Positions 1 to 64,000 of a stretch of DNA of 64,000 bases are shown here, one piece after another. The notes beneath the pieces are model-generated. The model was not told the DNA's origin and ran no database searches. It saw only the letters and a list, made by a program, of their open reading frames with translations. The number at the start of each line of letters is the position of its first letter. Position 1 is the stretch's first letter. The translations under genes were made by a program, and so were the position numbers. Origin of the DNA: Nocardia albiluteola (GTDB lineage: Bacteria > Actinomycetota > Actinomycetes > Mycobacteriales > Mycobacteriaceae); contig NZ_JAHKNI010000002.1 of the NCBI RefSeq assembly GCF_018860155.1, forward strand, positions 598,713 through 662,712. The letters run 5' to 3'.

Positions 1-1
1 T

Positions 2-838
2 GTGTTCGTCGATCACGGCCTGCTGCGGGCCGGCGAGCGCGAGCAGGTGCAGCGCGACTTCGTCGCCGCGACCGGGGCCAAGCTGGTGACCGTCGACGCG
101 GTGGACAAATTCCTCGGCGAGCTGAGCGGCGTCACCGATCCCGAGGAGAAGCGCAAGATCATCGGGCGCGAATTCATCCGCTCCTTCGAGGACGCGGTCG
201 CGCAGGTGGTGAAAGAGACCGGGGCGCAGGACGATTCGGCCCCGTCCGTGGAATTCCTGGTGCAGGGCACGCTGTATCCGGACGTGGTGGAATCCGGTGG
301 CGGCACCGGCACCGCGAACATCAAGAGCCATCACAATGTCGGCGGCCTGCCGGACGATCTGGAGTTCTCCCTCGTCGAACCGCTGCGGCTGCTGTTCAAG
401 GACGAGGTGCGCGCGGTCGGGCGCGAGCTCGGCCTGCCCGAGGAAATCGTTGCGCGCCAGCCCTTCCCGGGCCCGGGCCTGGCCATCCGCATCGTCGGCG
501 CGGTCGACCGGGACCGGCTCGAGACGCTCCGCCAGGCCGATGCCATCGCCCGCGAGGAGCTGACCGCGGCGGGGCTGGACCGGCAGATCTGGCAGTGCCC
601 GGTGGTGCTGCTGGCCGACGTGCGCAGCGTCGGCGTCCAGGGCGACGGGCGCACCTACGGCCATCCGATCGTGCTGCGCCCGGTGTCGAGCGAGGACGCC
701 ATGACCGCGGACTGGACGCGACTGCCGTTCGACGTGCTCGAGCGCATCTCCACCCGCATCACCAACGAGGTGGCCGAGGTCAACCGGGTGGTGCTGGATG
801 TGACAAGTAAGCCCCCAGGAACCATCGAGTGGGAGTAG
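2..838 (+). CDS. guaA: GMP synthase (glutamine-hydrolysing), C-terminal part
   Basis: This is the 3' part of guaA; the frame is open to the window edge, so the amidotransferase domain and PP-loop lie outside. The enzyme aminates XMP to GMP using ATP and glutamine in the cytosol. The visible 278 residues hold the rear of the ATP-pyrophosphatase domain and the dimerisation domain, with the family signature [12 protein letters not shown] at about residues 153-164 and the near-invariant ending KPPGTIEWE. The stop codon lies inside the first copy of a 42-bp tandem repeat that duplicates the codons for GTIEWE plus stop, so extra copies cannot alter the protein. Transcription probably ends at the hairpin at 1094-1135. 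Confidence 0.97.
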
Positions 839-1068
839 GACCAGGCTGAGTCCCATTTAGGAACCATCGAGTGGGAGTAGGACAAGGCTGAGTCCCATTT
901 AGGAACCATCGAGTGGGAGTAGGACAAGGCTGAGTCCCATTTAGGAACCATCGAGTGGGAGTAGGACAAGGCTGAGTCCCATTTAGGAACCATCGAGTGG
1001 GAGTAGGACCAGGCTGAGTCCCATTTAGGAACCATCGAGTGGGAGTAGGACCAGGCTGAGCCCCGCGT
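817..1068. repeat. Six tandem 42-bp repeats made from the guaA 3' end
   Basis: Units begin at 817, 859, 901, 943, 985 and 1027. Each starts AGGAACCATCGAGTGGGAGTAG, which in the first unit is the guaA reading frame (GTIEWE and stop), followed by about 20 bp of downstream DNA. Units are almost identical; the main variation is one base (ccagg or caagg), and only the last unit degenerates at its 3' end. The 42-bp length is a multiple of three, so every copy preserves the stop in frame. Confidence 0.97.
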
Positions 1069-1093
1069 GGGCACCGATAGTCCTACAGCACAG

Positions 1094-1135
1094 GGGCCCT
1101 GGATCCGATGCGGATCCAGGGCCCTTGCGTTTTTT
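1094..1135. terminator. Rho-independent terminator between convergent genes
   Basis: A perfect 13-bp GC-rich stem (GGGCCCTGGATCC at 1094-1106 and its complement at 1112-1124) closes a 5-base loop and is followed by TTGCGTTTTTT. It sits between guaA and the convergent small membrane-protein gene and serves guaA most clearly because the T run is on the plus strand. Confidence 0.85.
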
Positions 1136-1140
1136 GCGGC

Positions 1141-1335
1141 TCAGCGCTTGCGCCGCCGCGGCGAGATCACCATCACGATCCCGACGATGCCGACGGCCGC
1201 GAGCACTATCCAGCCCCCGGGGAAGTTGTTGTGCACCGGCCAAGCGCCCGGGCCGAGGATGGCCCACACACTCACCAGCAGCGCCAGTACTCCTGCCAGT
1301 AGCAGCGAGAACGACGGTCCGCGCTTCCTATCCAC
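1141..1335 (-). CDS. Small two-helix membrane protein
   Basis: A 64-residue protein with two hydrophobic segments (about residues 9-27 and 42-57) and a strongly basic tail ending SPRRRKR, suggesting a cytoplasmic C-terminus. Its start overlaps the last 8 bases of the upstream PspC-domain gene, so the two are probably translationally coupled and may act together in the membrane. I do not recognise a named family; small proteins in this position are common beside actinobacterial PspC genes. Function unknown. Confidence 0.7.
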   Translation of the reverse strand: MDRKRGPSFSLLLAGVLALLVSVWAILGPGAWPVHNNFPGGWIVLAAVGIVGIVMVISPRRRKR

Positions 1336-2893
1336 GGGTCACCTCCGCGTCTCCGGCGTGGACATCGACATCGAGGGTGAGCACCGGCCCGGTGGGTGGG
1401 CCGGACAGGCCCTGCGGGCAGGTGACATCGCCCATCCTGGCCCGGCATGTGGTGTCCAGGCGCATCGAATTCGGCACCAGGACATGGAAGTCGCCGGCGC
1501 GTACCTCCACCTTCACGGTGCGGTTCTCGGTCAGGCTCAGCGATCGCAGATCCAGCGTGCCGTCGCCGGCGTTCACCCGGTAGGACGGCTGCAGCTCGGC
1601 CACCGTGGCCGGGGTCCAGGTGTGGCCCCCCATCGCGCCGCGGTCGAAACGGACCGGGCCGATCAGCGAGGCCATGACCACGAATCCGGCCAGGGGCGCC
1701 AGCAGCGCCAGCAGTCCGTAGCCGCGGCGCAGGAACGCCCCGACGATCAGGCCGAGCCCGACCACCGCCAGCGCCACCGCGCCGATCCGGCCCGGGGTCA
1801 TCCAGTCCACGCCGGCCGCGGCCAGCACTCCGGCGGCGGCCGCCGCCACGATGGCCAGGCCGATCACCACCGGGGTGAGCCGGGAGCGGGGGCGGCGCGG
1901 GGGCAGGGGCGGCAGCACCGGGGCGGGCGGTGTGTTGGGGTCGGGCAGATCCCAGGCCGTCGGGCTCACGCCGAGCGGATCCCAGCCCGAGGCGTCCGGC
2001 CGGATCTTCGAGGGGTCCGGGATGGTTCGGAAGGGGGTGGCCGACGAGGTGATCCGTTGTGCCGCATCGTTGTCGGTGGAACGTCCGGGCGACGGGGCGG
2101 CGCTCGAGGCGCCGGTGGCCACCGAATCCTGTTCTTCGACAGGGGCATCCATCGGGGCATCGTCCGGCAGTACGGCCGTGTCGTGCGACAGCACCGCGGT
2201 GTCACCTGCGCCCGGGTGCGTCTGCTGCGCGATCACCTCGGTCGGCTGCGGCGGAATATCGCTTGCCGCAGCGTCTTTCGGATGATCCGGTTCGTAGTGG
2301 TCGGGCAGCCTGGTGTACGGGCCGTAGGTGGTCCCACCCCACGGGGAACCACCCGGGAACATCGCGCCCGGATATCCGGTCGCGGCGAAACCGGCGTCCG
2401 GTGTCAGTGCCTCGAAATCGTCGGCGGGCGGCTGCGGCTGCCGCAGATACAGCAGCCACCACCCGGCCAGCATCAGTGCGAAGCTGATCAGCCCGGCTCC
2501 GCCCAGGCCGGCCCCCACCGGCCCCACGGTGCTGACCGCGATCAGCAGCGCCACGATCAGCACCACCGTCTTGGTCGGCGACTGCGTGCTGTGTCCGCGG
2601 CCGACGAGTCCCTCGGCCGCGGACACCTGGTCCCGAGCCGCGGGCAACAGCAGCCAGCCCAGCAGATACAGCACGATGCCCGAGCCGCCGAAGAGCGTCG
2701 ACACCACGAAGGCGACCCGCACCAGCACCGGATCGACCCCGTAGCGCCGGCCGAATCCGGCCGCCACGCCCGCGCCCGGCCCGTGATGCGGCAGTCGCAC
2801 GGGGCGTGTCTGCCACAGATGTTGGAGCTGTCCGTTGAATCCCGCCCGGCCGGTGCTGCCGGCCCAGCCGCTCGCTCTGGTCATGGTGTCCAT
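1328..2893 (-). CDS. PspC domain membrane protein
   Basis: A 521-residue protein with an N-terminal PspC domain (about residues 28-85; the family's hydrophobic hairpin around VVSTLFGGSGIVLYLLGWLL), then further membrane segments at about 105-150, a long acidic and proline-rich cytoplasmic stretch (about 165-310), four more hydrophobic segments (about 330-420) and a C-terminal beta-rich region resembling the cell-envelope sensing tail of LiaF-like proteins. PspC proteins monitor envelope stress. It lies near guaA and the PspC sensor kinase, a layout common in Nocardia and Rhodococcus. A second ATG three codons downstream is an equally possible start. Confidence 0.85.
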   Translation of the reverse strand: MDTMTRASGWAGSTGRAGFNGQLQHLWQTRPVRLPHHGPGAGVAAGFGRRYGVDPVLVRVAFVVSTLFGGSGIVLYLLGWLLLPAARDQVSAAEGLVGRGHSTQSPTKTVVLIVALLIAVSTVGPVGAGLGGAGLISFALMLAGWWLLYLRQPQPPADDFEALTPDAGFAATGYPGAMFPGGSPWGGTTYGPYTRLPDHYEPDHPKDAAASDIPPQPTEVIAQQTHPGAGDTAVLSHDTAVLPDDAPMDAPVEEQDSVATGASSAAPSPGRSTDNDAAQRITSSATPFRTIPDPSKIRPDASGWDPLGVSPTAWDLPDPNTPPAPVLPPLPPRRPRSRLTPVVIGLAIVAAAAAGVLAAAGVDWMTPGRIGAVALAVVGLGLIVGAFLRRGYGLLALLAPLAGFVVMASLIGPVRFDRGAMGGHTWTPATVAELQPSYRVNAGDGTLDLRSLSLTENRTVKVEVRAGDFHVLVPNSMRLDTTCRARMGDVTCPQGLSGPPTGPVLTLDVDVHAGDAEVTRG

Positions 2894-2950
2894 GGTGGTC
2901 GCGGGGGACCTCGGGCCACATCGGGGATGACCCTGATTGGACGCCTGAAT

Positions 2951-3523
2951 TCAGCCCAGTTCGGCGATCGCCTCGCGCAAGCGCGACAGCGCCGTGCGCA
3001 TCAGCTCCGCGAGATCCTGCTGGTCGTCCTCGCGCACCCAGTCGGCGAAGGCATCCCGGAATGCGAGCATGCCGACCTCTCCCGCGATGGCCGCGACGGG
3101 TTCGGGCACGCCACGCGCGCGCAGCGCCTCGGCCATCGAGGCCGCCAGCCCGACGTGTTTGAGCTGGTCGCGCTCCTGCAGTTCGGTGCTCGTCGCGATG
3201 ATCGCCCGCAGGCGGGGGGCGAGCTCCCGATTGAACGGTGTCATGCTCGCGGCGGCGGCCTCGAGCCCGTGCTCGACGGCGGTCAGAGGCGAGGCCTGCG
3301 CGGGCGCCGCGGCGATGCCCTCGGTGAACAGCCTCGACAACGTCTCCTGACCCGCGGCCAGGATCTCGCGCTTGTCGGAGAAGTGCCGGAAGAATGTGCT
3401 CCGCGTCAGCTCCGCGCGATCGGCGATCTCCGCGACCGTCGTCTTGTCGTAGCTCTGCTCGGAGAACAGCTGCAACGCCGCCGTGACCAGGCGTTGGCGC
3501 GCGTCGGGCTTCCATCGGGGCAT
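2951..3523 (-). CDS. TetR family transcriptional regulator
   Basis: A 190-residue regulator with an N-terminal TetR helix-turn-helix (about residues 8-55, containing TTVAEIADRAELTRSTFFRHF) and a helical ligand-binding C-terminal domain. It is transcribed away from the SDR at 3639, and the 115-bp gap between them holds three copies of a near-palindrome, the expected binding sites of this protein. It probably represses itself and the SDR until a small ligand binds. The ligand cannot be read from the sequence. Confidence 0.92.
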   Translation of the reverse strand: MPRWKPDARQRLVTAALQLFSEQSYDKTTVAEIADRAELTRSTFFRHFSDKREILAAGQETLSRLFTEGIAAAPAQASPLTAVEHGLEAAAASMTPFNRELAPRLRAIIATSTELQERDQLKHVGLAASMAEALRARGVPEPVAAIAGEVGMLAFRDAFADWVREDDQQDLAELMRTALSRLREAIAELG

Positions 3524-3536
3524 CGTTCGATTCTAG

Positions 3537-3624
3537 TGATGGGATGGATGTCGCAACACTTTGGCGCCGTGACGGGACAGATGTCGCATCACTCGGTAGG
3601 CTGATGGGACACTAGTCGCATCAC
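3537..3624. promoter_or_regulatory. Three phased palindromic operators for the TetR regulator
   Basis: Three 23-bp direct repeats lie at 3537-3559, 3570-3592 and 3602-3624. Each is itself a palindrome with arms TGATGNGACA and TGTCNCATCA separated by two bases; copy 1 is slightly degenerate. Their start-to-start spacing is 33 and 32 bp, close to three helical turns, placing all sites on one DNA face between the divergent regulator and SDR genes. Confidence 0.85.
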
Positions 3625-3638
3625 AGTCAGGGGTCATC

Positions 3639-4526
3639 ATGCGAATCTTCGTTACGGGTGCCACGGGCGGTATCGGTTCCGCGGTCGTTCCCGAGCTCAT
3701 CGGCGCCGGGCACGAGGTGGTGGGCCTCGCCCGTTCCGATAGGTCGGCCGCCAAGCTGGCCGGCTTCGGCGCCGCCGCGATCCGGGGCGATCTGGACGAC
3801 GCGGACGCGCTGCGGTCCGGCGCGCGGGACTCCGACGGGGTCATCCACCTCGCCTTCGGCAACGACTTCACCAACATCGAGGCGAACATGGCACAGGAGG
3901 CCCTCGCTGTCGAGGTCTTCACGCAGACGCTGCGCGACACCGGGAAGGCGCTGGTGATCGCGTCGGGGACGCCGGTCGCGCCGGGCCGGGTGGCAACCGA
4001 GGAGGACGAGATGCCGATGCAGGGCCCGCTCGCCGGGCGGGCTCGAAACGCCAAGACGGTGCTCGATTCGGGCAGGGACGGCATTCGCTCCGCTGTCGTT
4101 CGGCTGCCGCGGTCGGTTCATGGGCGCAACCCCGGTGACGGGTACGGCTTCGCCGGGGTGCTCATCCGGGCGGCCCGGGCCACCGGGGTGTCCGGCTACG
4201 TCGGGGACGGCAGCCAGCGCTGGCCCGCGGTGCACCGCCTGGACGCCGCGCGCCTGTTCCGGCTCGTCACCGAGCAGGCCACCCCGGGATCGGTCACACA
4301 CGCCGTCGCCGACGAGGGCGACAGCATGCTCACCCTCGCCGAGACGATCGGAAGGGAGCTCGGCCTGCCGGTCGCGAGCGTGCCCGCCGAGAGCTTCGGA
4401 TTCCTCGGGCAGGTGTTCTCCCTGGACCAGCCGTCCTCGAGCGTCCTGACTCGCAAGCAGTTCGGCTGGGAGCCAACCCATCCGAGCCTGCTGGAGGATC
4501 TGGCATCGGGCAACTATCCGGAGTGA
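3639..4526 (+). CDS. NAD-dependent epimerase/dehydratase-type SDR
   Basis: A 295-residue extended SDR protein. The N-terminal Rossmann motif TGATGGIG (residues 7-14) binds NAD(P). The later part has the SDR5-type features of extended family members, including PRSVHG and VHRLDAARLF. It probably acts as a cytosolic oxidoreductase or epimerase on an unknown small molecule. It is the likely target of the divergent TetR regulator, with operators directly upstream; the start ATG at 3639 lies 15 bp after the third operator, so regulator binding should block initiation. Confidence 0.85.
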   Translation: MRIFVTGATGGIGSAVVPELIGAGHEVVGLARSDRSAAKLAGFGAAAIRGDLDDADALRSGARDSDGVIHLAFGNDFTNIEANMAQEALAVEVFTQTLRDTGKALVIASGTPVAPGRVATEEDEMPMQGPLAGRARNAKTVLDSGRDGIRSAVVRLPRSVHGRNPGDGYGFAGVLIRAARATGVSGYVGDGSQRWPAVHRLDAARLFRLVTEQATPGSVTHAVADEGDSMLTLAETIGRELGLPVASVPAESFGFLGQVFSLDQPSSSVLTRKQFGWEPTHPSLLEDLASGNYPE

Positions 4527-4623
4527 GAGCTCGCCGCCACCTGGTTATCGCCCACCACCCTGAGCTGGGAATGGGGTGATTCCCCGATGGTCGGTGTCGG
4601 TGGCACGTGCCAGTATCGAAGGC

Positions 4624-6057
4624 ATGTACCCGTCCATGCCTGCCTTCGATGCCCGCGGGGCCGGTCATCGTGGCGCGGCCGTCGCGCCCGAGGGCTCTGC
4701 GCCGTATCCGCGGATGCTGCGGCGTTCCGGCGGGCGGGTCGTGGGCGGGGTCGCGGGGGGTATCGCCGATCACCTCGGGGTCGACGTCCTGAAGGTGCGC
4801 ATCGCATTCGTCCTCCTGTCGGCGCTGATGGGGGCGGGCATCGTCGCCTACGGAATGCTGTGGATCTTCACCCCGTCCGGTGGGGAGGGCCCGCCGCCCA
4901 CGGCCGCCGAGCGGCGGCAGGCGGCGGGGCTGGTGCTGCTGGGAGTCACGCTCGCGGTCTCGATGGCATGGCTGTTCAACGGCACCGCGGCGCGTGTGGT
5001 GGGGCCGATCATCGTGGTCGCGGTGGGCGCGGCCCTGGTGTGGCACGAATTCGATTCCGAGGGGCCGCGTTCGCTGCTCGGGCTGCCCGTGCGGCCGTCG
5101 GTCCTCACCTGGACGCGCGTGCTGGCCGGGGCAACACTGATCGTGGTCGGGCTGGGCGTGGTGTTCCTGGGCCGGATCAATCTCAGTTCGATGGGTTCGG
5201 CGCTGCTCGCGGTCGGGGTCACGCTGATCGGCGTCGGTCTGCTCACGGTGCCGCTGTGGTTGCGGATGATGCGCGCGCTCAATGCCGAACGAGCCGCGCG
5301 CATACGCAACGACGAGCGCGAGGAGATCGCCTCGCACCTGCACGATTCGGTGCTGCAGACCCTCGCGCTGATCCAGCGTCAGGCGCACGACGCGCAGGAG
5401 GTGGTGCGCCTGGCCCGCAGCCAGGAGCGCGAATTGCGCAAGTGGCTGTTCTCCGACGCCATGCCCGCGGAGTCGAGTCTGGCCGCCGCGCTGCGCACCA
5501 TCGCGGGCGAGGTGGAGGATCAGCACGGTGTGAAGGTTGCCCCCGTGACGGTGGGCGATGTGTCGATGGACCCGGGCGAGACCGGAATCGGCCTGCCCCG
5601 TGAGCATTTCACCGCACTGCTCGGCGCCACACGCGAGGCGCTGGTCAACGCCGCCAAGCACGCCGGGGTCCCCACCATCGACCTGTTCGCGGAGGTCGAG
5701 CCGCACCAGGTGAGCGTCTTCGTGCGCGACCGCGGCGCTGGTTTCGATCCCGCCGACGTCCCCGCCGACCGCCAGGGCCTGTCCAAATCCATCCACGCCC
5801 GCATCGAGCGGCGCGGCGGGACGGTGGTGGTCGATTCCACCCCCGGCCGTGGGACCGAGGTTCGGATCACCATGCCCCGCAAGGATTCCGAGGGGGTGGA
5901 TGCGCCAGGTAGCCAGGATGTCGTGGGCGGGCGGCTCGCGGACGACGATGCGGAGTGTGATGCCGCATCGCCCGAGCCGGACGCAGGGTCCAGTCCGGTT
6001 GGCGACCGGGACATGCCGGAGGACGTCGGCCGGAGGCGCGCATTTCCGCATCGATGA
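4624..6057 (+). CDS. PspC-domain sensor histidine kinase
   Basis: A two-component kinase. An N-terminal PspC domain (about residues 30-85 from the chosen ATG) precedes several membrane segments (about 100-210), a HisKA_3 dimerisation domain with the phospho-acceptor in HLHDSVLQTL (His about 240), and a HATPase domain with N-box EALVNAAKHAG and G-box GRGTEVRITMP. It should sense envelope stress and phosphorylate a LuxR-type regulator, most likely the one at 10090. After the G-box the protein carries a roughly 60-residue acidic, low-complexity tail that is unusual for the family and may come from rearrangement at the 6.1-kb boundary. An upstream in-frame ATG at 4576 is less likely. Confidence 0.9.
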   Translation: MYPSMPAFDARGAGHRGAAVAPEGSAPYPRMLRRSGGRVVGGVAGGIADHLGVDVLKVRIAFVLLSALMGAGIVAYGMLWIFTPSGGEGPPPTAAERRQAAGLVLLGVTLAVSMAWLFNGTAARVVGPIIVVAVGAALVWHEFDSEGPRSLLGLPVRPSVLTWTRVLAGATLIVVGLGVVFLGRINLSSMGSALLAVGVTLIGVGLLTVPLWLRMMRALNAERAARIRNDEREEIASHLHDSVLQTLALIQRQAHDAQEVVRLARSQERELRKWLFSDAMPAESSLAAALRTIAGEVEDQHGVKVAPVTVGDVSMDPGETGIGLPREHFTALLGATREALVNAAKHAGVPTIDLFAEVEPHQVSVFVRDRGAGFDPADVPADRQGLSKSIHARIERRGGTVVVDSTPGRGTEVRITMPRKDSEGVDAPGSQDVVGGRLADDDAECDAASPEPDAGSSPVGDRDMPEDVGRRRAFPHR

Positions 6058-6135
6058 CGGAGCCGACCAGGGACGTCGATCAGCGGTGCGCACACAGCTC
6101 AGCCAAGGCGGGGTGAACACGCTAGAATTCTGTAC

Positions 6136-6522
6136 ATGACGACGATTCCTGTGGTCGAGGCCCGACAGCAGTTCTCCGCGCTGGTCGACGACGCGGTGAA
6201 GACCCACAATCGGGTACATGTCACTCGCAACGGCAAGCCTGCGGTGGTGCTGCTGTCGAGCGAGGACTACGAGTCACTGATGGAGACCATCGACGTGCTG
6301 TCGGATCGTGCACTGGTCCGCGACATCATCGAGTCCACAGCGGACGAGGCCGCCGGACGTTATTTCACCGGCGAGGAGATGACCGAGATCATGGCCGCGC
6401 GGGCGACGGGGATCGACCTCGGTGACCATGTCGACGTCATAGCGGACATGCACGCCGCCGGCGTTCCGGACGCCGTCTGCATGACGGCTTTGCGCGCCAT
6501 GATCGCTGCTGCCACAGCATGA
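6136..6522 (+). CDS. YefM/Phd-type antitoxin with long C-terminus
   Basis: A 128-residue protein whose first 60 residues match Phd/YefM antitoxins (IPVVEARQQFSALVDDAV, then HVTRNGKPAVVLLSSEDYESL). This part binds DNA and the C-terminal part neutralises a RelE-fold toxin. The protein is about 40 residues longer than typical YefM, with an extra segment after the expected toxin-binding region. Its stop overlaps the toxin start by 4 bases (ATGA), the usual antitoxin-first order. The pair probably autorepresses its own promoter just upstream. Confidence 0.9.
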   Translation: MTTIPVVEARQQFSALVDDAVKTHNRVHVTRNGKPAVVLLSSEDYESLMETIDVLSDRALVRDIIESTADEAAGRYFTGEEMTEIMAARATGIDLGDHVDVIADMHAAGVPDAVCMTALRAMIAAATA

Positions 6523-6785
6523 CGTATCGAATCGTCCTGCGACCAGCTGCCCAAAGGGCGCTGTCTCGGATGCCGGAGAAGATCGCCGCGGCCTGCTGGG
6601 AATTCATTTCTGGACCGCTGGCTGAAAACCCCCACCGGGTCGGCAAGCCGCTCAACGAACCCCTCGCACCGCAGTACTCCGCCCGCCGCGGTGAATACCG
6701 CGTGCTCTATCTGATCGACGACGGTGAAGTCATCGTCGCGGTCACGGCAGTCTCGCACCGGGCCGATGCTTACCGAAGCGGCTGA
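6519..6785 (+). CDS. RelE-family mRNA interferase toxin
   Basis: An 88-residue RelE/ParE-fold toxin. It shows the family pattern MTYRIVLRPAAQRALSRMP at the N-terminus, GKPLNEPLAPQYSARRGEYRVLY in the core (basic residues that hold RNA in RelE) and a C-terminal beta strand ending HRADAYRS. RelE toxins cleave mRNA in the ribosomal A site when the antitoxin is degraded. It is translationally coupled to the upstream YefM-type antitoxin. Whether it is a ribosome-dependent RNase or a ParE-like gyrase poison is not certain, but the YefM partner favours RelE. Confidence 0.9.
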   Translation: MTYRIVLRPAAQRALSRMPEKIAAACWEFISGPLAENPHRVGKPLNEPLAPQYSARRGEYRVLYLIDDGEVIVAVTAVSHRADAYRSG

Positions 6786-6858
6786 GCGAGATCGAGACGC
6801 AGGACACTTCACGCCCAGTCCAGCAGACCCCGGCGGCATACGGCCTACCGCCAGCCGA

Positions 6859-7977
6859 TCAACCGCACAGTCCCAGGCGGACAAGGGCTTGCAGGGCGGC
6901 GTCGATGGGGTGGGGTTGAGGGCTTCCGTTGGCGTCGAGTCGATTCCAGCGCTGCAGGTTTACCGCGAGAGACAGTTGGCGGCTCCCGTCGGCGCTGCTC
7001 ATGGAGATCGCGCCGCCGCCCCAGACCGAGCCGTCGTGGCCCCAGAAGGTGCCGTGACCGGGGATGTCCATGCGATGCAGCCCGAGGCCGTAGTCGAGCG
7101 TCTTGCCTTCGAAGGAGATGACGGGTCCGGTGCGTTGCATCTGCTCCAGCGACGATCGGCTGACGATTTCTCCCGCCAGCAGCAGGCGGTAGAAGCGGTT
7201 GAGGTCCGCCACAGACGAGATCAGCGCGGCCGCCGGGCCGACGAACGACATGTCGTAGACGCTGTAATCGCGCGGCGGATCGATCATGCCCAGCCACGCT
7301 TCGTAGTGGAGTGAGTGCGGCCCCTCGATATGCGGTCCGGCCGGGAGTTCGGTGTCTCGCAGTCCGGCGCGCTCGATGACATTGCGGGTGATGCACTGCT
7401 CGGCCGGGGTTCCGGTGACCAGCTCCAGAAGTTGGCACAGGAGTAGATAGTTCGTGTTCGAGTACACCCCCGGCGCGCCGCCCGGGCGTGCGACGGCGGG
7501 CGCCGCGACGCCCATCGCGATGAGCTCGACCCGGTCGAAACGCGTAAATCGGTTGTCGTCCAGGCTCTTCGGCGTAGTCTTCGCCACGGCGGGGAAGGCC
7601 GCCAGCGACGAATAGGCATGCGGGAGATATTCGGCGAGGCCGCTGGTGTGGCCGATCAGCATCCGGACGGTGATCGCCGCGCCGCGCTCGCCCGGAACCA
7701 GTTGCGGCAGATAGTGACCGATGGGTGCGTCGAGTTCGACCTCGCCGCTCTCGACCAGTTTCAGCACCGCGGCGGCGGTGAACGTCTTGGTGATGCTGCC
7801 GACGCGGTGGCGCATATCGGGGGTGACGGGACGGCCGGTGGCGAGATCGGCGACTCCGGCCGCGCCGCGCCAGAGCTGGTCACCGTCGCGCACCTCGGCG
7901 AATATTCCGGGCATGCCCGCGCGGTGGACGGTGTCCAGGGCTTGCTGCAACTCGGCGGGATCCAGGGAGGTGGTCAC
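6859..7977 (-). CDS. Serine hydrolase of the beta-lactamase/class C family
   Basis: A 372-residue penicillin-binding-fold hydrolase. The SxxK nucleophile motif is SITK (about residues 61-64), the second motif is YSN in GVYSNTNYLLL (about 172), and the third, KTG-like element is HDGSVWGGG near the C-terminus. Members include D-alanyl-D-alanine carboxypeptidases and esterases (EstB type). No signal peptide is visible, so a cytosolic esterase is more likely than a periplasmic peptidase. The AraC-type regulator lies just upstream on the same strand and may control it. Confidence 0.9.
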   Translation of the reverse strand: MTTSLDPAELQQALDTVHRAGMPGIFAEVRDGDQLWRGAAGVADLATGRPVTPDMRHRVGSITKTFTAAAVLKLVESGEVELDAPIGHYLPQLVPGERGAAITVRMLIGHTSGLAEYLPHAYSSLAAFPAVAKTTPKSLDDNRFTRFDRVELIAMGVAAPAVARPGGAPGVYSNTNYLLLCQLLELVTGTPAEQCITRNVIERAGLRDTELPAGPHIEGPHSLHYEAWLGMIDPPRDYSVYDMSFVGPAAALISSVADLNRFYRLLLAGEIVSRSSLEQMQRTGPVISFEGKTLDYGLGLHRMDIPGHGTFWGHDGSVWGGGAISMSSADGSRQLSLAVNLQRWNRLDANGSPQPHPIDAALQALVRLGLCG

Positions 7978-8046
7978 GAAACGTGTCCTCTCGTAGTCGA
8001 ATCGGTGTAGCGCTCGGGTGCGCCGTCGCGCCCGAGGCGGACACCA

Positions 8047-8928
8047 CTATCGACCGGCAGGCCCCTCCCGATATTGGAAAAAAGTTCCCCATGCCCGGTA
8101 GCGGTGACGGGCGATAGTGGGCAGGTAGTGCGTCGTCAGCGCCCGCGGCGTGCGGTCGGCGAAGATCGACACATCCCGGATCAGATGCGCCTGATCGGTG
8201 TATCCGCAGGAGGCGGCCACGTCGGCGGCGGGCCGTCCCGCCAGCAGGCCGTCGACCGCGTGCCGAAACCGGACCAGCATCGCCGCTCGCTTGGGCGGCA
8301 GCCCGATCTGCGCCTCGAACCTCGACAACAGCCGTTTGCGGCTCCAGCCGAATGAGTCGGCGAGCTCACCGATCCGCACCTGGCCGTGGGTGGTGAGTAT
8401 GCGATTCCAGCCGGCGAGCACCTCGGGATCCGGCGCTCGCGTCGGCCGGTCACACTGTGCCAGAAATGATTTCGTCAGCGCGAAACGCTCGTCCCAGGTG
8501 TCGGCGCCCGCGAGTCGTTCACGCAGCAGCCGAGCGCGCGCTCCCCACAGGTCCTGCAGGTCGACGATGCCACGCCCCAGATCCGTTGGGGGAACGCCCA
8601 ATAACGAATACGCCTGGATCGGCGTCAACCGCACCTCGACACACTCGGCCCGCTCGCTCCGAATCCGCATGGCCTCGATGGGAAGTCCCGCGACGAACCC
8701 GCCGACCGCGCGCCGCCCCTCGGCATCGTCGATGACAACATCGCTGTCCCCGAACTGAATCAGCACGGTAACCTGCGGCGTCCCGGCAACCCGCAGATCC
8801 AGGCCGGCACCGCCGGCATCCCGATACCCGATGATCGCGGTGCCTGTCGTCCCGGCATCCGCGTGTCTCGCGAAGTCCCACTCGGCACCGGGCTCGCGAC
8901 CGGGATCCTCGACTCTCACCCTTTCCAC
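8047..8928 (-). CDS. AraC family transcriptional regulator
   Basis: A 293-residue regulator with the AraC double helix-turn-helix in its last 110 residues (RIGELADSFGWSRKRLLSRF for the first helix pair, then VAASCGYTDQAHLIRDVSIF for the second). The N-terminal half is a sensing domain with no recognised ligand. It is followed on the same strand by a serine hydrolase gene 69 bp away, so the two likely form one unit. Both lie in the block that separates the PspC kinase from its regulator. Confidence 0.9.
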   Translation of the reverse strand: MERVRVEDPGREPGAEWDFARHADAGTTGTAIIGYRDAGGAGLDLRVAGTPQVTVLIQFGDSDVVIDDAEGRRAVGGFVAGLPIEAMRIRSERAECVEVRLTPIQAYSLLGVPPTDLGRGIVDLQDLWGARARLLRERLAGADTWDERFALTKSFLAQCDRPTRAPDPEVLAGWNRILTTHGQVRIGELADSFGWSRKRLLSRFEAQIGLPPKRAAMLVRFRHAVDGLLAGRPAADVAASCGYTDQAHLIRDVSIFADRTPRALTTHYLPTIARHRYRAWGTFFQYREGPAGR

Positions 8929-9066
8929 GCTACGGCCGACGCGGCAGCGGAGCTCCCGTGCATCTCGATGGCGACCTGTCCCTGGGCCTGATGCTCGAAC
9001 CCGTTGTCGCTGTGCAGCACCGGCCGACGCGGCATCGGGGGTATCGGGCGGTTGCGGTGCACCCGG

Positions 9067-9759
9067 CTACTCGGAAATGTGGGTTGCATCGTCGAACGAC
9101 ACCGAGGTTCGGTCTTGCCGGATCGTGACGGTGGCGCAGAGGGTGCTTCGGTCCAGACCCCAGCCCGCGGGATGGCAGGCGCTCCACTTGTTTCGCTTCT
9201 CGTCGTATACGAACGGCCAGTTGTGCGCTTGCAGGTGCTGAACCATCAGATCGGCTACCTCCGTCGCCGGTGCCCCGCGGGTGCTGCCGATCTCGAACGA
9301 TCGAGAGCAGACGGTCGAATCGTTGTCGGAGTCGTCGTAGTCGCGGCACCGGGTCTGGCTGCCGGTCGGTGTCAGTCCCGCGGGCAGTGGCGGCAGGATG
9401 CCGGCGGATGGGATCGAGGCCCGCTGTCCGTGCGTGATCAGGGCGATAGCCACCATGCCGCCCAGGCTCAGGACGCAGTACACGGCACCGAGGATCGTGC
9501 CGGCGATGGTGATCGCGGTGACGCGCCCGCCCGTCCACCCATCGACGTACAACCCCGAGACGAAGACAACCACGTCCGCCACGATGAGTATCGCCATGAC
9601 GGTGGTCTTCTGCGCGGGCAGTAGCCGGTCGTTGGCGACGGCGAACTCGCCCGCTGCCACGGCCACCAGAATCACCCCACCCCCCAGCACAATTCGAGGA
9701 CTGCGTGCCGCCAGTAACCAGCACAGCAGCGGTACGAGAAAGATCAGCTGCACGGGCAT
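9067..9759 (-). CDS. Unrecognised membrane protein with extracytoplasmic domain
   Basis: A 230-residue protein of unknown function. Four hydrophobic segments (about residues 4-20, 24-40, 51-68 and 78-107) are followed by a soluble C-terminal region of about 115 residues with four cysteines (in TRCRDYDD, STVCSRS, WSACHP and STLCAT) that could form two disulfides outside the membrane. It is preceded by AraC and hydrolase genes on the same strand but with a different orientation from the flanking two-component genes. No named family was recognised. Confidence 0.6.
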   Translation of the reverse strand: MPVQLIFLVPLLCWLLAARSPRIVLGGGVILVAVAAGEFAVANDRLLPAQKTTVMAILIVADVVVFVSGLYVDGWTGGRVTAITIAGTILGAVYCVLSLGGMVAIALITHGQRASIPSAGILPPLPAGLTPTGSQTRCRDYDDSDNDSTVCSRSFEIGSTRGAPATEVADLMVQHLQAHNWPFVYDEKRNKWSACHPAGWGLDRSTLCATVTIRQDRTSVSFDDATHISE

Positions 9760-10089
9760 GCTGTCAGCCTATGGCTCGCCGAAACACTTTCGTCGAAGCG
9801 GGATCACGCAAGGCCGAGAAAGCGGCCGGTCCGGACACCTCCGGCGGATGGGGTCGAGTGCCCGATCGGCGGCGGTGAGATCGTCGTCGCCGGCGCTGCG
9901 GTCTCGCGCCGGGCCGACGCCTGATGGGCGCTGTCGGCGAAGCCGTCCGAAACCGCGCACGGCCGGAGCGAATGCGGAGGTACGCCTACCGAAGCGGCCG
10001 AACGGGGCTGTCGAGATGGATGCCGGGATGTGGTGCCGGTGGTGATGCTGTGCTCGGTAGCGTGGCATTCATCCGAGGTGAGGAGAACT
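9760..10089. other. 330-bp gap upstream of the LuxR regulator
   Basis: No convincing gene is seen. Short open frames here have no coding signature. A good ribosome binding site (GAGGTGAGGAG, 10075-10085) precedes the GTG of the response regulator. This is the right edge of the block that separates kinase from regulator. Confidence 0.5.
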
Positions 10090-10761
10090 GTGGCTATCCG
10101 GGTGTTTCTGGTCGATGACCATGCGGTGTTCCGGTCCGGGGTGCGGGCCGAGCTGAGCCGTGAGAACGACATGGAGGTGGTGGGGGAGGCCGGTGCGGTG
10201 GCCGAGGCCATCGCCGGTGTCGCGGCGACCCGGCCGGATGTGGTGCTGCTGGATGTGCACATGCCCGATGGTGGTGGGGTTGCGGTGCTGCAGGGGATCG
10301 AGAAGGGGGCGGGGAACGGACGGGGCGAGGGTGCGGGGCCGGTCTGCCTGGCGCTGAGCGTGTCCGACGCCGCCGAGGATGTGATCGCGGTGATCCGCGC
10401 GGGCGCGCGGGGCTATGTCACCAAGACCATTTCCGGACCCGAACTGGCCGACGGTATTCGTCGCGTCGCGGGCGGCGACGCGGTGTTCAGCCCGCGCCTG
10501 GCCGGATTCGTGCTGGACTCGTTCACCGGCCGGTCCCCGGCGCCCGAGCCGCCCCTGGATCCGGAACTGGATTCGCTGACCCCGCGCGAGCTGGAGGTGT
10601 TGCGCCTGCTCGCGCGCGGTTACACCTATCGCGAGATCGCCGAGTCCCTGTTCATCTCGGTCAAGACTGTCGAGACTCACGCCTCCAACGTGCTGCGCAA
10701 GACTCAGCAGTCCAATCGGAATGCGTTGACACGCTGGGCACACCGCCGCCGGATCGACTGA
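10090..10761 (+). CDS. NarL/LuxR-type response regulator
   Basis: A 223-residue response regulator. The receiver domain (residues 1-120) contains the acidic pair in VDDH, the phospho-acceptor Asp55 in LLDVHMPDGG and the conserved Lys of YVTKT. The C-terminal LuxR helix-turn-helix begins at SLTPRELEVLRLLARG. GTG at 10090 is chosen because the receiver starts VAIRVFLVDDH and a strong GAGGTGAGGAG site lies just upstream. It is the likely partner of the PspC sensor kinase ending at 6057; in related genomes these two are adjacent. Confidence 0.92.
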   Translation: MAIRVFLVDDHAVFRSGVRAELSRENDMEVVGEAGAVAEAIAGVAATRPDVVLLDVHMPDGGGVAVLQGIEKGAGNGRGEGAGPVCLALSVSDAAEDVIAVIRAGARGYVTKTISGPELADGIRRVAGGDAVFSPRLAGFVLDSFTGRSPAPEPPLDPELDSLTPRELEVLRLLARGYTYREIAESLFISVKTVETHASNVLRKTQQSNRNALTRWAHRRRID

Positions 10762-10794
10762 CTCGGCTGGAGCGAACGGCGAACGGCGATCAGC

Positions 10795-10811
10795 GGGCCG
10801 CGGTTCGGCCC
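10795..10811 (+). terminator. Possible hairpin terminator after the response regulator
   Basis: GGGCCG and CGGCCC arms of 6 bp flank a 5-base loop 34 bp after the stop codon. There is no T run, so it could only be an actinobacterial I-shaped terminator. Weak evidence. Confidence 0.3.
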
Positions 10812-10872
10812 GATAGGATCACTGGTCACTACACAAAATTGTCGTCATTGTTCGTTCCAGGGGGGAGATCCC

Positions 10873-11604
10873 ATGCAACAAATCGAATTCCGGCTTTCGC
10901 CCGCGCAGCGCGCGGCGAACGCCGGCTTCAGTCTCGTCGTGTTCGCCATCATCGGATTGCTGCGTTTGGTTACCCAGGGTCTTGCACTCGGGGTCGCCTT
11001 CTTCGTGCTCGGTATCGTGGTGTCGGCGCTGAACTTCGGGCTCGGTGCGCTGTGGTCGCTGACGCTCACTCCGGAGGGGGTGACGATCAAGCGATACGGC
11101 ACCACGGTCATTGGGTGGGGTGAGCTCCAGTCCGTCGTCGAGCGGAACTGGCTCGGCACCAAGCAGGTGAAATTCATTCGACGCCAGGGCGGTGCGAAGA
11201 TTTCGCTCGCACCCATGACGCACTGGCTGGTCAAGGATCCGGAGTTCGAGCAGAAGCTGGCGACGATTCGGCAGTGGCATGTGCAGTTCGGCGGCGGGGC
11301 CGGCGCTCCGCAGCAGCCTTACGGTCAGCAGCCCTACGGCCAGCAGGGGTACCCGGCGCAGCAGCCCTACGCTCAGCAGCAGCCGTATGGCCAGCAGCAG
11401 GCCTACGCCCAGCAGCCGCAGCAGAATTACGGCCAGCAGCCGCCGCAGAATTACGGCCAGCAGCCCTACCCGGCGCCGAATCCCGCTGCAGCACAGCAGC
11501 CTTATGGGCAGCCTCCGCAGCAGGGGTATCCCAATGGCGCACAGCAGATTCCGAATCAACAGCAGTATCCGAGCGCCCCACAGCAAGGCCAGCCGCGCTG
11601 GTAG
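10873..11604 (+). CDS. Membrane protein with Q/P/Y-rich repetitive tail
   Basis: A 243-residue protein. Two hydrophobic segments (about residues 18-38 and 40-58) precede a compact domain (about 63-140, from [16 protein letters not shown]) that resembles the PH-like/YcxB-type domains of small bacterial membrane proteins. From about residue 147 to the end it is almost only Gln, Pro, Tyr, Gly and Ala in QPYGQ-like units. The tail should be disordered and sticky. A GGGGGAG ribosome binding site lies just upstream. Function unknown. Confidence 0.7.
11311..11600 (+). repeat. QPYGQ-type low-complexity coding repeat
   Basis: The reading frame encodes degenerate copies of [12 protein letters not shown] and QNYGQQP from about residue 147 to 243. 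The DNA repeats CAGCAGCCNTACGGNCAG-like words. It is an internal protein repeat, not a separate element. Confidence 0.85.
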
Positions 11605-11650
11605 TGGTTGCCGCTACGGCGGGACGACTGTCGCTGTATCGATTCAGCAC

Positions 11651-11763
11651 GTGCCTATTCGCGATTCACAGGCGTCCTGCTCGCGATTCGGCGCATGCCT
11701 CACTCGTGAGTCGGCACATGCCTTGCTCGCGATTCCATGTACGCCCGCTCGTGAGTCGGCATG
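11651..11763. repeat. Imperfect tandem repeat of about 22.5 bp in a convergent gap
   Basis: The core CGYGAKTC occurs at 11660, 11682, 11705, 11728 and 11750, spaced 22-23 bp. The fuller unit is roughly TGCCTNNCTCGYGAKTCGGC. It lies between the convergent Q-rich protein gene and the Ser/Thr kinase gene. A related but more degenerate sequence occurs at 20690-20812, also between convergent genes. Confidence 0.75.
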
Positions 11764-11805
11764 CTGGATCGTGTTGTAGCGAGCCTGGATTCGCGGATCC
11801 CGCCC

Positions 11806-12936
11806 CTACATCACGGCGACGAGAATCACGATGAGGATGAGCAGTCCGATCAGCAGCCCCACCGCGATCGCGAGCGGCGCGGCATTCGGGCCCATGGAGT
11901 CCAGGCGCAGGCCCACTGTGCGTTGCGGCGCAGGGGCGCTCGGGGCGTTGGCGCGGGGGGCGCGGGGCAGCGGAACCGAGTGCGGGCTGCGGAGTCCGGC
12001 GGCGGAGTTGCGCGTGGCCCAGGCCGGGATGGTGCCGTCGTCGGTGCGGACCGGGGCGCCGAGAATGTAGGGCCCGGTGCCGGGACCGAATACGGCGGTG
12101 AGGATTTCGTTGCGGGCCTCGGCCATCGTGGGGCGGCGCTGCGGCGCGGGTTCCATCATGTGCAGCAGCGCCTCGGTGAGCGCGCCGCTGCGGGCGGGCG
12201 GGGTGATCTGCGCCATCGCGGCGCGCTGCACGATGACGTCGTTGTCCTCGTCGAAGCCGTACGGCGGCCTTCCCTCGACCGCGGTGTATAGCGTTGCACC
12301 AAGGGAATACACGTCGCTGGCGGTGGTCGGCTGGGCGCCGCGCGCCACCTCCGGAGGCATATAGGCCGGGGTGCCCGTGATGACGTCCTCCGGCTCGTCG
12401 GACAGCTCCCCGGCGCCGCGCGAGATGCCGAAATCGCTGAGTTTCACCGTGCCGACCTCCGCGCCGCGGTCGGCGACCAGGATATTGCCCGGCTTGATAT
12501 CGCGGTGCACGATGCCCGCGGCATGCGCGGCGGCCAGCGCATCGGCGACCTGCGCGCCGATCTGTGCCACCTCGATCGGCGGCAGCGCATCGGCCAGGGC
12601 CAGCGCCTTGGCGACGCTGCGCGAGGGCAGGTACTCCATGACCAGCCACGGCTCGCCGGCCTCGAGGACCACGTCGTAGACGGCGATGGCGTGCTCGTGC
12701 GACAGCTTGGCCGCGACCCGGCCCTCGTGCACGATCTGGTCGCGGACCGCCTTGGCCACCTCTTCGCTCAGGCCCGCGGTGGTCAGCACCTGTTTGATGG
12801 CGACGTCGCGGTTCAGCAGCCGGTCGCGGGCCAGCCACACCGCACCCATTCCGCCACCGCCGAGCTTGGACTGCAGACGGTAGCGGCCGGCGACCAGATA
12901 GTCGGGGCCGACGATGGGGCGCGCGCGTTCGGTCAC
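11806..12936 (-). CDS. Eukaryote-type serine/threonine protein kinase
   Basis: A 376-residue Pkn-type kinase. The glycine loop is GGGGMGAVW, the ATP lysine is in VAIKQVL, the catalytic loop is HRDIKPGN, and the metal loop is SDFGISR, followed by TPAYMPPEV in place of APE. The kinase domain takes about 275 residues, then comes a Pro/Arg-rich linker and one C-terminal membrane helix (LAIAVGLLIGLLILIVILV) with almost nothing outside, so there is no PASTA sensor. The GTG at 12936 is chosen because the conserved start (GRYRLQSKLG) follows soon after; the frame is open upstream to 13242 but that part is arginine-rich and not kinase-like. Confidence 0.92.
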   Translation of the reverse strand: MTERARPIVGPDYLVAGRYRLQSKLGGGGMGAVWLARDRLLNRDVAIKQVLTTAGLSEEVAKAVRDQIVHEGRVAAKLSHEHAIAVYDVVLEAGEPWLVMEYLPSRSVAKALALADALPPIEVAQIGAQVADALAAAHAAGIVHRDIKPGNILVADRGAEVGTVKLSDFGISRGAGELSDEPEDVITGTPAYMPPEVARGAQPTTASDVYSLGATLYTAVEGRPPYGFDEDNDVIVQRAAMAQITPPARSGALTEALLHMMEPAPQRRPTMAEARNEILTAVFGPGTGPYILGAPVRTDDGTIPAWATRNSAAGLRSPHSVPLPRAPRANAPSAPAPQRTVGLRLDSMGPNAAPLAIAVGLLIGLLILIVILVAVM

Positions 12937-13019
12937 GGGCGCGAGAATAGCCGAAAACGATGCTGCCTGGCCTGCTTCGGAATCTCGAGATTCGTAAGTA
13001 CGACTCGAACGGGTCCGAG

Positions 13020-13649
13020 TCAAGTGGCCGAGAGCCGTTCCACTTCCTCGGCGAAGAGTAGCGCCGGGTCGAACCCCATGCCGGCGAAATGGCCCGCGAG
13101 TTCCAGGGATAGCACGCCGTGTACGCGGGTCCAGAAGGTCAGGGCCCGATGCAGAGCCGCGGCCGTCTCCGGTTCCCGGTCGGTGCGCTCGGCGAGATGG
13201 GTGTCGAAAAGGGTTGCGGGCCTTGGTGGAACGCTGCTCCACGCCGCGAGCAGCACGGTCATGATCTCGTCCGAGACTGCCGTCGTGTCCTCGGGCGCAC
13301 GGTATCCGGGGACCGGCGTGCCGTAGATCAGGAAGTATCGCTGCGGATCCTGCAGCGCCCAGTCCCGCACGGTGTGGGCGAGCTGGGCCACGTCGGCGCC
13401 GTCGTCGGAGGCGGCCCGGACCGCGTCGGCGAGGCTGCGGTACGCATCGCCGATGAGTTCGGTGATCAGCTCGTCGCGGCCGGCGTAGTACCGGTAGAGG
13501 GCTGGGCCGCTCATGCCCACCTGTTTGGCGATCGCGTTGAGCGACAACGCGGACGCGCCCGACTCGGCGATCTGCTCCCAGGCGTGCTGCTTGATCTCCG
13601 CGCGCATCTGCTCGCGATACCGTTCGCGCGGACTCCGCACGTCCGTCAT
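13020..13649 (-). CDS. TetR family regulator
   Basis: A 209-residue TetR regulator with helix-turn-helix SLNAIAKQVGMSGPALYRYY and a C-terminal domain of the TetR_C_33 type (ending around RVHGVLSLELAGHFAGMG). The ATG at 13649 (MTDVRSPRERYRE) is preceded by GAGGAGTGG and is preferred over the in-frame ATG at 13739. It is divergent from the SRPBCC gene at 13793, and the gap holds inverted repeats that are probably its operators. Confidence 0.92.
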   Translation of the reverse strand: MTDVRSPRERYREQMRAEIKQHAWEQIAESGASALSLNAIAKQVGMSGPALYRYYAGRDELITELIGDAYRSLADAVRAASDDGADVAQLAHTVRDWALQDPQRYFLIYGTPVPGYRAPEDTTAVSDEIMTVLLAAWSSVPPRPATLFDTHLAERTDREPETAAALHRALTFWTRVHGVLSLELAGHFAGMGFDPALLFAEEVERLSAT

Positions 13650-13672
13650 GGCCACTCCTCGACTCCTCGGAT

Positions 13673-13732
13673 AGTTAGAGGTTATCACTTTTTCTATTGA
13701 CTCTAACGACAGAAGAGTTATAGCCTCTAACT
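13673..13732. promoter_or_regulatory. Inverted operator pair between TetR and SRPBCC genes
   Basis: AGTTAGAGGTTATCACTTTTT (13673 onward) and, inverted, the sequence ending at 13732 (AGTTAGAGGCTATAACTCTT on the minus strand) are two copies of one element facing each other across an A/T-rich centre. The shared core is AGTTAGAGGNTATNACT. The placement in the divergent gap suggests TetR binding on both promoters. Confidence 0.7.
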
Positions 13733-13792
13733 CAAGCAAGAGATGCTAACGATCCGGCTCTCGGATCGGCCTCGAAAATCAGGAGTAGAGCC

Positions 13793-14437
13793 ATGACCGA
13801 CACCCGCTCGTCCCGCGCCCCGAAACAGGCCTCCCGCGGTGGTCGCAGGGCACTGCTCGGCATCGCGCTGACCGCCGGAATCCTCGGCGCCACAACGGCG
13901 CCCGCGCTCGCCGACGGCCCGGTGACCGATCCGGCGCCGCTGTCCTGCGAGGGGCAGACCATCGATCTCACCGCCCCGATCCACTACCGGACCGAGGCGC
14001 TGATCAAGGCGCCGCTGGAGAAGATCTGGAACATTCAGACCGATGTGGCGCACTGGCCCGCCTGGCAGAAGCCGGTCACGAGCATGCGCCGCCTGGATTC
14101 GGGGCCGCTGCGGCCGGGCTCGCAGTTCCGCTGGACCACCCCGGCTCCCGCCACCGCCACGACCCCCGCGACCACCCTGAGCATCACCTCGACCGTCCGG
14201 CAGATTCGTGAGCATCAGTGCATTCGCTGGACCGGTCCGGCGATCGGTGACGGAATGCGCATCGACGGCGGCACCCACGTCTGGACCTTCACCCCGGTCC
14301 ACGACGGCGTCCTGGTGCGGACCCAGGAGAACTGGCGAGGAGCGCAGGTCGAGTCCGACGTCCCGACCTCCACCCGATTTCTCGGCGCCGGCCTCGAGGC
14401 CTGGCTGACCGATCTGCGGAACGCCGCTGAGCATTGA
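13793..14437 (+). CDS. Exported SRPBCC (START-like) protein
   Basis: A 214-residue protein. Residues 1-41 form an export signal with adjacent arginines (GGRRALLGIALTAGILGATT) and an ALA-D cleavage site, possibly Tat-dependent. The remainder is an SRPBCC/polyketide-cyclase fold (IHYRTEALIKAPLEKIWNIQTDVAHWPAW, later GTHVWTFTPVHDGVLVRTQE), which binds hydrophobic ligands. It is divergent from and probably controlled by the adjacent TetR regulator. Two cysteines (LSCEG and HQCIRW) could form a disulfide, fitting an exported protein. Ligand unknown. Confidence 0.82.
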   Translation: MTDTRSSRAPKQASRGGRRALLGIALTAGILGATTAPALADGPVTDPAPLSCEGQTIDLTAPIHYRTEALIKAPLEKIWNIQTDVAHWPAWQKPVTSMRRLDSGPLRPGSQFRWTTPAPATATTPATTLSITSTVRQIREHQCIRWTGPAIGDGMRIDGGTHVWTFTPVHDGVLVRTQENWRGAQVESDVPTSTRFLGAGLEAWLTDLRNAAEH

Positions 14438-14494
14438 GTCGGAGGCCTCATCGCGCTGGGCGGCCACGTAATCCGTTGCCGCCCAGTCGGATCG

Positions 14495-15223
14495 CTAGAC
14501 CTCCGCCGCGTCGGCGCGGGCGGCGCGGGCGCGGGCACGGCGGACGACCGCCAGAGTGACGGCGATCAGCACGCCGAAGGTGGTCACCATCATGACGTTG
14601 GACAACCACACCATGGTCGGGATGGACAGGTGGTAGACGAGCACCACCCGCAGCGCCGCCTCGGCACACAGTCCCGCGCCCCAGACGACGCTCAGGGTGG
14701 CGAGTGTGCGCCGCATCCGCGGGTTGGTGCGGTACCGCTCCCGGAATGCGGCCGCGGCCTCGGCGGACATGCCGCGCTGTGCGCTCACGTAGATCAGGGG
14801 CCGGCCGATCGCGGTACTGAGCAGGAAGGCCGCTCCGATCAGGGCGGTGGTGAAGGAGTCCTTGGCGACCACGAAGCGGGCATCGCCGGAGGTGAAGGTC
14901 AGCACGAGCCCGAGCGCGAAGCTGGCCAGGATCACCGCCGCGAACGGATCGAGCTGACGCTTGCGCACGATCTCGGCGACCAGGAACACCCCCGACAGCA
15001 CCGTCCCGGCGCCGAGGGCGACCAGATTGCTCGCACCCGCGGCGTGCAGCCCGTAGTAGGCGGCCATCGGTACCCCGACATCGCGGAGCAACTGGCGGGC
15101 CAGGGCCTTGCGGTCCACTCCGGGTGCGGCGGTGCTCGCCTGTGGCACCTGGGTGGGCGCCTCGGCTCGGCTCGGCTCGGATTGTGTTGTACCCAGGCCG
15201 TTCTGCGCGTCTGCGAATGCCAT
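14495..15223 (-). CDS. VC0807-type integral membrane protein
   Basis: A 242-residue membrane protein with a soluble N-terminus (about 45 residues) and about six membrane segments, including LVALGAGTVLSGVFLVAEIV, PFAAVILASFALGLVLTF and a C-terminal pair ending RRARARAARADAAEV. It resembles the VC0807/DUF3159-like group of unknown function. The ATG at 15223 is preceded by GAGAGGG and is preferred over an in-frame ATG at 15430, whose extra 69 residues look non-coding. Transcribed divergently from the mymA-like operon. Confidence 0.75.
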   Translation of the reverse strand: MAFADAQNGLGTTQSEPSRAEAPTQVPQASTAAPGVDRKALARQLLRDVGVPMAAYYGLHAAGASNLVALGAGTVLSGVFLVAEIVRKRQLDPFAAVILASFALGLVLTFTSGDARFVVAKDSFTTALIGAAFLLSTAIGRPLIYVSAQRGMSAEAAAAFRERYRTNPRMRRTLATLSVVWGAGLCAEAALRVVLVYHLSIPTMVWLSNVMMVTTFGVLIAVTLAVVRRARARAARADAAEV

Positions 15224-15402
15224 GGTGTGTCCCTCTCGATCTGATGGTCGCCCGGGGTGCTCGCCGAAACCGCAGTTCCGGCACCGGCTTCCATCTTTCG
15301 CGCCCGACCCGCTCGCCCACATCAGCCGAGCGGTCGAGAAGGGTGGAGTAGCTCGCTCCACCCTCGTCCACCCGACTCGGTATTCACCGTGACTAGGTGT
15401 TG

Positions 15403-15434
15403 ACCAATGTGCCATTGACAACTGGCACATTGGT
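15403..15434. promoter_or_regulatory. Perfect 12-bp inverted repeat upstream of the esterase operon
   Basis: ACCAATGTGCCA (15403-15414) and its exact complement TGGCACATTGGT (15423-15434) flank an 8-base centre that contains TTGACA, a consensus -35 hexamer. No T run follows, so an operator overlapping the operon promoter is more likely than a terminator. The cognate regulator may be the MerR protein at the end of the operon or an unlinked factor. Confidence 0.7.
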
Positions 15435-15465
15435 TGCGATGCTGAGCCTCATGAGGACAGGGTCA

Positions 15466-16449
15466 ATGGCGACCCACTCGCCGTCGGCGATCCCCACCCG
15501 GGCGACGCCGCGGACGCGACTCGCGGCCGCGGCGTCGGTGGTGGGGTTGCGCCAGGTCAATGGGTGGTTGCCGAACAATCGGATCGGAATCGAGGCTGGG
15601 CGGGGACTCATTGCCGCGGTCATGGCGCTCGGCGGGCCGGTCCCGCCGGGGACCGCGGTCGAGCCGGTCCGATCGGGCGGCGTGCGCGGCGAATGGGTCC
15701 GGGCGGCCGGGGTGCGGCACGGGAATCAGGCCGTCTACTACCTCCACGGCAGCGGATATGTGGTGTGCTCGGCGCGCACGCATCGGGGACTGGCCGCACG
15801 CATCTCGAAGGCGACCGGGCTGCCGGTATTCGTGCTGGACTACCGGCTCGCGCCCGAGCATCCGTTTCCGGCGGCCGCGCAGGACACCGCGGCGGGATAC
15901 CGCTGGCTGCTCGAACATGGTTACCGCGCCGGGGATCTGGTGATCGGCGGGGATTCGGCCGGCGGCCACCTCGCGCTGGATCTGCTGCTGCAGAACGCGA
16001 TTGCCGGGATCGAACAGCCCGCGGGGACGTTCATGTTCTCGCCGTTGATCGATACCACGCTGACCCTCGCGCGGCGGCGCGATCGGGTGCTGCCGGACCC
16101 CATGGCCCCGGCGGCGGTGGGGCGACGGCTCATCGAGCTGTATACCGCCACCGCGCCGGCGGATTCGCCGCGGCTGCGGCTCACGATTCCGCCCGGCGCG
16201 CCCCTGCCGCCGCTGTTCGTGCAGGCCAGCGCGGGGGAGATGCTGGCCGATGACGCCCGCCACCTGCGGGACATGGCCGTGGCGGCGGGGGTGCCGTGCG
16301 AGCTGGAGCTGTGGCCCGGGCGGATCCATGTCTTCCAGGCGCTGCCGTTGCTGGTTCCCGAGGCCACGCCCGCTCTGCGACGGGTCGCGGCATTTGCGGC
16401 TTCGGTACTGGCGCAGGTCGATTCGAATTCCGGAAAGCAGGTGGGCTGA
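15466..16449 (+). CDS. Alpha/beta hydrolase of the hormone-sensitive lipase family (LipR-like)
   Basis: A 327-residue esterase. The oxyanion-hole motif HGSGY (about residue 92; HGGG in most members) and the nucleophile motif GDSAGG (about residue 162) place it in the HSL/family IV esterases; the acid and base are expected near PLFVQASAGEMLADD and GRIHVFQ. It hydrolyses short acyl esters in the cytosol. Its order with an SDR and a flavin monooxygenase matches the mycobacterial mymA operon, where lipR fills this place. ATG at 15466 follows AGGACAGGG; an ATG at 15451 is possible. The stop is 1 bp before the next start. Confidence 0.88.
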   Translation: MATHSPSAIPTRATPRTRLAAAASVVGLRQVNGWLPNNRIGIEAGRGLIAAVMALGGPVPPGTAVEPVRSGGVRGEWVRAAGVRHGNQAVYYLHGSGYVVCSARTHRGLAARISKATGLPVFVLDYRLAPEHPFPAAAQDTAAGYRWLLEHGYRAGDLVIGGDSAGGHLALDLLLQNAIAGIEQPAGTFMFSPLIDTTLTLARRRDRVLPDPMAPAAVGRRLIELYTATAPADSPRLRLTIPPGAPLPPLFVQASAGEMLADDARHLRDMAVAAGVPCELELWPGRIHVFQALPLLVPEATPALRRVAAFAASVLAQVDSNSGKQVG

Positions 16450-16450
16450 T

Positions 16451-17341
16451 ATGTGGCCGATCGATGAGCTCGTGTTCGCACTCGGCGGCAAGCGCCGCAC
16501 GCACGACGCGAAGGCCGTGGTAACCGGTGCGGGCAGCGGGATCGGGCGGGCCTTCGCCCTCGAAATCGCCGCGCGCGGTGGCGAAGTGGTGTGTGCGGAC
16601 ATCGACAAGGACCGTGCGGATGAGACCGTGCGGCTGATCGAGCGCACCCACGGCCGGACCGCGCACGCGGTGTTCTGCGACGTCTCCCGTCGTGAGGACG
16701 TGGAGAGCCTGGCCGAGCGCGCGGCGCTGCTGTTCGGTGGCGCGCCGACCCTCGTGATCAACAATGCCGGTGTCGGCATCGGCGGAAAACCGGTGGGCGA
16801 CATCGGGTTCGGCGACTGGGAATGGGCGCTGGGCATCAACCTGTGGGGTGTGGTGTACGGGTGCGAGATCTTCGCGCCGCAGCTGCGGGCGGCCGGGTGC
16901 GGCGGGATCATCAATGTGGCCTCGGCCGCGGGCTTCGCGGCCGCGCCCGGCATGGCCGCCTACAACGTGTCCAAGGCCGCGGTGGTGTCGCTGTCGGAGA
17001 CCATGGCGGCCGAGCTCGCGGGCAGCGGGGTGCGGGTCACCGCACTGTGCCCGACGTTCGTGCGGACCAATGTCGTCGCCGACGGCCGGATCACCTCCGG
17101 CCCCTCGCGTGTGGCGGACGAGCTCATGCGCTGGACGGGATTCTCACCCGACCGGGTCGCCCGCACCGCCCTGGACGCGCACGACCGCGGCACGCTGTAT
17201 GTGCTGCCCCAGCTGGACGCCCGCGTGATCTGGCATCTCAAGCGGCACTTCCCGGCCCTCTACACCCAGGCCCTGGGTGTCCTGAATCACGCCCTGCCGC
17301 AGCAGGATTCGACTACCACCACCCCGAGGACGGGAGTCTGA
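16451..17341 (+). CDS. Short-chain dehydrogenase (SadH-like)
   Basis: A 296-residue classical SDR with cofactor motif TGAGSGIG (about residues 22-29), structural NNAGVG, catalytic Ser in NVASAAGF and the YNVSK catalytic pair. The C-terminus runs about 50 residues beyond the core, with a basic amphipathic tail seen in mycobacterial SadH-like enzymes. It likely oxidises or reduces an alcohol/ketone from the partner monooxygenase or esterase. Starts 1 bp after the esterase stop and ends 1 bp before the diiron gene, so the operon is tightly packed. Confidence 0.9.
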   Translation: MWPIDELVFALGGKRRTHDAKAVVTGAGSGIGRAFALEIAARGGEVVCADIDKDRADETVRLIERTHGRTAHAVFCDVSRREDVESLAERAALLFGGAPTLVINNAGVGIGGKPVGDIGFGDWEWALGINLWGVVYGCEIFAPQLRAAGCGGIINVASAAGFAAAPGMAAYNVSKAAVVSLSETMAAELAGSGVRVTALCPTFVRTNVVADGRITSGPSRVADELMRWTGFSPDRVARTALDAHDRGTLYVLPQLDARVIWHLKRHFPALYTQALGVLNHALPQQDSTTTTPRTGV

Positions 17342-17342
17342 C

Positions 17343-18263
17343 ATGTCCTTCGACTTCGACACCATGCTGTCCAAGATCAAGTCCCGGCAGTGGGCGCTGG
17401 CCGACATCGACTGGGACGCACCGGGAGCCGAGCTCGTCGACCCGGCGCTACACGCCAAGCTGAAGCCGTTCATGGCCGATCTGATGTGGATCGAGAACGT
17501 CGGTGCGCGCGGCTTCGCGGCAATGGCCAGGAAGGCCCCGACGCCGGTGCTGGCCGAGATCTATCGCTACTTCCACGCCGAGGAGCAGCGGCACGCCAAT
17601 GCCGAACTGGCCCTGATGCGCCGGTGGGGCATGCTCGAGGGTGACGAGATCCCCGAGCCCAATATCAATGTCAAGCTGGTCATCGACTTCCTGGACAAGT
17701 ATTCCGACGGCATGTCGCTGTCGTTCCTGGGCACCGTCATCCCCATGCTCGAGGTGGCCCTGGACGGTGCGCTGATCAAGTTCATCACCGACGAGATCGC
17801 CGACCCGGTAGCGCAGGAGGTCTTCAAGAAGATCAACAACGACGAATCCCGGCACCTGGCCACCGATTACGCGGTCATGGAGCTGCTGGGCAACGCGAGC
17901 GCGCGCAAGCTGGCCATCGATCTGGTCGGCGGCTGGATCAAGCCCTCGCTGCTCATCGGACTGCTCAGTTATATTCCGCTGCTGAACAAGATGCGCGACA
18001 ACATCGTCGAGATGGGGGTGAGCGAGGAGAAGCTCTATGCCGCCATGGCCCGGTTCAAGCAGGTCGGCGAGCGCGCCCCGGTCGTCAACCGGCTGCCCAT
18101 GTACCGGTTCGTCAAGATGCACTCCGACTGGGTCGTCAACCGCGAGCACCCGTATCACCTGTTCGCGGACGCGATGGTCAAGGTGACCGGGGTGATCCCG
18201 GACCGCCTGCTGCCCGGACAGCCGACCTGGTCCAAGGAACTCACCTACGAGCCGGTCGCATGA
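17343..18263 (+). CDS. Ferritin-like diiron protein
   Basis: A 306-residue all-helical protein. Putative iron ligands occur in the order Glu51 (WIENVG), E81-Q-R-H84, Glu137 (PMLEVALD) and E168-S-R-H171, the paired ExxH arrangement of ferritin-like/ribonucleotide-reductase-like diiron proteins. This predicts an O2-activating centre, for example an oxygenase or desaturase. The family is often annotated only as a hypothetical or as ferritin-like. It sits between an SDR and a flavin monooxygenase, in an operon that suggests lipid or ketone oxidation. The substrate is unknown. Confidence 0.75.
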   Translation: MSFDFDTMLSKIKSRQWALADIDWDAPGAELVDPALHAKLKPFMADLMWIENVGARGFAAMARKAPTPVLAEIYRYFHAEEQRHANAELALMRRWGMLEGDEIPEPNINVKLVIDFLDKYSDGMSLSFLGTVIPMLEVALDGALIKFITDEIADPVAQEVFKKINNDESRHLATDYAVMELLGNASARKLAIDLVGGWIKPSLLIGLLSYIPLLNKMRDNIVEMGVSEEKLYAAMARFKQVGERAPVVNRLPMYRFVKMHSDWVVNREHPYHLFADAMVKVTGVIPDRLLPGQPTWSKELTYEPVA

Positions 18264-18343
18264 GCGAGCTTGCGAGCGAATCATCAGCACAGGGCGGCGT
18301 CGCGCGCACGACGGAGCCGAGCGTCAGCGAGGCGCAGTCGTGA
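18260..18343 (+). CDS. 27-residue linker mini-ORF coupled to both neighbours
   Basis: ATG at 18260 overlaps the stop of the diiron gene (ATGA), and the TGA at 18341-18343 overlaps the GTG of the monooxygenase (GTGA). The peptide begins MSELASESSAQGG and ends RTTEPSVSEAQS. A related 22-residue mini-ORF with TTEP and a C-terminal Ser links two genes at 54320-54388 by the same overlaps. It could relay ribosomes rather than make a functional peptide. Translation is not proven. Confidence 0.45.
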   Translation: MSELASESSAQGGVARTTEPSVSEAQS

Positions 18344-19806
18344 GTGCGGCGAGCAAGCCACTGAACGTGGCGATCATCGGGGCCGGATTCGCGGGGATCG
18401 GCGCGGCCATTCGGTTGCGGCAGAAGGGCATCGGCGACTTCGCCGTCTTCGAGCGCGGCGACCGGGTGGGCGGGACCTGGCGGGACAACACCTATCCCGG
18501 TGCGGCCTGCGACATTCCGTCGCGGCTGTACTCCTACAGTTTCGCCCCGAATCCCGACTGGTCCCGAACCTATTCCGGCAGTGCGGAAATCCTCGGGTAC
18601 ATCGACTCCATGGTGACGGAATTCGGTATCGCGCCGCATATCCGGTTCGGCCACAACGTGACCGGGGTGGTGTTCGACGAGGACACCGGGCTGTGGACGC
18701 TCTCGTTTACCGACGGGCGGCGGAAAGTGCGGGCACGCACCGTAATTCTCGCCTCCGGTCCGCTCTCGAATGCCGGATGGCCGGACATCCCGGGCATCGA
18801 CGCCTACGAGGGCCACAAGATCCACAGCGCCCGATGGGATCACGACTACGACTTCACCGGCAAGAAGGTGGCCGTGGTCGGCACCGGCGCCAGCGCCGTG
18901 CAGATCATTCCCGAACTGGTGAAACAGGCCGCCGCGGTGAAGGTCTTCCAGCGCACGCCCGGCTGGGTGCTGCCCCGGGTGAACCGGCGCACCAACGGCC
19001 TGACCAAGCAGGTGTACCGGCAGCTGCCGCTCACCCAGGCGCTGGCGCGCGAGGCCTGGTTCTGGGGGCACGAGTCGGTGGCGTTGGGCGTGGTGTGGAA
19101 TACGCCGCTGACCCGCGTCGTCGAATCGGTGGCGCTCCTGCATCTGCGGTCCCAGGTGCACGATCCGTGGCTGCGCCGCCAGCTCACCCCCGACTTCCGG
19201 GCCGGATGCAAGCGGCTGCTGATGAGCAGCGATTACTACCCGGCGCTGCAGCGCAACAACTGCAAGCTCATCACCTGGCCCATCGCGGAGATCTCGCCGC
19301 ACGGCATCCGCACCGCCGAGGGCATCGAGCACCGGGCCGACTGCATCGTCTTCGCCACCGGGTTCGAAGTGTCCAAGCAGGGCGCGCCGATTCCGGTGAC
19401 CGGCCGCGACGGTCGGGTACTGGGAGACGAATGGAGCAGGGGCGCTTACGCATTCAAGAGCGTGACGGTGTCGGGGTACCCGAATCTGTTCCTCACCTTC
19501 GGGCCGAACTCGGGGCCGGGGCACAATTCGGCGCTGGTCTATATGGAGGCGCAGATCGAGTACATCACCGACGCCATCGGGATCGTGCTCGAGCGCGGCC
19601 TGCGCACCCTGGAGGCCCGGCAGGACCGGCAGGACCGCTACAACCGCCGCCTGCAGCACCGGTTGACCGCCACCACCTGGAACTCCGGTTGCCGCAGTTG
19701 GTATCTCACCGAGGACGGCTTCAACGCCACCATGTACCCCGGTTTCGGGACCCAGTACGCGCGTCAGCTGGCCAGGGTGGATCTGGCGGACTTCCACCTG
19801 AGCTAA
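18340..19806 (+). CDS. Flavin-containing (Baeyer-Villiger type) monooxygenase, MymA-like
   Basis: A 488-residue FAD/NADPH enzyme. The FAD motif is GAGFAGIG (about residues 12-19), the NADPH motif is GTGASAVQ (about 185), and the Baeyer-Villiger fingerprint (F/Y)xGxxxHxxxW(D) is seen in YEGHKIHSARWD (about 156-167). It inserts oxygen into ketones or S-oxygenates substrates in the cytosol. Gene order (esterase, SDR, monooxygenase) parallels the acid-induced mymA operon of Mycobacterium. GTG at 18340 overlaps the stop of the upstream mini-ORF. Confidence 0.92.
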   Translation: MSAASKPLNVAIIGAGFAGIGAAIRLRQKGIGDFAVFERGDRVGGTWRDNTYPGAACDIPSRLYSYSFAPNPDWSRTYSGSAEILGYIDSMVTEFGIAPHIRFGHNVTGVVFDEDTGLWTLSFTDGRRKVRARTVILASGPLSNAGWPDIPGIDAYEGHKIHSARWDHDYDFTGKKVAVVGTGASAVQIIPELVKQAAAVKVFQRTPGWVLPRVNRRTNGLTKQVYRQLPLTQALAREAWFWGHESVALGVVWNTPLTRVVESVALLHLRSQVHDPWLRRQLTPDFRAGCKRLLMSSDYYPALQRNNCKLITWPIAEISPHGIRTAEGIEHRADCIVFATGFEVSKQGAPIPVTGRDGRVLGDEWSRGAYAFKSVTVSGYPNLFLTFGPNSGPGHNSALVYMEAQIEYITDAIGIVLERGLRTLEARQDRQDRYNRRLQHRLTATTWNSGCRSWYLTEDGFNATMYPGFGTQYARQLARVDLADFHLS

Positions 19807-19855
19807 GGTCGTGGGCGGACTGGGGTGGCCGGCGGACGGGATGGGAGCGACACGG

Positions 19856-20620
19856 ATGGCGGAGTACCGCATCGACGATCTCGCCCAGGCCGCCGGCACC
19901 ACCGCCCGCAATGTGCGGGCCTACCAGGAGAAGGGGCTGCTGCCCACGCCCACCCGTCGTAGCGGGCGGGCGCTGCTGTACGACGACACCCACCTGGCCC
20001 GGCTGCGCATCATCGACTCGCTGCTGCAGCGCGGGTTCACCATCGCGCACATCGCCGACTTCATCACCAGCTGGGAGACCGGCAAGGATCTCACCGAGAT
20101 CCTCGGGCTGCAGAGCGCGGTCACCGCGACCTGGGGCAGCGCCGAAGAGCCGGTGGAGGTGCCGCGGGAGCTGGTGGACACCTTCTTCGGTGAGGCCGGC
20201 GCGCCCGGGATCGACCAGGACCAACTGGCCCGCCTGGAGCAGCTCGGGCTGGTGCGCCTGCACGGCGACACCGTTGAGCTGACCCGGCCCCACGTGCTCG
20301 AGATCTTCGCCGGCCTCAGCGCCTACGGCCTGGGCCTGTCGGACCTCATCGACCTGCACGCCGCGCTGTTCGAGCGGCTCGAGGACATCGCCCGCCTGAT
20401 GGTGGTGACGGCCAAGGACCACATCGTCGCCCAGCACGGCCCCGGCTGGCTCCCCGAATCCAACGCCGAGATCGCCGAAACCACCGGCATGCTCAACCAC
20501 TTCCGCGAGCTCGGCACCCGCTCGGTGCGCGACGCCCTCGATCAGGCCCTGGACAAGGTGCTGCAGGCCGAGCTCGGCGCCTACCTGGAGACGGCGGCGC
20601 GTCAGCGCGCGGGGGAGTGA
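19856..20620 (+). CDS. MerR family transcriptional regulator
   Basis: A 254-residue MerR protein. The N-terminal winged helix is YRIDDLAQAAGTTARNVRAYQ followed by GLLPTPTRRSGRALLYDD, then a long helical C-terminal region (about residues 75-254) that lacks the cysteine cluster of metal sensors. It closes the mymA-like operon, 49 bp after the monooxygenase, and may sense a lipid or organic ligand and control the operon from the promoter near 15415. ATG at 19841 is an alternative start; 19856 has GGGAG at a better distance. Confidence 0.9.
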   Translation: MAEYRIDDLAQAAGTTARNVRAYQEKGLLPTPTRRSGRALLYDDTHLARLRIIDSLLQRGFTIAHIADFITSWETGKDLTEILGLQSAVTATWGSAEEPVEVPRELVDTFFGEAGAPGIDQDQLARLEQLGLVRLHGDTVELTRPHVLEIFAGLSAYGLGLSDLIDLHAALFERLEDIARLMVVTAKDHIVAQHGPGWLPESNAEIAETTGMLNHFRELGTRSVRDALDQALDKVLQAELGAYLETAARQRAGE

Positions 20621-20689
20621 TCGCACGGCGGACCGATCACCGCCGTGCCGTCCGGATCGACACGGAGGAATATCGCGCACTGGCTGCAC

Positions 20690-20812
20690 CCGGAACGAGT
20701 GCGCGCTCATGCCGAATTCAGTGAATCGGTCACGTGCGCCACACGCATTCCGTCACGAGCGGCGCACATGCCAAAACGAGGCGATTCCGACGTGCGTTGC
20801 CGGTCTTCGGGT
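20690..20812. repeat. Degenerate intergenic repeats in a convergent gap
   Basis: The stretch repeats CGAGNGNGCGCNCATGCC-like words (for example ACGAGCGGCGCACATGCC at about 20756-20773), matching the CTCGTGAGTCGGCACATGCC unit at 11702-11721. It lies between the convergent MerR and alcohol dehydrogenase genes. Period is irregular here, so this is a degenerate copy. Confidence 0.5.
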
Positions 20813-20813
20813 C

Positions 20814-21866
20814 TCAGTAGGTGATGACGGCGCGGAAGCGTACGGCGCCGGTGGCTACGCGTTCGTAGGCGTCGGCGGCTCTTGCCAGTGGGAAGGTTTC
20901 GATCATCGGTGTCACCTTGCCGGTGGCGACGAAGTCGAGGGCCTGGGTGAGGTATTCGAAGCCGCCGTGAGTCGCCCCGATGATCTGGTTGCGATTGACC
21001 ACGAAATTGATGCCGGTCTCCGGCCCGGGAATGACGAAGTCGGTGTCGTGGGGCAGGCCGATCAGCACCATCCGGCCCTCCGGGCGCAACCCGTGCAGGC
21101 TGTCCATCGCCGCGCGGTTGGAGTTGCCGGTCATGAGGATGATGTCGGCGCCGCCCATCGCCGCGAGTTCGCGGCCGTCCGAAACCACCTCGTCCGCACC
21201 CAGTTTCAGCGCGAGCGCGCGTTTGTCCGGTGAGTGCGTGATCGCGATCGTCTCAAATCCGGCCGCCTTCGCGTACTGCACCGCCATGTGCCCGAGCCCG
21301 CCGATCCCCACCACTGCAACGCGCTCGTGCGGCCGCGGATTGCCCGCGCACAGTGCACTCCAGGTGGTGTACCCCGCACACGCCACCGGGGCGGCCAGCT
21401 CGAAGGACAGGCCTTCCGGCAACAACACCGTCGCCGCCTCCGGTGCGGCGAGGTACTCCGCATGCCCACCCTGCACGCTGAATCCACTGGTTTTGGGTGC
21501 GGCGCAACTCAATCCGGCCACCCCGCTCACCGGCTTGTTGCGTCGGCAATACTCACACCGGCCGCAGGTCTGCAGGATCCAGGTCGTCGCAACCCGATCA
21601 CCGACTACCCGCGAGTGCACCCCCGCACCCACTGCGACGACCTCGCCGACCGTCTCATGCCCGACCACCCCGGGCACACCCACCGGAATCACACCGGTGG
21701 TCGACCAGATGTCGGTGTAGCAGATACCACTGGCCCGCACCTGGATCAGCACCTCGCCAGGACCCGGCTCCGGCCTCGGCAACTCCCGCACTTCCCACAT
21801 GGCATCGATCGCCGGGACGTAGGCGGCCAGCATTGCCGCAGTTGATTCCATCACGGTCATGGACAC
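20814..21866 (-). CDS. Zinc-dependent alcohol dehydrogenase
   Basis: A 350-residue medium-chain dehydrogenase. Catalytic-zinc ligands are in SGICYTD (Cys) and GHETVGEV (His-Glu); the structural-zinc loop has CGRCEYCRRNKP with a fourth Cys near LSCAAP. The NAD(P) motif is GIGGLGHM. It oxidises alcohols or reduces aldehydes. It faces the mymA-like operon, which in Mycobacterium also carries a zinc alcohol dehydrogenase (adhD), so a role on the same substrate is plausible. The first codons MSMTVMES hold a second candidate ATG. Confidence 0.92.
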   Translation of the reverse strand: MSMTVMESTAAMLAAYVPAIDAMWEVRELPRPEPGPGEVLIQVRASGICYTDIWSTTGVIPVGVPGVVGHETVGEVVAVGAGVHSRVVGDRVATTWILQTCGRCEYCRRNKPVSGVAGLSCAAPKTSGFSVQGGHAEYLAAPEAATVLLPEGLSFELAAPVACAGYTTWSALCAGNPRPHERVAVVGIGGLGHMAVQYAKAAGFETIAITHSPDKRALALKLGADEVVSDGRELAAMGGADIILMTGNSNRAAMDSLHGLRPEGRMVLIGLPHDTDFVIPGPETGINFVVNRNQIIGATHGGFEYLTQALDFVATGKVTPMIETFPLARAADAYERVATGAVRFRAVITY

Positions 21867-22188
21867 TATCCGGCGCCGCTGATATCAGGCTGTCAGCACC
21901 TCCCAGTGGGGGCTCAGCCCGCTCGAGAATCAGCCCTCACTAGGGAGGCACCTCGAGACCCGCAGGTTCAAACCCTCCACCGTCGCTCGCCGCACCGCCG
22001 TGCTCACTGGGTTCGACCGCACCTGTGTCATCGACGCTGCTGAGCGAGCGACAGCGATGACCTTCGCCAGGGGGCGATCGCGGAAACGGTGTCGCAGGTA
22101 AGTGCCCCCGGCGGGGTCGGCCGACGGTGTCGATGATCAACCGGCGCACCGGGCTCCTCACTTCGAGGCGGCCGCAGAATCGACGTCT
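21867..22188. other. 322-bp gap without a convincing gene
   Basis: Lies between the start of the alcohol dehydrogenase and the end of the TetR gene. Only short arginine- and proline-rich open frames exist, without a recognisable domain or ribosome site. It presumably holds the alcohol dehydrogenase promoter on the minus strand. No clear operator seen. Confidence 0.5.
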
Positions 22189-22929
22189 CTATGAAGGGGC
22201 GGATTGTGGCTCGGTAGCAGGTATCACCGTGTCGAGTATTCGTTCGAGGGTGAGGTCGAACAGGTCGTCGTCGGACCACGCTCTGTCGAGGAAGCTGGAC
22301 GCGCTGAGTGTGGGATAGAGCCCGCGCAGGCCGGTGATGTGGTCCCGTGCCTTGGCGAGGACGGCCGAATCGTTCAGCTTGCGCCAGGTGGCATCGGCCA
22401 TCGCCGTGCCGATGACGAAATCGGCCAGCAGGCGGGCGGCGGAGGCGAGGTCGATACCGGATAGACCGGCACGGGTCAGCGTCGCGTGCAGGAATTCGGT
22501 GCGCGCCAGCACATTCGGGCCCAGCAGAGGCCGCCCCATCAGGCTGGGCGACCAGGGGTGCGCGAGCATCGCGGCGCGCCAGCCGGGCAGCAGTACGCGC
22601 AGCGCGGAGCGGGGGTCGAGGCGGGGCTCGGGGATCGGGACTTCGCCGATGACATGGTCGACCGCAAGGTCGAGCAAGTCCTCCTTGGTCGAGACGTGCC
22701 AGTAGAGCGCCGTCGAGGACACGTCGAGACGCTGGGCGAGGCGCCGCATGGTCAGTTGTTCCGCCCCGAGCGCGTCGAGCTCGTCGACGGCCGTGGCGAC
22801 GATCCGCTCCCGGGTGAGCGGGGTAGCACGGCGTGCGGGACGTTCCTCGGCGTGACGAAGCCACAGCACGCTGTCGGCCTCCGGCACCGCGCCCTCGCCT
22901 GCTCGGGGTTCTTCTGTGGTCACGGTCAT
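22189..22929 (-). CDS. TetR family regulator of the adjacent drug exporter
   Basis: A 246-residue TetR-class regulator with helix-turn-helix TMRRLAQRLDVSSTALYWHV, the exact style of the TetR tetracycline-repressor clade, and a TetR_C type ligand domain (from LPGWRAAMLAHPW). It is divergent from an MFS exporter at 23045. Palindromic operators lie between them. It should repress the exporter until drug binds, as in the classical TetR-TetA arrangement. Confidence 0.92.
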   Translation of the reverse strand: MTVTTEEPRAGEGAVPEADSVLWLRHAEERPARRATPLTRERIVATAVDELDALGAEQLTMRRLAQRLDVSSTALYWHVSTKEDLLDLAVDHVIGEVPIPEPRLDPRSALRVLLPGWRAAMLAHPWSPSLMGRPLLGPNVLARTEFLHATLTRAGLSGIDLASAARLLADFVIGTAMADATWRKLNDSAVLAKARDHITGLRGLYPTLSASSFLDRAWSDDDLFDLTLERILDTVIPATEPQSAPS

Positions 22930-22963
22930 CCAGCCTACTCACGGTAAGGCTATTTATCTCTGG

Positions 22964-22994
22964 TAAGTTGAACTTATCAATGATAAGTTAACTT
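22964..22994. promoter_or_regulatory. Overlapping palindromic operators of the TetR/MFS pair
   Basis: AAGTTGAACTT (22965-22975) and AAGTTAACTT (22985-22994) are two small palindromes 20 bp apart, and the span between them forms the larger perfect palindrome AACTTATCAATGATAAGTT (22971-22989). This A/T-rich block is in the divergent promoter region. Confidence 0.82.
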
Positions 22995-23044
22995 TCCGAC
23001 GGTAAATAAGTGCTGATCACTCAGCTGACGAATCGCAGGTTGAA

Positions 23045-24577
23045 ATGAGCTTTGACGTGTATGAAGCCGGTCGGCAGGCTGCCTTCGGCAGGTTCCGCGG
23101 CCGAGGCGCGGGGGGTAGCCGACCCCGGACTGCGAATCGATGGATCGCCCTCGTCGTACTGAGCTTCGCCCAGCTGATGGTCGTTCTCGACTCCACGATC
23201 GTGAATATCGCACTGCCCAGTGCCCAGCACGACCTGGGGTTTTCTACCGACGATCGGCAGTGGATCGTGACCGGGTACGCGCTCGCGTTCGGCAGTCTGT
23301 TGCTCCTTGGCGGGCGGCTTGCGGACTTCTACGGACGCCGGAGACTGTTCATCATCGGGCTGGCCGGCTTCGCGATCGCCTCGGCCGTCGGCGGCGCCGC
23401 GAACGGGTTCGAGATGTTGCTGCTCGCCCGAATCGTCCAGGGTGCGTTCGGTGCGATGCTCGCACCGGCGGCACTGTCGATGTTGTCGGTGACATTTGCA
23501 GACGATCCGAACGAGCGCGGTCGCGCGTTCGGGATCTTTGGTGCGATCTCCGGCGCCGGCGGTGCGCTGGGACTGTTGCTGGGCGGCATCCTCACCCAGG
23601 ACCTGTCGTGGCGGTGGTGCCTGTACGTCAATCTGATCATCGCCGTTGCCGCGCTCGTCGGCGCGTTCGGATTCCTCGCCGCCGGCGGCCGGCCCGAACG
23701 CACCCGGCTCGACGTCTCGGGGACGGTCACCGCGGTACTCGGCCTGGTCGGCATCGCCTACGGGCTCGGCGATGCGGCATCGAAGGGCTGGAATGACTTT
23801 CGGACGCTGGGGCCGGTGGTCGCCGGTGTGCTGCTCGTGATCGTCTTCGTGCTGATCGAGCGCCGCGTCAGTCGGCCGTTGCTCCCGCTGTCGGTGCTGC
23901 TGGACCGAGTCCGCGGCGCGGCCTACCTATCGATCGGGATCTCGGGAATCGGCGGCTTCGCGGTGTTCCTGTTCCTCACCTACTACCTGCAGGACACCCT
24001 GAAGTTCACCCCCATCCAGGCCGGTGCGGCCTTCCTGCCGATGGTCGGATCGGTGATGGTGGGTGCGATCGTCTCGGGGGCGGTGCTCATGCCGCGTACC
24101 GGACCGCGCCCGATCATGGCCGCCGGCGGCCTGCTCGCCGCGATCGGAATGGCGATGCTCACCGGGATCGGTGTGGGATCCAGCTACGCCGGGGGCGTGC
24201 TGCCGGCCCTGCTCGCTATCGGATCGGGGCTGGGATTGATCTTCGGGCCGGGCCAGAACGCGGCGACCAGCGGAGTGCGGCCGCACGAGTCCGGTGTGGC
24301 GTCGGCCATGGTGAACATCGCCCAGCAGATCGGCGGGTCCATCGGGCTGGCCGTGTTCAGCTCGCTGAGCGCGACGGCCACCACGAACTACCTCGACCGG
24401 CACGCCGCGACGGCGACGCGCCCCGCCACGATCGCCGAGGCAACTCTCACCAGCTACCACTTCGTCTTCTGGCTCGCGGCGGCGCTGTTCCTGGCCGGCG
24501 CCGTACTGGCCGCCCTCCTGTTGCGCCGTGGCCCCTTGGCGGCCGACACCGAAACAGCAACCGTCGCAGTGCATTGA
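23045..24577 (+). CDS. MFS drug exporter, DHA2 (EmrB/QacA) family
   Basis: A 510-residue 14-helix drug:proton antiporter. After a 30-residue cytoplasmic N-terminus the first helix is typical (IALVVLSFAQLMVVLDSTIVNIALP, with the D-ST-IVN motif D1 of 14-TMS exporters), followed by motif A (GGRLADFYGRRRLF) and motif C (GAISGAGGALGLLLGG). It expels lipophilic or cationic drugs. It is divergent from a TetR repressor whose operators sit just upstream, so drug induction is likely. A quinone-oxidoreductase-like gene follows 47 bp later and is probably co-transcribed. Confidence 0.92.
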   Translation: MSFDVYEAGRQAAFGRFRGRGAGGSRPRTANRWIALVVLSFAQLMVVLDSTIVNIALPSAQHDLGFSTDDRQWIVTGYALAFGSLLLLGGRLADFYGRRRLFIIGLAGFAIASAVGGAANGFEMLLLARIVQGAFGAMLAPAALSMLSVTFADDPNERGRAFGIFGAISGAGGALGLLLGGILTQDLSWRWCLYVNLIIAVAALVGAFGFLAAGGRPERTRLDVSGTVTAVLGLVGIAYGLGDAASKGWNDFRTLGPVVAGVLLVIVFVLIERRVSRPLLPLSVLLDRVRGAAYLSIGISGIGGFAVFLFLTYYLQDTLKFTPIQAGAAFLPMVGSVMVGAIVSGAVLMPRTGPRPIMAAGGLLAAIGMAMLTGIGVGSSYAGGVLPALLAIGSGLGLIFGPGQNAATSGVRPHESGVASAMVNIAQQIGGSIGLAVFSSLSATATTNYLDRHAATATRPATIAEATLTSYHFVFWLAAALFLAGAVLAALLLRRGPLAADTETATVAVH

Positions 24578-24624
24578 GAACCCGGGAGAACATCTCGCGG
24601 TTTCCGTCGAAAGTGAGGATCGCA

Positions 24625-25536
24625 ATGAAAGCAGCACAATTCAGCCGGTTCGGAGGTCCCGAGGTTCTCGAGATCGTGGAACTTCCCGATCCACATCCGG
24701 GTCCCGGTCAGGTCCGAGTCATCGTGCACGCGGCCGGAATCAACGCCACGGAGTGGAAGCTGCGCAAGGGGGTGCTGAGCTTCGGCGCGCAGCTTCCTCA
24801 AACCACCGGGCGCGACGTCGCGGGGGTGGTCGACGAGATCGGCGAGGGCGTCACCGACGTCGCCGTGGGCGATCGCGTCTTCGGCGTGTCCGACGACGGC
24901 GCCGGTGCGGCCGAGTTGGCGCTGCTGACCTACCGAGCGATCATCCCGCCGTCACTCGGGTTCGTCGACGCCGCCGGCCTACCCTGCGCGCTCGAAACGG
25001 CGACGCGCAGCCTCGATCAGCTCCACATCACCACCGCCAGAACGCTTTTCATCAACGGTGCCACCGGCGGGATCGGCAGCACCGCCGTCCAGCTCGCCGT
25101 CGCTCGCGGCGCCCGCGTGATCGGCGCCGCGAGCGCCGCCAACCAGCATTACCTGAGCCTGCTGGGCGCAGAGCCCGTGACATACGGCGAAGGCATGTCC
25201 GAGCGGGTTCGCGCACTTGCCCCCGATGGCGTCGATGCCGCACTCGATGTCGCCGGAAGCGGCGTTCTACCCGAGCTCATCGACCTGGCCGGCGGCGCAC
25301 AGCATGTGCTGACCCTCGCCGACTTCGAAGGCGCAGCAGAGCACGGCGTGCATTTCAGCAACGGATTCGCCGACGGCCCTGCTTACCACGCGCTGGCCGA
25401 GATCGGTCAGCTGATCGCCGCCGGGCGATTCTGGCTCCCCGTCGACCGGACCTTCCCACTCGCCGAGATCGCCGAAGCACACCGCGCCGGCGAGCGCGGC
25501 CACCTCCGCGGCAGACTCGTACTGATCACCAAGTGA
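24625..25536 (+). CDS. NADP-dependent oxidoreductase (quinone reductase-like MDR)
   Basis: A 303-residue zinc-free medium-chain reductase (MKAAQFSRFGGPEVLEI start typical of QOR proteins; nucleotide motif NGATGGIGSTAVQLA at about 147). It reduces quinones or enones with NADPH. It follows the MFS exporter by 47 bp and may detoxify the drug the exporter removes. ATG at 24625 is chosen for the family's canonical MKA start and an upstream GTGAGGAT. A hairpin at 25557-25581 may end transcription. Confidence 0.9.
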   Translation: MKAAQFSRFGGPEVLEIVELPDPHPGPGQVRVIVHAAGINATEWKLRKGVLSFGAQLPQTTGRDVAGVVDEIGEGVTDVAVGDRVFGVSDDGAGAAELALLTYRAIIPPSLGFVDAAGLPCALETATRSLDQLHITTARTLFINGATGGIGSTAVQLAVARGARVIGAASAANQHYLSLLGAEPVTYGEGMSERVRALAPDGVDAALDVAGSGVLPELIDLAGGAQHVLTLADFEGAAEHGVHFSNGFADGPAYHALAEIGQLIAAGRFWLPVDRTFPLAEIAEAHRAGERGHLRGRLVLITK

Positions 25537-26052
25537 AGATCGCACTACCGATGTGGACGAGCGGGCGAACGGTCCGCTCGTTCCGTGCGTTCGAAAGACA
25601 GCTGGCGCGTGTGAGACAAGCCGGTGACCGTGTCGGCGTGTCGAGGAATCAGCGACGAGTGTGTGCGGTGATGATCAGCGGTTTGTGTCGATCCCTGCGG
25701 TGCCGAAGTCGTTGCAGCCCTCGTTGGGTGCGTTCCGGCCGTGTTTCACCACTCTCGCTCTCACAGCGGCGGTCGACAGCGGAGTTCAGGCCGCCCCATA
25801 CAACGCCTTCGGATCCCCGATTCGCTGACCGCCTGAACTTGCAGGGTTGGTGAACAGAGCCACGTCGGCCGAACCGTGCGGTGGGGTGACGGGTGCGCGG
25901 TCACAAGGCACCGCAGACCACACGCAGCCGCGGCAGACCCTGTACGCGGGCCATTCCACGTACCGCTGACGTTGCCGAGGTTTCGGCGCCACAGTTCGAC
26001 GGGTCCACCAAATTGGCTGAACCCTGGCTGTAGCACGGGCAGGAACGCAGAA
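25537..26052. other. 516-bp convergent gap with one hairpin
   Basis: Contains ACGAGCGG and CCGCTCGT arms (25557-25564 and 25574-25581, 9-base loop) just after the reductase gene, a possible terminator without a T run. The rest has short open frames on both strands without domains; one on the minus strand (25786-25992) is rich in Arg and Cys and not recognisable. It may be decayed DNA. Confidence 0.45.
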
Positions 26053-27135
26053 CTATGCCCGACTGGTCTCGGTTGATGTGGTGTGTTCGCTGCGCCAGAC
26101 TGCGGATTGGCCCGAAAGCCTGGGGTGCGCGGGCTGCGGGTGCTGCTGGAGTCGATCGAAGCGGTCCAGGTCGTGCATCGGTACGAGACCGGTCAACGTG
26201 AAGTTCCAGATTTGGCGGATGAGATTCCCTGCAGTACGCCGGGTTTCCGAGCGGGTCGCGTAGCGGCGAGCGATGGTCAGAAAGTCTTCGGGTTCGACGC
26301 CAGCGACATCACGGACGTGGGTGGTGGGGCCGCCCACCTCCCAGGTCCCCAGCGCGGCCTCGAGCGCGTAGTGGCGTAAGCCAGACTCCAAGTACAGGTC
26401 GAAACCGAGTCGTTTCGCGTTCACGCGCACGGCCTTCATGAGCATTCGTGGGGGAACATCGATGTGGCGCACCCGTCGGCCCAACGCCTCACCCACGGCG
26501 TCGGCGATCTCTGCTCCGGTGAGCAGCATGGGCCCGGTCGGGCGGTAGGCCCGACCGTCATGACGGTGCGGATCAAGCAGCGCACCCACCGCAACACGGG
26601 CAACGTCTTCGTTAGAGGGAGGCGCGTTGCGTCCGCCCCCAGTCGGCGCGGGCAGCACGCCCAGCTGGGCGGCCATACCGATGAACTGCAGGTAGTTGTC
26701 GGCGAACCAGCCGGGGTCAACCGCGACGTGGGCGGTATCGGGCAGCAGCTCGAACAGCTTGTCGATCAACCAGTGCTGGCGGGTCATCAGCGAGGGATGC
26801 TCGGGGCTGGCCAGCCACTGCCCCAGCGCCACCACGGCCTCGACACCCGAGCGCCGCGCGGCCACGGCGAAGGCGATCGCACTGTCGAGCGCATGGGGGT
26901 GGTACGGGGGGTTGAAGAACAGCCGGTCGACCCCGTCCACCGCGGCCTGTACCTGCTGAATATCGAATATGTCGGCGACGACCGTTTCGGCGCCCAGAGC
27001 CCTTAGCCGGGCGCTGCGCGCATCGTCGCGATGCACCAAAGCCCTTGTCGGCACGCCCTTCTCCAATAATTGGGCGGCGACGGCTCCGCCGATCTTTCCG
27101 GTGGCGCCGGTAACCAGCACGCGAGTGGTTGTCAT
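26053..27135 (-). CDS. NmrA-like NAD(P)-binding protein
   Basis: A 360-residue atypical SDR. The motif TGATGKIGGAVAAQL (about residues 9-23) binds NAD(P), and the fold continues with VVADIFD and RLFFNPPYHP; a middle segment (VVALGQWLASPEHPSLMTRQHW) resembles NmrA/HSCARG-like or NAD(P)H:quinone-type members. Function could be sensing or quinone reduction. The last 60 residues are basic and less conserved. ATG at 27135 has GGAAAGGAACTCC upstream; an in-frame ATG at 27204 is less likely. Divergent from a TetR gene with an inverted repeat between. Confidence 0.85.
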   Translation of the reverse strand: MTTTRVLVTGATGKIGGAVAAQLLEKGVPTRALVHRDDARSARLRALGAETVVADIFDIQQVQAAVDGVDRLFFNPPYHPHALDSAIAFAVAARRSGVEAVVALGQWLASPEHPSLMTRQHWLIDKLFELLPDTAHVAVDPGWFADNYLQFIGMAAQLGVLPAPTGGGRNAPPSNEDVARVAVGALLDPHRHDGRAYRPTGPMLLTGAEIADAVGEALGRRVRHIDVPPRMLMKAVRVNAKRLGFDLYLESGLRHYALEAALGTWEVGGPTTHVRDVAGVEPEDFLTIARRYATRSETRRTAGNLIRQIWNFTLTGLVPMHDLDRFDRLQQHPQPAHPRLSGQSAVWRSEHTTSTETSRA

Positions 27136-27194
27136 CGGAGTTCCTTTCCGGGTTTGTGTCTTGGTTCGTGGACCTTCGGCTGTAACGAAGTTTC

Positions 27195-27231
27195 CACTGG
27201 TCACATTCCCAGTGTGCTACGAGATGTGACC
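27195..27231. promoter_or_regulatory. Inverted repeats in the NmrA/TetR divergent gap
   Basis: GGTCACAT (27199-27206) and ATGTGACC (27224-27231) are perfect 8-bp arms 17 bp apart; CACTGG (27195-27200) and CCAGTG (27209-27214) form a second nested pair. Probably the operator of the adjacent TetR protein. Confidence 0.6.
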
Positions 27232-27268
27232 GTTGTCAACATCGGGTGGGCGTGGCAGCCTGAAAGCC

Positions 27269-27952
27269 ATGAGCAGCACCCACCCACACGTGGTCAACGC
27301 CGAGCCGCGCAGGGGCGACAGCGAGCCGCCGCGGCGGAAGTCCTACCACCACGGCGCGCTGCGCTCGGCCTTGATCGAAGCGGGCATCGCACTGGCCCGG
27401 GAGGGCGGGCCCGAGCGGGTGATCCTGCGTGAGGCCGCCCGCGCGGCCGGAGTGTCACACTCGGCGGCCTACCGCCATTTCGCTGACCGGGACGCACTGC
27501 TGGCCGAGGTATCGAGGTACGCACGAAACGAACTCGCCGCCAAGATGCGCCGACGCGTCAAGCGCGCCAGGGACCCGCGCAAGCGATTGGAAGCGGTCGG
27601 CATGGCCTACGTTGATTTCGCACTGGCCCAGCCCGGGCTGTTCCGGACCGCCTTCACCTCGCATCCCCCCACCTCTGAGGCGGAGGTGGCGGATGGCGTT
27701 GGGCGCGCTAGCGGCGGGGGCGATGACAGTGACCCATTCGAGATCCTGGGTCAGGTACTGGACCAAGCCGAAGCCGCAGGCCTCATGGACCCACATCGCA
27801 GGCCTGGAGCCGAAATTGGCGCCTGGTCAGCGGTGCACGGCCTTGCCAGCCTACTGCTCGACGGGCCGCTACCGGCCAACCCGGCAAACGTCGAATTCGC
27901 GCGGGGCCAGGTGCTCACCCTGATCGAGCGGGGGCTGTTGAACGAGGCCTAA
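27269..27952 (+). CDS. TetR/AcrR family regulator (WHG-type C-terminus)
   Basis: A 227-residue regulator with helix-turn-helix ILREAARAAGVSHSAAYRHF and a C-terminal domain of the TetR_C_13/WHG class (around AWSAVHGLASLLLDG). The HTH opens with the HHGALRSALIEAG signature common in this clade. It probably controls the divergent NmrA-like gene through the inverted repeats at 27195-27231. ATG at 27269 is preferred; an upstream GTG at 27233 overlaps the operator. Confidence 0.9.
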   Translation: MSSTHPHVVNAEPRRGDSEPPRRKSYHHGALRSALIEAGIALAREGGPERVILREAARAAGVSHSAAYRHFADRDALLAEVSRYARNELAAKMRRRVKRARDPRKRLEAVGMAYVDFALAQPGLFRTAFTSHPPTSEAEVADGVGRASGGGDDSDPFEILGQVLDQAEAAGLMDPHRRPGAEIGAWSAVHGLASLLLDGPLPANPANVEFARGQVLTLIERGLLNEA

Positions 27953-28148
27953 CTAAACGTATTACTCGGTTGCCCGACCACACATAGCGGTAGTCGTCCG
28001 ATCCGCCGTGCCTGACCCCGCGGGTCCTGCGGATCAGGTCCGCGCAGCGGGTATCGCGTTCGATGTCTTCGGGCCTCCCCGCCATGAGTGAAACTTCAGC
28101 TCCTCCCGTCGGACATATCGAGATCGCTTCCGTTGATGAGACGTCCGG

Positions 28149-28397
28149 CTACCGCCGGTTGCGGAGACTTTTCGCGCCACCGCGGAGCTGTTCTTCGAGG
28201 TCGTAGATTTCTGTCTCGAGGTTTTCGAGCTTGACGCGGACCGCACTTCGGGCGCCGGCTGCTTCGTCGGTCAACGATTGCCGATCGGACCGGTCGGCGT
28301 TGAGCCAGTCGCGCACATCCGACAGCGCCGAGGCCGCGTTGCGCGCCGCGGCCGCCGCATGGGTGAAGATCTGCTCTTGTGTCGGCAAGGCGCTCAC
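28149..28397 (-). CDS. Small coiled-coil protein of unknown function
   Basis: An 82-residue protein from GTG at 28397 (VSALPTQEQIFTHAAAAARN) with a predicted C-terminal coiled coil (VRVKLENLETEIYDLEEQL). The GTG overlaps a TGA of another frame in a GTGA pattern, as in coupled genes, but the upstream gene is read in a different frame near that point, suggesting an indel. Not recognised. Confidence 0.5.
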   Translation of the reverse strand: MSALPTQEQIFTHAAAAARNAASALSDVRDWLNADRSDRQSLTDEAAGARSAVRVKLENLETEIYDLEEQLRGGAKSLRNRR

Positions 28398-28810
28398 TGG
28401 CTGCTCCGTTGTCGGTCGTGCGGATCGGTTCGCCGATGCCGTCGAGTCCTCGGCGACGGAACTCGCCAGCGAGCATCTCGTCCTCGCGGCGCTGCATCTC
28501 GGCGAGCGCTGGGGTGGATGTGATCGTGTAGTACTTGTCGGCACCGAGGCAGATGGCGGAGGCCTCGAGAACCCGCCGGGCGTGCGCGTGCCCCAGCGAG
28601 CTGCGGGCGGCGCGCAGGTCGACGGGAGCGCCGTGAGCCATACTGACGGCGAGTTTGACGAAGCGTTCCTCGCCGCCGCTGAGGTAGCCGAGATTCTCCA
28701 GGCGGCCCAGGGCGGCCCAGTCGCGGATCCACGCGGCCGGGACCTCGCGGTCGCCGAGGAAGACGGTGCCGGTCTCGATATAGACGTTCAGGTCGGCACG
28801 GCCGACCAGG
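28394..28810 (-). pseudogene. Remnant of an unknown gene, cut by a transposase fragment
   Basis: The minus strand encodes a protein-like run (NVYIETGTVFLGDREVPAAW, then ENLGYLSGGEERFVKLAVSM and ADKYYTITSTPALAEMQRRE) that lacks a plausible start. At about 28810 its upstream end meets a plus-strand transposase-like fragment. At the 3' end the frame runs past the expected overlap with the next gene, so a frameshift is likely. The family is not recognised; it could be a toxin or PIN-like nuclease. Confidence 0.45.
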
Positions 28811-28968
28811 GCTGGTATACCACCAAAACCCATCCCAGCTACCCCGACATACTCACCAAGCTCCGGCGCACGCTGATCGCCGCCCAATATTGTGCCGACC
28901 TACCCGGCAACCCCACCCCCGAACAAATCCACATTATCCGCCTGGCCTGGGAGAACGCCGCTGCCTAA
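28800..28968 (+). mobile_element. Transposase C-terminal fragment
   Basis: The frame reads WYTTKTHPSYPDILTKLRR, LIAAQYCADL and ends PEQIHIIRLAWENAAA followed by a stop, which resembles the C-termini of actinobacterial IS701-like transposases (recalled, not searched). No start, catalytic core or terminal repeats are seen, so it is a decayed tail. Confidence 0.45.
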
Positions 28969-29004
28969 CTACGAAACACGAGTACGCATTAGACTGACAG
29001 TGTA

Positions 29005-29020
29005 TCGAACATATATTCGA
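29005..29020. promoter_or_regulatory. LexA (SOS) box upstream of imuA'
   Basis: TCGAACATATATTCGA differs at one base from the mycobacterial SOS box TCGAAC-N4-GTTCGA. It lies 59 bp upstream of the imuA' start, placing imuA'-imuB under LexA repression and DNA-damage induction. The dnaE2 box at 36969 has the same core in reverse complement. Confidence 0.88.
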
Positions 29021-29078
29021 CTACTATCGATAGCTGGATCGGTGCTGGGGTCCATTCGATGGAGGTAGGTGGTCGAGA

Positions 29079-29819
29079 ATGGGTTCGCCCGACGAGGTGC
29101 GGCGCGAGCGGCTGGAGGAGCTGCGGCGGCGGATGGCCGCGATTCCGGCGCGCGGGGCGGGGGCGTCGGCGCGGGTGCCGCTGGGGGATGCGTCCGGGGG
29201 TGTGCACGGTGCGCCGCTGCCGGTGCCGTCCCCGCTGGCCGCGCTGCTGCCCGAGGGGGGACTGGTCAAGGGGGCGGTGGTCGAATATTCGGGCGCGGGC
29301 TCGTTGCTGACCGGGCTGCTGGCGGCGGTGACCGCCGCCGGTGGGCATGCCGCGGCGGTCGCCCTGCCCCGGCTCGGCCTGCTCGCCGCGGCCGAGATGG
29401 GCGCCCATCTGGGCCGGTTGGCCGTGGTGCCCGACCCGGGGCCCGATCCGCTGGAGATTGCCTCGGTGTTGCTCGATGGTCTGGATCTGGTGGTGCTCGG
29501 CCTCGGCGGCCGCGCGGTGCCGCCCAGTCGCGCCAAGGTGCTCGCCGCGCGCGCCCGCAGCAAGGGCGCCGCGCTCGTGGTGACCGGGGGCGCCTGGAGC
29601 GGGTCGGTGCTGCGGATCGATGCGCGGGTCGCCGGTTACGACGGCCTGGGCCGCGGCCGCGGCCGCCTGCGCACCGTGCGCCTGGACGTGTGCGTACGCG
29701 GCCGCTCGGCCCCGCCCCGCACCGGCCAACTCGCCCTCACGCCTCGCGAGGGTCGCGTCGAATGGGTTGCCGGGCAATCCGATTCGGTATATGCGACGGC
29801 GACCGAGGCGGTCGGATGA
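29079..29819 (+). CDS. imuA': ImuA', mutasome accessory protein
   Basis: A 246-residue RecA-like protein of the SOS mutasome. In Mycobacterium, ImuA' and ImuB help the DnaE2 polymerase copy damaged DNA and so cause induced mutation. The sequence keeps the RecA-fold outline (PLPVPSPLAALLPEGGLVKGAVVEY, then GHAAAVALPRLGLLAAAEMGA and LDLVVLGLGGRAVPPSRAK) but the Walker A site is degenerate (SGAGSLLTG in place of a GxxxxGKT loop). It is preceded by a LexA box. Unusually, 418 bp separate it from imuB. Confidence 0.9.
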   Translation: MGSPDEVRRERLEELRRRMAAIPARGAGASARVPLGDASGGVHGAPLPVPSPLAALLPEGGLVKGAVVEYSGAGSLLTGLLAAVTAAGGHAAAVALPRLGLLAAAEMGAHLGRLAVVPDPGPDPLEIASVLLDGLDLVVLGLGGRAVPPSRAKVLAARARSKGAALVVTGGAWSGSVLRIDARVAGYDGLGRGRGRLRTVRLDVCVRGRSAPPRTGQLALTPREGRVEWVAGQSDSVYATATEAVG

Positions 29820-30237
29820 TGGGGGCCGATTCGGTATCGCGGTGGAAGCCGGAGCGTCGCAAGTCTTCGGATGCGTCGAGGGGGTTGCGGCGCATCACGA
29901 GCAGGCGGTGGTGCACGCCTATCGGGCAGCGGCGCGCCGGAGTGGGCGGTGGTGCACGCCGATCGGAGATATGTGGCCCTCCGGTGCCGGCATCCGATCC
30001 GTCACCTCGGTGGAAGACCAAGTGTTGCAAGGCTTCCAGGGTTGGGCTACCGATACCCGGTCGGCTGCTGTGGCCTGTGTCGCCCGCGGATCGCGGCCGA
30101 TCTGCTGGCCATCCGTGTGCGGAGGGCGGTCGCATGGTCGCTCCCTTCGTGGCCGCGCCCGTGTGCGGGGCGGTCGGACGACGTCCGGATTCGGCGGCGT
30201 GCCTCCTCGACCGGTCGATCACCGGACGGATGTGCCG
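29820..30237. other. Unusual 418-bp spacer between imuA' and imuB
   Basis: The frame of imuB is open through the whole spacer, but the translation is Arg/Gly-rich and unlike any ImuB N-terminus. It contains a 22-bp direct repeat (GGCGGTGGTGCACGCC then TATCGG or GATCGG) at 29904-29925 and 29945-29966, and a shorter repeat CGGTGGAAG at about 29839 and 30011. In related genomes the genes are adjacent, so this looks like expanded or inserted sequence. Confidence 0.6.
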
Positions 30238-32391
30238 ATGAGGGCGCGGGGCGGGTCCCGGGTGCTGGCGGTGTGGTGCCAGGACTGGCCCGCGGTGGCC
30301 GCGGGCGCGGCGGCGAATATCTCGCCGTCGCGGCCGGTGGTGGTGTTGCACGCCAATCGGGTGGTGGCGTGCTCGGAGGCGGCTCGGGCGCAGGGGGTGC
30401 GGCGCGGGTTGCGGCGGCGGGAGGCGCAGGCCCGGTGTCCCGATCTGTATGTGGCGCAGTCGGATCCGGATCGCGATGCGCGGCTGTTCGAGCCGGTGGT
30501 GGCCGCGGTGGATGCGACGGTGCCGGGGGCGGAGGTGCTGCGGCCGGGACTGCTGGTGCTGGCCGCGCGGGGCGCCGCGCGGTTCTTCGGCTCGGAGGAG
30601 TCCGCGGCCGAACGCCTGGTCGATGCGGTGGCGGTGACCGGAATCGAATGCCGGATCGGGATCGCCGACGAGTTGTCCACCGCGGTGCTCGCCGCGCGCC
30701 GCGCCGCGCTGGTGCCGCCGGGTGAGGGGGCGCGATTCCTGGCGCCGCGGCCGGTGTCCGAGCTCGCCGTCGAGCCGAGCCTGGCCGGTCCGGGGCGCGA
30801 TGATCTGGTGGACCTGTTGCACCGCTTGGGATTACGGCGCATCGGCGATTTCGCCGCGCTGACACCGGCCGAGGTCGCCTCCCGCTTCGGCGCCGATGCG
30901 ATCGCGGCGCACCGCTGCGCCCGCGCCGAACCCGAACGCCCACCCTCGGCCGCCGCGCCCGCACCCGACCTGGCCGTGGAGTACCCCTGCGATCCCCCGA
31001 TCGAGCGCGTCGATGCCGCCGCCTTCGCTGGTCGCCTACTGGCCGCCCGGCTGCACGAGCGACTGGCCGCCGCGTCGTCGGCCTGTACCCGGCTGACCGT
31101 GATCGCGCACACCGCCGCCGGAGAACGCCTCGCGCGCACCTGGCGCTGTGCCGAACCGCTCACCCCGGAGACCACCGCCGACCGCATCCGCTGGCAGCTC
31201 GACGGCTGGCTCACCCACCGCGCCCTGCACGGCGCGGCCGCGGACGACTGGGCCGGTATCGCGACGGTCGGTAGTGCGCCGGAGGGTGGAGTATCGAGGC
31301 CCAGGGGAGATTCGGGTGGCGGTATAGCGACGGTCGGTGCGCCAGGTGCCGAGGCGCCGATACTCGGGGTATCCGAGGGGGGCGCAAGGGGTTCCGGAGA
31401 GAAAGAGTGGACCGGCCCAGCCGCGATTGGTGGCGGGCCGCGGCCCGGGGGAGGCGGTGTGCCACAGTCCGGGGTATCGAAGCCGCGAGGATCTGGTGCT
31501 GAGACAGGCTCGGAGACAAGGGATCCCGGCGAGGGCGAATGGGCCGGTCCCGCGACGATCGGCGGCGGTGCGGAGCTGAGGGGGGATATCCGTCGGCGGG
31601 GTGCCGGAAACGGTGGTGGGGCGTCGCCGGCTGGGGAGGCTGTGAGGCGGACCGAGGGAGGGGGGAGGGACGGAAACCGTGGGGGCCGAGGTGATTCCGA
31701 TACCGATGCCGAGGAGTTGCGAACGCCGGAGAGCGAGCGTTGGGGGGCGAGAAGGAATGCCGGGGCGGATGGCCGATCGCAGATGCGTCGAGGAGGGGCG
31801 GTCGGTGGTGCGCCGGCGGCGCCGATCGTGCTGCTGCGCCTGGAACCGGTCGAGGTGGTGGCGGCCGGAGCTCTGCAGCTGGGACTGTGGGGTGGGGTCG
31901 GCGAGGAGCAGGAGCGGGCGCGGCGGGCGCTGGTGCGGGTGCAGGGGCTGCTGGGTGGGGAGGCCGTGCAGGTCGGCATGCTCAGTGGTGGTCGCGGTCC
32001 CCTCGATCGCATCACGCTGATCGCGCTCGGCGACGAGCAGAACCCCGCCGCCGATCCGGCATTGCCCTGGCCCGGCCGGCTCCCCGAGCCCGCCCCCGCC
32101 GTCGTGCTGATCAACCATCCCCCGGTGTCTCTGGAAACGGTTGCCGGAGAACAGGTCTGGGTCACCGATCGCGGTGTTTTCACCGCCGAGCCGGGCCTCC
32201 TGCGCTGGGGCAGCAAGCAGTGGGAAGTGACCGGATGGGCCGGGCCCTGGCTTCTGGACGAACGCTGGTGGGCTGGTGAACATCCTGGTGGCTACGCCGT
32301 GCGCGCCCAGGTCCTGCTGGACGCCGCGGTGCGTGCCCTGCTACTTCTCGGCTATGACAACGCCTGGCATGTGGAGGGCCTCTACGAATAA
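30238..32391 (+). CDS. imuB: ImuB, Y-family polymerase-like mutasome protein
   Basis: A 717-residue ImuB. It starts with the family opening RVLAVWCQDWPAVAAG and the ANRVVACSEAARAQGVRRG motif, has the helix-hairpin-helix RLGLRRIGDFAAL (about 197-210) and the C-terminal block QVWVTDRGVFTAEPGLLRWG and TGWAGPWLLDERWW. ImuB is catalytically inactive and bridges DnaE2 and the beta clamp. Mycobacterial ImuB is about 525 residues; the excess here is a Gly/Arg/Glu-rich insertion (about residues 335-530). ATG at 30238 was chosen by alignment to the family start; an in-frame GTG lies two codons upstream. Confidence 0.92.
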   Translation: MRARGGSRVLAVWCQDWPAVAAGAAANISPSRPVVVLHANRVVACSEAARAQGVRRGLRRREAQARCPDLYVAQSDPDRDARLFEPVVAAVDATVPGAEVLRPGLLVLAARGAARFFGSEESAAERLVDAVAVTGIECRIGIADELSTAVLAARRAALVPPGEGARFLAPRPVSELAVEPSLAGPGRDDLVDLLHRLGLRRIGDFAALTPAEVASRFGADAIAAHRCARAEPERPPSAAAPAPDLAVEYPCDPPIERVDAAAFAGRLLAARLHERLAAASSACTRLTVIAHTAAGERLARTWRCAEPLTPETTADRIRWQLDGWLTHRALHGAAADDWAGIATVGSAPEGGVSRPRGDSGGGIATVGAPGAEAPILGVSEGGARGSGEKEWTGPAAIGGGPRPGGGGVPQSGVSKPRGSGAETGSETRDPGEGEWAGPATIGGGAELRGDIRRRGAGNGGGASPAGEAVRRTEGGGRDGNRGGRGDSDTDAEELRTPESERWGARRNAGADGRSQMRRGGAVGGAPAAPIVLLRLEPVEVVAAGALQLGLWGGVGEEQERARRALVRVQGLLGGEAVQVGMLSGGRGPLDRITLIALGDEQNPAADPALPWPGRLPEPAPAVVLINHPPVSLETVAGEQVWVTDRGVFTAEPGLLRWGSKQWEVTGWAGPWLLDERWWAGEHPGGYAVRAQVLLDAAVRALLLLGYDNAWHVEGLYE
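31243..31570 (+). repeat. Four degenerate WAGPATIGG units inside imuB
   Basis: Units encode DDWAGIATVG (31243), GGGIATVG (31315), KEWTGPAAIGGG (31403) and GEWAGPATIGGG (31534), spaced by 70-130 bp of Gly/Pro-rich sequence. They share the DNA word TGGGCCGGT-CNNG-CGACGNTCGG. All lie in the insertion absent from typical ImuB. Confidence 0.65.
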
Positions 32392-32398
32392 CCCGGGA

Positions 32399-33100
32399 TC
32401 ACTCGGGCAGCGTCCAGACCAGCGCCATGCTGAACGGATGCCCGAGCAGGTTCGCCCATTTCGGCTTGGTCGCCAGCCAGGCTTGCTCGACCAGGGCCTC
32501 GGCAGCCTCGTCCAGGCGCCAGCCCGCCTCGACCCCGGCGGCGACGTGCTCGCTGAGCAGGTGCAGATGGGTGCTGATCGCCAGCGGTTCGCCCGACTCG
32601 CCTGTGTAGTGCGTGGGCATTCCGGTCACCATGAGGAACTGCGGGTGGTAGCTGACCAGGACGAAGATGCCGCCCGGCGCGGCCAGCCGCCGGGCCTCGG
32701 CGTAGAGCGGGGCGAGTTCGGGCAGGTGCTCATCGATCAGGGACGAGATCACCAGATCGTAAGCGCCGCCGGGTAATCCGCTCTCGCGCGCGTCAGCCCG
32801 GGTGAGCGTGGCGTGTGCGCCGCGCTCGCGGGCCACGCCGAGCATGCCCTCGCTCAGATCCACCCCGTCGATCCGGTCGATTCCCCGTTCGCGCAGCCAG
32901 TGGCCGGTCCGTCCGGTCCCGCAGCCCAGGTCCGCGGCCCGGCGGACGCGACCCCAGGTCGGTCGCCGCAGCCGGTCCAGCAGCGCGATGTCCATCTCGT
33001 CCATGACGGTCTGCTCGTAGGTGGGGGCCCATCCGTCGTATCCGGTGGCGACATCGACGGTGGGGTAGTTACGGCGATCGAAATCCGCGAAAGTCGGCAT
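32399..33100 (-). CDS. Class I SAM-dependent methyltransferase
   Basis: A 233-residue methyltransferase with motif I AADLGCGTGRTGHWL (about residues 47-61), IDGVDLSEGMLGVARERG for motif II and LVISSLIDEHLPELAP for motif IV. The N-terminal YDGWAPTYEQTV is typical of UbiE/type-11 enzymes. Substrate unknown. It converges on imuB with 7 bp between stops. ATG at 33100 is chosen because conserved sequence (FADFDRRNYPTVDVATGYD) starts immediately. Confidence 0.9.
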   Translation of the reverse strand: MPTFADFDRRNYPTVDVATGYDGWAPTYEQTVMDEMDIALLDRLRRPTWGRVRRAADLGCGTGRTGHWLRERGIDRIDGVDLSEGMLGVARERGAHATLTRADARESGLPGGAYDLVISSLIDEHLPELAPLYAEARRLAAPGGIFVLVSYHPQFLMVTGMPTHYTGESGEPLAISTHLHLLSEHVAAGVEAGWRLDEAAEALVEQAWLATKPKWANLLGHPFSMALVWTLPE

Positions 33101-33308
33101 GGGGCAGTATCGCCGGTCGGAGCGGGCGGAGGCCAGGGGATTTCCGGCACAGTTCGCCGCGGTCGATGCGCCAGGGGAGGATCGTCGTGGTTTGCGGCCC
33201 GGGCTGCGTCCATCACCAGCGAACGACCGCTGCGCCGCACACAACGGCGTATGACTCCCGGCACATTCGGCGGCGTGGGCCCTGACGGGGCACGTATTCT
33301 GGCTGATC

Positions 33309-34073
33309 GTGGAGTTGACGGTTGCCGGGGTCTCGCTGCGCGGCGCCCGTATCGCCTATCGCGATACGGGTGCGACGGACTCGGCCTCCGGTCCCGAGGC
33401 GCCCGTGGTGGTGGTGCACGGCATGGGCGGGGACGGGCACACCTGGGATCGGTTCGTGCACCGGCTGGTGCGGCTGGGCCGCCGCGTGATCATCCCGGAT
33501 CTGCGCGGCCATGGCCGCAGCGCGCACACCGGCTCCTATCAATTCGACGAGTTCGGCGCGGACATCCTGCAGCTGTGCGAGCGGCTGGGGCTGACGTCGG
33601 TGGATCTGGTCGGGCATTCGCTCGGCGGCTACGCGGTGTCGTGCGTCGCGATCGAGCGGCCCGGCCTGGTGCGGCGCTTGGTGATCGAGGAGCAGCCGCT
33701 GCCGATGCGCCAGGGTGACGAGCAGATGGCCCTCACCCGTCGCCTGCCGACGGCGCCGGAGCTGTGGCACGCCACCACCAGCCTGCTGCGGCATCCGCGC
33801 GCGGTGCTGGCCTTCGACCGATCGATGACCAGGGCCGCGCTGGAACAGTTCCGCAGGCCCAATCCGCAGTGGTGGGACCGGCTCGGCGAGATCACCGCAC
33901 CCACCCTGATGCTGCGCGGCGGCCCGGGGGGCATGGTCGACCCGGACAAACTGGAGCACTTCCGCGCCCGCGTCCGGGATTGCAGGATCGAATCCTTCGA
34001 CTGCGGCCACAGCATCCACCGCGACCGCTACCACGAGTTCTCCGCCACGGTCCTGCCGTTCCTCGGGCACTGA
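33309..34073 (+). CDS. Alpha/beta hydrolase
   Basis: A 254-residue hydrolase with oxyanion motif HGMGGDGHTW (about 38-47), nucleophile GHSLGG (about 102-107), acid near MVDPDKLEHF and catalytic His in DCGHSIHRDR. It is in the epoxide-hydrolase/haloalkane-like group by motif order, but without a clear cap signature. The GTG start is the only good one; the divergent methyltransferase shares the 208-bp promoter gap. Confidence 0.9.
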   Translation: MELTVAGVSLRGARIAYRDTGATDSASGPEAPVVVVHGMGGDGHTWDRFVHRLVRLGRRVIIPDLRGHGRSAHTGSYQFDEFGADILQLCERLGLTSVDLVGHSLGGYAVSCVAIERPGLVRRLVIEEQPLPMRQGDEQMALTRRLPTAPELWHATTSLLRHPRAVLAFDRSMTRAALEQFRRPNPQWWDRLGEITAPTLMLRGGPGGMVDPDKLEHFRARVRDCRIESFDCGHSIHRDRYHEFSATVLPFLGH

Positions 34074-34094
34074 CGCCTTCTCTATTGTGAAACC

Positions 34095-35018
34095 GTGTTC
34101 GAAGGAATGTCGTGCTCGGCCGCTGCCGCGGTGGATATTCCCCTGCCGGGTAGCGCCACGCGGGTGACCGGGTGGCTGTGCGTCGAACAGCCCGGGGCCT
34201 GGGGACGCGATGTGATCGGCGACGAAGTGCTCGGGAGCCGGATCACCGCTGAACTTGCCGCCCATACGAAGGCCGCCGGGGTGCGCCCGACCCTGATCCG
34301 GCGGCCGGGGCGGAGCGAATTCACCGGTGCGCGAACGGTTCTGATCGCCTCGACCGGCCCGCGGGATCCCTGGTGCGAGCGGCTGGAGATCACCGGCCTC
34401 GAGCAGCTACTGGAGCTGGACCTGCAACTGCTGAACGGTCCCGCGCCCGGAATCGGTGCGCGCGTGACGGATCCGGTGGTGCTGGTATGCGCGCACGGCA
34501 AGCGCGATCAGTGCTGCGCGCTGCTGGGGCGTCCGATCGCGGCGGGGCTGGCCGGGGTGTATCCCGAACAGGTCTGGGAGTGCTCGCATACCGGCGGTCA
34601 TCGGTTCGCGCCCGCGATGGTGCTGCTGCCCGGCGGGCTGACCTATGGGCGCGTCGGCGAGGACGCGGCGCTGGATGCGGTGGCCGCTTATAGTCGGAAT
34701 GATCTGTCGCTCAATGGATTCCGTGGGCGCAGCTGTTATACGCCCGTCGAGCAGGTGGCGGAAATCGCTGTGCTCGAGCAGCTTTCGCCGGATCGATCAT
34801 CGACGGACATCGAACTTTCCGTCGCCTCGATATCCGATGCGATTGTCTCCGGTGATCCCGCGACCTTCGCCGGAGCCGCCCTGGTCACTCACCTCGATGG
34901 CCGCCGATGGCTGGTCACCGCGCATACCGTCGCGCACGCGCCGCGCCAGGCCAGTTGCGGCGCCGCCCCGAAGCCCGCTACCGCCATCGTCGCGGACCCA
35001 CCCCGGCTGTTGCCCTGA
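34095..35018 (+). CDS. Sucrase/ferredoxin-like family protein
   Basis: A 307-residue protein of the Suc_Fer-like family. The defining motifs are CAHGKRDQCCALLGRPIA (about residues 135-152) and WECSHTGGHRFAPAMVLLPGG (about 162-182), whose cysteines and histidines are thought to hold an Fe-S cluster in a thioredoxin-like fold. Predicted redox or electron-transfer role in the cytosol; physiological partner not known. It starts 21 bp after the hydrolase and is probably in one operon with it. Confidence 0.9.
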   Translation: MFEGMSCSAAAAVDIPLPGSATRVTGWLCVEQPGAWGRDVIGDEVLGSRITAELAAHTKAAGVRPTLIRRPGRSEFTGARTVLIASTGPRDPWCERLEITGLEQLLELDLQLLNGPAPGIGARVTDPVVLVCAHGKRDQCCALLGRPIAAGLAGVYPEQVWECSHTGGHRFAPAMVLLPGGLTYGRVGEDAALDAVAAYSRNDLSLNGFRGRSCYTPVEQVAEIAVLEQLSPDRSSTDIELSVASISDAIVSGDPATFAGAALVTHLDGRRWLVTAHTVAHAPRQASCGAAPKPATAIVADPPRLLP

Positions 35019-35255
35019 ACGAGGTTGTCTCACTCGGGCATCGGCAACTGGAATCAGCCCGCAACTGCTGATCGCTCATGCCCTCGACTCGGCCGGTTAC
35101 TCCATGGCGCCCGCGCCCGATGAGAAGATCGCGATGGACTCCGGCCGCATGTGGTGACGACGAGACCCATGACGCCTATATCGGCAGAGCGACGCAGATG
35201 CGCCGGGTCGTGAAATTGCGTTGCTGTTCCGTGCCGGTGGCGGCACGATCGGACG

Positions 35256-35825
35256 ATGGACACCGAACGACCGCAGGCGCTGGCACCCGGTGTTGCCCCG
35301 CCCGAACGAATCGAACTCGACGGCTTGGTGATCCGGCGCTGGCTGCTGAGCGACGCCGAGGCGCAGTTGCAGGCGATCGAGGCGTCGTACGACGAACTGC
35401 ACAGCTGGTTGTCCTGGTTGGCTGAGCCGCTGACGCTGGAGAAGCAGCAGGAATACTTCCGGATGAACGTCGCGGACTGGCCCGTCAACGGGAACTGCAA
35501 CTACGGCGTATTCGATTCCGGCGGAACCCTGCTCGCCTCCCTCGGTCTGCACGATCGGGTCGGGCGCAGGACGCTGGAGATCGGATACTGGTGTCACACC
35601 GAGCACACCGGCCGCGGCATCATCACCCGTGCCGCGGGCGCGGTGACCGAGATCGGGTTGTCCTTGCCGGGTATCGATCACATCGAAATCCATTGCGACG
35701 TAACCAATGAGCGCAGCGCGGCGGTGCCCCGCCGCCTCGGCTACCGACTCGATCGCATCCAGGAGCGCGCACCCCGCGCCCCAGCCGAATCCGGGCGGGA
35801 GATGATCTGGGTACGTGACCGTTAG
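35256..35825 (+). CDS. GNAT family N-acetyltransferase (RimJ/RimL type)
   Basis: A 189-residue acetyltransferase (Acetyltransf_3 group). The sequence shows LDGLVIRRWLLSDAEAQLQA at the start, LEIGYWCHTEHTGRGIITRAAGAV for the acetyl-CoA loop (Q/RxxGxG-like TGRGII) and IHCDVTNERSAAVPRRLGY in the last third, as in RimL-like enzymes that acetylate protein N-termini or aminoglycosides. Substrate unknown. The 237 bp upstream hold no gene. Confidence 0.9.
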   Translation: MDTERPQALAPGVAPPERIELDGLVIRRWLLSDAEAQLQAIEASYDELHSWLSWLAEPLTLEKQQEYFRMNVADWPVNGNCNYGVFDSGGTLLASLGLHDRVGRRTLEIGYWCHTEHTGRGIITRAAGAVTEIGLSLPGIDHIEIHCDVTNERSAAVPRRLGYRLDRIQERAPRAPAESGREMIWVRDR

Positions 35826-35855
35826 CGTCCGTTCATGGTGAAGGCTCAGGCCTTC

Positions 35856-36833
35856 CTACCAGTAGGTGCCCGGTACCAGGCGGGCCGCCCGGCGCAGGGC
35901 CCTGCGGGTGACGCGCCCGGCCGGTGATTGCGGGCGTCGCGGCTTGCGTTGCGGCGCCAGGGATTCGGGGCTCGCCTCGGGATCCGGGGCGGATTCGCCC
36001 TTGGCTGCGGGGGAATCGGGCAGCGCGCGGTAGTAGCGGTGCAGCACCCGGTCCTTGATGTGCGGGGCGAACAGCGTGCCGTATTCGGCCAGGGTGCCCA
36101 GCGGGACGTCGATGCGCTTGGGGCGCCCGGTCAGTGCGCGCACGATGGTCGCCGCGGCCCACTCCGGGGATTCCGAGGGGCCCTGGTTGCCGCTGGGGGT
36201 GATCATCGGGGTGCGCACCAGCGGCATGTGGATCGTGGTGAATGTGACGTTGTCCGCGAGCATTTCGGCCGCGGTCACCTCGGCGAACTTGTCCAGTGCG
36301 GCCTTGGAGGCCAGGTAGGCCGCGAAACGCGGGGTGGCGACCTGCACGCCGGCGCTGGAGATGTTGACGATGTGCCCAAACTTGCGCTCGCGCATCTGCG
36401 GCAGCAGCGCCAGCGTCATCCGCACCGCGCCGAAGTAGTTGACCGCCATGGTGCGCTCGAAGTCGTGCATCCGGTCGGTGGAGCGGTGCACCGCGCGGCG
36501 AATGGAACGTCCGGCGTTGTTGACCAGCATGTCGACGTGGTCGTGCTCGGCGAGGATGGCCTTGACGGTCTGCTCGACCGATTCGGCATCGGTGACATCG
36601 CAGCGATATCCGTATGCCCGCCCGCCCGCGGCGTCGACCTCCCGCACCACCTCGGCCAGTTCGTCCTCGCGCCGGGCCAGCAGCAGCACCACCGCGCCCT
36701 TCGCGGCGACCGCGAGGGCGGCGGACCGCCCGATGCCGGAGGAGGCGCCGGTGATGAGCACATGCTTGCCGGTCAGATCCCGGCGGGCGCGCCGGCGGTC
36801 CACGTAGTTCCCGGCAGCGTGGTTGTCCGTCAT
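35856..36833 (-). CDS. Short-chain dehydrogenase with C-terminal extension
   Basis: A 325-residue SDR. Cofactor motif TGASSGIG (about 28-35), NNAGRS, catalytic Ser in NISSAGV and catalytic Tyr/Lys replaced in spacing by RFAAYLASKAALD (YxxxK present). The C-terminal 80 residues are Arg/Pro-rich and extend beyond the core, as in mycobacterial SDRs annotated as acyl-lipid reductases. A palindromic operator at 36864-36883, just upstream of its start, suggests TetR-type control. Divergent from dnaE2. Confidence 0.9.
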   Translation of the reverse strand: MTDNHAAGNYVDRRRARRDLTGKHVLITGASSGIGRSAALAVAAKGAVVLLLARREDELAEVVREVDAAGGRAYGYRCDVTDAESVEQTVKAILAEHDHVDMLVNNAGRSIRRAVHRSTDRMHDFERTMAVNYFGAVRMTLALLPQMRERKFGHIVNISSAGVQVATPRFAAYLASKAALDKFAEVTAAEMLADNVTFTTIHMPLVRTPMITPSGNQGPSESPEWAAATIVRALTGRPKRIDVPLGTLAEYGTLFAPHIKDRVLHRYYRALPDSPAAKGESAPDPEASPESLAPQRKPRRPQSPAGRVTRRALRRAARLVPGTYW

Positions 36834-36863
36834 CAGTGCTCCCTTGCAGGTCGATTTGCCATT

Positions 36864-36883
36864 AACTTACTCCAGAGTAAGTT
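36864..36883. promoter_or_regulatory. Palindromic operator upstream of the SDR
   Basis: AACTTACT and AGTAAGTT (8-bp perfect arms) flank CCAG. The size and A/T-rich arms fit a TetR-family site. No TetR gene is adjacent, so the regulator is unlinked. It lies 30 bp upstream of the SDR start and 85 bp from the dnaE2 LexA box. Confidence 0.65.
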
Positions 36884-36968
36884 CCGGTGCCACTAGGGGT
36901 TCGTCACAGTTTCGATCCGGGTCGGCCGCGTCCACGGTCGAGCACTTGACATATCAGGCAACCGGATA

Positions 36969-36984
36969 TCGAATATATGTTCGA
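36969..36984. promoter_or_regulatory. LexA (SOS) box upstream of dnaE2
   Basis: TCGAATATATGTTCGA is the exact reverse complement of the imuA' box core and matches TCGAAC-N4-GTTCGA with one change. It ends 25 bp before the chosen dnaE2 start. It overlaps an in-frame ATG at 36977, which argues that translation does not begin there. Confidence 0.9.
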
Positions 36985-37009
36985 TACGAGATGGCTCGCG
37001 GAGGTGCGC

Positions 37010-40000
37010 ATGGGCTGGGGCAGTGGCCCGCCGACCTGGTCGGAGATGGAGCGGGTGCTCTCCGGGCGGCCCGGCCGCGCCCCCGAACCCCCCGGCGACG
37101 GCGGCGACAGCCCGGCCTGGTCGCGCAGACGCGGGGAGTATCGGGCGGGCGAGCGGCCGCGGCCCGGCGGACCGGTGGTGCCGTATGCGGAGCTGCACAC
37201 CCATTCGGCCTACAGCTTTCTCGACGGCGCCTGCCAGCCCGAGGAACTCGTGGAGGAGGCGGTGCGACTCGGACTCGAGGCGCTCGCGCTGACCGATCAC
37301 GACGGGTTCTACGGCGTGGTGCGGTTCGCGGAGGCCGCGGCCGAATGGGGGCTGCCGACGGTGTTCGGCGCGGAGTTGTCGCTGGGTGCGGACGCAATGA
37401 CCGCACGCCGGGGAGACGAGGGTGCGGTGCGGCGCGATGGCGAAGCCGGTCGCCGGAACGCCGGGGAGGGGGCGATGCGGGCGCCGCGGAGGGCGGGCGC
37501 GGGATCGGCCGATTCCGAACCGCGTGCGGGCGCACCGGATCCCGCGGGCCCGCATCTGCTGGTGCTGGCGCGTGGGCAGGAGGGCTACCGCCGGTTATCA
37601 CGGGAGATCTCGGCCGCCCACATGGCGGGCGGGGAGAAGGGGATCCTGCGCTACGACCTGGACCGGCTCACCGAGGCGGCGGGCGGGCACTGGCAGATCC
37701 TCACCGGATGCCGCAAAGGTCATGTGCGCCAGGCGCTTGCCGACGGTGACGCGGCGGCCGAGGTGGCGCTGCGGGAGCTGATGGAGCGATTCGGCTCCGA
37801 CCGGGTGAGCGTGGAACTCACCCAGCACGGCATTCCGCAGGACGACGAGCGCAATGCCCGGCTCATCACCCTGGCCGATCGGGTGGGCCTGCCGGTCATC
37901 GCCACCACCGCGGCGCATTTCGCGACCCCCGGCCAGCGGCGGCTGGCGATGGCGCTGGCGGCGGTGCGGGCCCGCCACAGCCTGGACGATATGGACGGCT
38001 GGCTCGCGCCCGCGGGCGGGGCACATCTGCGCTCCGGCGCGGAGATGGCGCGGCTGTTCGCGGATTGCCCGCGGGCGGTCGCCGATGCGGCTGCCCTGGC
38101 CCGCGAATGCGCCTTCGATCTGCAGCTGATCGCGCCGAAATTGCCGCCGTTCGAGGTCGAGTCCGGGCACGACGAGAGTTCCTGGCTGCGCAGGCTCACC
38201 TATGAGGGTGCGGTGCGGCGCTACGGCCCGCCGTGGGAATACCCCAAGGCGTACAAGCAGATCGAACACGAGCTGCGGGTGATCCAGGAGCTGGATTTTC
38301 CCGGCTACTTCCTGGTGGTGCACGATATCGTCACCTTCTGCCGCGACAACGACATCCTGTGCCAGGGACGGGGTTCGGCGGCCAATTCCGCGGTCTGCTA
38401 CGCGATCGGTATCACGAATGTCGATCCCGTGGCCAATGATCTGTTGTTCGAACGGTTTCTGTCGCCCGAGCGCGACGGTCCGCCCGATATCGATATCGAT
38501 ATCGAATCCGATCGCCGCGAGGAGGTGATCCAGTACGTCTACGCCCGCTACGGCCGCGAATACGCCGCCCAGGTGGCCAACGTAATCACCTATCGCGGTA
38601 AGTCCGCGGTCCGCGATGCCGCACGGGCACTGGGGTTTTCGACCGGCCAGCAGGACGCGTGGAGTAAACAGGTGAGCCGCTGGAACGGGGTCGCGGAGGA
38701 GACCGATTCCGATATTCCCGCCGAGGTGCTGGAGCTGGCGGGCCGGATCGAGGGACTGCCACGGCATCTGGGCATCCATTCCGGCGGTATGGTGATCTGC
38801 GATCGGCCCATCGCGGACGTCTGCCCGGTGGAATGGGCCCGGATGCCCGGCCGCAGCGTGCTGCAGTGGGACAAGGACGACTGCGCCGCGGTGAAATTGG
38901 TGAAATTCGACCTGCTCGGCCTCGGGATGCTCTCGGCGCTGCATTACATGATCGATCTTGTGCACGAGCACAAGGGGCATCGCGTCGACCTGTACCGGCT
39001 CGATCTCGCCGAAGCCGGTGTCTACGAGATGCTTTCGCGCGCCGATTCGGTGGGGGTCTTCCAGGTGGAATCCCGGGCCCAGATGGCCACCCTGCCGCGG
39101 CTCAAACCGAAGAAATTCTACGATCTCGTCGTCGAGGTGGCCCTGATCCGGCCCGGTCCCATTCAGGGCGGTTCGGTGCATCCCTATATTCGCCGCTACA
39201 ACGGGAAGGAGGAGATCACCTACGATCATGACTCCCTGCGTAATTCGCTGTCCCGGACGCTCGGCGTGCCGCTGTTCCAGGAGCAGCTCATGCAGATGGC
39301 CGTGGACGTGGCCGGTTTCACCGCGGCCGAGGCGGATCAGCTGCGCCGGGCCATGGGTTCCAAGCGATCGCCCGAGCGGATGGAACGACTACGCGAGCGG
39401 TTCTACCGCGGCATGCGTGAATTGCACGGTATCGAGGGAGAATTGGCGGACCGGATCTACGAAAAGATCTATGCCTTCGCGAATTTCGGTTTTCCGGAGA
39501 GTCATTCGCAGAGTTTCGCCTCGTTGGTCTTCTATTCGGCGTGGTTCAAACTGCATCATCCGGCGGCGTTCTGCGCGGGCCTGCTGAACGCTCAGCCGAT
39601 GGGATTCTATTCACCCCAATCGCTGGTTGCGGATGCCCGGCGGCACGGGGTGGTGGTGCACGGTCCCGATATCAACCACAGCCTCGCCGCGGCCACGCTG
39701 GAAATGGGCGGTATGAGCGAGTCAGGGCGCGGTGCGCCCGGCGGGCACGGAGGAGGCAGCTTGCGTAACCACGCAGGGCCCTCGGAAGCACCGCCATCAG
39801 ATACAGCGGTGGCAGCGGAGCCCAATGGAGACAGCACGCAGGTGCGGCTGGGGCTGGCCGCGATCCGGCAGATCGGCGCCGAACTGGCCGAGCGGATCGT
39901 GGCCGCGCGGGTGACCGGGCCCTACACCTCGTTCCTGGATCTGACCGGTCGTGTGGAACTCACCGTGCCGCAGGCGGAATCGCTGGCCACCGCGGGTGCA

Positions 40001-40534
40001 CTGGACAGTCTCGGGATCGACCGCCGCGAGGCGCTGTGGGCCGCGGGCGCGGCGGCGGGGGAGCGGGCGGACCGGTTGCCCGGCACGGGTGCGGCCACCG
40101 CCGCCCCCGCACTGCCCGGCATGAGCGAACTGGAGCTGGCCGCGGCCGACGTCTGGGCGACCGGGGTCTCGCCCGGCAGCTATCCGACCGAATTCCTGCG
40201 CCCGCACCTGGATGCGCTCGGGGTGATCCCGGCGGCGAGACTGCTCGAGGTGCCGGATGGCTCGAAAGTGCTGGTGGGCGGGGCCGTCACGCATCGGCAG
40301 CGCCCGGCCACCGCGGGCGGGGTCACCTTCCTGAATCTGGAGGACGAGACCGGCATGGTGAACGTGGTGTGCTCGGTGGGGCTGTGGCAGCGCTATCGCC
40401 GCATCGCCCAGGGGGCGTCCGCGCTGCTGGTGCGCGGGCGCGTGCAGAACGCCGAGGGAGCGGTCACAGTCGTCGCGGAACATCTGCAGCGCATGGATTT
40501 ACGCGTCGCGTCGCGTTCGCGCGACTTCCGCTGA
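37010..40534 (+). CDS. dnaE2: Error-prone DNA polymerase III alpha subunit DnaE2
   Basis: A 1174-residue SOS polymerase. The PHP domain opens with LHTHSAYSFLDGA (about 62), catalytic acidic residues are in PPDIDIDIESDRREEV (about 492-507), and the C-terminal OB domain is present (VTFLNLEDETGMVNVV). It synthesises past lesions with ImuA' and ImuB. It is about 90-100 residues longer than mycobacterial DnaE2; the extra residues fall in a basic insert in the PHP domain (about 128-180) and a Gly/Ser/Pro insert near residue 905-945. ATG at 37010 is preceded by GGAGGT; the ATG at 36977 lies in the LexA box. Confidence 0.95.
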   Translation: MGWGSGPPTWSEMERVLSGRPGRAPEPPGDGGDSPAWSRRRGEYRAGERPRPGGPVVPYAELHTHSAYSFLDGACQPEELVEEAVRLGLEALALTDHDGFYGVVRFAEAAAEWGLPTVFGAELSLGADAMTARRGDEGAVRRDGEAGRRNAGEGAMRAPRRAGAGSADSEPRAGAPDPAGPHLLVLARGQEGYRRLSREISAAHMAGGEKGILRYDLDRLTEAAGGHWQILTGCRKGHVRQALADGDAAAEVALRELMERFGSDRVSVELTQHGIPQDDERNARLITLADRVGLPVIATTAAHFATPGQRRLAMALAAVRARHSLDDMDGWLAPAGGAHLRSGAEMARLFADCPRAVADAAALARECAFDLQLIAPKLPPFEVESGHDESSWLRRLTYEGAVRRYGPPWEYPKAYKQIEHELRVIQELDFPGYFLVVHDIVTFCRDNDILCQGRGSAANSAVCYAIGITNVDPVANDLLFERFLSPERDGPPDIDIDIESDRREEVIQYVYARYGREYAAQVANVITYRGKSAVRDAARALGFSTGQQDAWSKQVSRWNGVAEETDSDIPAEVLELAGRIEGLPRHLGIHSGGMVICDRPIADVCPVEWARMPGRSVLQWDKDDCAAVKLVKFDLLGLGMLSALHYMIDLVHEHKGHRVDLYRLDLAEAGVYEMLSRADSVGVFQVESRAQMATLPRLKPKKFYDLVVEVALIRPGPIQGGSVHPYIRRYNGKEEITYDHDSLRNSLSRTLGVPLFQEQLMQMAVDVAGFTAAEADQLRRAMGSKRSPERMERLRERFYRGMRELHGIEGELADRIYEKIYAFANFGFPESHSQSFASLVFYSAWFKLHHPAAFCAGLLNAQPMGFYSPQSLVADARRHGVVVHGPDINHSLAAATLEMGGMSESGRGAPGGHGGGSLRNHAGPSEAPPSDTAVAAEPNGDSTQVRLGLAAIRQIGAELAERIVAARVTGPYTSFLDLTGRVELTVPQAESLATAGALDSLGIDRREALWAAGAAAGERADRLPGTGAATAAPALPGMSELELAAADVWATGVSPGSYPTEFLRPHLDALGVIPAARLLEVPDGSKVLVGGAVTHRQRPATAGGVTFLNLEDETGMVNVVCSVGLWQRYRRIAQGASALLVRGRVQNAEGAVTVVAEHLQRMDLRVASRSRDFR

Positions 40535-40563
40535 GTGGCCGCCCTCCTCGCCGGGCCGCCGAG

Positions 40564-41523
40564 TCAGAAGCTGCTGTCGCCCCCGCCACCGCCGCCGTCG
40601 AATCCGCCACCGCCGCCGTCGAATCCGCCACCGCCGCCGTCGAATCCGCCGCCGTTGTCGCCGCCGAAGTAGGAGTCGCCGCCCCCGCCGCCGAACTGCT
40701 GGTCGCCCTGATAGCCGCCCTGGTCGTAGCCGCCGCGGTCGTAGTCGCGGTCGCGCTCCTCGTCCCTGCCCTCCATCTTGCCCAGCTCATAGCCGAGCAG
40801 GCCGCCGCCGACCGCGCCGATGCCACCGGCCATGCCCGGGCTGATGCCGCCACCTCGACCGTAGCCGGGACCGTAACCGCCGCCGCCGTAGCCGGGGTCG
40901 CCGTAGCCCGGGCCGCCGGGGCCGTAGCCGCCGGGGGCACCGCCGCCGAAGCCGCCGCCACCCCGGCCGCGCCGCCGGAACACCGCCACCACGGCCGCCA
41001 CGATCAGCCCGATGATGATCACCGGGCACAGGATGCCGAACAGTCCGATGTGGCCGCGGCTGCTGGAGTGCGAGGCCTGCGGGCCGGTCGCATTCGTGCC
41101 GCCCGCCTGGTTGACAGTGGTGGCCAGCGATTGCAGCGCGGCTACCGTCGCGCCGGTGTAGTTACCGGTGCCGTAGCCGCTCTTGAACGCGGAGATCGCG
41201 GCCGAGGTATCGCGGATGTGGGAGTTCGAGCCGGTCCTTATCGCGATTTCGTGGGGCTTGGTATTGATGGCGATGACCACGTCGGTCGCGCCCGTGACGT
41301 GCTTGCGCGCCTCGTTGTCGAACGCCGTTGAGCCGCCGGAGAATGCATTGACGGTGTAGATCTTCACCGGGTCGGACAGCGCGTTGCCCGCGGTGGTGAC
41401 CTGCCCGCTGTCGAGGATGTTCGCGGCGTCGTTGATCGTGACCGGACCGGCCGTCGCCACACCCATGGTCGTCAGAAACGTCGCCGCTGCCATCGCCAGC
41501 AGGACTGCAAGTCGTTTGGCCAT
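40564..41523 (-). CDS. TPM-domain secreted/membrane protein with Gly-rich tail
   Basis: A 319-residue protein with a signal peptide (AVLLAMAAATFLTTMGVATAG), a TPM domain (TLP18.3/Psb32/MOLO-1 fold; ITINDAANILDSG-like start and DVVIAINTKPHEIAI), one membrane helix (LCPVIIIGLIVAAVVAVFRRR) and a long Gly/Tyr/Asp-rich cytoplasmic tail ending FDGGGGG repeats. TPM proteins are linked to membrane or photosystem maintenance in other organisms; here the role is unknown. Converges on dnaE2 with 29 bp between stops. ATG at 41523 has a plausible upstream AGAGAG. Confidence 0.85.
   Translation of the reverse strand: MAKRLAVLLAMAAATFLTTMGVATAGPVTINDAANILDSGQVTTAGNALSDPVKIYTVNAFSGGSTAFDNEARKHVTGATDVVIAINTKPHEIAIRTGSNSHIRDTSAAISAFKSGYGTGNYTGATVAALQSLATTVNQAGGTNATGPQASHSSSRGHIGLFGILCPVIIIGLIVAAVVAVFRRRGRGGGGFGGGAPGGYGPGGPGYGDPGYGGGGYGPGYGRGGGISPGMAGGIGAVGGGLLGYELGKMEGRDEERDRDYDRGGYDQGGYQGDQQFGGGGGDSYFGGDNGGGFDGGGGGFDGGGGGFDGGGGGGDSSF
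40593..40658. repeat. 21-bp coding repeat for GGGGFDG in the TPM protein tail
   Basis: Three near-identical 21-bp units (GTCGAATCCGCCACCGCCGCC on the plus strand) encode GGGGFDG at the C-terminus. Length multiple of three; likely slippage-prone. Confidence 0.8.
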
Positions 41524-41805
41524 ACCGCACTCTCTGGGTTGTACAGGGACACTGCCGCCCCGTTCGTACGCGAGCCTACCGAACCGGTCGGACAAGACCA
41601 TGCGGTCCGGATTCGGCGCGCGCATCCCGTGAGTTCCCAGACTTCGCGGAGATATTCGTCCGGGCCGTTCCGGCGGGTGCGTTTGGCGACTAATGGGGTG
41701 CGTTTCAGGAGTGAGGGTGCGGATGTGGCCTTGTTCGTGACAAGGCCGTCGACGCTGATTACGGTGCCGGATATCGGTGGGAAATCATTCGGGCAAGGGG
41801 GATGG

Positions 41806-42120
41806 ATGATGTCGAATTCGTGTGTTGTCGATTCCGATGCCGTGCGGCGGCTCGGGGCCGTCGCACGCCGGGCATGCCGGGAGATCGATGGCTCCTCGGG
41901 CGCGGAACTCGGAACCGTCGGGCTGTTCGCGCGGCTGGTTCCGCACAGCGTGGTGGTGCACGCGTGGTGCGAATCGGCAAGTACCGCGGCCGATCTCGTG
42001 CAACGCAGCGCCGATCGTTTCGGGCGCCTGGCCGAGCATACCGACCGCGCGCTGAGTGTGTACCTCGAGGCCGATCTCGCGCACGCGGGGCTGTTCGCCG
42101 GGCTGGAGGTCCGGATATGA
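41806..42120 (+). CDS. EspC-like type VII secretion helper protein
   Basis: A 104-residue, mostly helical protein that resembles the EspC/ESX-1 secretion-associated family (pattern DSDAVRRLGAVARRACREID, a mid-helix GLFARLVPHSVVVHAW and a final helix). Near the C-terminus it has YLEAD (residues 86-90), which fits the general type VII signal YxxxD/E. Its stop overlaps the next start (ATGA), so it is made with the WxG/GH19 protein, as a likely export partner. Start MM at 41806; the earlier in-frame codons back to 41539 look non-coding. Confidence 0.6.
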   Translation: MMSNSCVVDSDAVRRLGAVARRACREIDGSSGAELGTVGLFARLVPHSVVVHAWCESASTAADLVQRSADRFGRLAEHTDRALSVYLEADLAHAGLFAGLEVRI

Positions 42121-43550
42121 CCCCGCCGCGGTCGGTGCTGGAGAACTGGCGCGCCCTGGAGGCGGCCGATCGGGTACGCGCCGAATTCGACCGGCGGATA
42201 GGGGATCTGGAGGCACTGTCCGCGGCGGTGCGCGCGGAATGTCATCGGCTCGACGGCGACGGCTGGCGCGGTGCGGCCTTCGAGGCGGTGCTCGCCACCG
42301 TCGAGGCCTCGCACCGGCACAACCGGATGCTGTGCGATCACGCCGAGGGCCTGCGCGATGCGGGTGTACGAGCCCTGTCCGATCTGCACTACACGGCGCT
42401 GGCGCTGTTGGACTATGTCGCCGATGCCGAGGCGGACGGTTGCACGGTCGCGCAGGACTGGACCGTCACCGCCGAATCCGCGGCGGGTGCGGAATGGGCA
42501 GAGGTCATCGGCGAGGCCCTGGCCGCTGTCGAGCGCGCCGAACAGCGAGGCAGACAGGCGATTTTGGCCGTGGGCCACGAATTGCGGCACCTGGCCGGCG
42601 CGTTCGGCGGCGATCTCGGGCCGCGGTTCTCGGACCCCGATGTGCCCGGCCCGACCGGCGACGATTCGCCCGAGCAGACCGGCCATGGTTTGCCCGAGCA
42701 GTCCGGCGACGATTCGCCCGCGCGGACCCACGACGATTTGCCTGGGTGGGCCAGCGATGCGAGCAGACTCGCGGCCTTGAACGGTCGACCGGGCTGCGCG
42801 ATATCGAACGGTACCGGGGCCGATTCGTCGATGCTGCCCGCCGTGGGGGCCGATGCGGCATCGAACTCCGAACTCGCAGTCCGGGACGAATCTTCGGCTA
42901 CGGAAGTCGCCGCTGCGGTAGACAGCGTTCGAACGGAATCTGCCATGGAATTGGCTGCCGCGCAGCATTTTCCGCTGTCGGGGACCGATGTCGCCCCGAC
43001 ACCCGGTCCGGGGGTTTCCGCCGAACAGCTCATCGCGATCATGCCGGATCTGCCGATGGATCAGGCGCGGGAGTATCTGCCCGCGCTCAACGCTGCCATG
43101 CAGGAGGGCGGGATCACCACACCGCAACGGCAGGCGGCATTTCTGGCACAGCTGGCCCACGAGAGCTGCCAGCTCCGGTATTTCCAGGAGCTCGGCGACG
43201 ACGATTATTTTCACCAGTACGACCCGGGCCGGCTCAATGCCGCCGCCGGCAACACCGAGCCGGGTGACGGCCCGCGCTACCACGGGCGCGGTCCCATTCA
43301 GCTGACCGGTCGTGCCAACTACCGTGCCGCGGGGCAGGCCCTGGGCCTGGATCTCGAGGGTGATCCCGAGATTGCGGCCCGTCCGGATGTCGGCTTCCGA
43401 ATCGCCCAGTGGTACTGGATATCTCGCGGCATCAACGCCCTGGCCGATGCGGGCGACTTCGCCGCGGTTACCCGCGCGATCAATGGTGGCTACAACGGCA
43501 TGGAGTCCCGGGAGGCGTTCTACCGGCGGGCGCTGGGGGTGCTGGGATGA
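42117..43550 (+). CDS. WxG-helical/GH19 lytic protein, candidate type VII effector
   Basis: A 477-residue protein in three parts. Residues 1-170 are helical with a W-x-G motif (GDGWRGAAFEA, Trp50-Gly52), as in WXG100-type export domains. Residues 175-295 are an acidic linker with repeats such as PEQTGHGL and PEQSGDDS. Residues 300-477 form a GH19 (chitinase/endolysin) domain with HES around Glu349 and the signature YHGRGPIQLTGRANY (388-402). GH19 enzymes cut chitin or peptidoglycan glycan strands. The gene overlaps both neighbours by 4 bases. Role as secreted peptidoglycan hydrolase or antibacterial toxin is inference; no Sec signal is seen. Confidence 0.75.
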   Translation: MTPPRSVLENWRALEAADRVRAEFDRRIGDLEALSAAVRAECHRLDGDGWRGAAFEAVLATVEASHRHNRMLCDHAEGLRDAGVRALSDLHYTALALLDYVADAEADGCTVAQDWTVTAESAAGAEWAEVIGEALAAVERAEQRGRQAILAVGHELRHLAGAFGGDLGPRFSDPDVPGPTGDDSPEQTGHGLPEQSGDDSPARTHDDLPGWASDASRLAALNGRPGCAISNGTGADSSMLPAVGADAASNSELAVRDESSATEVAAAVDSVRTESAMELAAAQHFPLSGTDVAPTPGPGVSAEQLIAIMPDLPMDQAREYLPALNAAMQEGGITTPQRQAAFLAQLAHESCQLRYFQELGDDDYFHQYDPGRLNAAAGNTEPGDGPRYHGRGPIQLTGRANYRAAGQALGLDLEGDPEIAARPDVGFRIAQWYWISRGINALADAGDFAAVTRAINGGYNGMESREAFYRRALGVLG

Positions 43551-44716
43551 GCCCGGGCGGCATCCAGGCCGCTCCGCCGCGCCCTGCGCGCCCGCGCCCT
43601 GGCCTTATGGGGATCTGCCGCTTGCCCGCGCTGGCGCTGATGGTGTGGGTTTTCGTTGCCTCGGGATGTGCAGGCGGGGTATCCGGGTCGGCGGCGGTCC
43701 AAGCGCCGGCGCTGATGAGCAATTCGGCGCCCGCGGCCGCGTCGGGTCGCCCGTTCGTCTTCCGCTCCCGGACCGAACTGGTCCTGGCCACCGCCGAGCG
43801 GGTCCTCGCGCGGTACCCGGGCGTATACGTCGATGCCGGTTTCGCGCAGGACAATTCGCATGTCTACGCACTCGACGAATCGGGAGTGCTCACCGCGATC
43901 CGGGTGGCCGATGGCATGCGGCTGCCGTGGCGGGTTGATTGCGGCTGCGATCGGATCTTCCCGCTGCACAACTCGGAGGTCGGCTGGTGGCAGGAGCCGG
44001 GCCGGCTCATGCAGGCCGATCTGCGCGATCCGGATCCCGCTGTGCGGGCGGCGGTTTCGCTCCCGTCGCCGGTGCCGGTCGTACCCGGTGCAGCGGTGTC
44101 GGGGCCGCGGCTGCTCGCGGCCCGGGAGCGGATACTGATTCTCGACCAGGTGGAATCGCCGCCCGGTGCATCCTGGGGTGTCAATCACCTGTCCCTCGTC
44201 GACATCGGGACGGGATCGGTGCGGGCACTGGGGCCGGTCGAGGGCGTCAACACCGCGCTGGATCGGGCAGTGCTGCGTCCCGACGGGCAGGCCGTCGCCC
44301 TGTCCGGTCGGGTGCGGGACGGAATTGCCTGCGGCACAACGCGTCTGCTACGCATCGACCTGTACCGTGAGCGGCTCGAGGCAGTCGAGCTTCCGGCGAG
44401 CCACAGCTGCTCGGAGCTGGCCGATCTGCGCTGGGACGACGCCGAGCTGACCGTCACGGATACAACGTGGGAGTCACGATCCCCAGATCGGCTCGCCACC
44501 GCGGTCTGGAGCAGATCCGGCACGCGCTGGGATCGGCGCGGTGACGACCGCACCGTCAGATACGGTGCGCTGACATCGGAGGTGGCGCTCGAGATCCGCC
44601 GCACCGGTCACGACCGGCCCCACGGATCCCACTCGGGCGATCTGGTTCTCACCGCCGCCGGAGACTCCCTCGTCCTCGCGCACGACGTCCTGGACCTGAG
44701 GCTTTCCCATGGGTGA
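43547..44716 (+). CDS. Putative lipoprotein, candidate partner of the GH19 protein
   Basis: A 389-residue protein with an N-terminal hydrophobic segment ending VFVASGC-AGG (Cys41), a lipobox-like site with Ala at the -3 position, so lipidation is likely but not certain. The rest (about 340 residues) is beta-rich with short repeats of the type DLRDPDPAVRAAVSL, LSLVDIGTGSVRAL and LLRIDLYRERLEAVEL, suggesting a beta-propeller. The start overlaps the GH19 gene (ATGA); an in-frame ATG at 43607 gives a shorter signal. Position after a lytic effector suggests an immunity or anchoring role, not shown. Confidence 0.6.
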   Translation: MSPGGIQAAPPRPARPRPGLMGICRLPALALMVWVFVASGCAGGVSGSAAVQAPALMSNSAPAAASGRPFVFRSRTELVLATAERVLARYPGVYVDAGFAQDNSHVYALDESGVLTAIRVADGMRLPWRVDCGCDRIFPLHNSEVGWWQEPGRLMQADLRDPDPAVRAAVSLPSPVPVVPGAAVSGPRLLAARERILILDQVESPPGASWGVNHLSLVDIGTGSVRALGPVEGVNTALDRAVLRPDGQAVALSGRVRDGIACGTTRLLRIDLYRERLEAVELPASHSCSELADLRWDDAELTVTDTTWESRSPDRLATAVWSRSGTRWDRRGDDRTVRYGALTSEVALEIRRTGHDRPHGSHSGDLVLTAAGDSLVLAHDVLDLRLSHG

Positions 44717-44824
44717 GCCCATTGTGCGTACCTCCGCCTTCGCTCCGCCGGTGCGCGGTGTACCAACGGCTGCGCAGGCAGCGCCGATTAGGCTGCGGTC
44801 ATCCCGCCGAGCCAGGAGCATCGC

Positions 44825-45055
44825 ATGCCGACCGTGGTCCGGGCGACCATCACGCCCAACAGCCGCAAGGGCCCCCTCGTCGAAACCCTCGACGACGGCA
44901 CCCTGCGACTGTACGTGCGCGCGCCTGCGGTCGAAGGAAAGGCGAACAAGGCGGCGATCGAGCTGCTGGCCAGGCACCTCGGCGTGTCCAAGGGCTCGGT
45001 CCGCCTCACCGGCGGCGCTACCTCGCGCTTCAAGCGCTTCGAGATCGACGCCTGA
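44825..45055 (+). CDS. DUF167 (YggU) family protein
   Basis: A 76-residue DUF167 protein with the family pattern ITPNSRKGPLVE, LRLYVRAPAVEGKANKAAIELLARHLGVSKGSVRLTGG (cited in part) and a C-terminal RFKRFEI. Widespread in bacteria and archaea; function not established. It lies in a compact block of small housekeeping genes. Confidence 0.93.
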   Translation: MPTVVRATITPNSRKGPLVETLDDGTLRLYVRAPAVEGKANKAAIELLARHLGVSKGSVRLTGGATSRFKRFEIDA

Positions 45056-45086
45056 GGCACCCTCCGAGACAGGGCAGCCCGCCGAC

Positions 45087-45551
45087 TCACACCCCGCCGG
45101 GAAATCCCAGCTGTCGCCACGCCTCGTACACCGCGACCGCCGCGGCATTCGACAGGTTCATCGAGCGCCGGCCCGGCAGCATCGGGATCCGCACCTGGTC
45201 GGTGATGTGCGGATCGGCGAGCACCTCCGGTGGCAGCCCTGTCGGCTCGGGACCGAACAGCAGCACGTCGTCGGGGCGGTACACGATATCGGTGTTGCGC
45301 GTGGCGCCGCCGGTGGTGAAGGCGAACACTCGGTCCGGGCGAATGGCTTTCCAGGCGGCGGCGAGATTTTCGTGCACCGACACCGAGGCGAGGTCGTGAT
45401 AGTCCAGCCCGGCGCGGCGCAGCTTCGGCTCCGACAGATCGAACCCCAGCGGCTCGATCAGATGCAACGAACATCCCGTCCCCGCGGACAGCCTGATCGC
45501 ATTGCCGGTGTTCGGTGGAATGCGCGGCTCGAAGAACATCAGCTTCAACAC
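45087..45551 (-). CDS. trmL: tRNA (cytidine(34)-2'-O)-methyltransferase
   Basis: A 154-residue SPOUT methyltransferase (TrmH/TrmL family). Motif 1 is IPPNTGNAIRLSAGTG, motif 2 LLFGPEPTGLP and motif 3 IPMLPGRRSMNLSNAAAVAVYE, which build the SAM-binding trefoil knot. It methylates the wobble ribose of tRNA-Leu isoacceptors in E. coli. GTG at 45551 (VLKLMFFEPRIPP) matches the usual length; ATG at 45539 is possible. The frame is open further upstream but without homology. Confidence 0.92.
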   Translation of the reverse strand: MLKLMFFEPRIPPNTGNAIRLSAGTGCSLHLIEPLGFDLSEPKLRRAGLDYHDLASVSVHENLAAAWKAIRPDRVFAFTTGGATRNTDIVYRPDDVLLFGPEPTGLPPEVLADPHITDQVRIPMLPGRRSMNLSNAAAVAVYEAWRQLGFPGGV

Positions 45552-45665
45552 AGCAGGAGACAGCCTCTCGTCACGTCCGGCTGCGAGAACTCTACGCGTG
45601 GTCCGGGCCGTCCTGCGGCGTCGGCCTCGGTCACCGCCGAGCGCTCCCGTCCTAGGATCGGCGCC

Positions 45666-46151
45666 ATGATCAGCGCCGACGACCACACCTATCTCGCACG
45701 CTGCGTCGAACTCGCCGCGCGCGCACTCGACCTGGGGCACGAACCGTTCGGCTCGCTGCTCCTGGCGGGCGATGCGATCGTCGCCGAGGCCATCAACGAG
45801 GTCGGCGGCGGTGACGCGACGCAACATCCGGAGTTCGAGTTGGCGCGCTGGGCCGCGGGCAATCTGCCCGCCGATCGGCGCGCCGAGGCGACCGTCTACA
45901 CCTCCGCCGAGCATTGCCCGATGTGCTCGGCCGCGCACGCCTGGGTGGGGCTCGGGCGCATCGTCTATGCCAGCTCCACCACCCAGTTGACCGCCTGGCG
46001 CGCCGAACTCGGGCTGCCGTCCGGCCCGGTCCGGCCACTGCCGATCAACGAGGTCGCACCCGGAATTCCCGTCGCGGGTCCCGATCCCGAACTCGCCGAC
46101 CAGGTTCGCCGGCTGCACGTCCGGCACGCCGAGCGGAGCCGGGGTGACTGA
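45666..46151 (+). CDS. Nucleoside/guanine-type zinc deaminase
   Basis: A 161-residue deaminase of the cytidine/deoxycytidylate fold. The HPEFELARWAA sequence carries the metal His and catalytic Glu region (H-P/A-E), and TSAEHCPMCSAAHAW gives the two zinc cysteines (CxxC). Members include TadA-like and guanine deaminases; the substrate here is uncertain. ATG at 45666 is preferred because sequence before it is non-conserved. It is divergent from trmL. Confidence 0.9.
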   Translation: MISADDHTYLARCVELAARALDLGHEPFGSLLLAGDAIVAEAINEVGGGDATQHPEFELARWAAGNLPADRRAEATVYTSAEHCPMCSAAHAWVGLGRIVYASSTTQLTAWRAELGLPSGPVRPLPINEVAPGIPVAGPDPELADQVRRLHVRHAERSRGD

Positions 46152-46205
46152 CGTCCGAGCCGACTGACCACCGCGCCGCCGCCGGGTGAATGCGAGAATC
46201 TGGGG

Positions 46206-46526
46206 GTGACCGATGCGCCCGCGACCACTCCGCCCACCCGCCCGCTCGGATTCCTCGGGTCACTGCGCAACCAGCTGCCGATACTGCTGGTGGCGGTGGT
46301 GCTGCTGGTGGCCGTGGTGTTCATGGCGCAGGACCGATGGCGGCGCGGTGCCCTCTTCATCGGCGGCGCACCGCTGCTCGCGGCAGTACTGCGGCTGGTA
46401 CTGCCCGAGGCGCGGGTCGGGTTGCTGGCGGTGCGCAGCAGACCGTTCGACGTCGGCGCCTACGCGGTGCTGGGCGGCACGATCATTGCCCTGGCGGTCA
46501 CCATCAGCACCCTCGGCATCGGCTGA
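46206..46526 (+). CDS. DUF3017 membrane protein
   Basis: A 106-residue membrane protein with three hydrophobic segments (LPILLVAVVLLVAVVF, ALFIGGAPLLAAVLRLVL, and a final VGAYAVLGGTIIALAVTIS). It fits the DUF3017 family, common beside metX or purine genes in Actinomycetota. Function unknown. GTG at 46206 is the apparent start. Confidence 0.75.
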   Translation: MTDAPATTPPTRPLGFLGSLRNQLPILLVAVVLLVAVVFMAQDRWRRGALFIGGAPLLAAVLRLVLPEARVGLLAVRSRPFDVGAYAVLGGTIIALAVTISTLGIG

Positions 46527-46584
46527 GGCACTACGGCGCCGAGGCACTGCGGCCCGGTGCCCCGCCGAGCCTCGGCTGACCCCG

Positions 46585-47736
46585 CTACAGCGAGTTGCGC
46601 GCCAGGTCCATCGTCTGAACCAGCAACTTGCCGACCGCCTCGGTCTCGGTCAGGAATCCGTCGTGCCCGTCGCGCGAGCGCACGATCTCGAGCCGCCGGC
46701 ATCCGGGGAGCAGATCGGCCAGCTCCTGCTGGGTGTGCAGCGGATACAGCCGGTCCGAGTCGACACCGCCGACCACGCAGGGCACCGCCGTCGCGGCCAG
46801 CGCCGCGGCCACCCCGCCCCGGTCGCGGCCCACGTCGTGACGGTTCATGGCGTCGGTCAGGAGCACGTAGCTGGCCGCGTCGAAGCGCGCGGTCAGCTTC
46901 GCGGCCTGATGGTCCAGATAGCTCTGCACCGCGTAGCGGCCGCCGTCGCGGGGGTTCTCCTCGCCCTGGGCGCGGTTCTCGAAGCGGTGGTCCAGCTCGA
47001 AATCGGTGCGATAGGTCAGGTGCGCGATGCGACGGGCGATGCCCAGACCGGTCGTCGGCGTGCGGCCGGTGCCGTGATAATTGCCACCCTGCCAGTCCGG
47101 ATCGGCCGTAATGGCCGCGATCTGCGTGGTCTGGGTGCCGATCTGGTCCGCGGTGGCGCGGGCTCCGACGGCCAGCACCAGCGCGGCTCCCACCCGCTCC
47201 GGGTGCCCGACCATCCACTCCAGCACCCGCATGCCGCCCATCGACCCGCCGACCACCGCGGCGAGCCGGTCGACGCCGAGCAGATCGAACAGCGCCCCCT
47301 CCGCACTCACCTGGTCGCGGATGGATATGCCGGGGAACCGGGCTCCCCAGGGCCGCCCGTCCGAGGCGATGGACGCCGGGCCGGTGCTGCCCTTGCAGCC
47401 GCCAAGCACGTTGGTGGCGATCACGCACCACTCGTCGGTGTCGAGCGGTGCGCCGGGCCCCACCACGCCGTCCCACCAGCCGGGCAGCGGGTGCAGCGCA
47501 TCGGGCGCGCCGACCACATGCGAGTCGCCGGTCAGCGCGTGCTCGACCAGCACGATGTTGTCCGCCGCGGGGGACAGCTCACCCCAGCGCTGCACGGCGA
47601 GCTCCACACCGGGGATCACCTCGCCGCTCTCGAGGCGGATATCGCCGACGCCGATGGTGCCCAGCCGCCCATCCGGTGGCGGCAGCAGCCGTGCTGCCCG
47701 GGTACGGGACGCGCTCCGCTCGATGCTCACGGTCAC
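46585..47736 (-). CDS. metX: Homoserine O-acetyltransferase
   Basis: A 383-residue alpha/beta hydrolase-fold acyltransferase. It transfers acetyl from acetyl-CoA to homoserine at the start of methionine synthesis. Features: [10 protein letters not shown], nucleophile motif GGSMGGM (about 164-170), and the His of [10 protein letters not shown] (Asp-His dyad). GTG at 47736 (VTVSIERS) overlaps the stop of a small ORF. Upstream are a leader peptide and a SAM-IV riboswitch. The O-acetylhomoserine sulfhydrylase gene, normally between icd1 and metX in Mycobacterium, is not present here. Confidence 0.95.
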
Positions 47737-47810
47737 CGTGCCACCGCCGCGCGGGGCGGCGTGGTCCGCCGGACCACGAAATCGGTCACGGACGCGAAAG
47801 AATTACTCAT
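47733..47810 (-). CDS. 25-residue ORF coupled to metX
   Basis: ATG at 47810 ([13 protein letters not shown]) runs to a TGA overlapping the metX GTG (GTGA). A GGAAAGAG-like site precedes it. Its only known context is the metX leader. It may couple translation of metX to ribosome passage rather than encode a working peptide. Confidence 0.4.
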
Positions 47811-47844
47811 GTCGTGGCTCTTTCCAGAGGTCTGCCGGTGAGCG

Positions 47845-47880
47845 TTATCGGAGTCCGGATAGCGGACGGCTACAACACAT
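47845..47880 (-). CDS. Cys-Cys leader peptide in the metX leader
   Basis: An 11-residue ORF, MCCSRPLSGLR, with stop TAA, begins just after AGGAGG with good spacing. It lies between the SAM-IV riboswitch and metX. Two consecutive Cys codons at positions 2-3 suggest sensing of cysteinyl-tRNA, comparable to cysteine leader uORFs described in mycobacteria. Expression not shown. Confidence 0.45.
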   Translation of the reverse strand: MCCSRPLSGLR

Positions 47881-47894
47881 TTCGGAAATCCTCC

Positions 47895-48012
47895 TGATGG
47901 TCGCGCTTGCTCTCGGCCTTCGAGAGCCCGGTCATCACCCGGAGCACCCCACCGCGACAGGAGGGTTGCCGGCCAGCGAGCCGGGGCTTGGCGCTGGCGC
48001 TCATGACCTTCC
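47895..48012 (-). ncRNA. SAM-IV riboswitch controlling metX
   Basis: Reading the minus strand from 48008, the RNA begins GGTCATGAGCGCCAGCG and continues with CAAGCCCCGGC, CTGGCCGGCAACCCTCC, GCGGTGGGGTGC and closes with GGGTGATGACC, the conserved SAM-IV core and outer stem (GGUCAU/AUGACC). A GGCTCTCG hairpin follows (47899-47928). It binds S-adenosylmethionine and lowers metX expression. This class is known from Actinomycetota, usually before metY-metX. Confidence 0.92.
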
Positions 48013-48315
48013 CGCCATGGTAGCGGGCCGCGGCGCGGGGGAGAAAGCAGGTGTGCAATGGCGGCGCCGCGGACCCGGCGCGAACGCCGGGCGAGCAATT
48101 GCCTGCAAACCGCGGGTGTGACGGAGGTATCACTCACCGGTACGTCGGCGCGCGTGAGACTCAGCGCACCAGTATGCTTGTACTGTTTGGCACCTCGGAG
48201 TCCCGTGACCAACACGGGGCGTATACGTTGTCTGTTGAACAGCCGGGCCCGCTCACAAGCGTGTTCACCTGGCCGAGTTAATGGGAGCATCATTCCTAGG
48301 AGGACACGAAGATCC

Positions 48316-49533
48316 ATGTCCAAGATCAAGGTTGAAGGCACTGTCGTCGAACTCGACGGCGACGAGATGACCCGGATCATCTGGCAGTTCATCAAAGACA
48401 AGTTGATTCACCCGTACCTGGATGTGAATCTCGATTACTACGACCTCGGTATCGAATACCGCGACAAGACCGACGACCAGGTGACCATCGACGCCGCCAA
48501 CGCCATCAAGGAACACGGCGTGGGCGTCAAGTGCGCGACCATCACCCCGGACGAGGCGCGCGTCGAGGAGTTCGGCCTCAAGAAGATGTACCGGTCGCCC
48601 AACGGCACCATCCGCAACATCCTCGGCGGCACGATCTTCCGCGCGCCGATCATCATCTCGAACGTTCCGCGTCTGGTTCCCGGCTGGACCAAGCCGATCA
48701 TCATCGGCCGTCACGCCTTCGGTGACCAGTACCGCGCCACCGACTTCAAGGTGTACCAGGCCGGCACCGTCACGCTGACCTTCACCCCGGAGGACGGCAG
48801 CGAGCCGATCCAGCACGAGGTCGTGAAGATGCCCGAGGACGGCGGCGTCATCATGGGCATGTACAACTTCAAGAAGTCCATCCAGGACTTCGCGCGGGCC
48901 TCGCTGAACTACGGCCTGCAGCAGAACTACCCGGTGTATCTGTCGACGAAGAACACCATCCTGAAGGCCTACGACGGCATGTTCAAGGACACCTTCCAGG
49001 AGGTGTTCGAGACGGAGTTCAAGCCGCAGTTCGACGCCGCGGGCCTGACCTACGAGCACCGGCTCATCGACGATATGGTCGCCTCCTCGCTCAAGTGGGA
49101 GGGCGGTTACGTCTGGGCGTGCAAGAACTACGACGGTGACGTGCAGTCCGACACGGTCGCGCAGGGCTTCGGCTCGCTGGGTCTGATGACCTCGGTGCTG
49201 CTGACCCCGGACGGCCGGACCTGTGAGGCCGAGGCGGCGCACGGCACCGTGACTCGGCACTACCGGATGCACCAGCAGGGCAAGCCCACCTCCACCAACC
49301 CGATCGCCTCGATCTTCGCGTGGACCCGTGGCCTGGCGCATCGCGGCAAGCTGGACAACACCCCCGAGGTGATCGGCTTCGCCCAGACCCTCGAGGACGT
49401 GGTCATCAAGACCGTCGAGGAGGGCCAGATGACCAAGGATCTGGCACTGCTGGTCGGCGGCGATCAGGGCTACCTGACCACCGAGGAATTCCTCGGCGTG
49501 CTGGATGCCAACCTGGCGCGCGAGCTGCGCTGA
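48316..49533 (+). CDS. icd1: NADP-dependent isocitrate dehydrogenase
   Basis: A 405-residue dimeric, eukaryote-like isocitrate dehydrogenase. It converts isocitrate to 2-oxoglutarate and CO2, making NADPH, in the TCA cycle. Seen features: [13 protein letters not shown] at the start, substrate residues in [17 protein letters not shown], metal region [17 protein letters not shown] and the cofactor stretch [13 protein letters not shown] strong AGGAGG site at 48299-48304 precedes the ATG. A hairpin terminator follows at 49582. Confidence 0.97.
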
Positions 49534-49581
49534 GATCGTGCCGTCGTCGCGGCGTGCGGCCGTGATGACCTGATGAAAGCC

Positions 49582-49625
49582 CGGGCACCCGCCCCCACCG
49601 CTCTCCCGGTGGCCGCGGGTGCCCG
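49582..49625. terminator. Hairpin terminator between icd1 and the coiled-coil gene
   Basis: CGGGCACCCGC (49582-49592) pairs perfectly with GCGGGTGCCCG (49615-49625), with a nested CCACCG/CGGTGG stem inside. It lies in a convergent gap and could stop both transcripts. A short T-rich patch (CTGTTTCGG) follows. Confidence 0.75.
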
Positions 49626-49643
49626 AACTGTTTCGGCTGGCGG

Positions 49644-50123
49644 TCAGCGTGACTGCAAGAGCTGGACGATCTCACCGAGCTGATTGTCGAGTCGGTTGAA
49701 TCGTTCGGCGGTTTCGTTGAAGCGTTCGGTGGTCTGGTGTTCGAGTTGGTCGAATCGCTGGGCGGTTTCGTTGAAGCGTTCGGTGGTCTGGTGTTCGAGT
49801 TGGTCGAATCGCTGGGCGGTTTCGTTGAAGCGTTCGGTGGTCTGGTGTTCGAGTTGGTCGAATCGCTCGGTGGTCTCTTTGAAGCGCTCGGCGGTCTGTT
49901 GCCCGAGTCTCTCGAACCGCTTGTTGTGCTGACGCAGCATCCCCAGGACGACTCCGAACTGATGACCGGTGGTCCGCTGGAAGCGGCGTAGTCGCAGATC
50001 AACCCCGCGGACAGCGGCCTGCGTGGTGTGGGCCGTGCGGTTGGTGTCGTCGAGCAGCTCGTAGATGTCGTCGACGTCGTGTCGCAACCGATCGATGCTT
50101 GGGTCTCGCTGCGGCTTGGTCAT
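49644..50123 (-). CDS. Coiled-coil protein with tandem 18-residue repeats
   Basis: A 159-residue protein with an N-terminal region (about 1-75) containing a basic helical segment, then a coiled coil made of 18-residue units RFDQLEHQTTERFNETAQ repeated three times plus degenerate flanking units. It resembles the long-helix spacer proteins seen near phage or restriction genes, but no family is certain. ATG at 50123 (MTKPQRDPSIDRLRHD) is chosen; the open frame to 50246 is less likely. Confidence 0.65.
   Translation of the reverse strand: MTKPQRDPSIDRLRHDVDDIYELLDDTNRTAHTTQAAVRGVDLRLRRFQRTTGHQFGVVLGMLRQHNKRFERLGQQTAERFKETTERFDQLEHQTTERFNETAQRFDQLEHQTTERFNETAQRFDQLEHQTTERFNETAERFNRLDNQLGEIVQLLQSR
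49707..49868. repeat. 54-bp tandem repeat encoding the coiled coil
   Basis: Copies start at 49707, 49761 and 49815 and are nearly identical; weaker copies flank them. The length is 18 codons, so copy-number change would alter coiled-coil length without frameshift. Confidence 0.9.
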
Positions 50124-50360
50124 GCCGACCACGCTAAAGGCCGTGACATCGCCTGGAAAGGCACATTTTTCGATCTGGGGATAACTTTCGACCGACGCGA
50201 TGGTTGTGAATAGCGACCGGTTGACTCTGTGCTCGGCTGGAATCACCGGGCCGGTGATTCCAGTTACACCGCGACCGACATGCGCCGCCGTTGCGTACTC
50301 GAAAGCCGGTGACCCCCAAGGGATTCCGGTAGATCCTCGAACCGGGCGCCGTGGTGGTGA

Positions 50361-51695
50361 GTGAGATCACCGGCGTCTCGGGTATCGGGGCTGGTCGTGG
50401 TCGTGTTGCGCTTGGTCGTGCCCAATTCTTCCGTCGCGCCCGCCGTTCCTGTCGTGCCTGCGCAGTCCGTGCCCGTCCGATCGGATGCGCGCGTCACGGT
50501 GCATTCGGGTGATGCCACCGCACCACGCACCGGCTGGCACATTCCCGCCATGCTGGCGTTGGCGCTGGGCGGATTCGGCATCGGCACTACAGAATTCGTC
50601 ACCATGGGTTTGCTGCCGAATATCTCGCGGGCCTTCGGGGTGTCCGAGCCGACCGCAGGGTATGGGGTGTCGGCCTATGCGCTCGGCGTGGTTGTCGGCG
50701 CGCCGGTGATCGCCGCGCTGTGTGCCCGGGTGCCGCGCAAGCGGCTGCTCATCGCCCTGATGGCCGCGTTCACGCTGGGTAACCTCGCGACGGTCTTCGC
50801 GCCGTCCTTCGCCACGATGGTGCTCGCTCGATTCGTCTCCGGCTTGCCGCACGGCGCGTACTTCGGCGTCGCCTCCCTGGCCGCGGCGAGTCTGGCCCCT
50901 GCCGGGCAGCGGGCAAAGGCGATTGCCGCGGTTATGCTGGGACTGAGCGCCGCCAATGTTGTCGGCGTTCCCGCTGCCACCTGGCTGGGCCAGAATCTCG
51001 GGTGGCGGGACGCCTACCTGGTGGTCACCGTGATCGGGCTGCTGACCGTCGTGGCCATCGCGCGATTCGTGCCCCAGCTGTCGGGCATCCGGGTCACCGA
51101 TCCGCGCACCGAGCTGGGCGCGCTGCGTCGCTCGCAGGTGCTGCTCACGCTGCTGGTGGGTGCGGTCGGCTTCGGCGGCATGTTCGCGGTCTACACCTAC
51201 ATCACCACCACGCTCACCACGGTCGCCGGGATGTCCCTGGGTGCGGTTCCGATGGTGCTGGCGCTGTTCGGGTTCGGCATGATCGCCGGAAATATCGCCG
51301 GGGGCGTGCTGGCCGATCGCGGGGTGGACATGTCGGTATTCGCGGCGCTCCTGGCGATGGTGGTCATCCTGGCGGGATTCGTTGCCGCGGCGCACAATCC
51401 GTACACCGCGGGCGTGGGCGCCTTTCTGGTCGGGGCATCGGGCGCGGCGCTGTCGCCGGGGCTGCAGACCCGATTGATGGACGTCGCGCACGACGCTCAG
51501 ACCCTGGCCGCCGCCCTCAACCACGCCGCGCTGAACATCGCCAACGCCGCCGGGGCGTGGCTGGGCGGTTGCGTGATCGCGGCGGGGCTCGGCTACACCG
51601 CTCCGGCCGCGCTGGGCGCGGGACTCGCGGTAGCCGGTGTGCTGCTGTTCACGGTCACCGTGTGGTTGGGCCGTCGGGCGGCCCCGGCGCACTGA
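50361..51695 (+). CDS. MFS transporter, DHA1 (Cml/AraJ-like) family
   Basis: A protein of about 400-444 residues with 12 membrane segments. The first helix reads ALGGFGIGTTEFVTMGLLP, the typical opening of Cml/AraJ-type drug exporters, and CARVPRKRLLI gives the loop 2-3 motif. Possible chloramphenicol or sugar/drug efflux. The true start is uncertain: the conserved part begins near 50538, and GTG codons at 50361 or 50499 fit. It is upstream of a TetR gene on the same strand by about 100 bp. Confidence 0.85.
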   Translation: MRSPASRVSGLVVVVLRLVVPNSSVAPAVPVVPAQSVPVRSDARVTVHSGDATAPRTGWHIPAMLALALGGFGIGTTEFVTMGLLPNISRAFGVSEPTAGYGVSAYALGVVVGAPVIAALCARVPRKRLLIALMAAFTLGNLATVFAPSFATMVLARFVSGLPHGAYFGVASLAAASLAPAGQRAKAIAAVMLGLSAANVVGVPAATWLGQNLGWRDAYLVVTVIGLLTVVAIARFVPQLSGIRVTDPRTELGALRRSQVLLTLLVGAVGFGGMFAVYTYITTTLTTVAGMSLGAVPMVLALFGFGMIAGNIAGGVLADRGVDMSVFAALLAMVVILAGFVAAAHNPYTAGVGAFLVGASGAALSPGLQTRLMDVAHDAQTLAAALNHAALNIANAAGAWLGGCVIAAGLGYTAPAALGAGLAVAGVLLFTVTVWLGRRAAPAH

Positions 51696-51797
51696 GGTCG
51701 ATCGGGTGCGCACGATCGGTCGGTCGTGCGCGCGCCGTCGGTGATACTTCGCACGACAGTTCCATTCAGATCTGCATGTAAGTGTACAATTCGCGAA

Positions 51798-52442
51798 ATG
51801 ACCAGGCCTGCCCCTCCGAAGCCGCGGCGCCGAACCCAGGAGCAGCGCAGCAGCGAGATGCGGGTGCGGCTGCTCGATGCCACCATCGACTGCCTGGTCG
51901 AGTTCGGCTACGCGGGGACGACCACGCCACGGGTCGCCGAGCGTGCCGGGGTCACCCGCGGCGCCCAGGTGCATCACTTCAAGTCCAAGACCGATCTGGT
52001 CGTGGCCGCGATCAGCCACCTCGCCCAGCGGCGCACCGAGGCGGCCATGCAGGAGCTCGGACGAGCGCGGGCCGGCGGTGATCCGGTCGGCGCCATGCTC
52101 GAATCGCTGTGGACGCTGCATCAGGGGCCGCTGTTCGTCGCGGCGATCGAACTGTGGGTGGCGGGCCGGACCGATCCGGTGCTGGCCGCCGAGATGGAGA
52201 AGGTCGAGCCCTTCGTCAACAACGCGGTGCTGCTGTCGGTCGCGCAGGCCGTGCCGGATGAGGTGCAGCGCAAGGAAGTTCGCGACTTCGTCTACACCGC
52301 GATGGACGTCCTGCGCGGCATTCTTGTGACCGGCTTCATCGCGCCCGATCCCGAACGCGCGCACCGCCGCTGGCGCCGGGCGTCGGTGCACCTGCGCGCC
52401 GCGGCCGCCGCTGTGCCGGGGTTGCGGCCCGTCGCCGGCTGA
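51798..52442 (+). CDS. TetR family regulator
   Basis: A 214-residue regulator with helix-turn-helix TTTPRVAERAGVTRGAQVHHF and a C-terminal domain of the TetR_C type (VAAIELWVAGRTDPVLAAEM). It lies upstream of the beta-oxidation operon, whose promoter region has a perfect palindrome at 52514-52531, so it probably regulates that operon. ATG at 51798 is preferred over 51726. Ligand probably an acyl-CoA, by context. Confidence 0.9.
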   Translation: MTRPAPPKPRRRTQEQRSSEMRVRLLDATIDCLVEFGYAGTTTPRVAERAGVTRGAQVHHFKSKTDLVVAAISHLAQRRTEAAMQELGRARAGGDPVGAMLESLWTLHQGPLFVAAIELWVAGRTDPVLAAEMEKVEPFVNNAVLLSVAQAVPDEVQRKEVRDFVYTAMDVLRGILVTGFIAPDPERAHRRWRRASVHLRAAAAAVPGLRPVAG

Positions 52443-52513
52443 TCCGGTCGCAAGCTCGTCCTCTTACGCCGTACGGCGGCCCCGATTTCGCTACCGACAG
52501 CCCTTGTGGCCTT

Positions 52514-52531
52514 ACATACATGTCTGTATGT
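52514..52531. promoter_or_regulatory. Palindromic operator upstream of the beta-oxidation operon
   Basis: ACATACA and TGTATGT arms of 7 bp flank TGTC. It lies about 75 bp before the thiolase start and 72 bp after the TetR stop. Size and A/T-rich arms fit a TetR-family site. Confidence 0.7.
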
Positions 52532-52607
52532 TTGTTTTCATTCGGTCCCCTCGGGACCGCCATTACCGCCGCCGGAGGCGACCGGTGGTGCGGATGTGAG
52601 GAGTTCG

Positions 52608-53813
52608 ATGGCGAACAAGGTCTACGTCGTCGGCGTCGGTATGACGAAATTCGAGAAGCCGGGTCGACGCAAGAACGAGGACGGCAGCGCCTGGGACTAC
52701 CCCGACATGGCGCGCGAATCGGGCACGAAAGCGCTTGCGGATGCCGGGATTTCGTACGACGAGGTGCAGCAGGCGTACGTCGGCTACGTCTACGGGGAGT
52801 CCACCTCGGGGCAGCGCGCGGTCTACGAACTGGGCATGACCGGCATTCCCGTGGTCAACGTCAACAACAACTGCTCCACCGGATCGACCGCGCTCTACCT
52901 TGCCGCACAGGCGATTCGGGGTGGCCTGGCCGACTGCACCCTGGCCCTGGGGTTCGAGAAGATGCAGCCCGGCTCGCTCGGATCCACCTGGGACGACCGC
53001 GAACAGCCGATGGCCAAGCACATCATGGCGCTGGCCGAGATCTCCGAGGTGCTCTTCCCCGTAGCGCCCTGGATGTTCGGCGCCGCGGGCCGCGAGCACA
53101 TGAAGCAATACGGCACCACCGCAGAGCATTTCGCGAAGATCGGCTACAAGAACCACAGGCATTCGGTCAACAACCCGTATTCGCAGTTCCAGGACGAGTA
53201 CACCCTCGAGGACATCCTGGCCTCACGAATGATCTACGACCCGCTGACCAAGCTGCAGTGCTCACCGACCTCCGACGGCTCGGGCGCGGTGATCCTGGCC
53301 TCCGAGGCGTTCGTGGACCGGCACGATCTGGCCGGGCAGGCGGTGGAGATCGTGGGGCAGGCGATGACCACCGATTTCCGGTCCACCTTCGACGGCACCG
53401 CCAAGAACCTGATCGGTTACGACATGAATGTCCAGGCCGCACGCCAGGTTTACGCGCAGTCCGGCCTGGGGCCGGAGGACTTCCAGGTGATCGAGTTGCA
53501 CGACTGCTTCTCCGCGAACGAACTGCTCACCTACGAGGCGCTGGGACTGTGCGGCGCGGGCGAGGCCGGGCGGCTCGTGGACGACGGGCTGACGACCTAC
53601 GGCGGCACCTGGGTCGTCAATCCGTCCGGCGGCCTGATCTCCAAGGGGCATCCTCTGGGCGCAACGGGTTTGGCGCAATGCTCGGAGCTGACCTGGCAGC
53701 TGCGCGGGCAGGCCGAGCGCCGTCAGGTGCCGAATGTGACCGCCGCACTGCAGCACAACATCGGCCTGGGCGGGGCGACGGTCGTCACGGCATATCAGCG
53801 CGCGGACCGCTGA
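52608..53813 (+). CDS. Thiolase / lipid-transfer-type acetyl-CoA acyltransferase
   Basis: A 401-residue SCP-x-type thiolase. The nucleophile Cys is in [12 protein letters not shown] (about residues 82-93), and the C-terminal catalytic region reads [19 protein letters not shown]. It cleaves 3-ketoacyl-CoA with CoA to release acetyl- or propionyl-CoA. The second catalytic Cys of classical thiolases is absent (NIGLGGA), as usual in this subfamily. First gene of an operon with SRPBCC, MaoC, SDR and acyl-CoA dehydrogenase genes. RBS GTGAGGAG precedes the ATG. Confidence 0.92.
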
Positions 53814-53885
53814 GCGGCCGCGGGCGCGCCGGACAACGTTGCGAATGATGTTGTCCGGCAACCGAACTCACGTCAGGAGCAGTAC

Positions 53886-54323
53886 ATGGGGCACATCGAG
53901 TACACCCGGAAGATGACCGCGACCCCCGAGGCACTGTGGGCCATGGTCGGCAACCCGAACACCTGGGGCGACTGGTTCTCCATTCACGAGCGGTGGATGG
54001 AGGAACCGCCCGCGACGCTCACGGTCGGCGGCACGCTCGTGGCGAAGGTCGTGATGCTGGGTATGGCGAACAAGTTCGAATGGAACGTGCTCGCGGTCCA
54101 GGAGCCGAGCACGCTGACCCTCGGCGCGACCGGAATGGCCGGTGTGAAGGTCGAATTCACCTTCGATATCTCCGGCGACGACGAGGGCAGCGAACTGTCG
54201 CTGCGGGGCGATTTCGAGGGCGCCCTGATCAAGGGCGCGCTGGGCAAGGCCGTGGAGAAGGACGGTATGAAGCAGCTCGAGACCTCTCTCGAGGCTCTCG
54301 ACAACCTGGCCTCGGCGTCGTGA
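53886..54323 (+). CDS. SRPBCC (CoxG-like) family protein
   Basis: A 145-residue protein of the SRPBCC/START-like fold (MGHIEYTRKMTATPEALWAMV, then WGDWFSIHERWME). Such proteins bind hydrophobic ligands. In lipid-catabolic operons they are thought to carry acyl groups or CoA esters. Its stop overlaps the start of a mini-ORF. Confidence 0.85.
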   Translation: MGHIEYTRKMTATPEALWAMVGNPNTWGDWFSIHERWMEEPPATLTVGGTLVAKVVMLGMANKFEWNVLAVQEPSTLTLGATGMAGVKVEFTFDISGDDEGSELSLRGDFEGALIKGALGKAVEKDGMKQLETSLEALDNLASAS

Positions 54324-54388
54324 GCGGGCCATCGACACGGTGCGCATCGGGCACGACGGAGCCGATCGCCGGCGAGGTCGAGTCGTGA
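54320..54388 (+). CDS. 22-residue linker mini-ORF coupled to both neighbours
   Basis: GTG at 54320 overlaps the TGA of the SRPBCC gene, and its own TGA at 54386-54388 overlaps the GTG of the MaoC gene. The end reads SGTTEPIAGEVES, related to the end RTTEPSVSEAQS of the linker at 18260-18343; the DNA word GCACGACGGAGCCGA is shared. Probably a coupling element, not necessarily a functional peptide. Confidence 0.45.
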   Translation: MSGPSTRCASGTTEPIAGEVES

Positions 54389-55257
54389 CCGGGGCCGACG
54401 CCCGGGTAGTCGAATTCGACGACGCGGGACTGGGGAGCTGGTCCGAGGAGGAGCAATTCCAGGTCACCCAGGACCGGATCGTGGAGTACGCGGCCGCGAC
54501 CAATGATCCGATCGCCGCGCATCGCGCGGGCGAGGTTGCCCCGCCGGTCTTCGCCATCGTTCCGGTCTTCGACACGATGCTGGTCCCGGTCCTGGATGTG
54601 GCGCCTACGGACATATTCGGCCGGGTGGTGCACGGGGAGCAGGACTTTCACTTCCACCGCCCGATCCGGCCGGGGGAGACGCTCACCGCACGGGCCCGCG
54701 CGATCGGTTACGCCGGCCGCGCCAACGGCAGCACCATCACCATCCACATCGAAACCCGTTCCGCCGATGGGGAGTTGGTCAACGAGCAGTACCTCACCGC
54801 CTTCTTCCGCAATATCGACGCAGGCCGAACGGTCGGCGCGGCGGCGCCCGGCCACAAACTCGACCAGGCCCTGCGGGGCGGCGATCCGATCGCGGAGGTG
54901 CCCCAGCACGTCGACGACGACCAGACCTTCCGTTACGCACCGGCCTCCGGCGATCCCGTACCGCTGCACCTGGACGAGGAGGTCGCCAAGGAGGCCGGGC
55001 TGCCCGGCATCATCGCGCACGGGCTGTGCACCATGGCATTCGCGTCCTGGGCGGTGCTGACCGAGGTCGGTGGATCGGACGTGCACCGGCTGCGGCGCTT
55101 CGCGGTCCGATTCGCGAAATTGGTCTTCCCCGGCGATGATCTGCAGACCCGAATCTGGAAGATGAACTCCGGCAACGGAATCACCACCTACGCATTCGAA
55201 ACCGTGCGAGGTGCGGACGTCGTGCTCAGCGACGGCCTGGCCGAGATCGCGGACTGA
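54385..55257 (+). CDS. MaoC-like (R)-specific enoyl-CoA hydratase
   Basis: A 290-residue double hot-dog hydratase 2. The first hot-dog carries FQVTQDRIVEYAAATNDPIAAH, and the second has the catalytic motif in VPLHLDEEVAKEAGLPGIIAHGLC (Asp-x5-His arrangement, D and H of the hydratase-2 motif). It hydrates trans-2-enoyl-CoA to (R)-3-hydroxyacyl-CoA, matching the SDR that follows. GTG at 54385 overlaps the stop of a mini-ORF. Confidence 0.9.
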   Translation: MTGADARVVEFDDAGLGSWSEEEQFQVTQDRIVEYAAATNDPIAAHRAGEVAPPVFAIVPVFDTMLVPVLDVAPTDIFGRVVHGEQDFHFHRPIRPGETLTARARAIGYAGRANGSTITIHIETRSADGELVNEQYLTAFFRNIDAGRTVGAAAPGHKLDQALRGGDPIAEVPQHVDDDQTFRYAPASGDPVPLHLDEEVAKEAGLPGIIAHGLCTMAFASWAVLTEVGGSDVHRLRRFAVRFAKLVFPGDDLQTRIWKMNSGNGITTYAFETVRGADVVLSDGLAEIAD

Positions 55258-55316
55258 TTCCCGCGCCCGGCACGGCACGAACCCGCCGGGTGCACAACCT
55301 TTCGACAGGAGAGACG

Positions 55317-56186
55317 ATGGGCGCATTGGAAGGCCGGGTCGCCGTGATCACCGGCGCCGGCCGCGGGATCGGGCGCGAGCATGCCCTGCTGTTCGCCCGC
55401 GAGGGCGCGAGCGTCGTGGTCAACGATCTCGGCGGCAGCAATGCCGGTGAGGGCGCCGATTCCGGTCCGGCCCACGAGGTGGTCGCGGAAATCGTCGCCG
55501 CGGGCGGGCGCGCGGTGGCCGACACCGGCAACGTCGCCGAGTGGGACGGCGCGAAGAGCCTGGTGGACCGGGCCGTTTCGGAGTTCGGCAGCCTCGATGT
55601 CGTGGTCAACAACGCGGGCATCCTGCGCGACGGATTCCTCGCGGGCCTGGACGAGTCGCAATGGGACGCGGTGATCGCCGTGCATCTCAAGGGACATTTC
55701 AACGTCCTGCGCCACGCGGCCTCGTACTGGAAGGAACAGTCCAAGGCCGGCAACAGGCCCAACGCGGCGGTCATCAACACCGCTTCGGCCTCGGGCGTCA
55801 CGATTCCCAATGCCGGACAGGCGAATTACGGCGCCGCGAAGGCCGGCATCGCCGCGCTGACCCTGGTCGCCGCGGAGGAACTGGAACGATATGGCGTGCG
55901 GGTCAACGCGATCGCCCCGATGGCCCGCACCCGGCTGACCCTGGCCACTCCCGGAATGGGTGCGATCTTCGCCGCCGAGGTCCCCGAGGGCGAATTCGAT
56001 GCGTTCAGCCCGGCCAACATCTCCCCGCTGGTGGCGTACCTGGCCGGCGCCGAATGCCCGATCACCGGCAAGGTGTTCGCGGTGCAGGGCGGGGCGATCT
56101 CCGAGCTGGCGGGCTGGCACGACGTGAAGACCATCGAGACCGAGGGGCCCTGGCTGATCGACGATATCGCCGCCCGGCTGCCGTGA
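55317..56186 (+). CDS. (3R)-hydroxyacyl-CoA dehydrogenase-type SDR
   Basis: A 289-residue SDR of the HSD17B4/MFE-2 dehydrogenase type. Cofactor motif TGAGRGIG (about 13-20), VVNDLGGSNAGEG typical of (R)-specific beta-oxidation dehydrogenases, NNAGILRD, catalytic Ser in TASASG and YGAAKAG. It oxidises (R)-3-hydroxyacyl-CoA to the 3-keto ester for the thiolase. The upstream hydratase has matching stereochemistry. Good AGGAGAG site before the ATG. Confidence 0.92.
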   Translation: MGALEGRVAVITGAGRGIGREHALLFAREGASVVVNDLGGSNAGEGADSGPAHEVVAEIVAAGGRAVADTGNVAEWDGAKSLVDRAVSEFGSLDVVVNNAGILRDGFLAGLDESQWDAVIAVHLKGHFNVLRHAASYWKEQSKAGNRPNAAVINTASASGVTIPNAGQANYGAAKAGIAALTLVAAEELERYGVRVNAIAPMARTRLTLATPGMGAIFAAEVPEGEFDAFSPANISPLVAYLAGAECPITGKVFAVQGGAISELAGWHDVKTIETEGPWLIDDIAARLP

Positions 56187-56210
56187 ACCGAAAGGTATGG
56201 GATAACAACG

Positions 56211-57464
56211 ATGTTCGAATGGTCCGAGACCGATGAGCTGATCCGCGACGCGGTGCGCGGCTTCATCGCCAAGGAGATCCGCCCGCATCTGGACGAATTG
56301 GACAGCGGCGATATGTCGCCGTACCCGATCATCCGGAAGCTGTTCAGTCAGTTCGGCATCGATGCGCTCGGTGCGGAATCGGCCGAGAAGATGCTGGCGC
56401 GAGAGCGGGCCCGGGCGGCCGGTGCAGCCGATACGGGCACGGAGAAGTCCTCCGACGGAGGCGCTTTCGGCGGCGGTCAGCAGTCGCTGATGGCGGTGCT
56501 GATCGGCGAGTTGTCCGGGGTCTGTATGGGGTTGGTCTCCGCCATGGGCGTGAGCATCGGCCTCGGCGCGACCACCATCGCCTCCCGCGGCACGCTCGCG
56601 CAGAAGGAACGCTGGCTCGCGGACATCCTGACGATGAAAAAGGTTGCGGCGTGGGCGATCACCGAGCCGGATTCGGGCTCGGACGCCTTCGGTGGCATGA
56701 AGACCCACGTGCGCCGCGACGGTGAGGACTACATCCTCAACGGGCAGAAGACCTTCATCACCAACGGCCCGTACGCCGACGTCGTGATCGTCTACGCCAA
56801 GCTCGACGAGGGCGACGGCGCCGACAAGCGCGAGCGCAAGGTCCTGACCTTCGTGCTCGACAAGGGCATGGAGGGCTTCACCCAGGGCAAGCCGTTCCGG
56901 AAGATGGGCCTGCACGCCTCGCCCACCGGCGAGCTGTTCTTCGACAACGTCTGCCTCGGCCGCGACCGGCTGCTGGGGGAGACCGAGGAGCACAGGGGTG
57001 GCGACGGCCGCGAGAGCGCCCGCTCCAGCTTCACCGCCGAACGGGTGGGCGTGGCGTTCATGTCGCTGGGCATCATCAACGAATGTCACCGGCTGTGCGT
57101 GGATTACGCCAAGAACCGGACGCTGTGGGGCCAGGAGATCGGCCGCTTCCAGCTGATCCAGCTCAAGCTGGCGAAGATGGAGATCGCGCGAATGAACGTG
57201 CAGAACATGGTGTTCAACGCGTTGGAGCGTACGCGCGCCGGAAAGCCGCTGACCCTCGCCGAGGCATCGGCGATGAAGCTGTACTCCTCCGAGGCCGCGA
57301 CCGACGTAGCGATGGAGGCGGTCCAATTGTTCGGCGGCAACGGATACATGACCGAATACCGCGTGGAACAGCTTGCGCGCGACGCGAAATCGCTGATGAT
57401 CTACGCGGGCAGCAACGAGATCCAGGTGACCCACGTCGCCAAGGGGCTGCTCGGCGCCGAGTAG
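56211..57464 (+). CDS. Acyl-CoA dehydrogenase
   Basis: A 417-residue FAD enzyme that makes trans-2-enoyl-CoA from acyl-CoA. Seen: AWAITEPDSGSDAFGG (FAD/substrate), GQKTFITNGPYADV and C-terminal FGGNGYMTEYRVEQLARDAK with IYAGSNEIQ. The usual catalytic Glu of IYEGT is Ala here, so the base must sit elsewhere, as in some long-chain or branched-chain members. Residues about 60-90 form a low-complexity insert. Last gene of the operon; a convergent hydrolase follows. Confidence 0.9.
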   Translation: MFEWSETDELIRDAVRGFIAKEIRPHLDELDSGDMSPYPIIRKLFSQFGIDALGAESAEKMLARERARAAGAADTGTEKSSDGGAFGGGQQSLMAVLIGELSGVCMGLVSAMGVSIGLGATTIASRGTLAQKERWLADILTMKKVAAWAITEPDSGSDAFGGMKTHVRRDGEDYILNGQKTFITNGPYADVVIVYAKLDEGDGADKRERKVLTFVLDKGMEGFTQGKPFRKMGLHASPTGELFFDNVCLGRDRLLGETEEHRGGDGRESARSSFTAERVGVAFMSLGIINECHRLCVDYAKNRTLWGQEIGRFQLIQLKLAKMEIARMNVQNMVFNALERTRAGKPLTLAEASAMKLYSSEAATDVAMEAVQLFGGNGYMTEYRVEQLARDAKSLMIYAGSNEIQVTHVAKGLLGAE

Positions 57465-57492
57465 GTGGTGCGGGGTCGCCCGCGCGGCCCTG

Positions 57493-58344
57493 TCACACGG
57501 CGTGCAGGCGGGTACGGCTGGCGTAGACGTGCTCGGCGATCAGGGTGGCGATGCGGTCGGGCGCCTCGAGCATCGGGACGTGCCCGACGCCGTGCACCAG
57601 GATGCGGTCGGCGGATTCGGGTAGCTCGCGCAGGAAACGCTGGGCATAGGGATTGTTCGGGATGACCCGGTCGTGTTCACACATCAGCAGGCGCACGGGC
57701 GTGCGCAGCGTGGAGATGCCCTCGAGTGATGGCATGCGCAGTCCGCTGGCCAGCAGCGGCAGCATCGCCGGGCAATTCAGCGCCGAGGTGATCGCCGCCT
57801 CCAGGCCGCGCCGCGGCACCGCCGAGGTGTTCTTGCTCAACACCAGCGCCGCGAACTGCCGGGCGGGAGTGCTCAATCCGAGCTCCGGACCGATCTTCCT
57901 GCCGATCTGGACCACCGGCACCAGCGACAGGAATTTCAGCCCGACCAGCAGCTGGGCCAGAGACGGATTCGACCAGCCGCCGGCCGGTGCGATGGCGGTC
58001 AGGGTGCGCGCGCGGCCACGGCGGGCCAGCTCGAAACCCACCCAGCCCCCGAGGGAATTGCCCGCGATATGGCAGGTACGCCAGCCCAGTTCGTCGAGCT
58101 GATTCTCGATCTGGTCGGCCAGCGCGGCGACATCGAGGTACCAACCGTCGAGGTCGGGGCCGCCCCAGTGCCCGCGGAAGGCGGGGGCGTACACCTCGCA
58201 CGTGCTCGACATCCGCTCGGCCACCTGTTCCCAGCAGTGCGGGGAGAGCATGAATCCGTGCAGCAGCAGCAGGGGATCGCCGGAGCCCGTCTGCAGGGCC
58301 TTCATCGGTGTGAGCGGAGCGGTGCCTGACTTCAACGTCATCAC
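57493..58344 (-). CDS. Alpha/beta hydrolase
   Basis: A 283-residue hydrolase with oxyanion motif LLLLHGFMLSPHCWEQV (about 25-41), nucleophile GNSLGG (about 94-99), acid in LMCEHDRVIP and catalytic His in VHGVGHVPMLEAP. No signal peptide. It resembles esterase or thioesterase members and is divergent from xthA. Converges on the acyl-CoA dehydrogenase, so a role in ester or CoA-ester breakdown is possible but not shown. Confidence 0.9.
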   Translation of the reverse strand: MMTLKSGTAPLTPMKALQTGSGDPLLLLHGFMLSPHCWEQVAERMSSTCEVYAPAFRGHWGGPDLDGWYLDVAALADQIENQLDELGWRTCHIAGNSLGGWVGFELARRGRARTLTAIAPAGGWSNPSLAQLLVGLKFLSLVPVVQIGRKIGPELGLSTPARQFAALVLSKNTSAVPRRGLEAAITSALNCPAMLPLLASGLRMPSLEGISTLRTPVRLLMCEHDRVIPNNPYAQRFLRELPESADRILVHGVGHVPMLEAPDRIATLIAEHVYASRTRLHAV

Positions 58345-58404
58345 CCCTTTCAGGACGGCGGTGTCCGCAGGGAGTGTGTGTTACCAGCATTGTACGGTTT
58401 TCCG

Positions 58405-59193
58405 GTGGCCTTCATCATCAGCTCGATCAATGTGAACGGGATTCGTGCCGCGACCGGCAAGACGGGCAAGGGAATGCTCGAGTGGCTGGCCGGTACGGAG
58501 GCCGACGTCATCTGCCTGCAGGAGACGCGCGCCACCGACGAGCAGACCCGCACCGCATTGGCACCCGCGCTGGCGTCGGGATGGCATCTGTCGCCCGCCG
58601 AGCCGGGCGCCAAGGGCCGCGCCGGGGTCGCGATCCTGTCCCGCCGCGCGCCGCGCGCGGTGCGCATCGGTTTCGGCAGCGCCGAATTCGACGGCATGGG
58701 CCGGTACATCGAGGCCGAGTTCGACGACCTCACCGTCGCCAGCGTGTATGTCCACACCGGCGAGGCCGACACCCCGATGCAGGACGAGAAGTACCGGTTC
58801 CTGTCCGAGCTCGGCGCCCACATGAAAGCACAGACCCGTGACTTCGTGATCACCGGCGACTGGAACGTCGCGCACACCGAGCTGGACATCAAGAACTGGA
58901 AGGGCAATGTGAAGAATGCCGGATTCCTGCCCGGCGAGCGCGCCTGGATCGACGAGCTGATCGCCGCCGGGTACGTCGACGTCGTGCGCATGCTGCATCC
59001 CGGCGTGCCGGGCCCGTACAGCTGGTGGTCCTATCGCGGTCGCGCCTTCGACAACGACGCGGGCTGGCGCATCGACTATCAACTCGCGCGCGGCGAGATC
59101 GCCGGGCGCGCGAAGCAGGCCGTCGTCGAGCGCGCGGACGATTACCACCTGCGCTGGTCGGACCATGCCCCGGTGACGGTGCAGTACCGATGA
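58405..59193 (+). CDS. xthA: Exodeoxyribonuclease III
   Basis: A 262-residue AP endonuclease/exonuclease III. Metal and catalytic motifs are ISSINVNGIRA, VICLQETRA (catalytic Glu), ITGDWNVAHTELD (DWN) and WSDHAPVTV (SDH). It repairs apurinic sites and trims 3' ends. GTG at 58405 fits the usual start; the frame is open upstream to 58378. The stop overlaps the start of the RNase gene by 4 bases. Confidence 0.95.
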   Translation: MAFIISSINVNGIRAATGKTGKGMLEWLAGTEADVICLQETRATDEQTRTALAPALASGWHLSPAEPGAKGRAGVAILSRRAPRAVRIGFGSAEFDGMGRYIEAEFDDLTVASVYVHTGEADTPMQDEKYRFLSELGAHMKAQTRDFVITGDWNVAHTELDIKNWKGNVKNAGFLPGERAWIDELIAAGYVDVVRMLHPGVPGPYSWWSYRGRAFDNDAGWRIDYQLARGEIAGRAKQAVVERADDYHLRWSDHAPVTVQYR

Positions 59194-59636
59194 ACAAGCG
59201 AATGCAGGGCGGGCTCGGGCTCGTCGTCGTGGTGATCGTCATCGTGGTCGGGCTGCTGGTCTCGCGCGGCCACTCGACCCATTCGGCCGCGCCGTCCTCC
59301 AAGGCGGTGGCCGCGGCCAGGGTCTCGGCCGCACCGGTCACCGGCCATGCGGCGGGCGTGCCGGATCGTGCCTATCAGACCCTGGCCCTGATCGACGCGG
59401 GCAAGTGGCCGGCGGCGGCCAACTCGCCCGGCACCCACGGCGGCGACCAGTGGATGAATCGCGGCGGCTCGCTGCCGAAGACCGATTCCTCCGGCAAGGC
59501 GATCAGCTACCGGGAGTGGGACGTCAATCCGAAGAAGCAGGGGCAGACCCGCGATGCCCAGCGCATCATCACCGGCAGCGAGGGCTCGGCGTACTACACC
59601 GGCGATCACTACACGACCTTCACCAGGATGCGCTGA
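59190..59636 (+). CDS. Secreted/anchored guanyl-specific ribonuclease (RNase Sa type)
   Basis: A 148-residue ribonuclease. One N-terminal helix (LVVVVIVIVVGLLV, residues 11-24) exports or anchors it. The catalytic domain (about 55-148) matches RNase Sa/N1: RAYQTLALIDAGKWP, then YREWD (Glu109), RDAQRIITG (Arg125) and YYTGDHYTTF (His140), which are the three catalytic positions of the family. It cleaves RNA at guanosine. The start overlaps xthA (ATGA). The following gene is a barstar-like inhibitor, as for barnase. Confidence 0.9.
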   Translation: MNKRMQGGLGLVVVVIVIVVGLLVSRGHSTHSAAPSSKAVAAARVSAAPVTGHAAGVPDRAYQTLALIDAGKWPAAANSPGTHGGDQWMNRGGSLPKTDSSGKAISYREWDVNPKKQGQTRDAQRIITGSEGSAYYTGDHYTTFTRMR

Positions 59637-59678
59637 CGGTGCCGGGGCGGGACGCGTCGGCCGAGAGGGGAGAATCCG

Positions 59679-60158
59679 ATGGGTAGCACGATGACGCTGT
59701 CGCAGTTCCTGGCCGGTACGGACCCGAGCGACGCGGCGAGTTCGACGCCCGCGGTGCTGGGGTCGCTGGCGGTGGAGGCCGCCGAGTTCAGCGGCGTGCG
59801 TTTCCGGATCCCCGAGGGCTATCTGGCCCGGGAGCTGCGGGGCGCCAAGATGCGCACGATCGCGGGCGTTTTCGACGAGTTCGCCGCGGCCTTCCAGTTC
59901 CCGTACTACTTCGGGCAGAACAAGGACGCCTTCGACGAATGCCTGCGGGACCTGGACGAATTCGTCGGCGCCGCGCCGGGATACGTTGCGATCGTTCGTG
60001 ATTCGGCGCAGCTGCTGGCGGCCGAGCCCGCCGCGCGGGAGTGGTTCGCCGCCGCGATGACCGACTGCGCCGCGCGCTGGGCCCGGCGCGGCGTGCGGTT
60101 CCGCGTCGTGCTGCAGAATGCGCCCGGGGACCTGTCCGCCGCGGTGCTCACGATGTGA
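59679..60158 (+). CDS. Barstar-like RNase inhibitor
   Basis: A 159-residue protein. The barstar signature is FPYYFGQNKDAFDECL (about residues 74-89), with Asp83 at the position of barstar Asp35 and Glu87 at that of Asp39, which fill the RNase active site. The N-terminal 40 residues extend beyond barstar. It should protect the cytosol from the RNase encoded 42 bp upstream. RBS GAGGGGAGAA before the ATG. Confidence 0.9.
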   Translation: MGSTMTLSQFLAGTDPSDAASSTPAVLGSLAVEAAEFSGVRFRIPEGYLARELRGAKMRTIAGVFDEFAAAFQFPYYFGQNKDAFDECLRDLDEFVGAAPGYVAIVRDSAQLLAAEPAAREWFAAAMTDCAARWARRGVRFRVVLQNAPGDLSAAVLTM

Positions 60159-60309
60159 TATCGAGACCCATCCATCGGCACGACTCGGACCAGGAGGCGA
60201 TCGCGGCGGCTCTGGCGCACCACGTCGGGCTGTCGGTGTGCGACGCGCGTGCCGACGGCTGAGCTGTCCAGCCGCGCAGGACGAACCGTCTGTTCGCGGC
60301 TCGGGCGAT

Positions 60310-60945
60310 TCAGCGCAGGCGTTCCGCCAGATCCTCGCCCAGCAGCACGAAGACGTCGGTGGTGTGGTCGATCAACTCGTCGCGGGTCATCGGCAGGTCG
60401 CCCTGCAGCCAGCTGGCGAGCGTCTGGACCAGCCCGCCGACCAGATAGGTGGCGCGGAAGCTGATCACCGGGTCGGGATCGGGCCGGGCCAGCGCGTAGA
60501 AGTCGATGCCCTCGGTGGCGACCAGGCCCGCGAAGCCGCGGATCGTGTGCATGGTCCGGGTGCGCAGTTCCGGGGTCGCGGCGCTGATGATCAGGGCGAC
60601 CTGCGCCTTGCGCGGGTCGTCGGTGAGCACGTGGATGCCGGCGCCGATCGCCGCGTGCGCCCGGCCGCGGGTGTCGGCGGGCGCGTGCTGGGACGCGCGC
60701 AGCACGGCCGTCGCGAGTTCCTCTGCGATGCCGTCGAACAGGGCGATCAGCACCGCGTCGCGGCCGTCGAAGTTCTCGTAGTAGTAGCGCTCGTTCAACC
60801 CCGCCCGGGCGCACAGCCCGGCGACGGTCAGCTTGTCCGGGCCCTCGGCGCCGATGATGTCCAGTGCCGCCTCGAGCAGCGCGGCCCGGCGCTGGGCGCG
60901 GCGTTCCTGCGCGGAGACTCCGCCGTAGGTCCGTTGGGCTGCCAC
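60310..60945 (-). CDS. TetR family regulator
   Basis: A 211-residue regulator with helix-turn-helix LTVAGLCARAGLNERYYYENF and a TetR_C-type C-terminal domain. It is divergent from the MpaB-type gene, with two 24-bp direct repeats between them, so it likely controls that gene. Convergent on the barstar gene. Confidence 0.92.
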   Translation of the reverse strand: MAAQRTYGGVSAQERRAQRRAALLEAALDIIGAEGPDKLTVAGLCARAGLNERYYYENFDGRDAVLIALFDGIAEELATAVLRASQHAPADTRGRAHAAIGAGIHVLTDDPRKAQVALIISAATPELRTRTMHTIRGFAGLVATEGIDFYALARPDPDPVISFRATYLVGGLVQTLASWLQGDLPMTRDELIDHTTDVFVLLGEDLAERLR

Positions 60946-61024
60946 AGGTCGATTCTGTCACGAGGGGGTCGCGGTTCAGGGCGAGCTCACCCACCCGTCG
61001 CCTCGCTGTCCTCAGCCCTCGCGA

Positions 61025-61078
61025 AATTCTGGAGGATGACATTGCCAGTTTCTCAATTCTGGGGGATGCTGTTGCCAG
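61025..61078. promoter_or_regulatory. Two 24-bp direct repeats between TetR and MpaB-type genes
   Basis: Copies at 61025-61048 and 61055-61078, 30 bp apart, share AATTCTGGNGGATG and TTGCCAG. Each has CTGG and CCAG ends, a weak palindrome. They sit immediately upstream of the oxygenase and are the likely regulator sites. Confidence 0.75.
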
Positions 61079-61101
61079 ATGCACTCGACGAGGAGGCAAC
61101 C

Positions 61102-62034
61102 GTGTCCGAACCCGGTTATTTCACCGATGATTCGATGATCCGGCGCGTCATGCGCAAGCGTGCGGTCGGACTCACCTACGGCCAGCGGGCGCTGGTCATC
61201 GGCGCGGTCCATCCGCTGCTGTACGTCGGCACGGCCGAGCACACCAAGCACCGCACCACGCCGTACACCCGCCTCGCGCTGACCGGCCGGTTGTTCGAGG
61301 CCGTGGCGCTGGGCAGCCGCGAGGAGGCCGATCGCGCGCTGGCGTTCACCCACAAGAAGCACGCCACCGTGCGGGGCGCGCTGCCCGAGGACGCGGGGGC
61401 GCGTCATCCCGCGGGCACCCGGTATGCCGCGCACGATCCGCAGCTGATGTTCATGACCATGGCCTTCACCTTCGATTCGGCCGAGGTCATGCACGACCTG
61501 CTGGTCCGCCGGCTGAGCGCGACCGAACGCGAGGACCTGTACCAGGACTACGTGCGCTGGGGCGAGCTGTTCGGCATGCCGCGCGAGGCCGCGCCCGCGA
61601 GCTATCCACGGTTCCGTCGCTACTTCGACGACTACCTGGCGTCCGAGGAGCTGTTCCTGACCGACGAGGCGCGCCTGGTCGGCACGTACCTGTCCGGGCA
61701 GCGGGTGCCCTATCCGCTGCCGCTGCCGCTGAATCAGGTCGTCAACAGCGTGCATCTGCTGATCCAGGGCAGCCTGCCGCCGCGCATCCGCGAGATGTAC
61801 GCGATGCCCTGGGGGCGCAGGGAGGAGATCGCCTTCCGCACCCTGGCCCAGGCGGTCCGCGCCGCGCACCGCACCCCGCCGCTGGCGCCCCGGGTCCTGC
61901 ACGGCACCCTGGCGGGCCCGAGCGCCCCGGTCTACCGCCTGCTCACCCGCCGCGAGCACCGGCTGGTCAATTCCGGGCACGCCAGCATGCCGGGTATCGA
62001 TCCCCGGAATTACGCCGAGCGGCACCCGGTCTGA
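61102..62034 (+). CDS. Oxygenase, MpaB family (DUF2236)
   Basis: A 310-residue MpaB/Lcp-like oxygenase. It shows the family pattern LVIGAVHPLLYVGTAEHTKH, AHDPQLMFMTMAFTFDSA and YDDYLAS-like acidic segment, with histidines and aspartates expected to bind heme or iron. Related proteins oxidise fatty acids or rubber latex. GTG at 61102 has GAGGAGG upstream; an open frame extends further but is not conserved. Substrate unknown. Confidence 0.85.
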   Translation: MSEPGYFTDDSMIRRVMRKRAVGLTYGQRALVIGAVHPLLYVGTAEHTKHRTTPYTRLALTGRLFEAVALGSREEADRALAFTHKKHATVRGALPEDAGARHPAGTRYAAHDPQLMFMTMAFTFDSAEVMHDLLVRRLSATEREDLYQDYVRWGELFGMPREAAPASYPRFRRYFDDYLASEELFLTDEARLVGTYLSGQRVPYPLPLPLNQVVNSVHLLIQGSLPPRIREMYAMPWGRREEIAFRTLAQAVRAAHRTPPLAPRVLHGTLAGPSAPVYRLLTRREHRLVNSGHASMPGIDPRNYAERHPV

Positions 62035-63385
<1,351 letters not shown>

Positions 63386-63817
63386 CTCGATTCGGCGTTC
63401 CAGACGGCCTCGGCGCCGGATCGCTGCGTTGGGGTTCGTGTCGGGGCAACCGGTCCGAGTAGTGCGCACTCCGTGCAGCCCGATGCTCACTCTCCGCGAA
63501 CGCGCAGTCCCGGGTTCGAGCTCGCCGGTTGTGCGTCGATGCGCGAAATGCTCGACGCGCTGGTGGAATTCGCCACTCGGTTGCAGCCAGGGGCGGGAGT
63601 ACCTGAACGAGTGCCCGCGAGAGCGTTCCGGGCGCGGGCGGTCGCCGGGCACGCCCGTGGCGCGGACCGGGGATCGAATGTGACCGACGCGCTGCGGCGT
63701 TCGTCCGCACGGCGCGGGCGAAGGTGGGAGAGTAGCGGCGGTACTGGTGTGCGGGCGCGGCCAGCGGTGGTCTCCCTGTCGACGTCCGGTTGATGTGAGT
63801 TTGCTGCGGGAGGACGG
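63386..63817. other. 432-bp gap between trpS and yhjD
   Basis: Open frames are short and arginine-rich with no recognisable domain. A good GGGAGGAC site (63809-63816) precedes the GTG of yhjD. I see no repeat or hairpin of note. Confidence 0.45.
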
Positions 63818-64000
63818 GTGTTCGACGGGATCAGGGCAAAGATCAGCCGCGAGGTCGAGGCGCGGCCTTGGCTGGACCATCTGGTGCGCGCGGGCGCCAG
63901 CTATCAGCGTCAGCGCGGGAACTACTACGCGGCCGGTATCACCTACTTCACCGTGCTGGCGCTGTTCCCGCTGCTGATGGTCGGATTCGCGGTGGCCGGA
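63818..64000 (+). CDS. yhjD: YihY/YhjD family membrane protein, N-terminal part
   Basis: The first 61 residues of a YhjD/YihY (BrkB-type) inner-membrane protein; the window ends inside it. It starts VFDGIRAKISREVEARPW and has the family motif YYAAGITYFTVLALFPLLMVG, with the first membrane helix. In Mycobacterium the same gene follows trpS. Function not known; older ribonuclease BN naming is not supported. Chosen GTG at 63818 has GGGAGGAC upstream. Confidence 0.88.
   Translation, partial: MFDGIRAKISREVEARPWLDHLVRAGASYQRQRGNYYAAGITYFTVLALFPLLMVGFAVAG

Follow-up and report, generated by a model that had tools for sequence, protein, structure and literature searches.

Cysteine leader peptides have been described before actinobacterial cys operons, without an intrinsic terminator and with Rho suggested to take part (Seliverstov 2005, PMC1262725), and leaderless polycysteine sORFs were reported to be cysteine-responsive in Mycobacterium smegmatis (Canestrari 2020, as cited in PMC9094748 and PMC9031893). 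Before cysS in Rhodobacterales, uORFC-8-2 carries two tandem Cys codons, and ribosome-mediated attenuation was proposed for it (PMC8632094). In M. tuberculosis, the Mbox works through a small uORF and Rho-dependent termination (PMC12810186), and B12 riboswitches with uORFs precede metE and ppe2 (PMC11260477). Tandems of SAM-I and T-box(Met) elements have been found before metX/metY (PMC9481103), and a SAM-IV riboswitch of M. avium was listed before an O-acetylhomoserine sulfhydrylase gene without a uORF (PMC3774663).

The window analysed here, a 64-kb stretch of the 9.59-Mb genome of Nocardia albiluteola, contains a SAM-IV riboswitch, a cysteine micro-ORF and metX in series. Like the cys-operon leaders and the mycobacterial sORFs, this leader places consecutive Cys codons in a short ORF ahead of sulfur genes; unlike them, it has SAM-IV in front, a strong Shine-Dalgarno sequence of its own, Cys codons at the start, and metY/metX as the genes that follow. 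The 2005 report (PMC1262725) gives no RNA element before methionine operons, whereas SAM-IV is present here. The Mbox is similar in that the riboswitch directly targets a uORF, whose translation is proposed to mask a Rho site in a pyrimidine-rich stretch, but its ligand is Mg2+ and amino-acid-sensing codons are absent. The B12 systems likewise join an aptamer to a translated uORF and pass ribosomes to the next gene through a NUGA overlap; their ligand is B12, however, and the accessible part of the account makes no mention of cysteine codons. The SAM-I/T-box tandems share the same genes, two inputs and a predicted logic of NOT SAM AND amino-acid shortage, while their aptamer is SAM-I rather than SAM-IV, with a T-box that senses tRNA-Met in the place of a translated Cys ORF. 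The uORFC-8-2 differs in its intrinsic terminator, its Cys codons at positions 14-15 and its lack of a riboswitch. Each half of the present arrangement, riboswitch-uORF and Cys leader, thus has published precedents. The pairing of SAM-IV with a Cys leader appears to be new as far as we searched: no description of it was found in the literature covered, which speaks weakly for novelty because most subscription papers lie outside that literature.

Organization of the metX leader

All elements of the leader and metX lie on the minus strand. The aptamer (48008-47898) matches the SAM-IV model (Rfam RF00634) over positions 1-116 of 116 with 104.7 bits (E 3.4e-18) against a gathering threshold of 38, and it is the sole Rfam match at gathering score in the window. 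The original prediction, made from the sequence alone, of a SAM-IV core before metX is thereby confirmed, and the AGGAGG and the peptide MCCSRPLSGLR that it placed downstream can both be read on the minus strand. The gene metX (47736-46585, GTG start at 47736) encodes homoserine O-acetyltransferase (NCBIfam NF047917, 600 bits, cut-off 475), and its nearest named relatives are those of N. jiangxiensis, N. miyunensis, N. macrotermitis, N. alni and N. vaccinii, with 86-87% identity. The divergent neighbour, encoding NADP-dependent isocitrate dehydrogenase (48316-49533, plus strand; NCBIfam NF006156, 755.8 bits), is outside the leader. Just 5' of the aptamer, a -10-like hexamer TACCAT (48022-48017) marks a putative promoter; all 70 related loci with an upstream stretch have TAnnnT 4-13 nt 5' of the aptamer, a count that carries no chance control.

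SAM-IV riboswitches possess a pseudoknot between the P3 loop and a 3' strand. In the window, the 5' strand GTCGCG of this second pseudoknot (47958-47953) faces the 3' strand CGCGAC (47905-47900), both positioned from the sequence. Complementarity between loop and 3' strand exceeded that of permuted partners: in a test on 97 distinct pairs drawn from 191 loci, none of 5000 permutations reached the mean of the real pairs. The Shine-Dalgarno sequence AGGAGG (47895-47890) begins five bases beyond the 3' strand and would be well placed for blocking once the pseudoknot forms. This ribosome-binding site, the nearest to SAM-IV, belongs to the Cys micro-ORF and not to metX. The micro-ORF itself (47880-47845) consists of 11 codons, from an ATG at 47880, nine bases downstream of AGGAGG, to a TAA. 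Since it sits behind an aptamer and has this Shine-Dalgarno sequence, it is not leaderless; it may act like the sORFs of Canestrari 2020 but is not classed as one of them. A C-rich, G-poor stretch of 19 nt follows (47844-47826; C 0.47, G 0.21), and then a weak Shine-Dalgarno-like site, GGAAAG (47825-47820), recognised by eye and represented by GGAGC in sister loci. It precedes a second ORF of 25 codons (47810-47733), whose TGA shares four bases with the metX start at 47736 as GTGA.

Three SAM-IV copies were found in the host genome. The second precedes a rhodanese-domain gene (PF00581) and metZ (NF005870), and the third a cysteine-desulfurase-like gene (PF00266; below NCBIfam cut-offs). In the family, SAM-IV was matched in 68 of 71 genomes and 30 of 31 genera.

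Distribution of the cysteine micro-ORF

Conservation of the Cys codons in relatives had been set as a test of the original prediction, and the test was passed in Nocardia as well as in half of the genera sampled. The Nocardia-centred set comprised 80 metX loci and the window locus (81 in all). A strict scan, which demanded a Shine-Dalgarno sequence plus at least two Cys among residues 2-7, was positive in 53 of the 77 metX loci with a recognised core, mostly Nocardia, and 57 of the 77 had at least one Cys. Of the four loci outside these 77, L034 and L037 contain MCCCRSPFASR, and the short stretch available for L041 and L066 shows no SAM-IV. Several scan-negative loci carry a Cys micro-ORF by eye, either running long (L077, L082, L091) or located further out (L086, MCCCRT; L090, MCRTCR). 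The micro-ORF is absent from the N. nova group (L022-L026, L028-L031, L052) and from L015, L017, L042 and L047, and has been lost repeatedly within the genus. In 71 distinct uORFs, all picked because they contain one or more Cys, this amino acid occupies position 2 in 59, position 3 in 55 and position 4 in 50. At L063, the Cys uORF itself continues into the metY tail.

The family-wide sample included 30 Nocardia loci, and 144 of its 146 SAM-IV loci were sorted by the downstream gene, the core being unrecognisable in the other two; the fetch took G018:C36 as its only Nocardia match and all but some of the lowest-scoring matches otherwise. A Cys-rich ORF (MCCCRR, MCCCSR, MCSCHE, MCRDC, MCCRS and others) was present in 26 of 58 metY or metX leaders, representing 13 of 26 genera, and missing in the remaining 32 leaders and half of the genera. 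By the strict rule, 25 of 52 metY leaders and one of nine other leaders were positive, compared with none of the 61 cysteine-desulfurase-like, 16 metZ-type and six metX-only SAM-IV leaders; the controls gave nine positives in 2600 dinucleotide shuffles and three in 144 reverse complements. The Cys micro-ORF is specific to metY-type leaders and occurs far above shuffles, and with its short length, conserved Cys and position before a sulfur gene (53/77 metX loci; 25/52 metY leaders) it resembles the cysteine leaders. The single positive among the other leaders (L231, G144:C1:393381-395292) has SAM-IV followed by GTG TGT TGT TGC (MCCCRGIRHSG), and the gene behind it gives a weak, sub-cut-off match to SsuA sulfonate-binding proteins; here the aptamer and Cys ORF are again paired, but ahead of another gene, one probably for sulfur uptake. 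Forms with one Cys were seen in g21 and g24 (MSRCR), at L232 (MCRSPR) and in g27, and one g29 genome has the longer MCIHQAHSRRFVCRR.

The class-level extension added 28 new loci from part of the matches, of which 26 were classifiable and two had no core. Seven of the 26 were metY-type, including L276 from another family with MCIRRMCCR by the strict scan and another locus with MSCQRMPRR by eye; none of the 16 cysteine-desulfurase-like loci was positive. The 'metL' leader published for S. lividans before metNIQ, as given in the attenuator table of PMC8079986, ends with ARCMCRRMCAF. This ending resembles the MCIRRMCCR before metY at L276, and the 'metL' leader may sense Cys rather than Met.

A second match to the Cys pattern in the host genome (C23, L243) was rejected as chance because it falls within a longer ORF of another frame. 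An order-level pattern with strict AGGAGG was also set aside, with two of 61 genomes matched (one being the chance C23 match) and one match in the backward control; it was too strict because many relatives have CGGAGG. SAM-IV was also noticed before other genes (L225, L226, L229, L236, L207, L168, L194, L208), which by eye encode an ABC-type binding protein at L225 and L226, a homocysteine-methyltransferase-like protein at L207 and an acyl-CoA-dehydrogenase-like protein at L194. In several genera (L131, L159, L127 and others), a GGGTCCG...CGGACCC hairpin lies between the aptamer and the Shine-Dalgarno sequence of the micro-ORF or metY; none was seen in Nocardia metYX leaders.

Proposed regulation and competing explanations

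The arrangement suggests a cysteine attenuator gated by the riboswitch, a reading to which we assign a probability of about 0.6 when Rho is not insisted upon; the Rho step on its own is more tentative. We infer SAM control of the micro-ORF, a response of the micro-ORF to Cys and re-initiation at metX. When SAM is bound, the second pseudoknot would form and hide the adjacent Shine-Dalgarno sequence, and no ribosome would enter the micro-ORF; when SAM is low, ribosomes would enter it. Scarcity of Cys-tRNA would then make the ribosome pause at codons 2-4, and because the micro-ORF is so short, the paused ribosome would sit over both the end of the ORF and the first part of the C-rich stretch, keep Rho (or other contacts) off, and allow metY/metX to be expressed. 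With plentiful Cys, the ribosome would depart fast and expression would drop. Beyond the micro-ORF, Rho, re-initiation or both may operate, and in this lineage, where metY has been deleted to a 25-codon in-frame scar, the scar would pass ribosomes to metX via the four-base overlap. Homocysteine synthesis under Cys shortage would be sensible given reverse transsulfuration, which exists in M. tuberculosis (PMC9232105) and which we assume for Nocardia.

The idea of dual sensing of SAM and cysteine had been put forward in the original prediction; the conservation of the Cys ORF fits it, but it does not extend to the half of the genera, the N. nova group and the further Nocardia loci (L015, L017, L042, L047) without the ORF. 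The broader proposal, a serial NOT-SAM AND low-Cys circuit in many genera, in which the aptamer would govern nothing but ribosome entry onto the micro-ORF, together with repeated erosion of metY to minimal in-frame relays that leave metX under the circuit after a second metY had arisen, stands at even odds in our judgement. If true, a riboswitch would be naturally connected in series with an amino-acid sensor that works through the ribosome, its ORF being 5-11 codons long, and SAM status and sulfur supply would be joined at the homocysteine-making steps.

Between the uORF stop and the next Shine-Dalgarno sequence, all 33 representatives have more C than G (C 0.44, G 0.18, skew 0.41). The skew was 0.08 in 13 metY leaders without the uORF and 0.15 in 49 cysteine-desulfurase-like leaders, comparison sets that include hairpin arms; for 18 segments upstream of genes in the window it was 0.03 (Mann-Whitney p 2e-8). 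These controls are not equal in kind. By composition, the stretch resembles the start of a Rho-loading region, yet with 19-42 nt in 20 Nocardia representatives it is short for a Rho site.

The structure tests went against a hairpin mechanism, and no conserved structure hiding metY was found. The consensus fold of 50 Nocardia leaders had an energy not below that of column shuffles (z +0.57). In region-pair permutations, carried out with 33 representatives of 69 leaders, the intercistronic stretch paired worse with the metY ribosome-binding site than permuted partners did, and one of seven comparisons passed (Shine-Dalgarno/spacer against the intercistronic stretch), with an uncorrected p of 0.007 that is a hint only. 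As a further candidate, the Cys codons might pair with the ribosome-binding site of metY; this pairing looked good in single species (L131) and was rejected, being not above shuffles in the 73 of 83 leaders that remained after ten were excluded by length.

These results bear on other ways of reading the locus. In a purely translational relay, the riboswitch would gate the micro-ORF, finishing ribosomes would re-initiate at metY or its remnant, and the peptide sequence would be irrelevant. The distances are suitable, as the uORF stop is located 30-52 nt upstream of the remnant start in 23 loci, and coupling of a B12 riboswitch and a uORF by termination-reinitiation has been published for M. tuberculosis ppe2 (PMC11260477). 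Such a relay nevertheless leaves unexplained why Cys occupies residues 2-4 across many genera and why it is absent from other SAM-IV leaders, and we regard it as unlikely.

Retention of the repeated UGU as an RNA motif, serving pairing or protein binding rather than cysteine, could account for the strong preference for TGT over TGC, which is 161:22 in the uORFs versus 100:279 in the metX genes of the 80 loci (codons that are not independent of one another), and in single cases such as L131 the UGU tract folds onto the metY start. However, this pairing is not above shuffles over the 73 leaders, and some clades kept Cys though the bases differ, for instance MCRCW with TGC codons, in which the UGU repeat is gone. 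The N. carnea group retained Cys with TGCCGGTGC, an argument for selection on the residue; an RNA motif is improbable to us. Least probable of all is a neutral leftover beside a fixed Shine-Dalgarno sequence, which the repeated loss in Nocardia and the absence from half of the genera would suit, since Cys, a strong Shine-Dalgarno sequence and position were retained together in 13 of 26 genera, against 0/61 and 0/16 in other SAM-IV leaders.

The metY remnant and the unlinked sulfhydrylase

According to a parser run over the 81 loci, 30 have an intact linked metY and 40 have short ORFs of 21-123 codons open into metX. By eye, metY is also intact at L084, L085 and L088; the ORF of L042 and L047 has six codons (MSEWSR/MSEWSE) and shows the overlap; that of L076 and L077 has 57; and L035 and L036 contain a 53-codon remnant that ends short of metX, where an SD-like GGCGGAG is found. 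L041 and L066 are truncated in this set. The four-base overlap between stop and metX start is present in 39 of the 40 short ORFs, the exception being L028, which stops ten bases earlier. In the 37 of 40 that gave a match, the remnants correspond to the opening ~20 codons of metY and to portions of its final ~90, with little between. They are open in frame, failing in only two readable loci (L035, L036), although the parser selected for openness, while the spacer before the remnant is free of a multiple-of-three constraint (10, 6 and 7 across 23 measurable loci). In three g27 loci, short ORFs overlap metX by TTGA, and the three g30 loci have no short-ORF relay into metX.

Judged by its counterparts in sister loci, homologous short ORFs that retain the ends of metY, the second ORF of the window is an in-frame scar of an eroded metY and not a leader peptide. 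Its overlap with metX, noted in the original prediction, is confirmed. The remnants form a natural series of what an eroded gene keeps, namely a start, an open frame and a stop overlapping the next start, and make the translational hand-over from gene to gene testable. A promoter-like GTnGYTAnCATCG was observed inside the 3' part of metY, near the codons for VANIGDVRS and, for example at L027, just upstream of metX. It is found in 22 of 30 intact metY genes and 9 of 40 remnants, and may be an internal metX promoter or simply a conserved part of the coding region.

Among the ORFs of the window, none between metX and the isocitrate dehydrogenase gene encodes a sulfhydrylase. The metY/metZ gene reported missing is indeed absent from this interval, but not from the genome: the search for metY elsewhere, which had been recommended, found a full copy at G000:C45:269213-270553 (NF005872, above cut-off), and metZ is located at C5, downstream of its own SAM-IV. 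The sulfhydrylase is therefore unlinked from the metX locus and not lost. The unlinked protein was matched in 58 of 59 Nocardia genomes at E 1e-60 or better, G012 being the one without a match at that level, and some genomes, such as G048, hold both copies. The metY tree covered 40 operonic copies and the 30 loci that best match the unlinked copy, which are not a random sample; a branch (98/96) separates these 30 from the operonic copies. On the simplest account, the second metY rendered the operonic one dispensable and erosion followed, probably several times.

The 5-kb locus of the unlinked metY has no Rfam match, and no SAM-IV was recognised within 420 nt upstream of the 30 unlinked-type loci. 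At L125, the unlinked metY (minus strand) has, by eye, TACCGT a few bases upstream of its likely ATG; the transcript of this copy may be leaderless and free of SAM-IV control.
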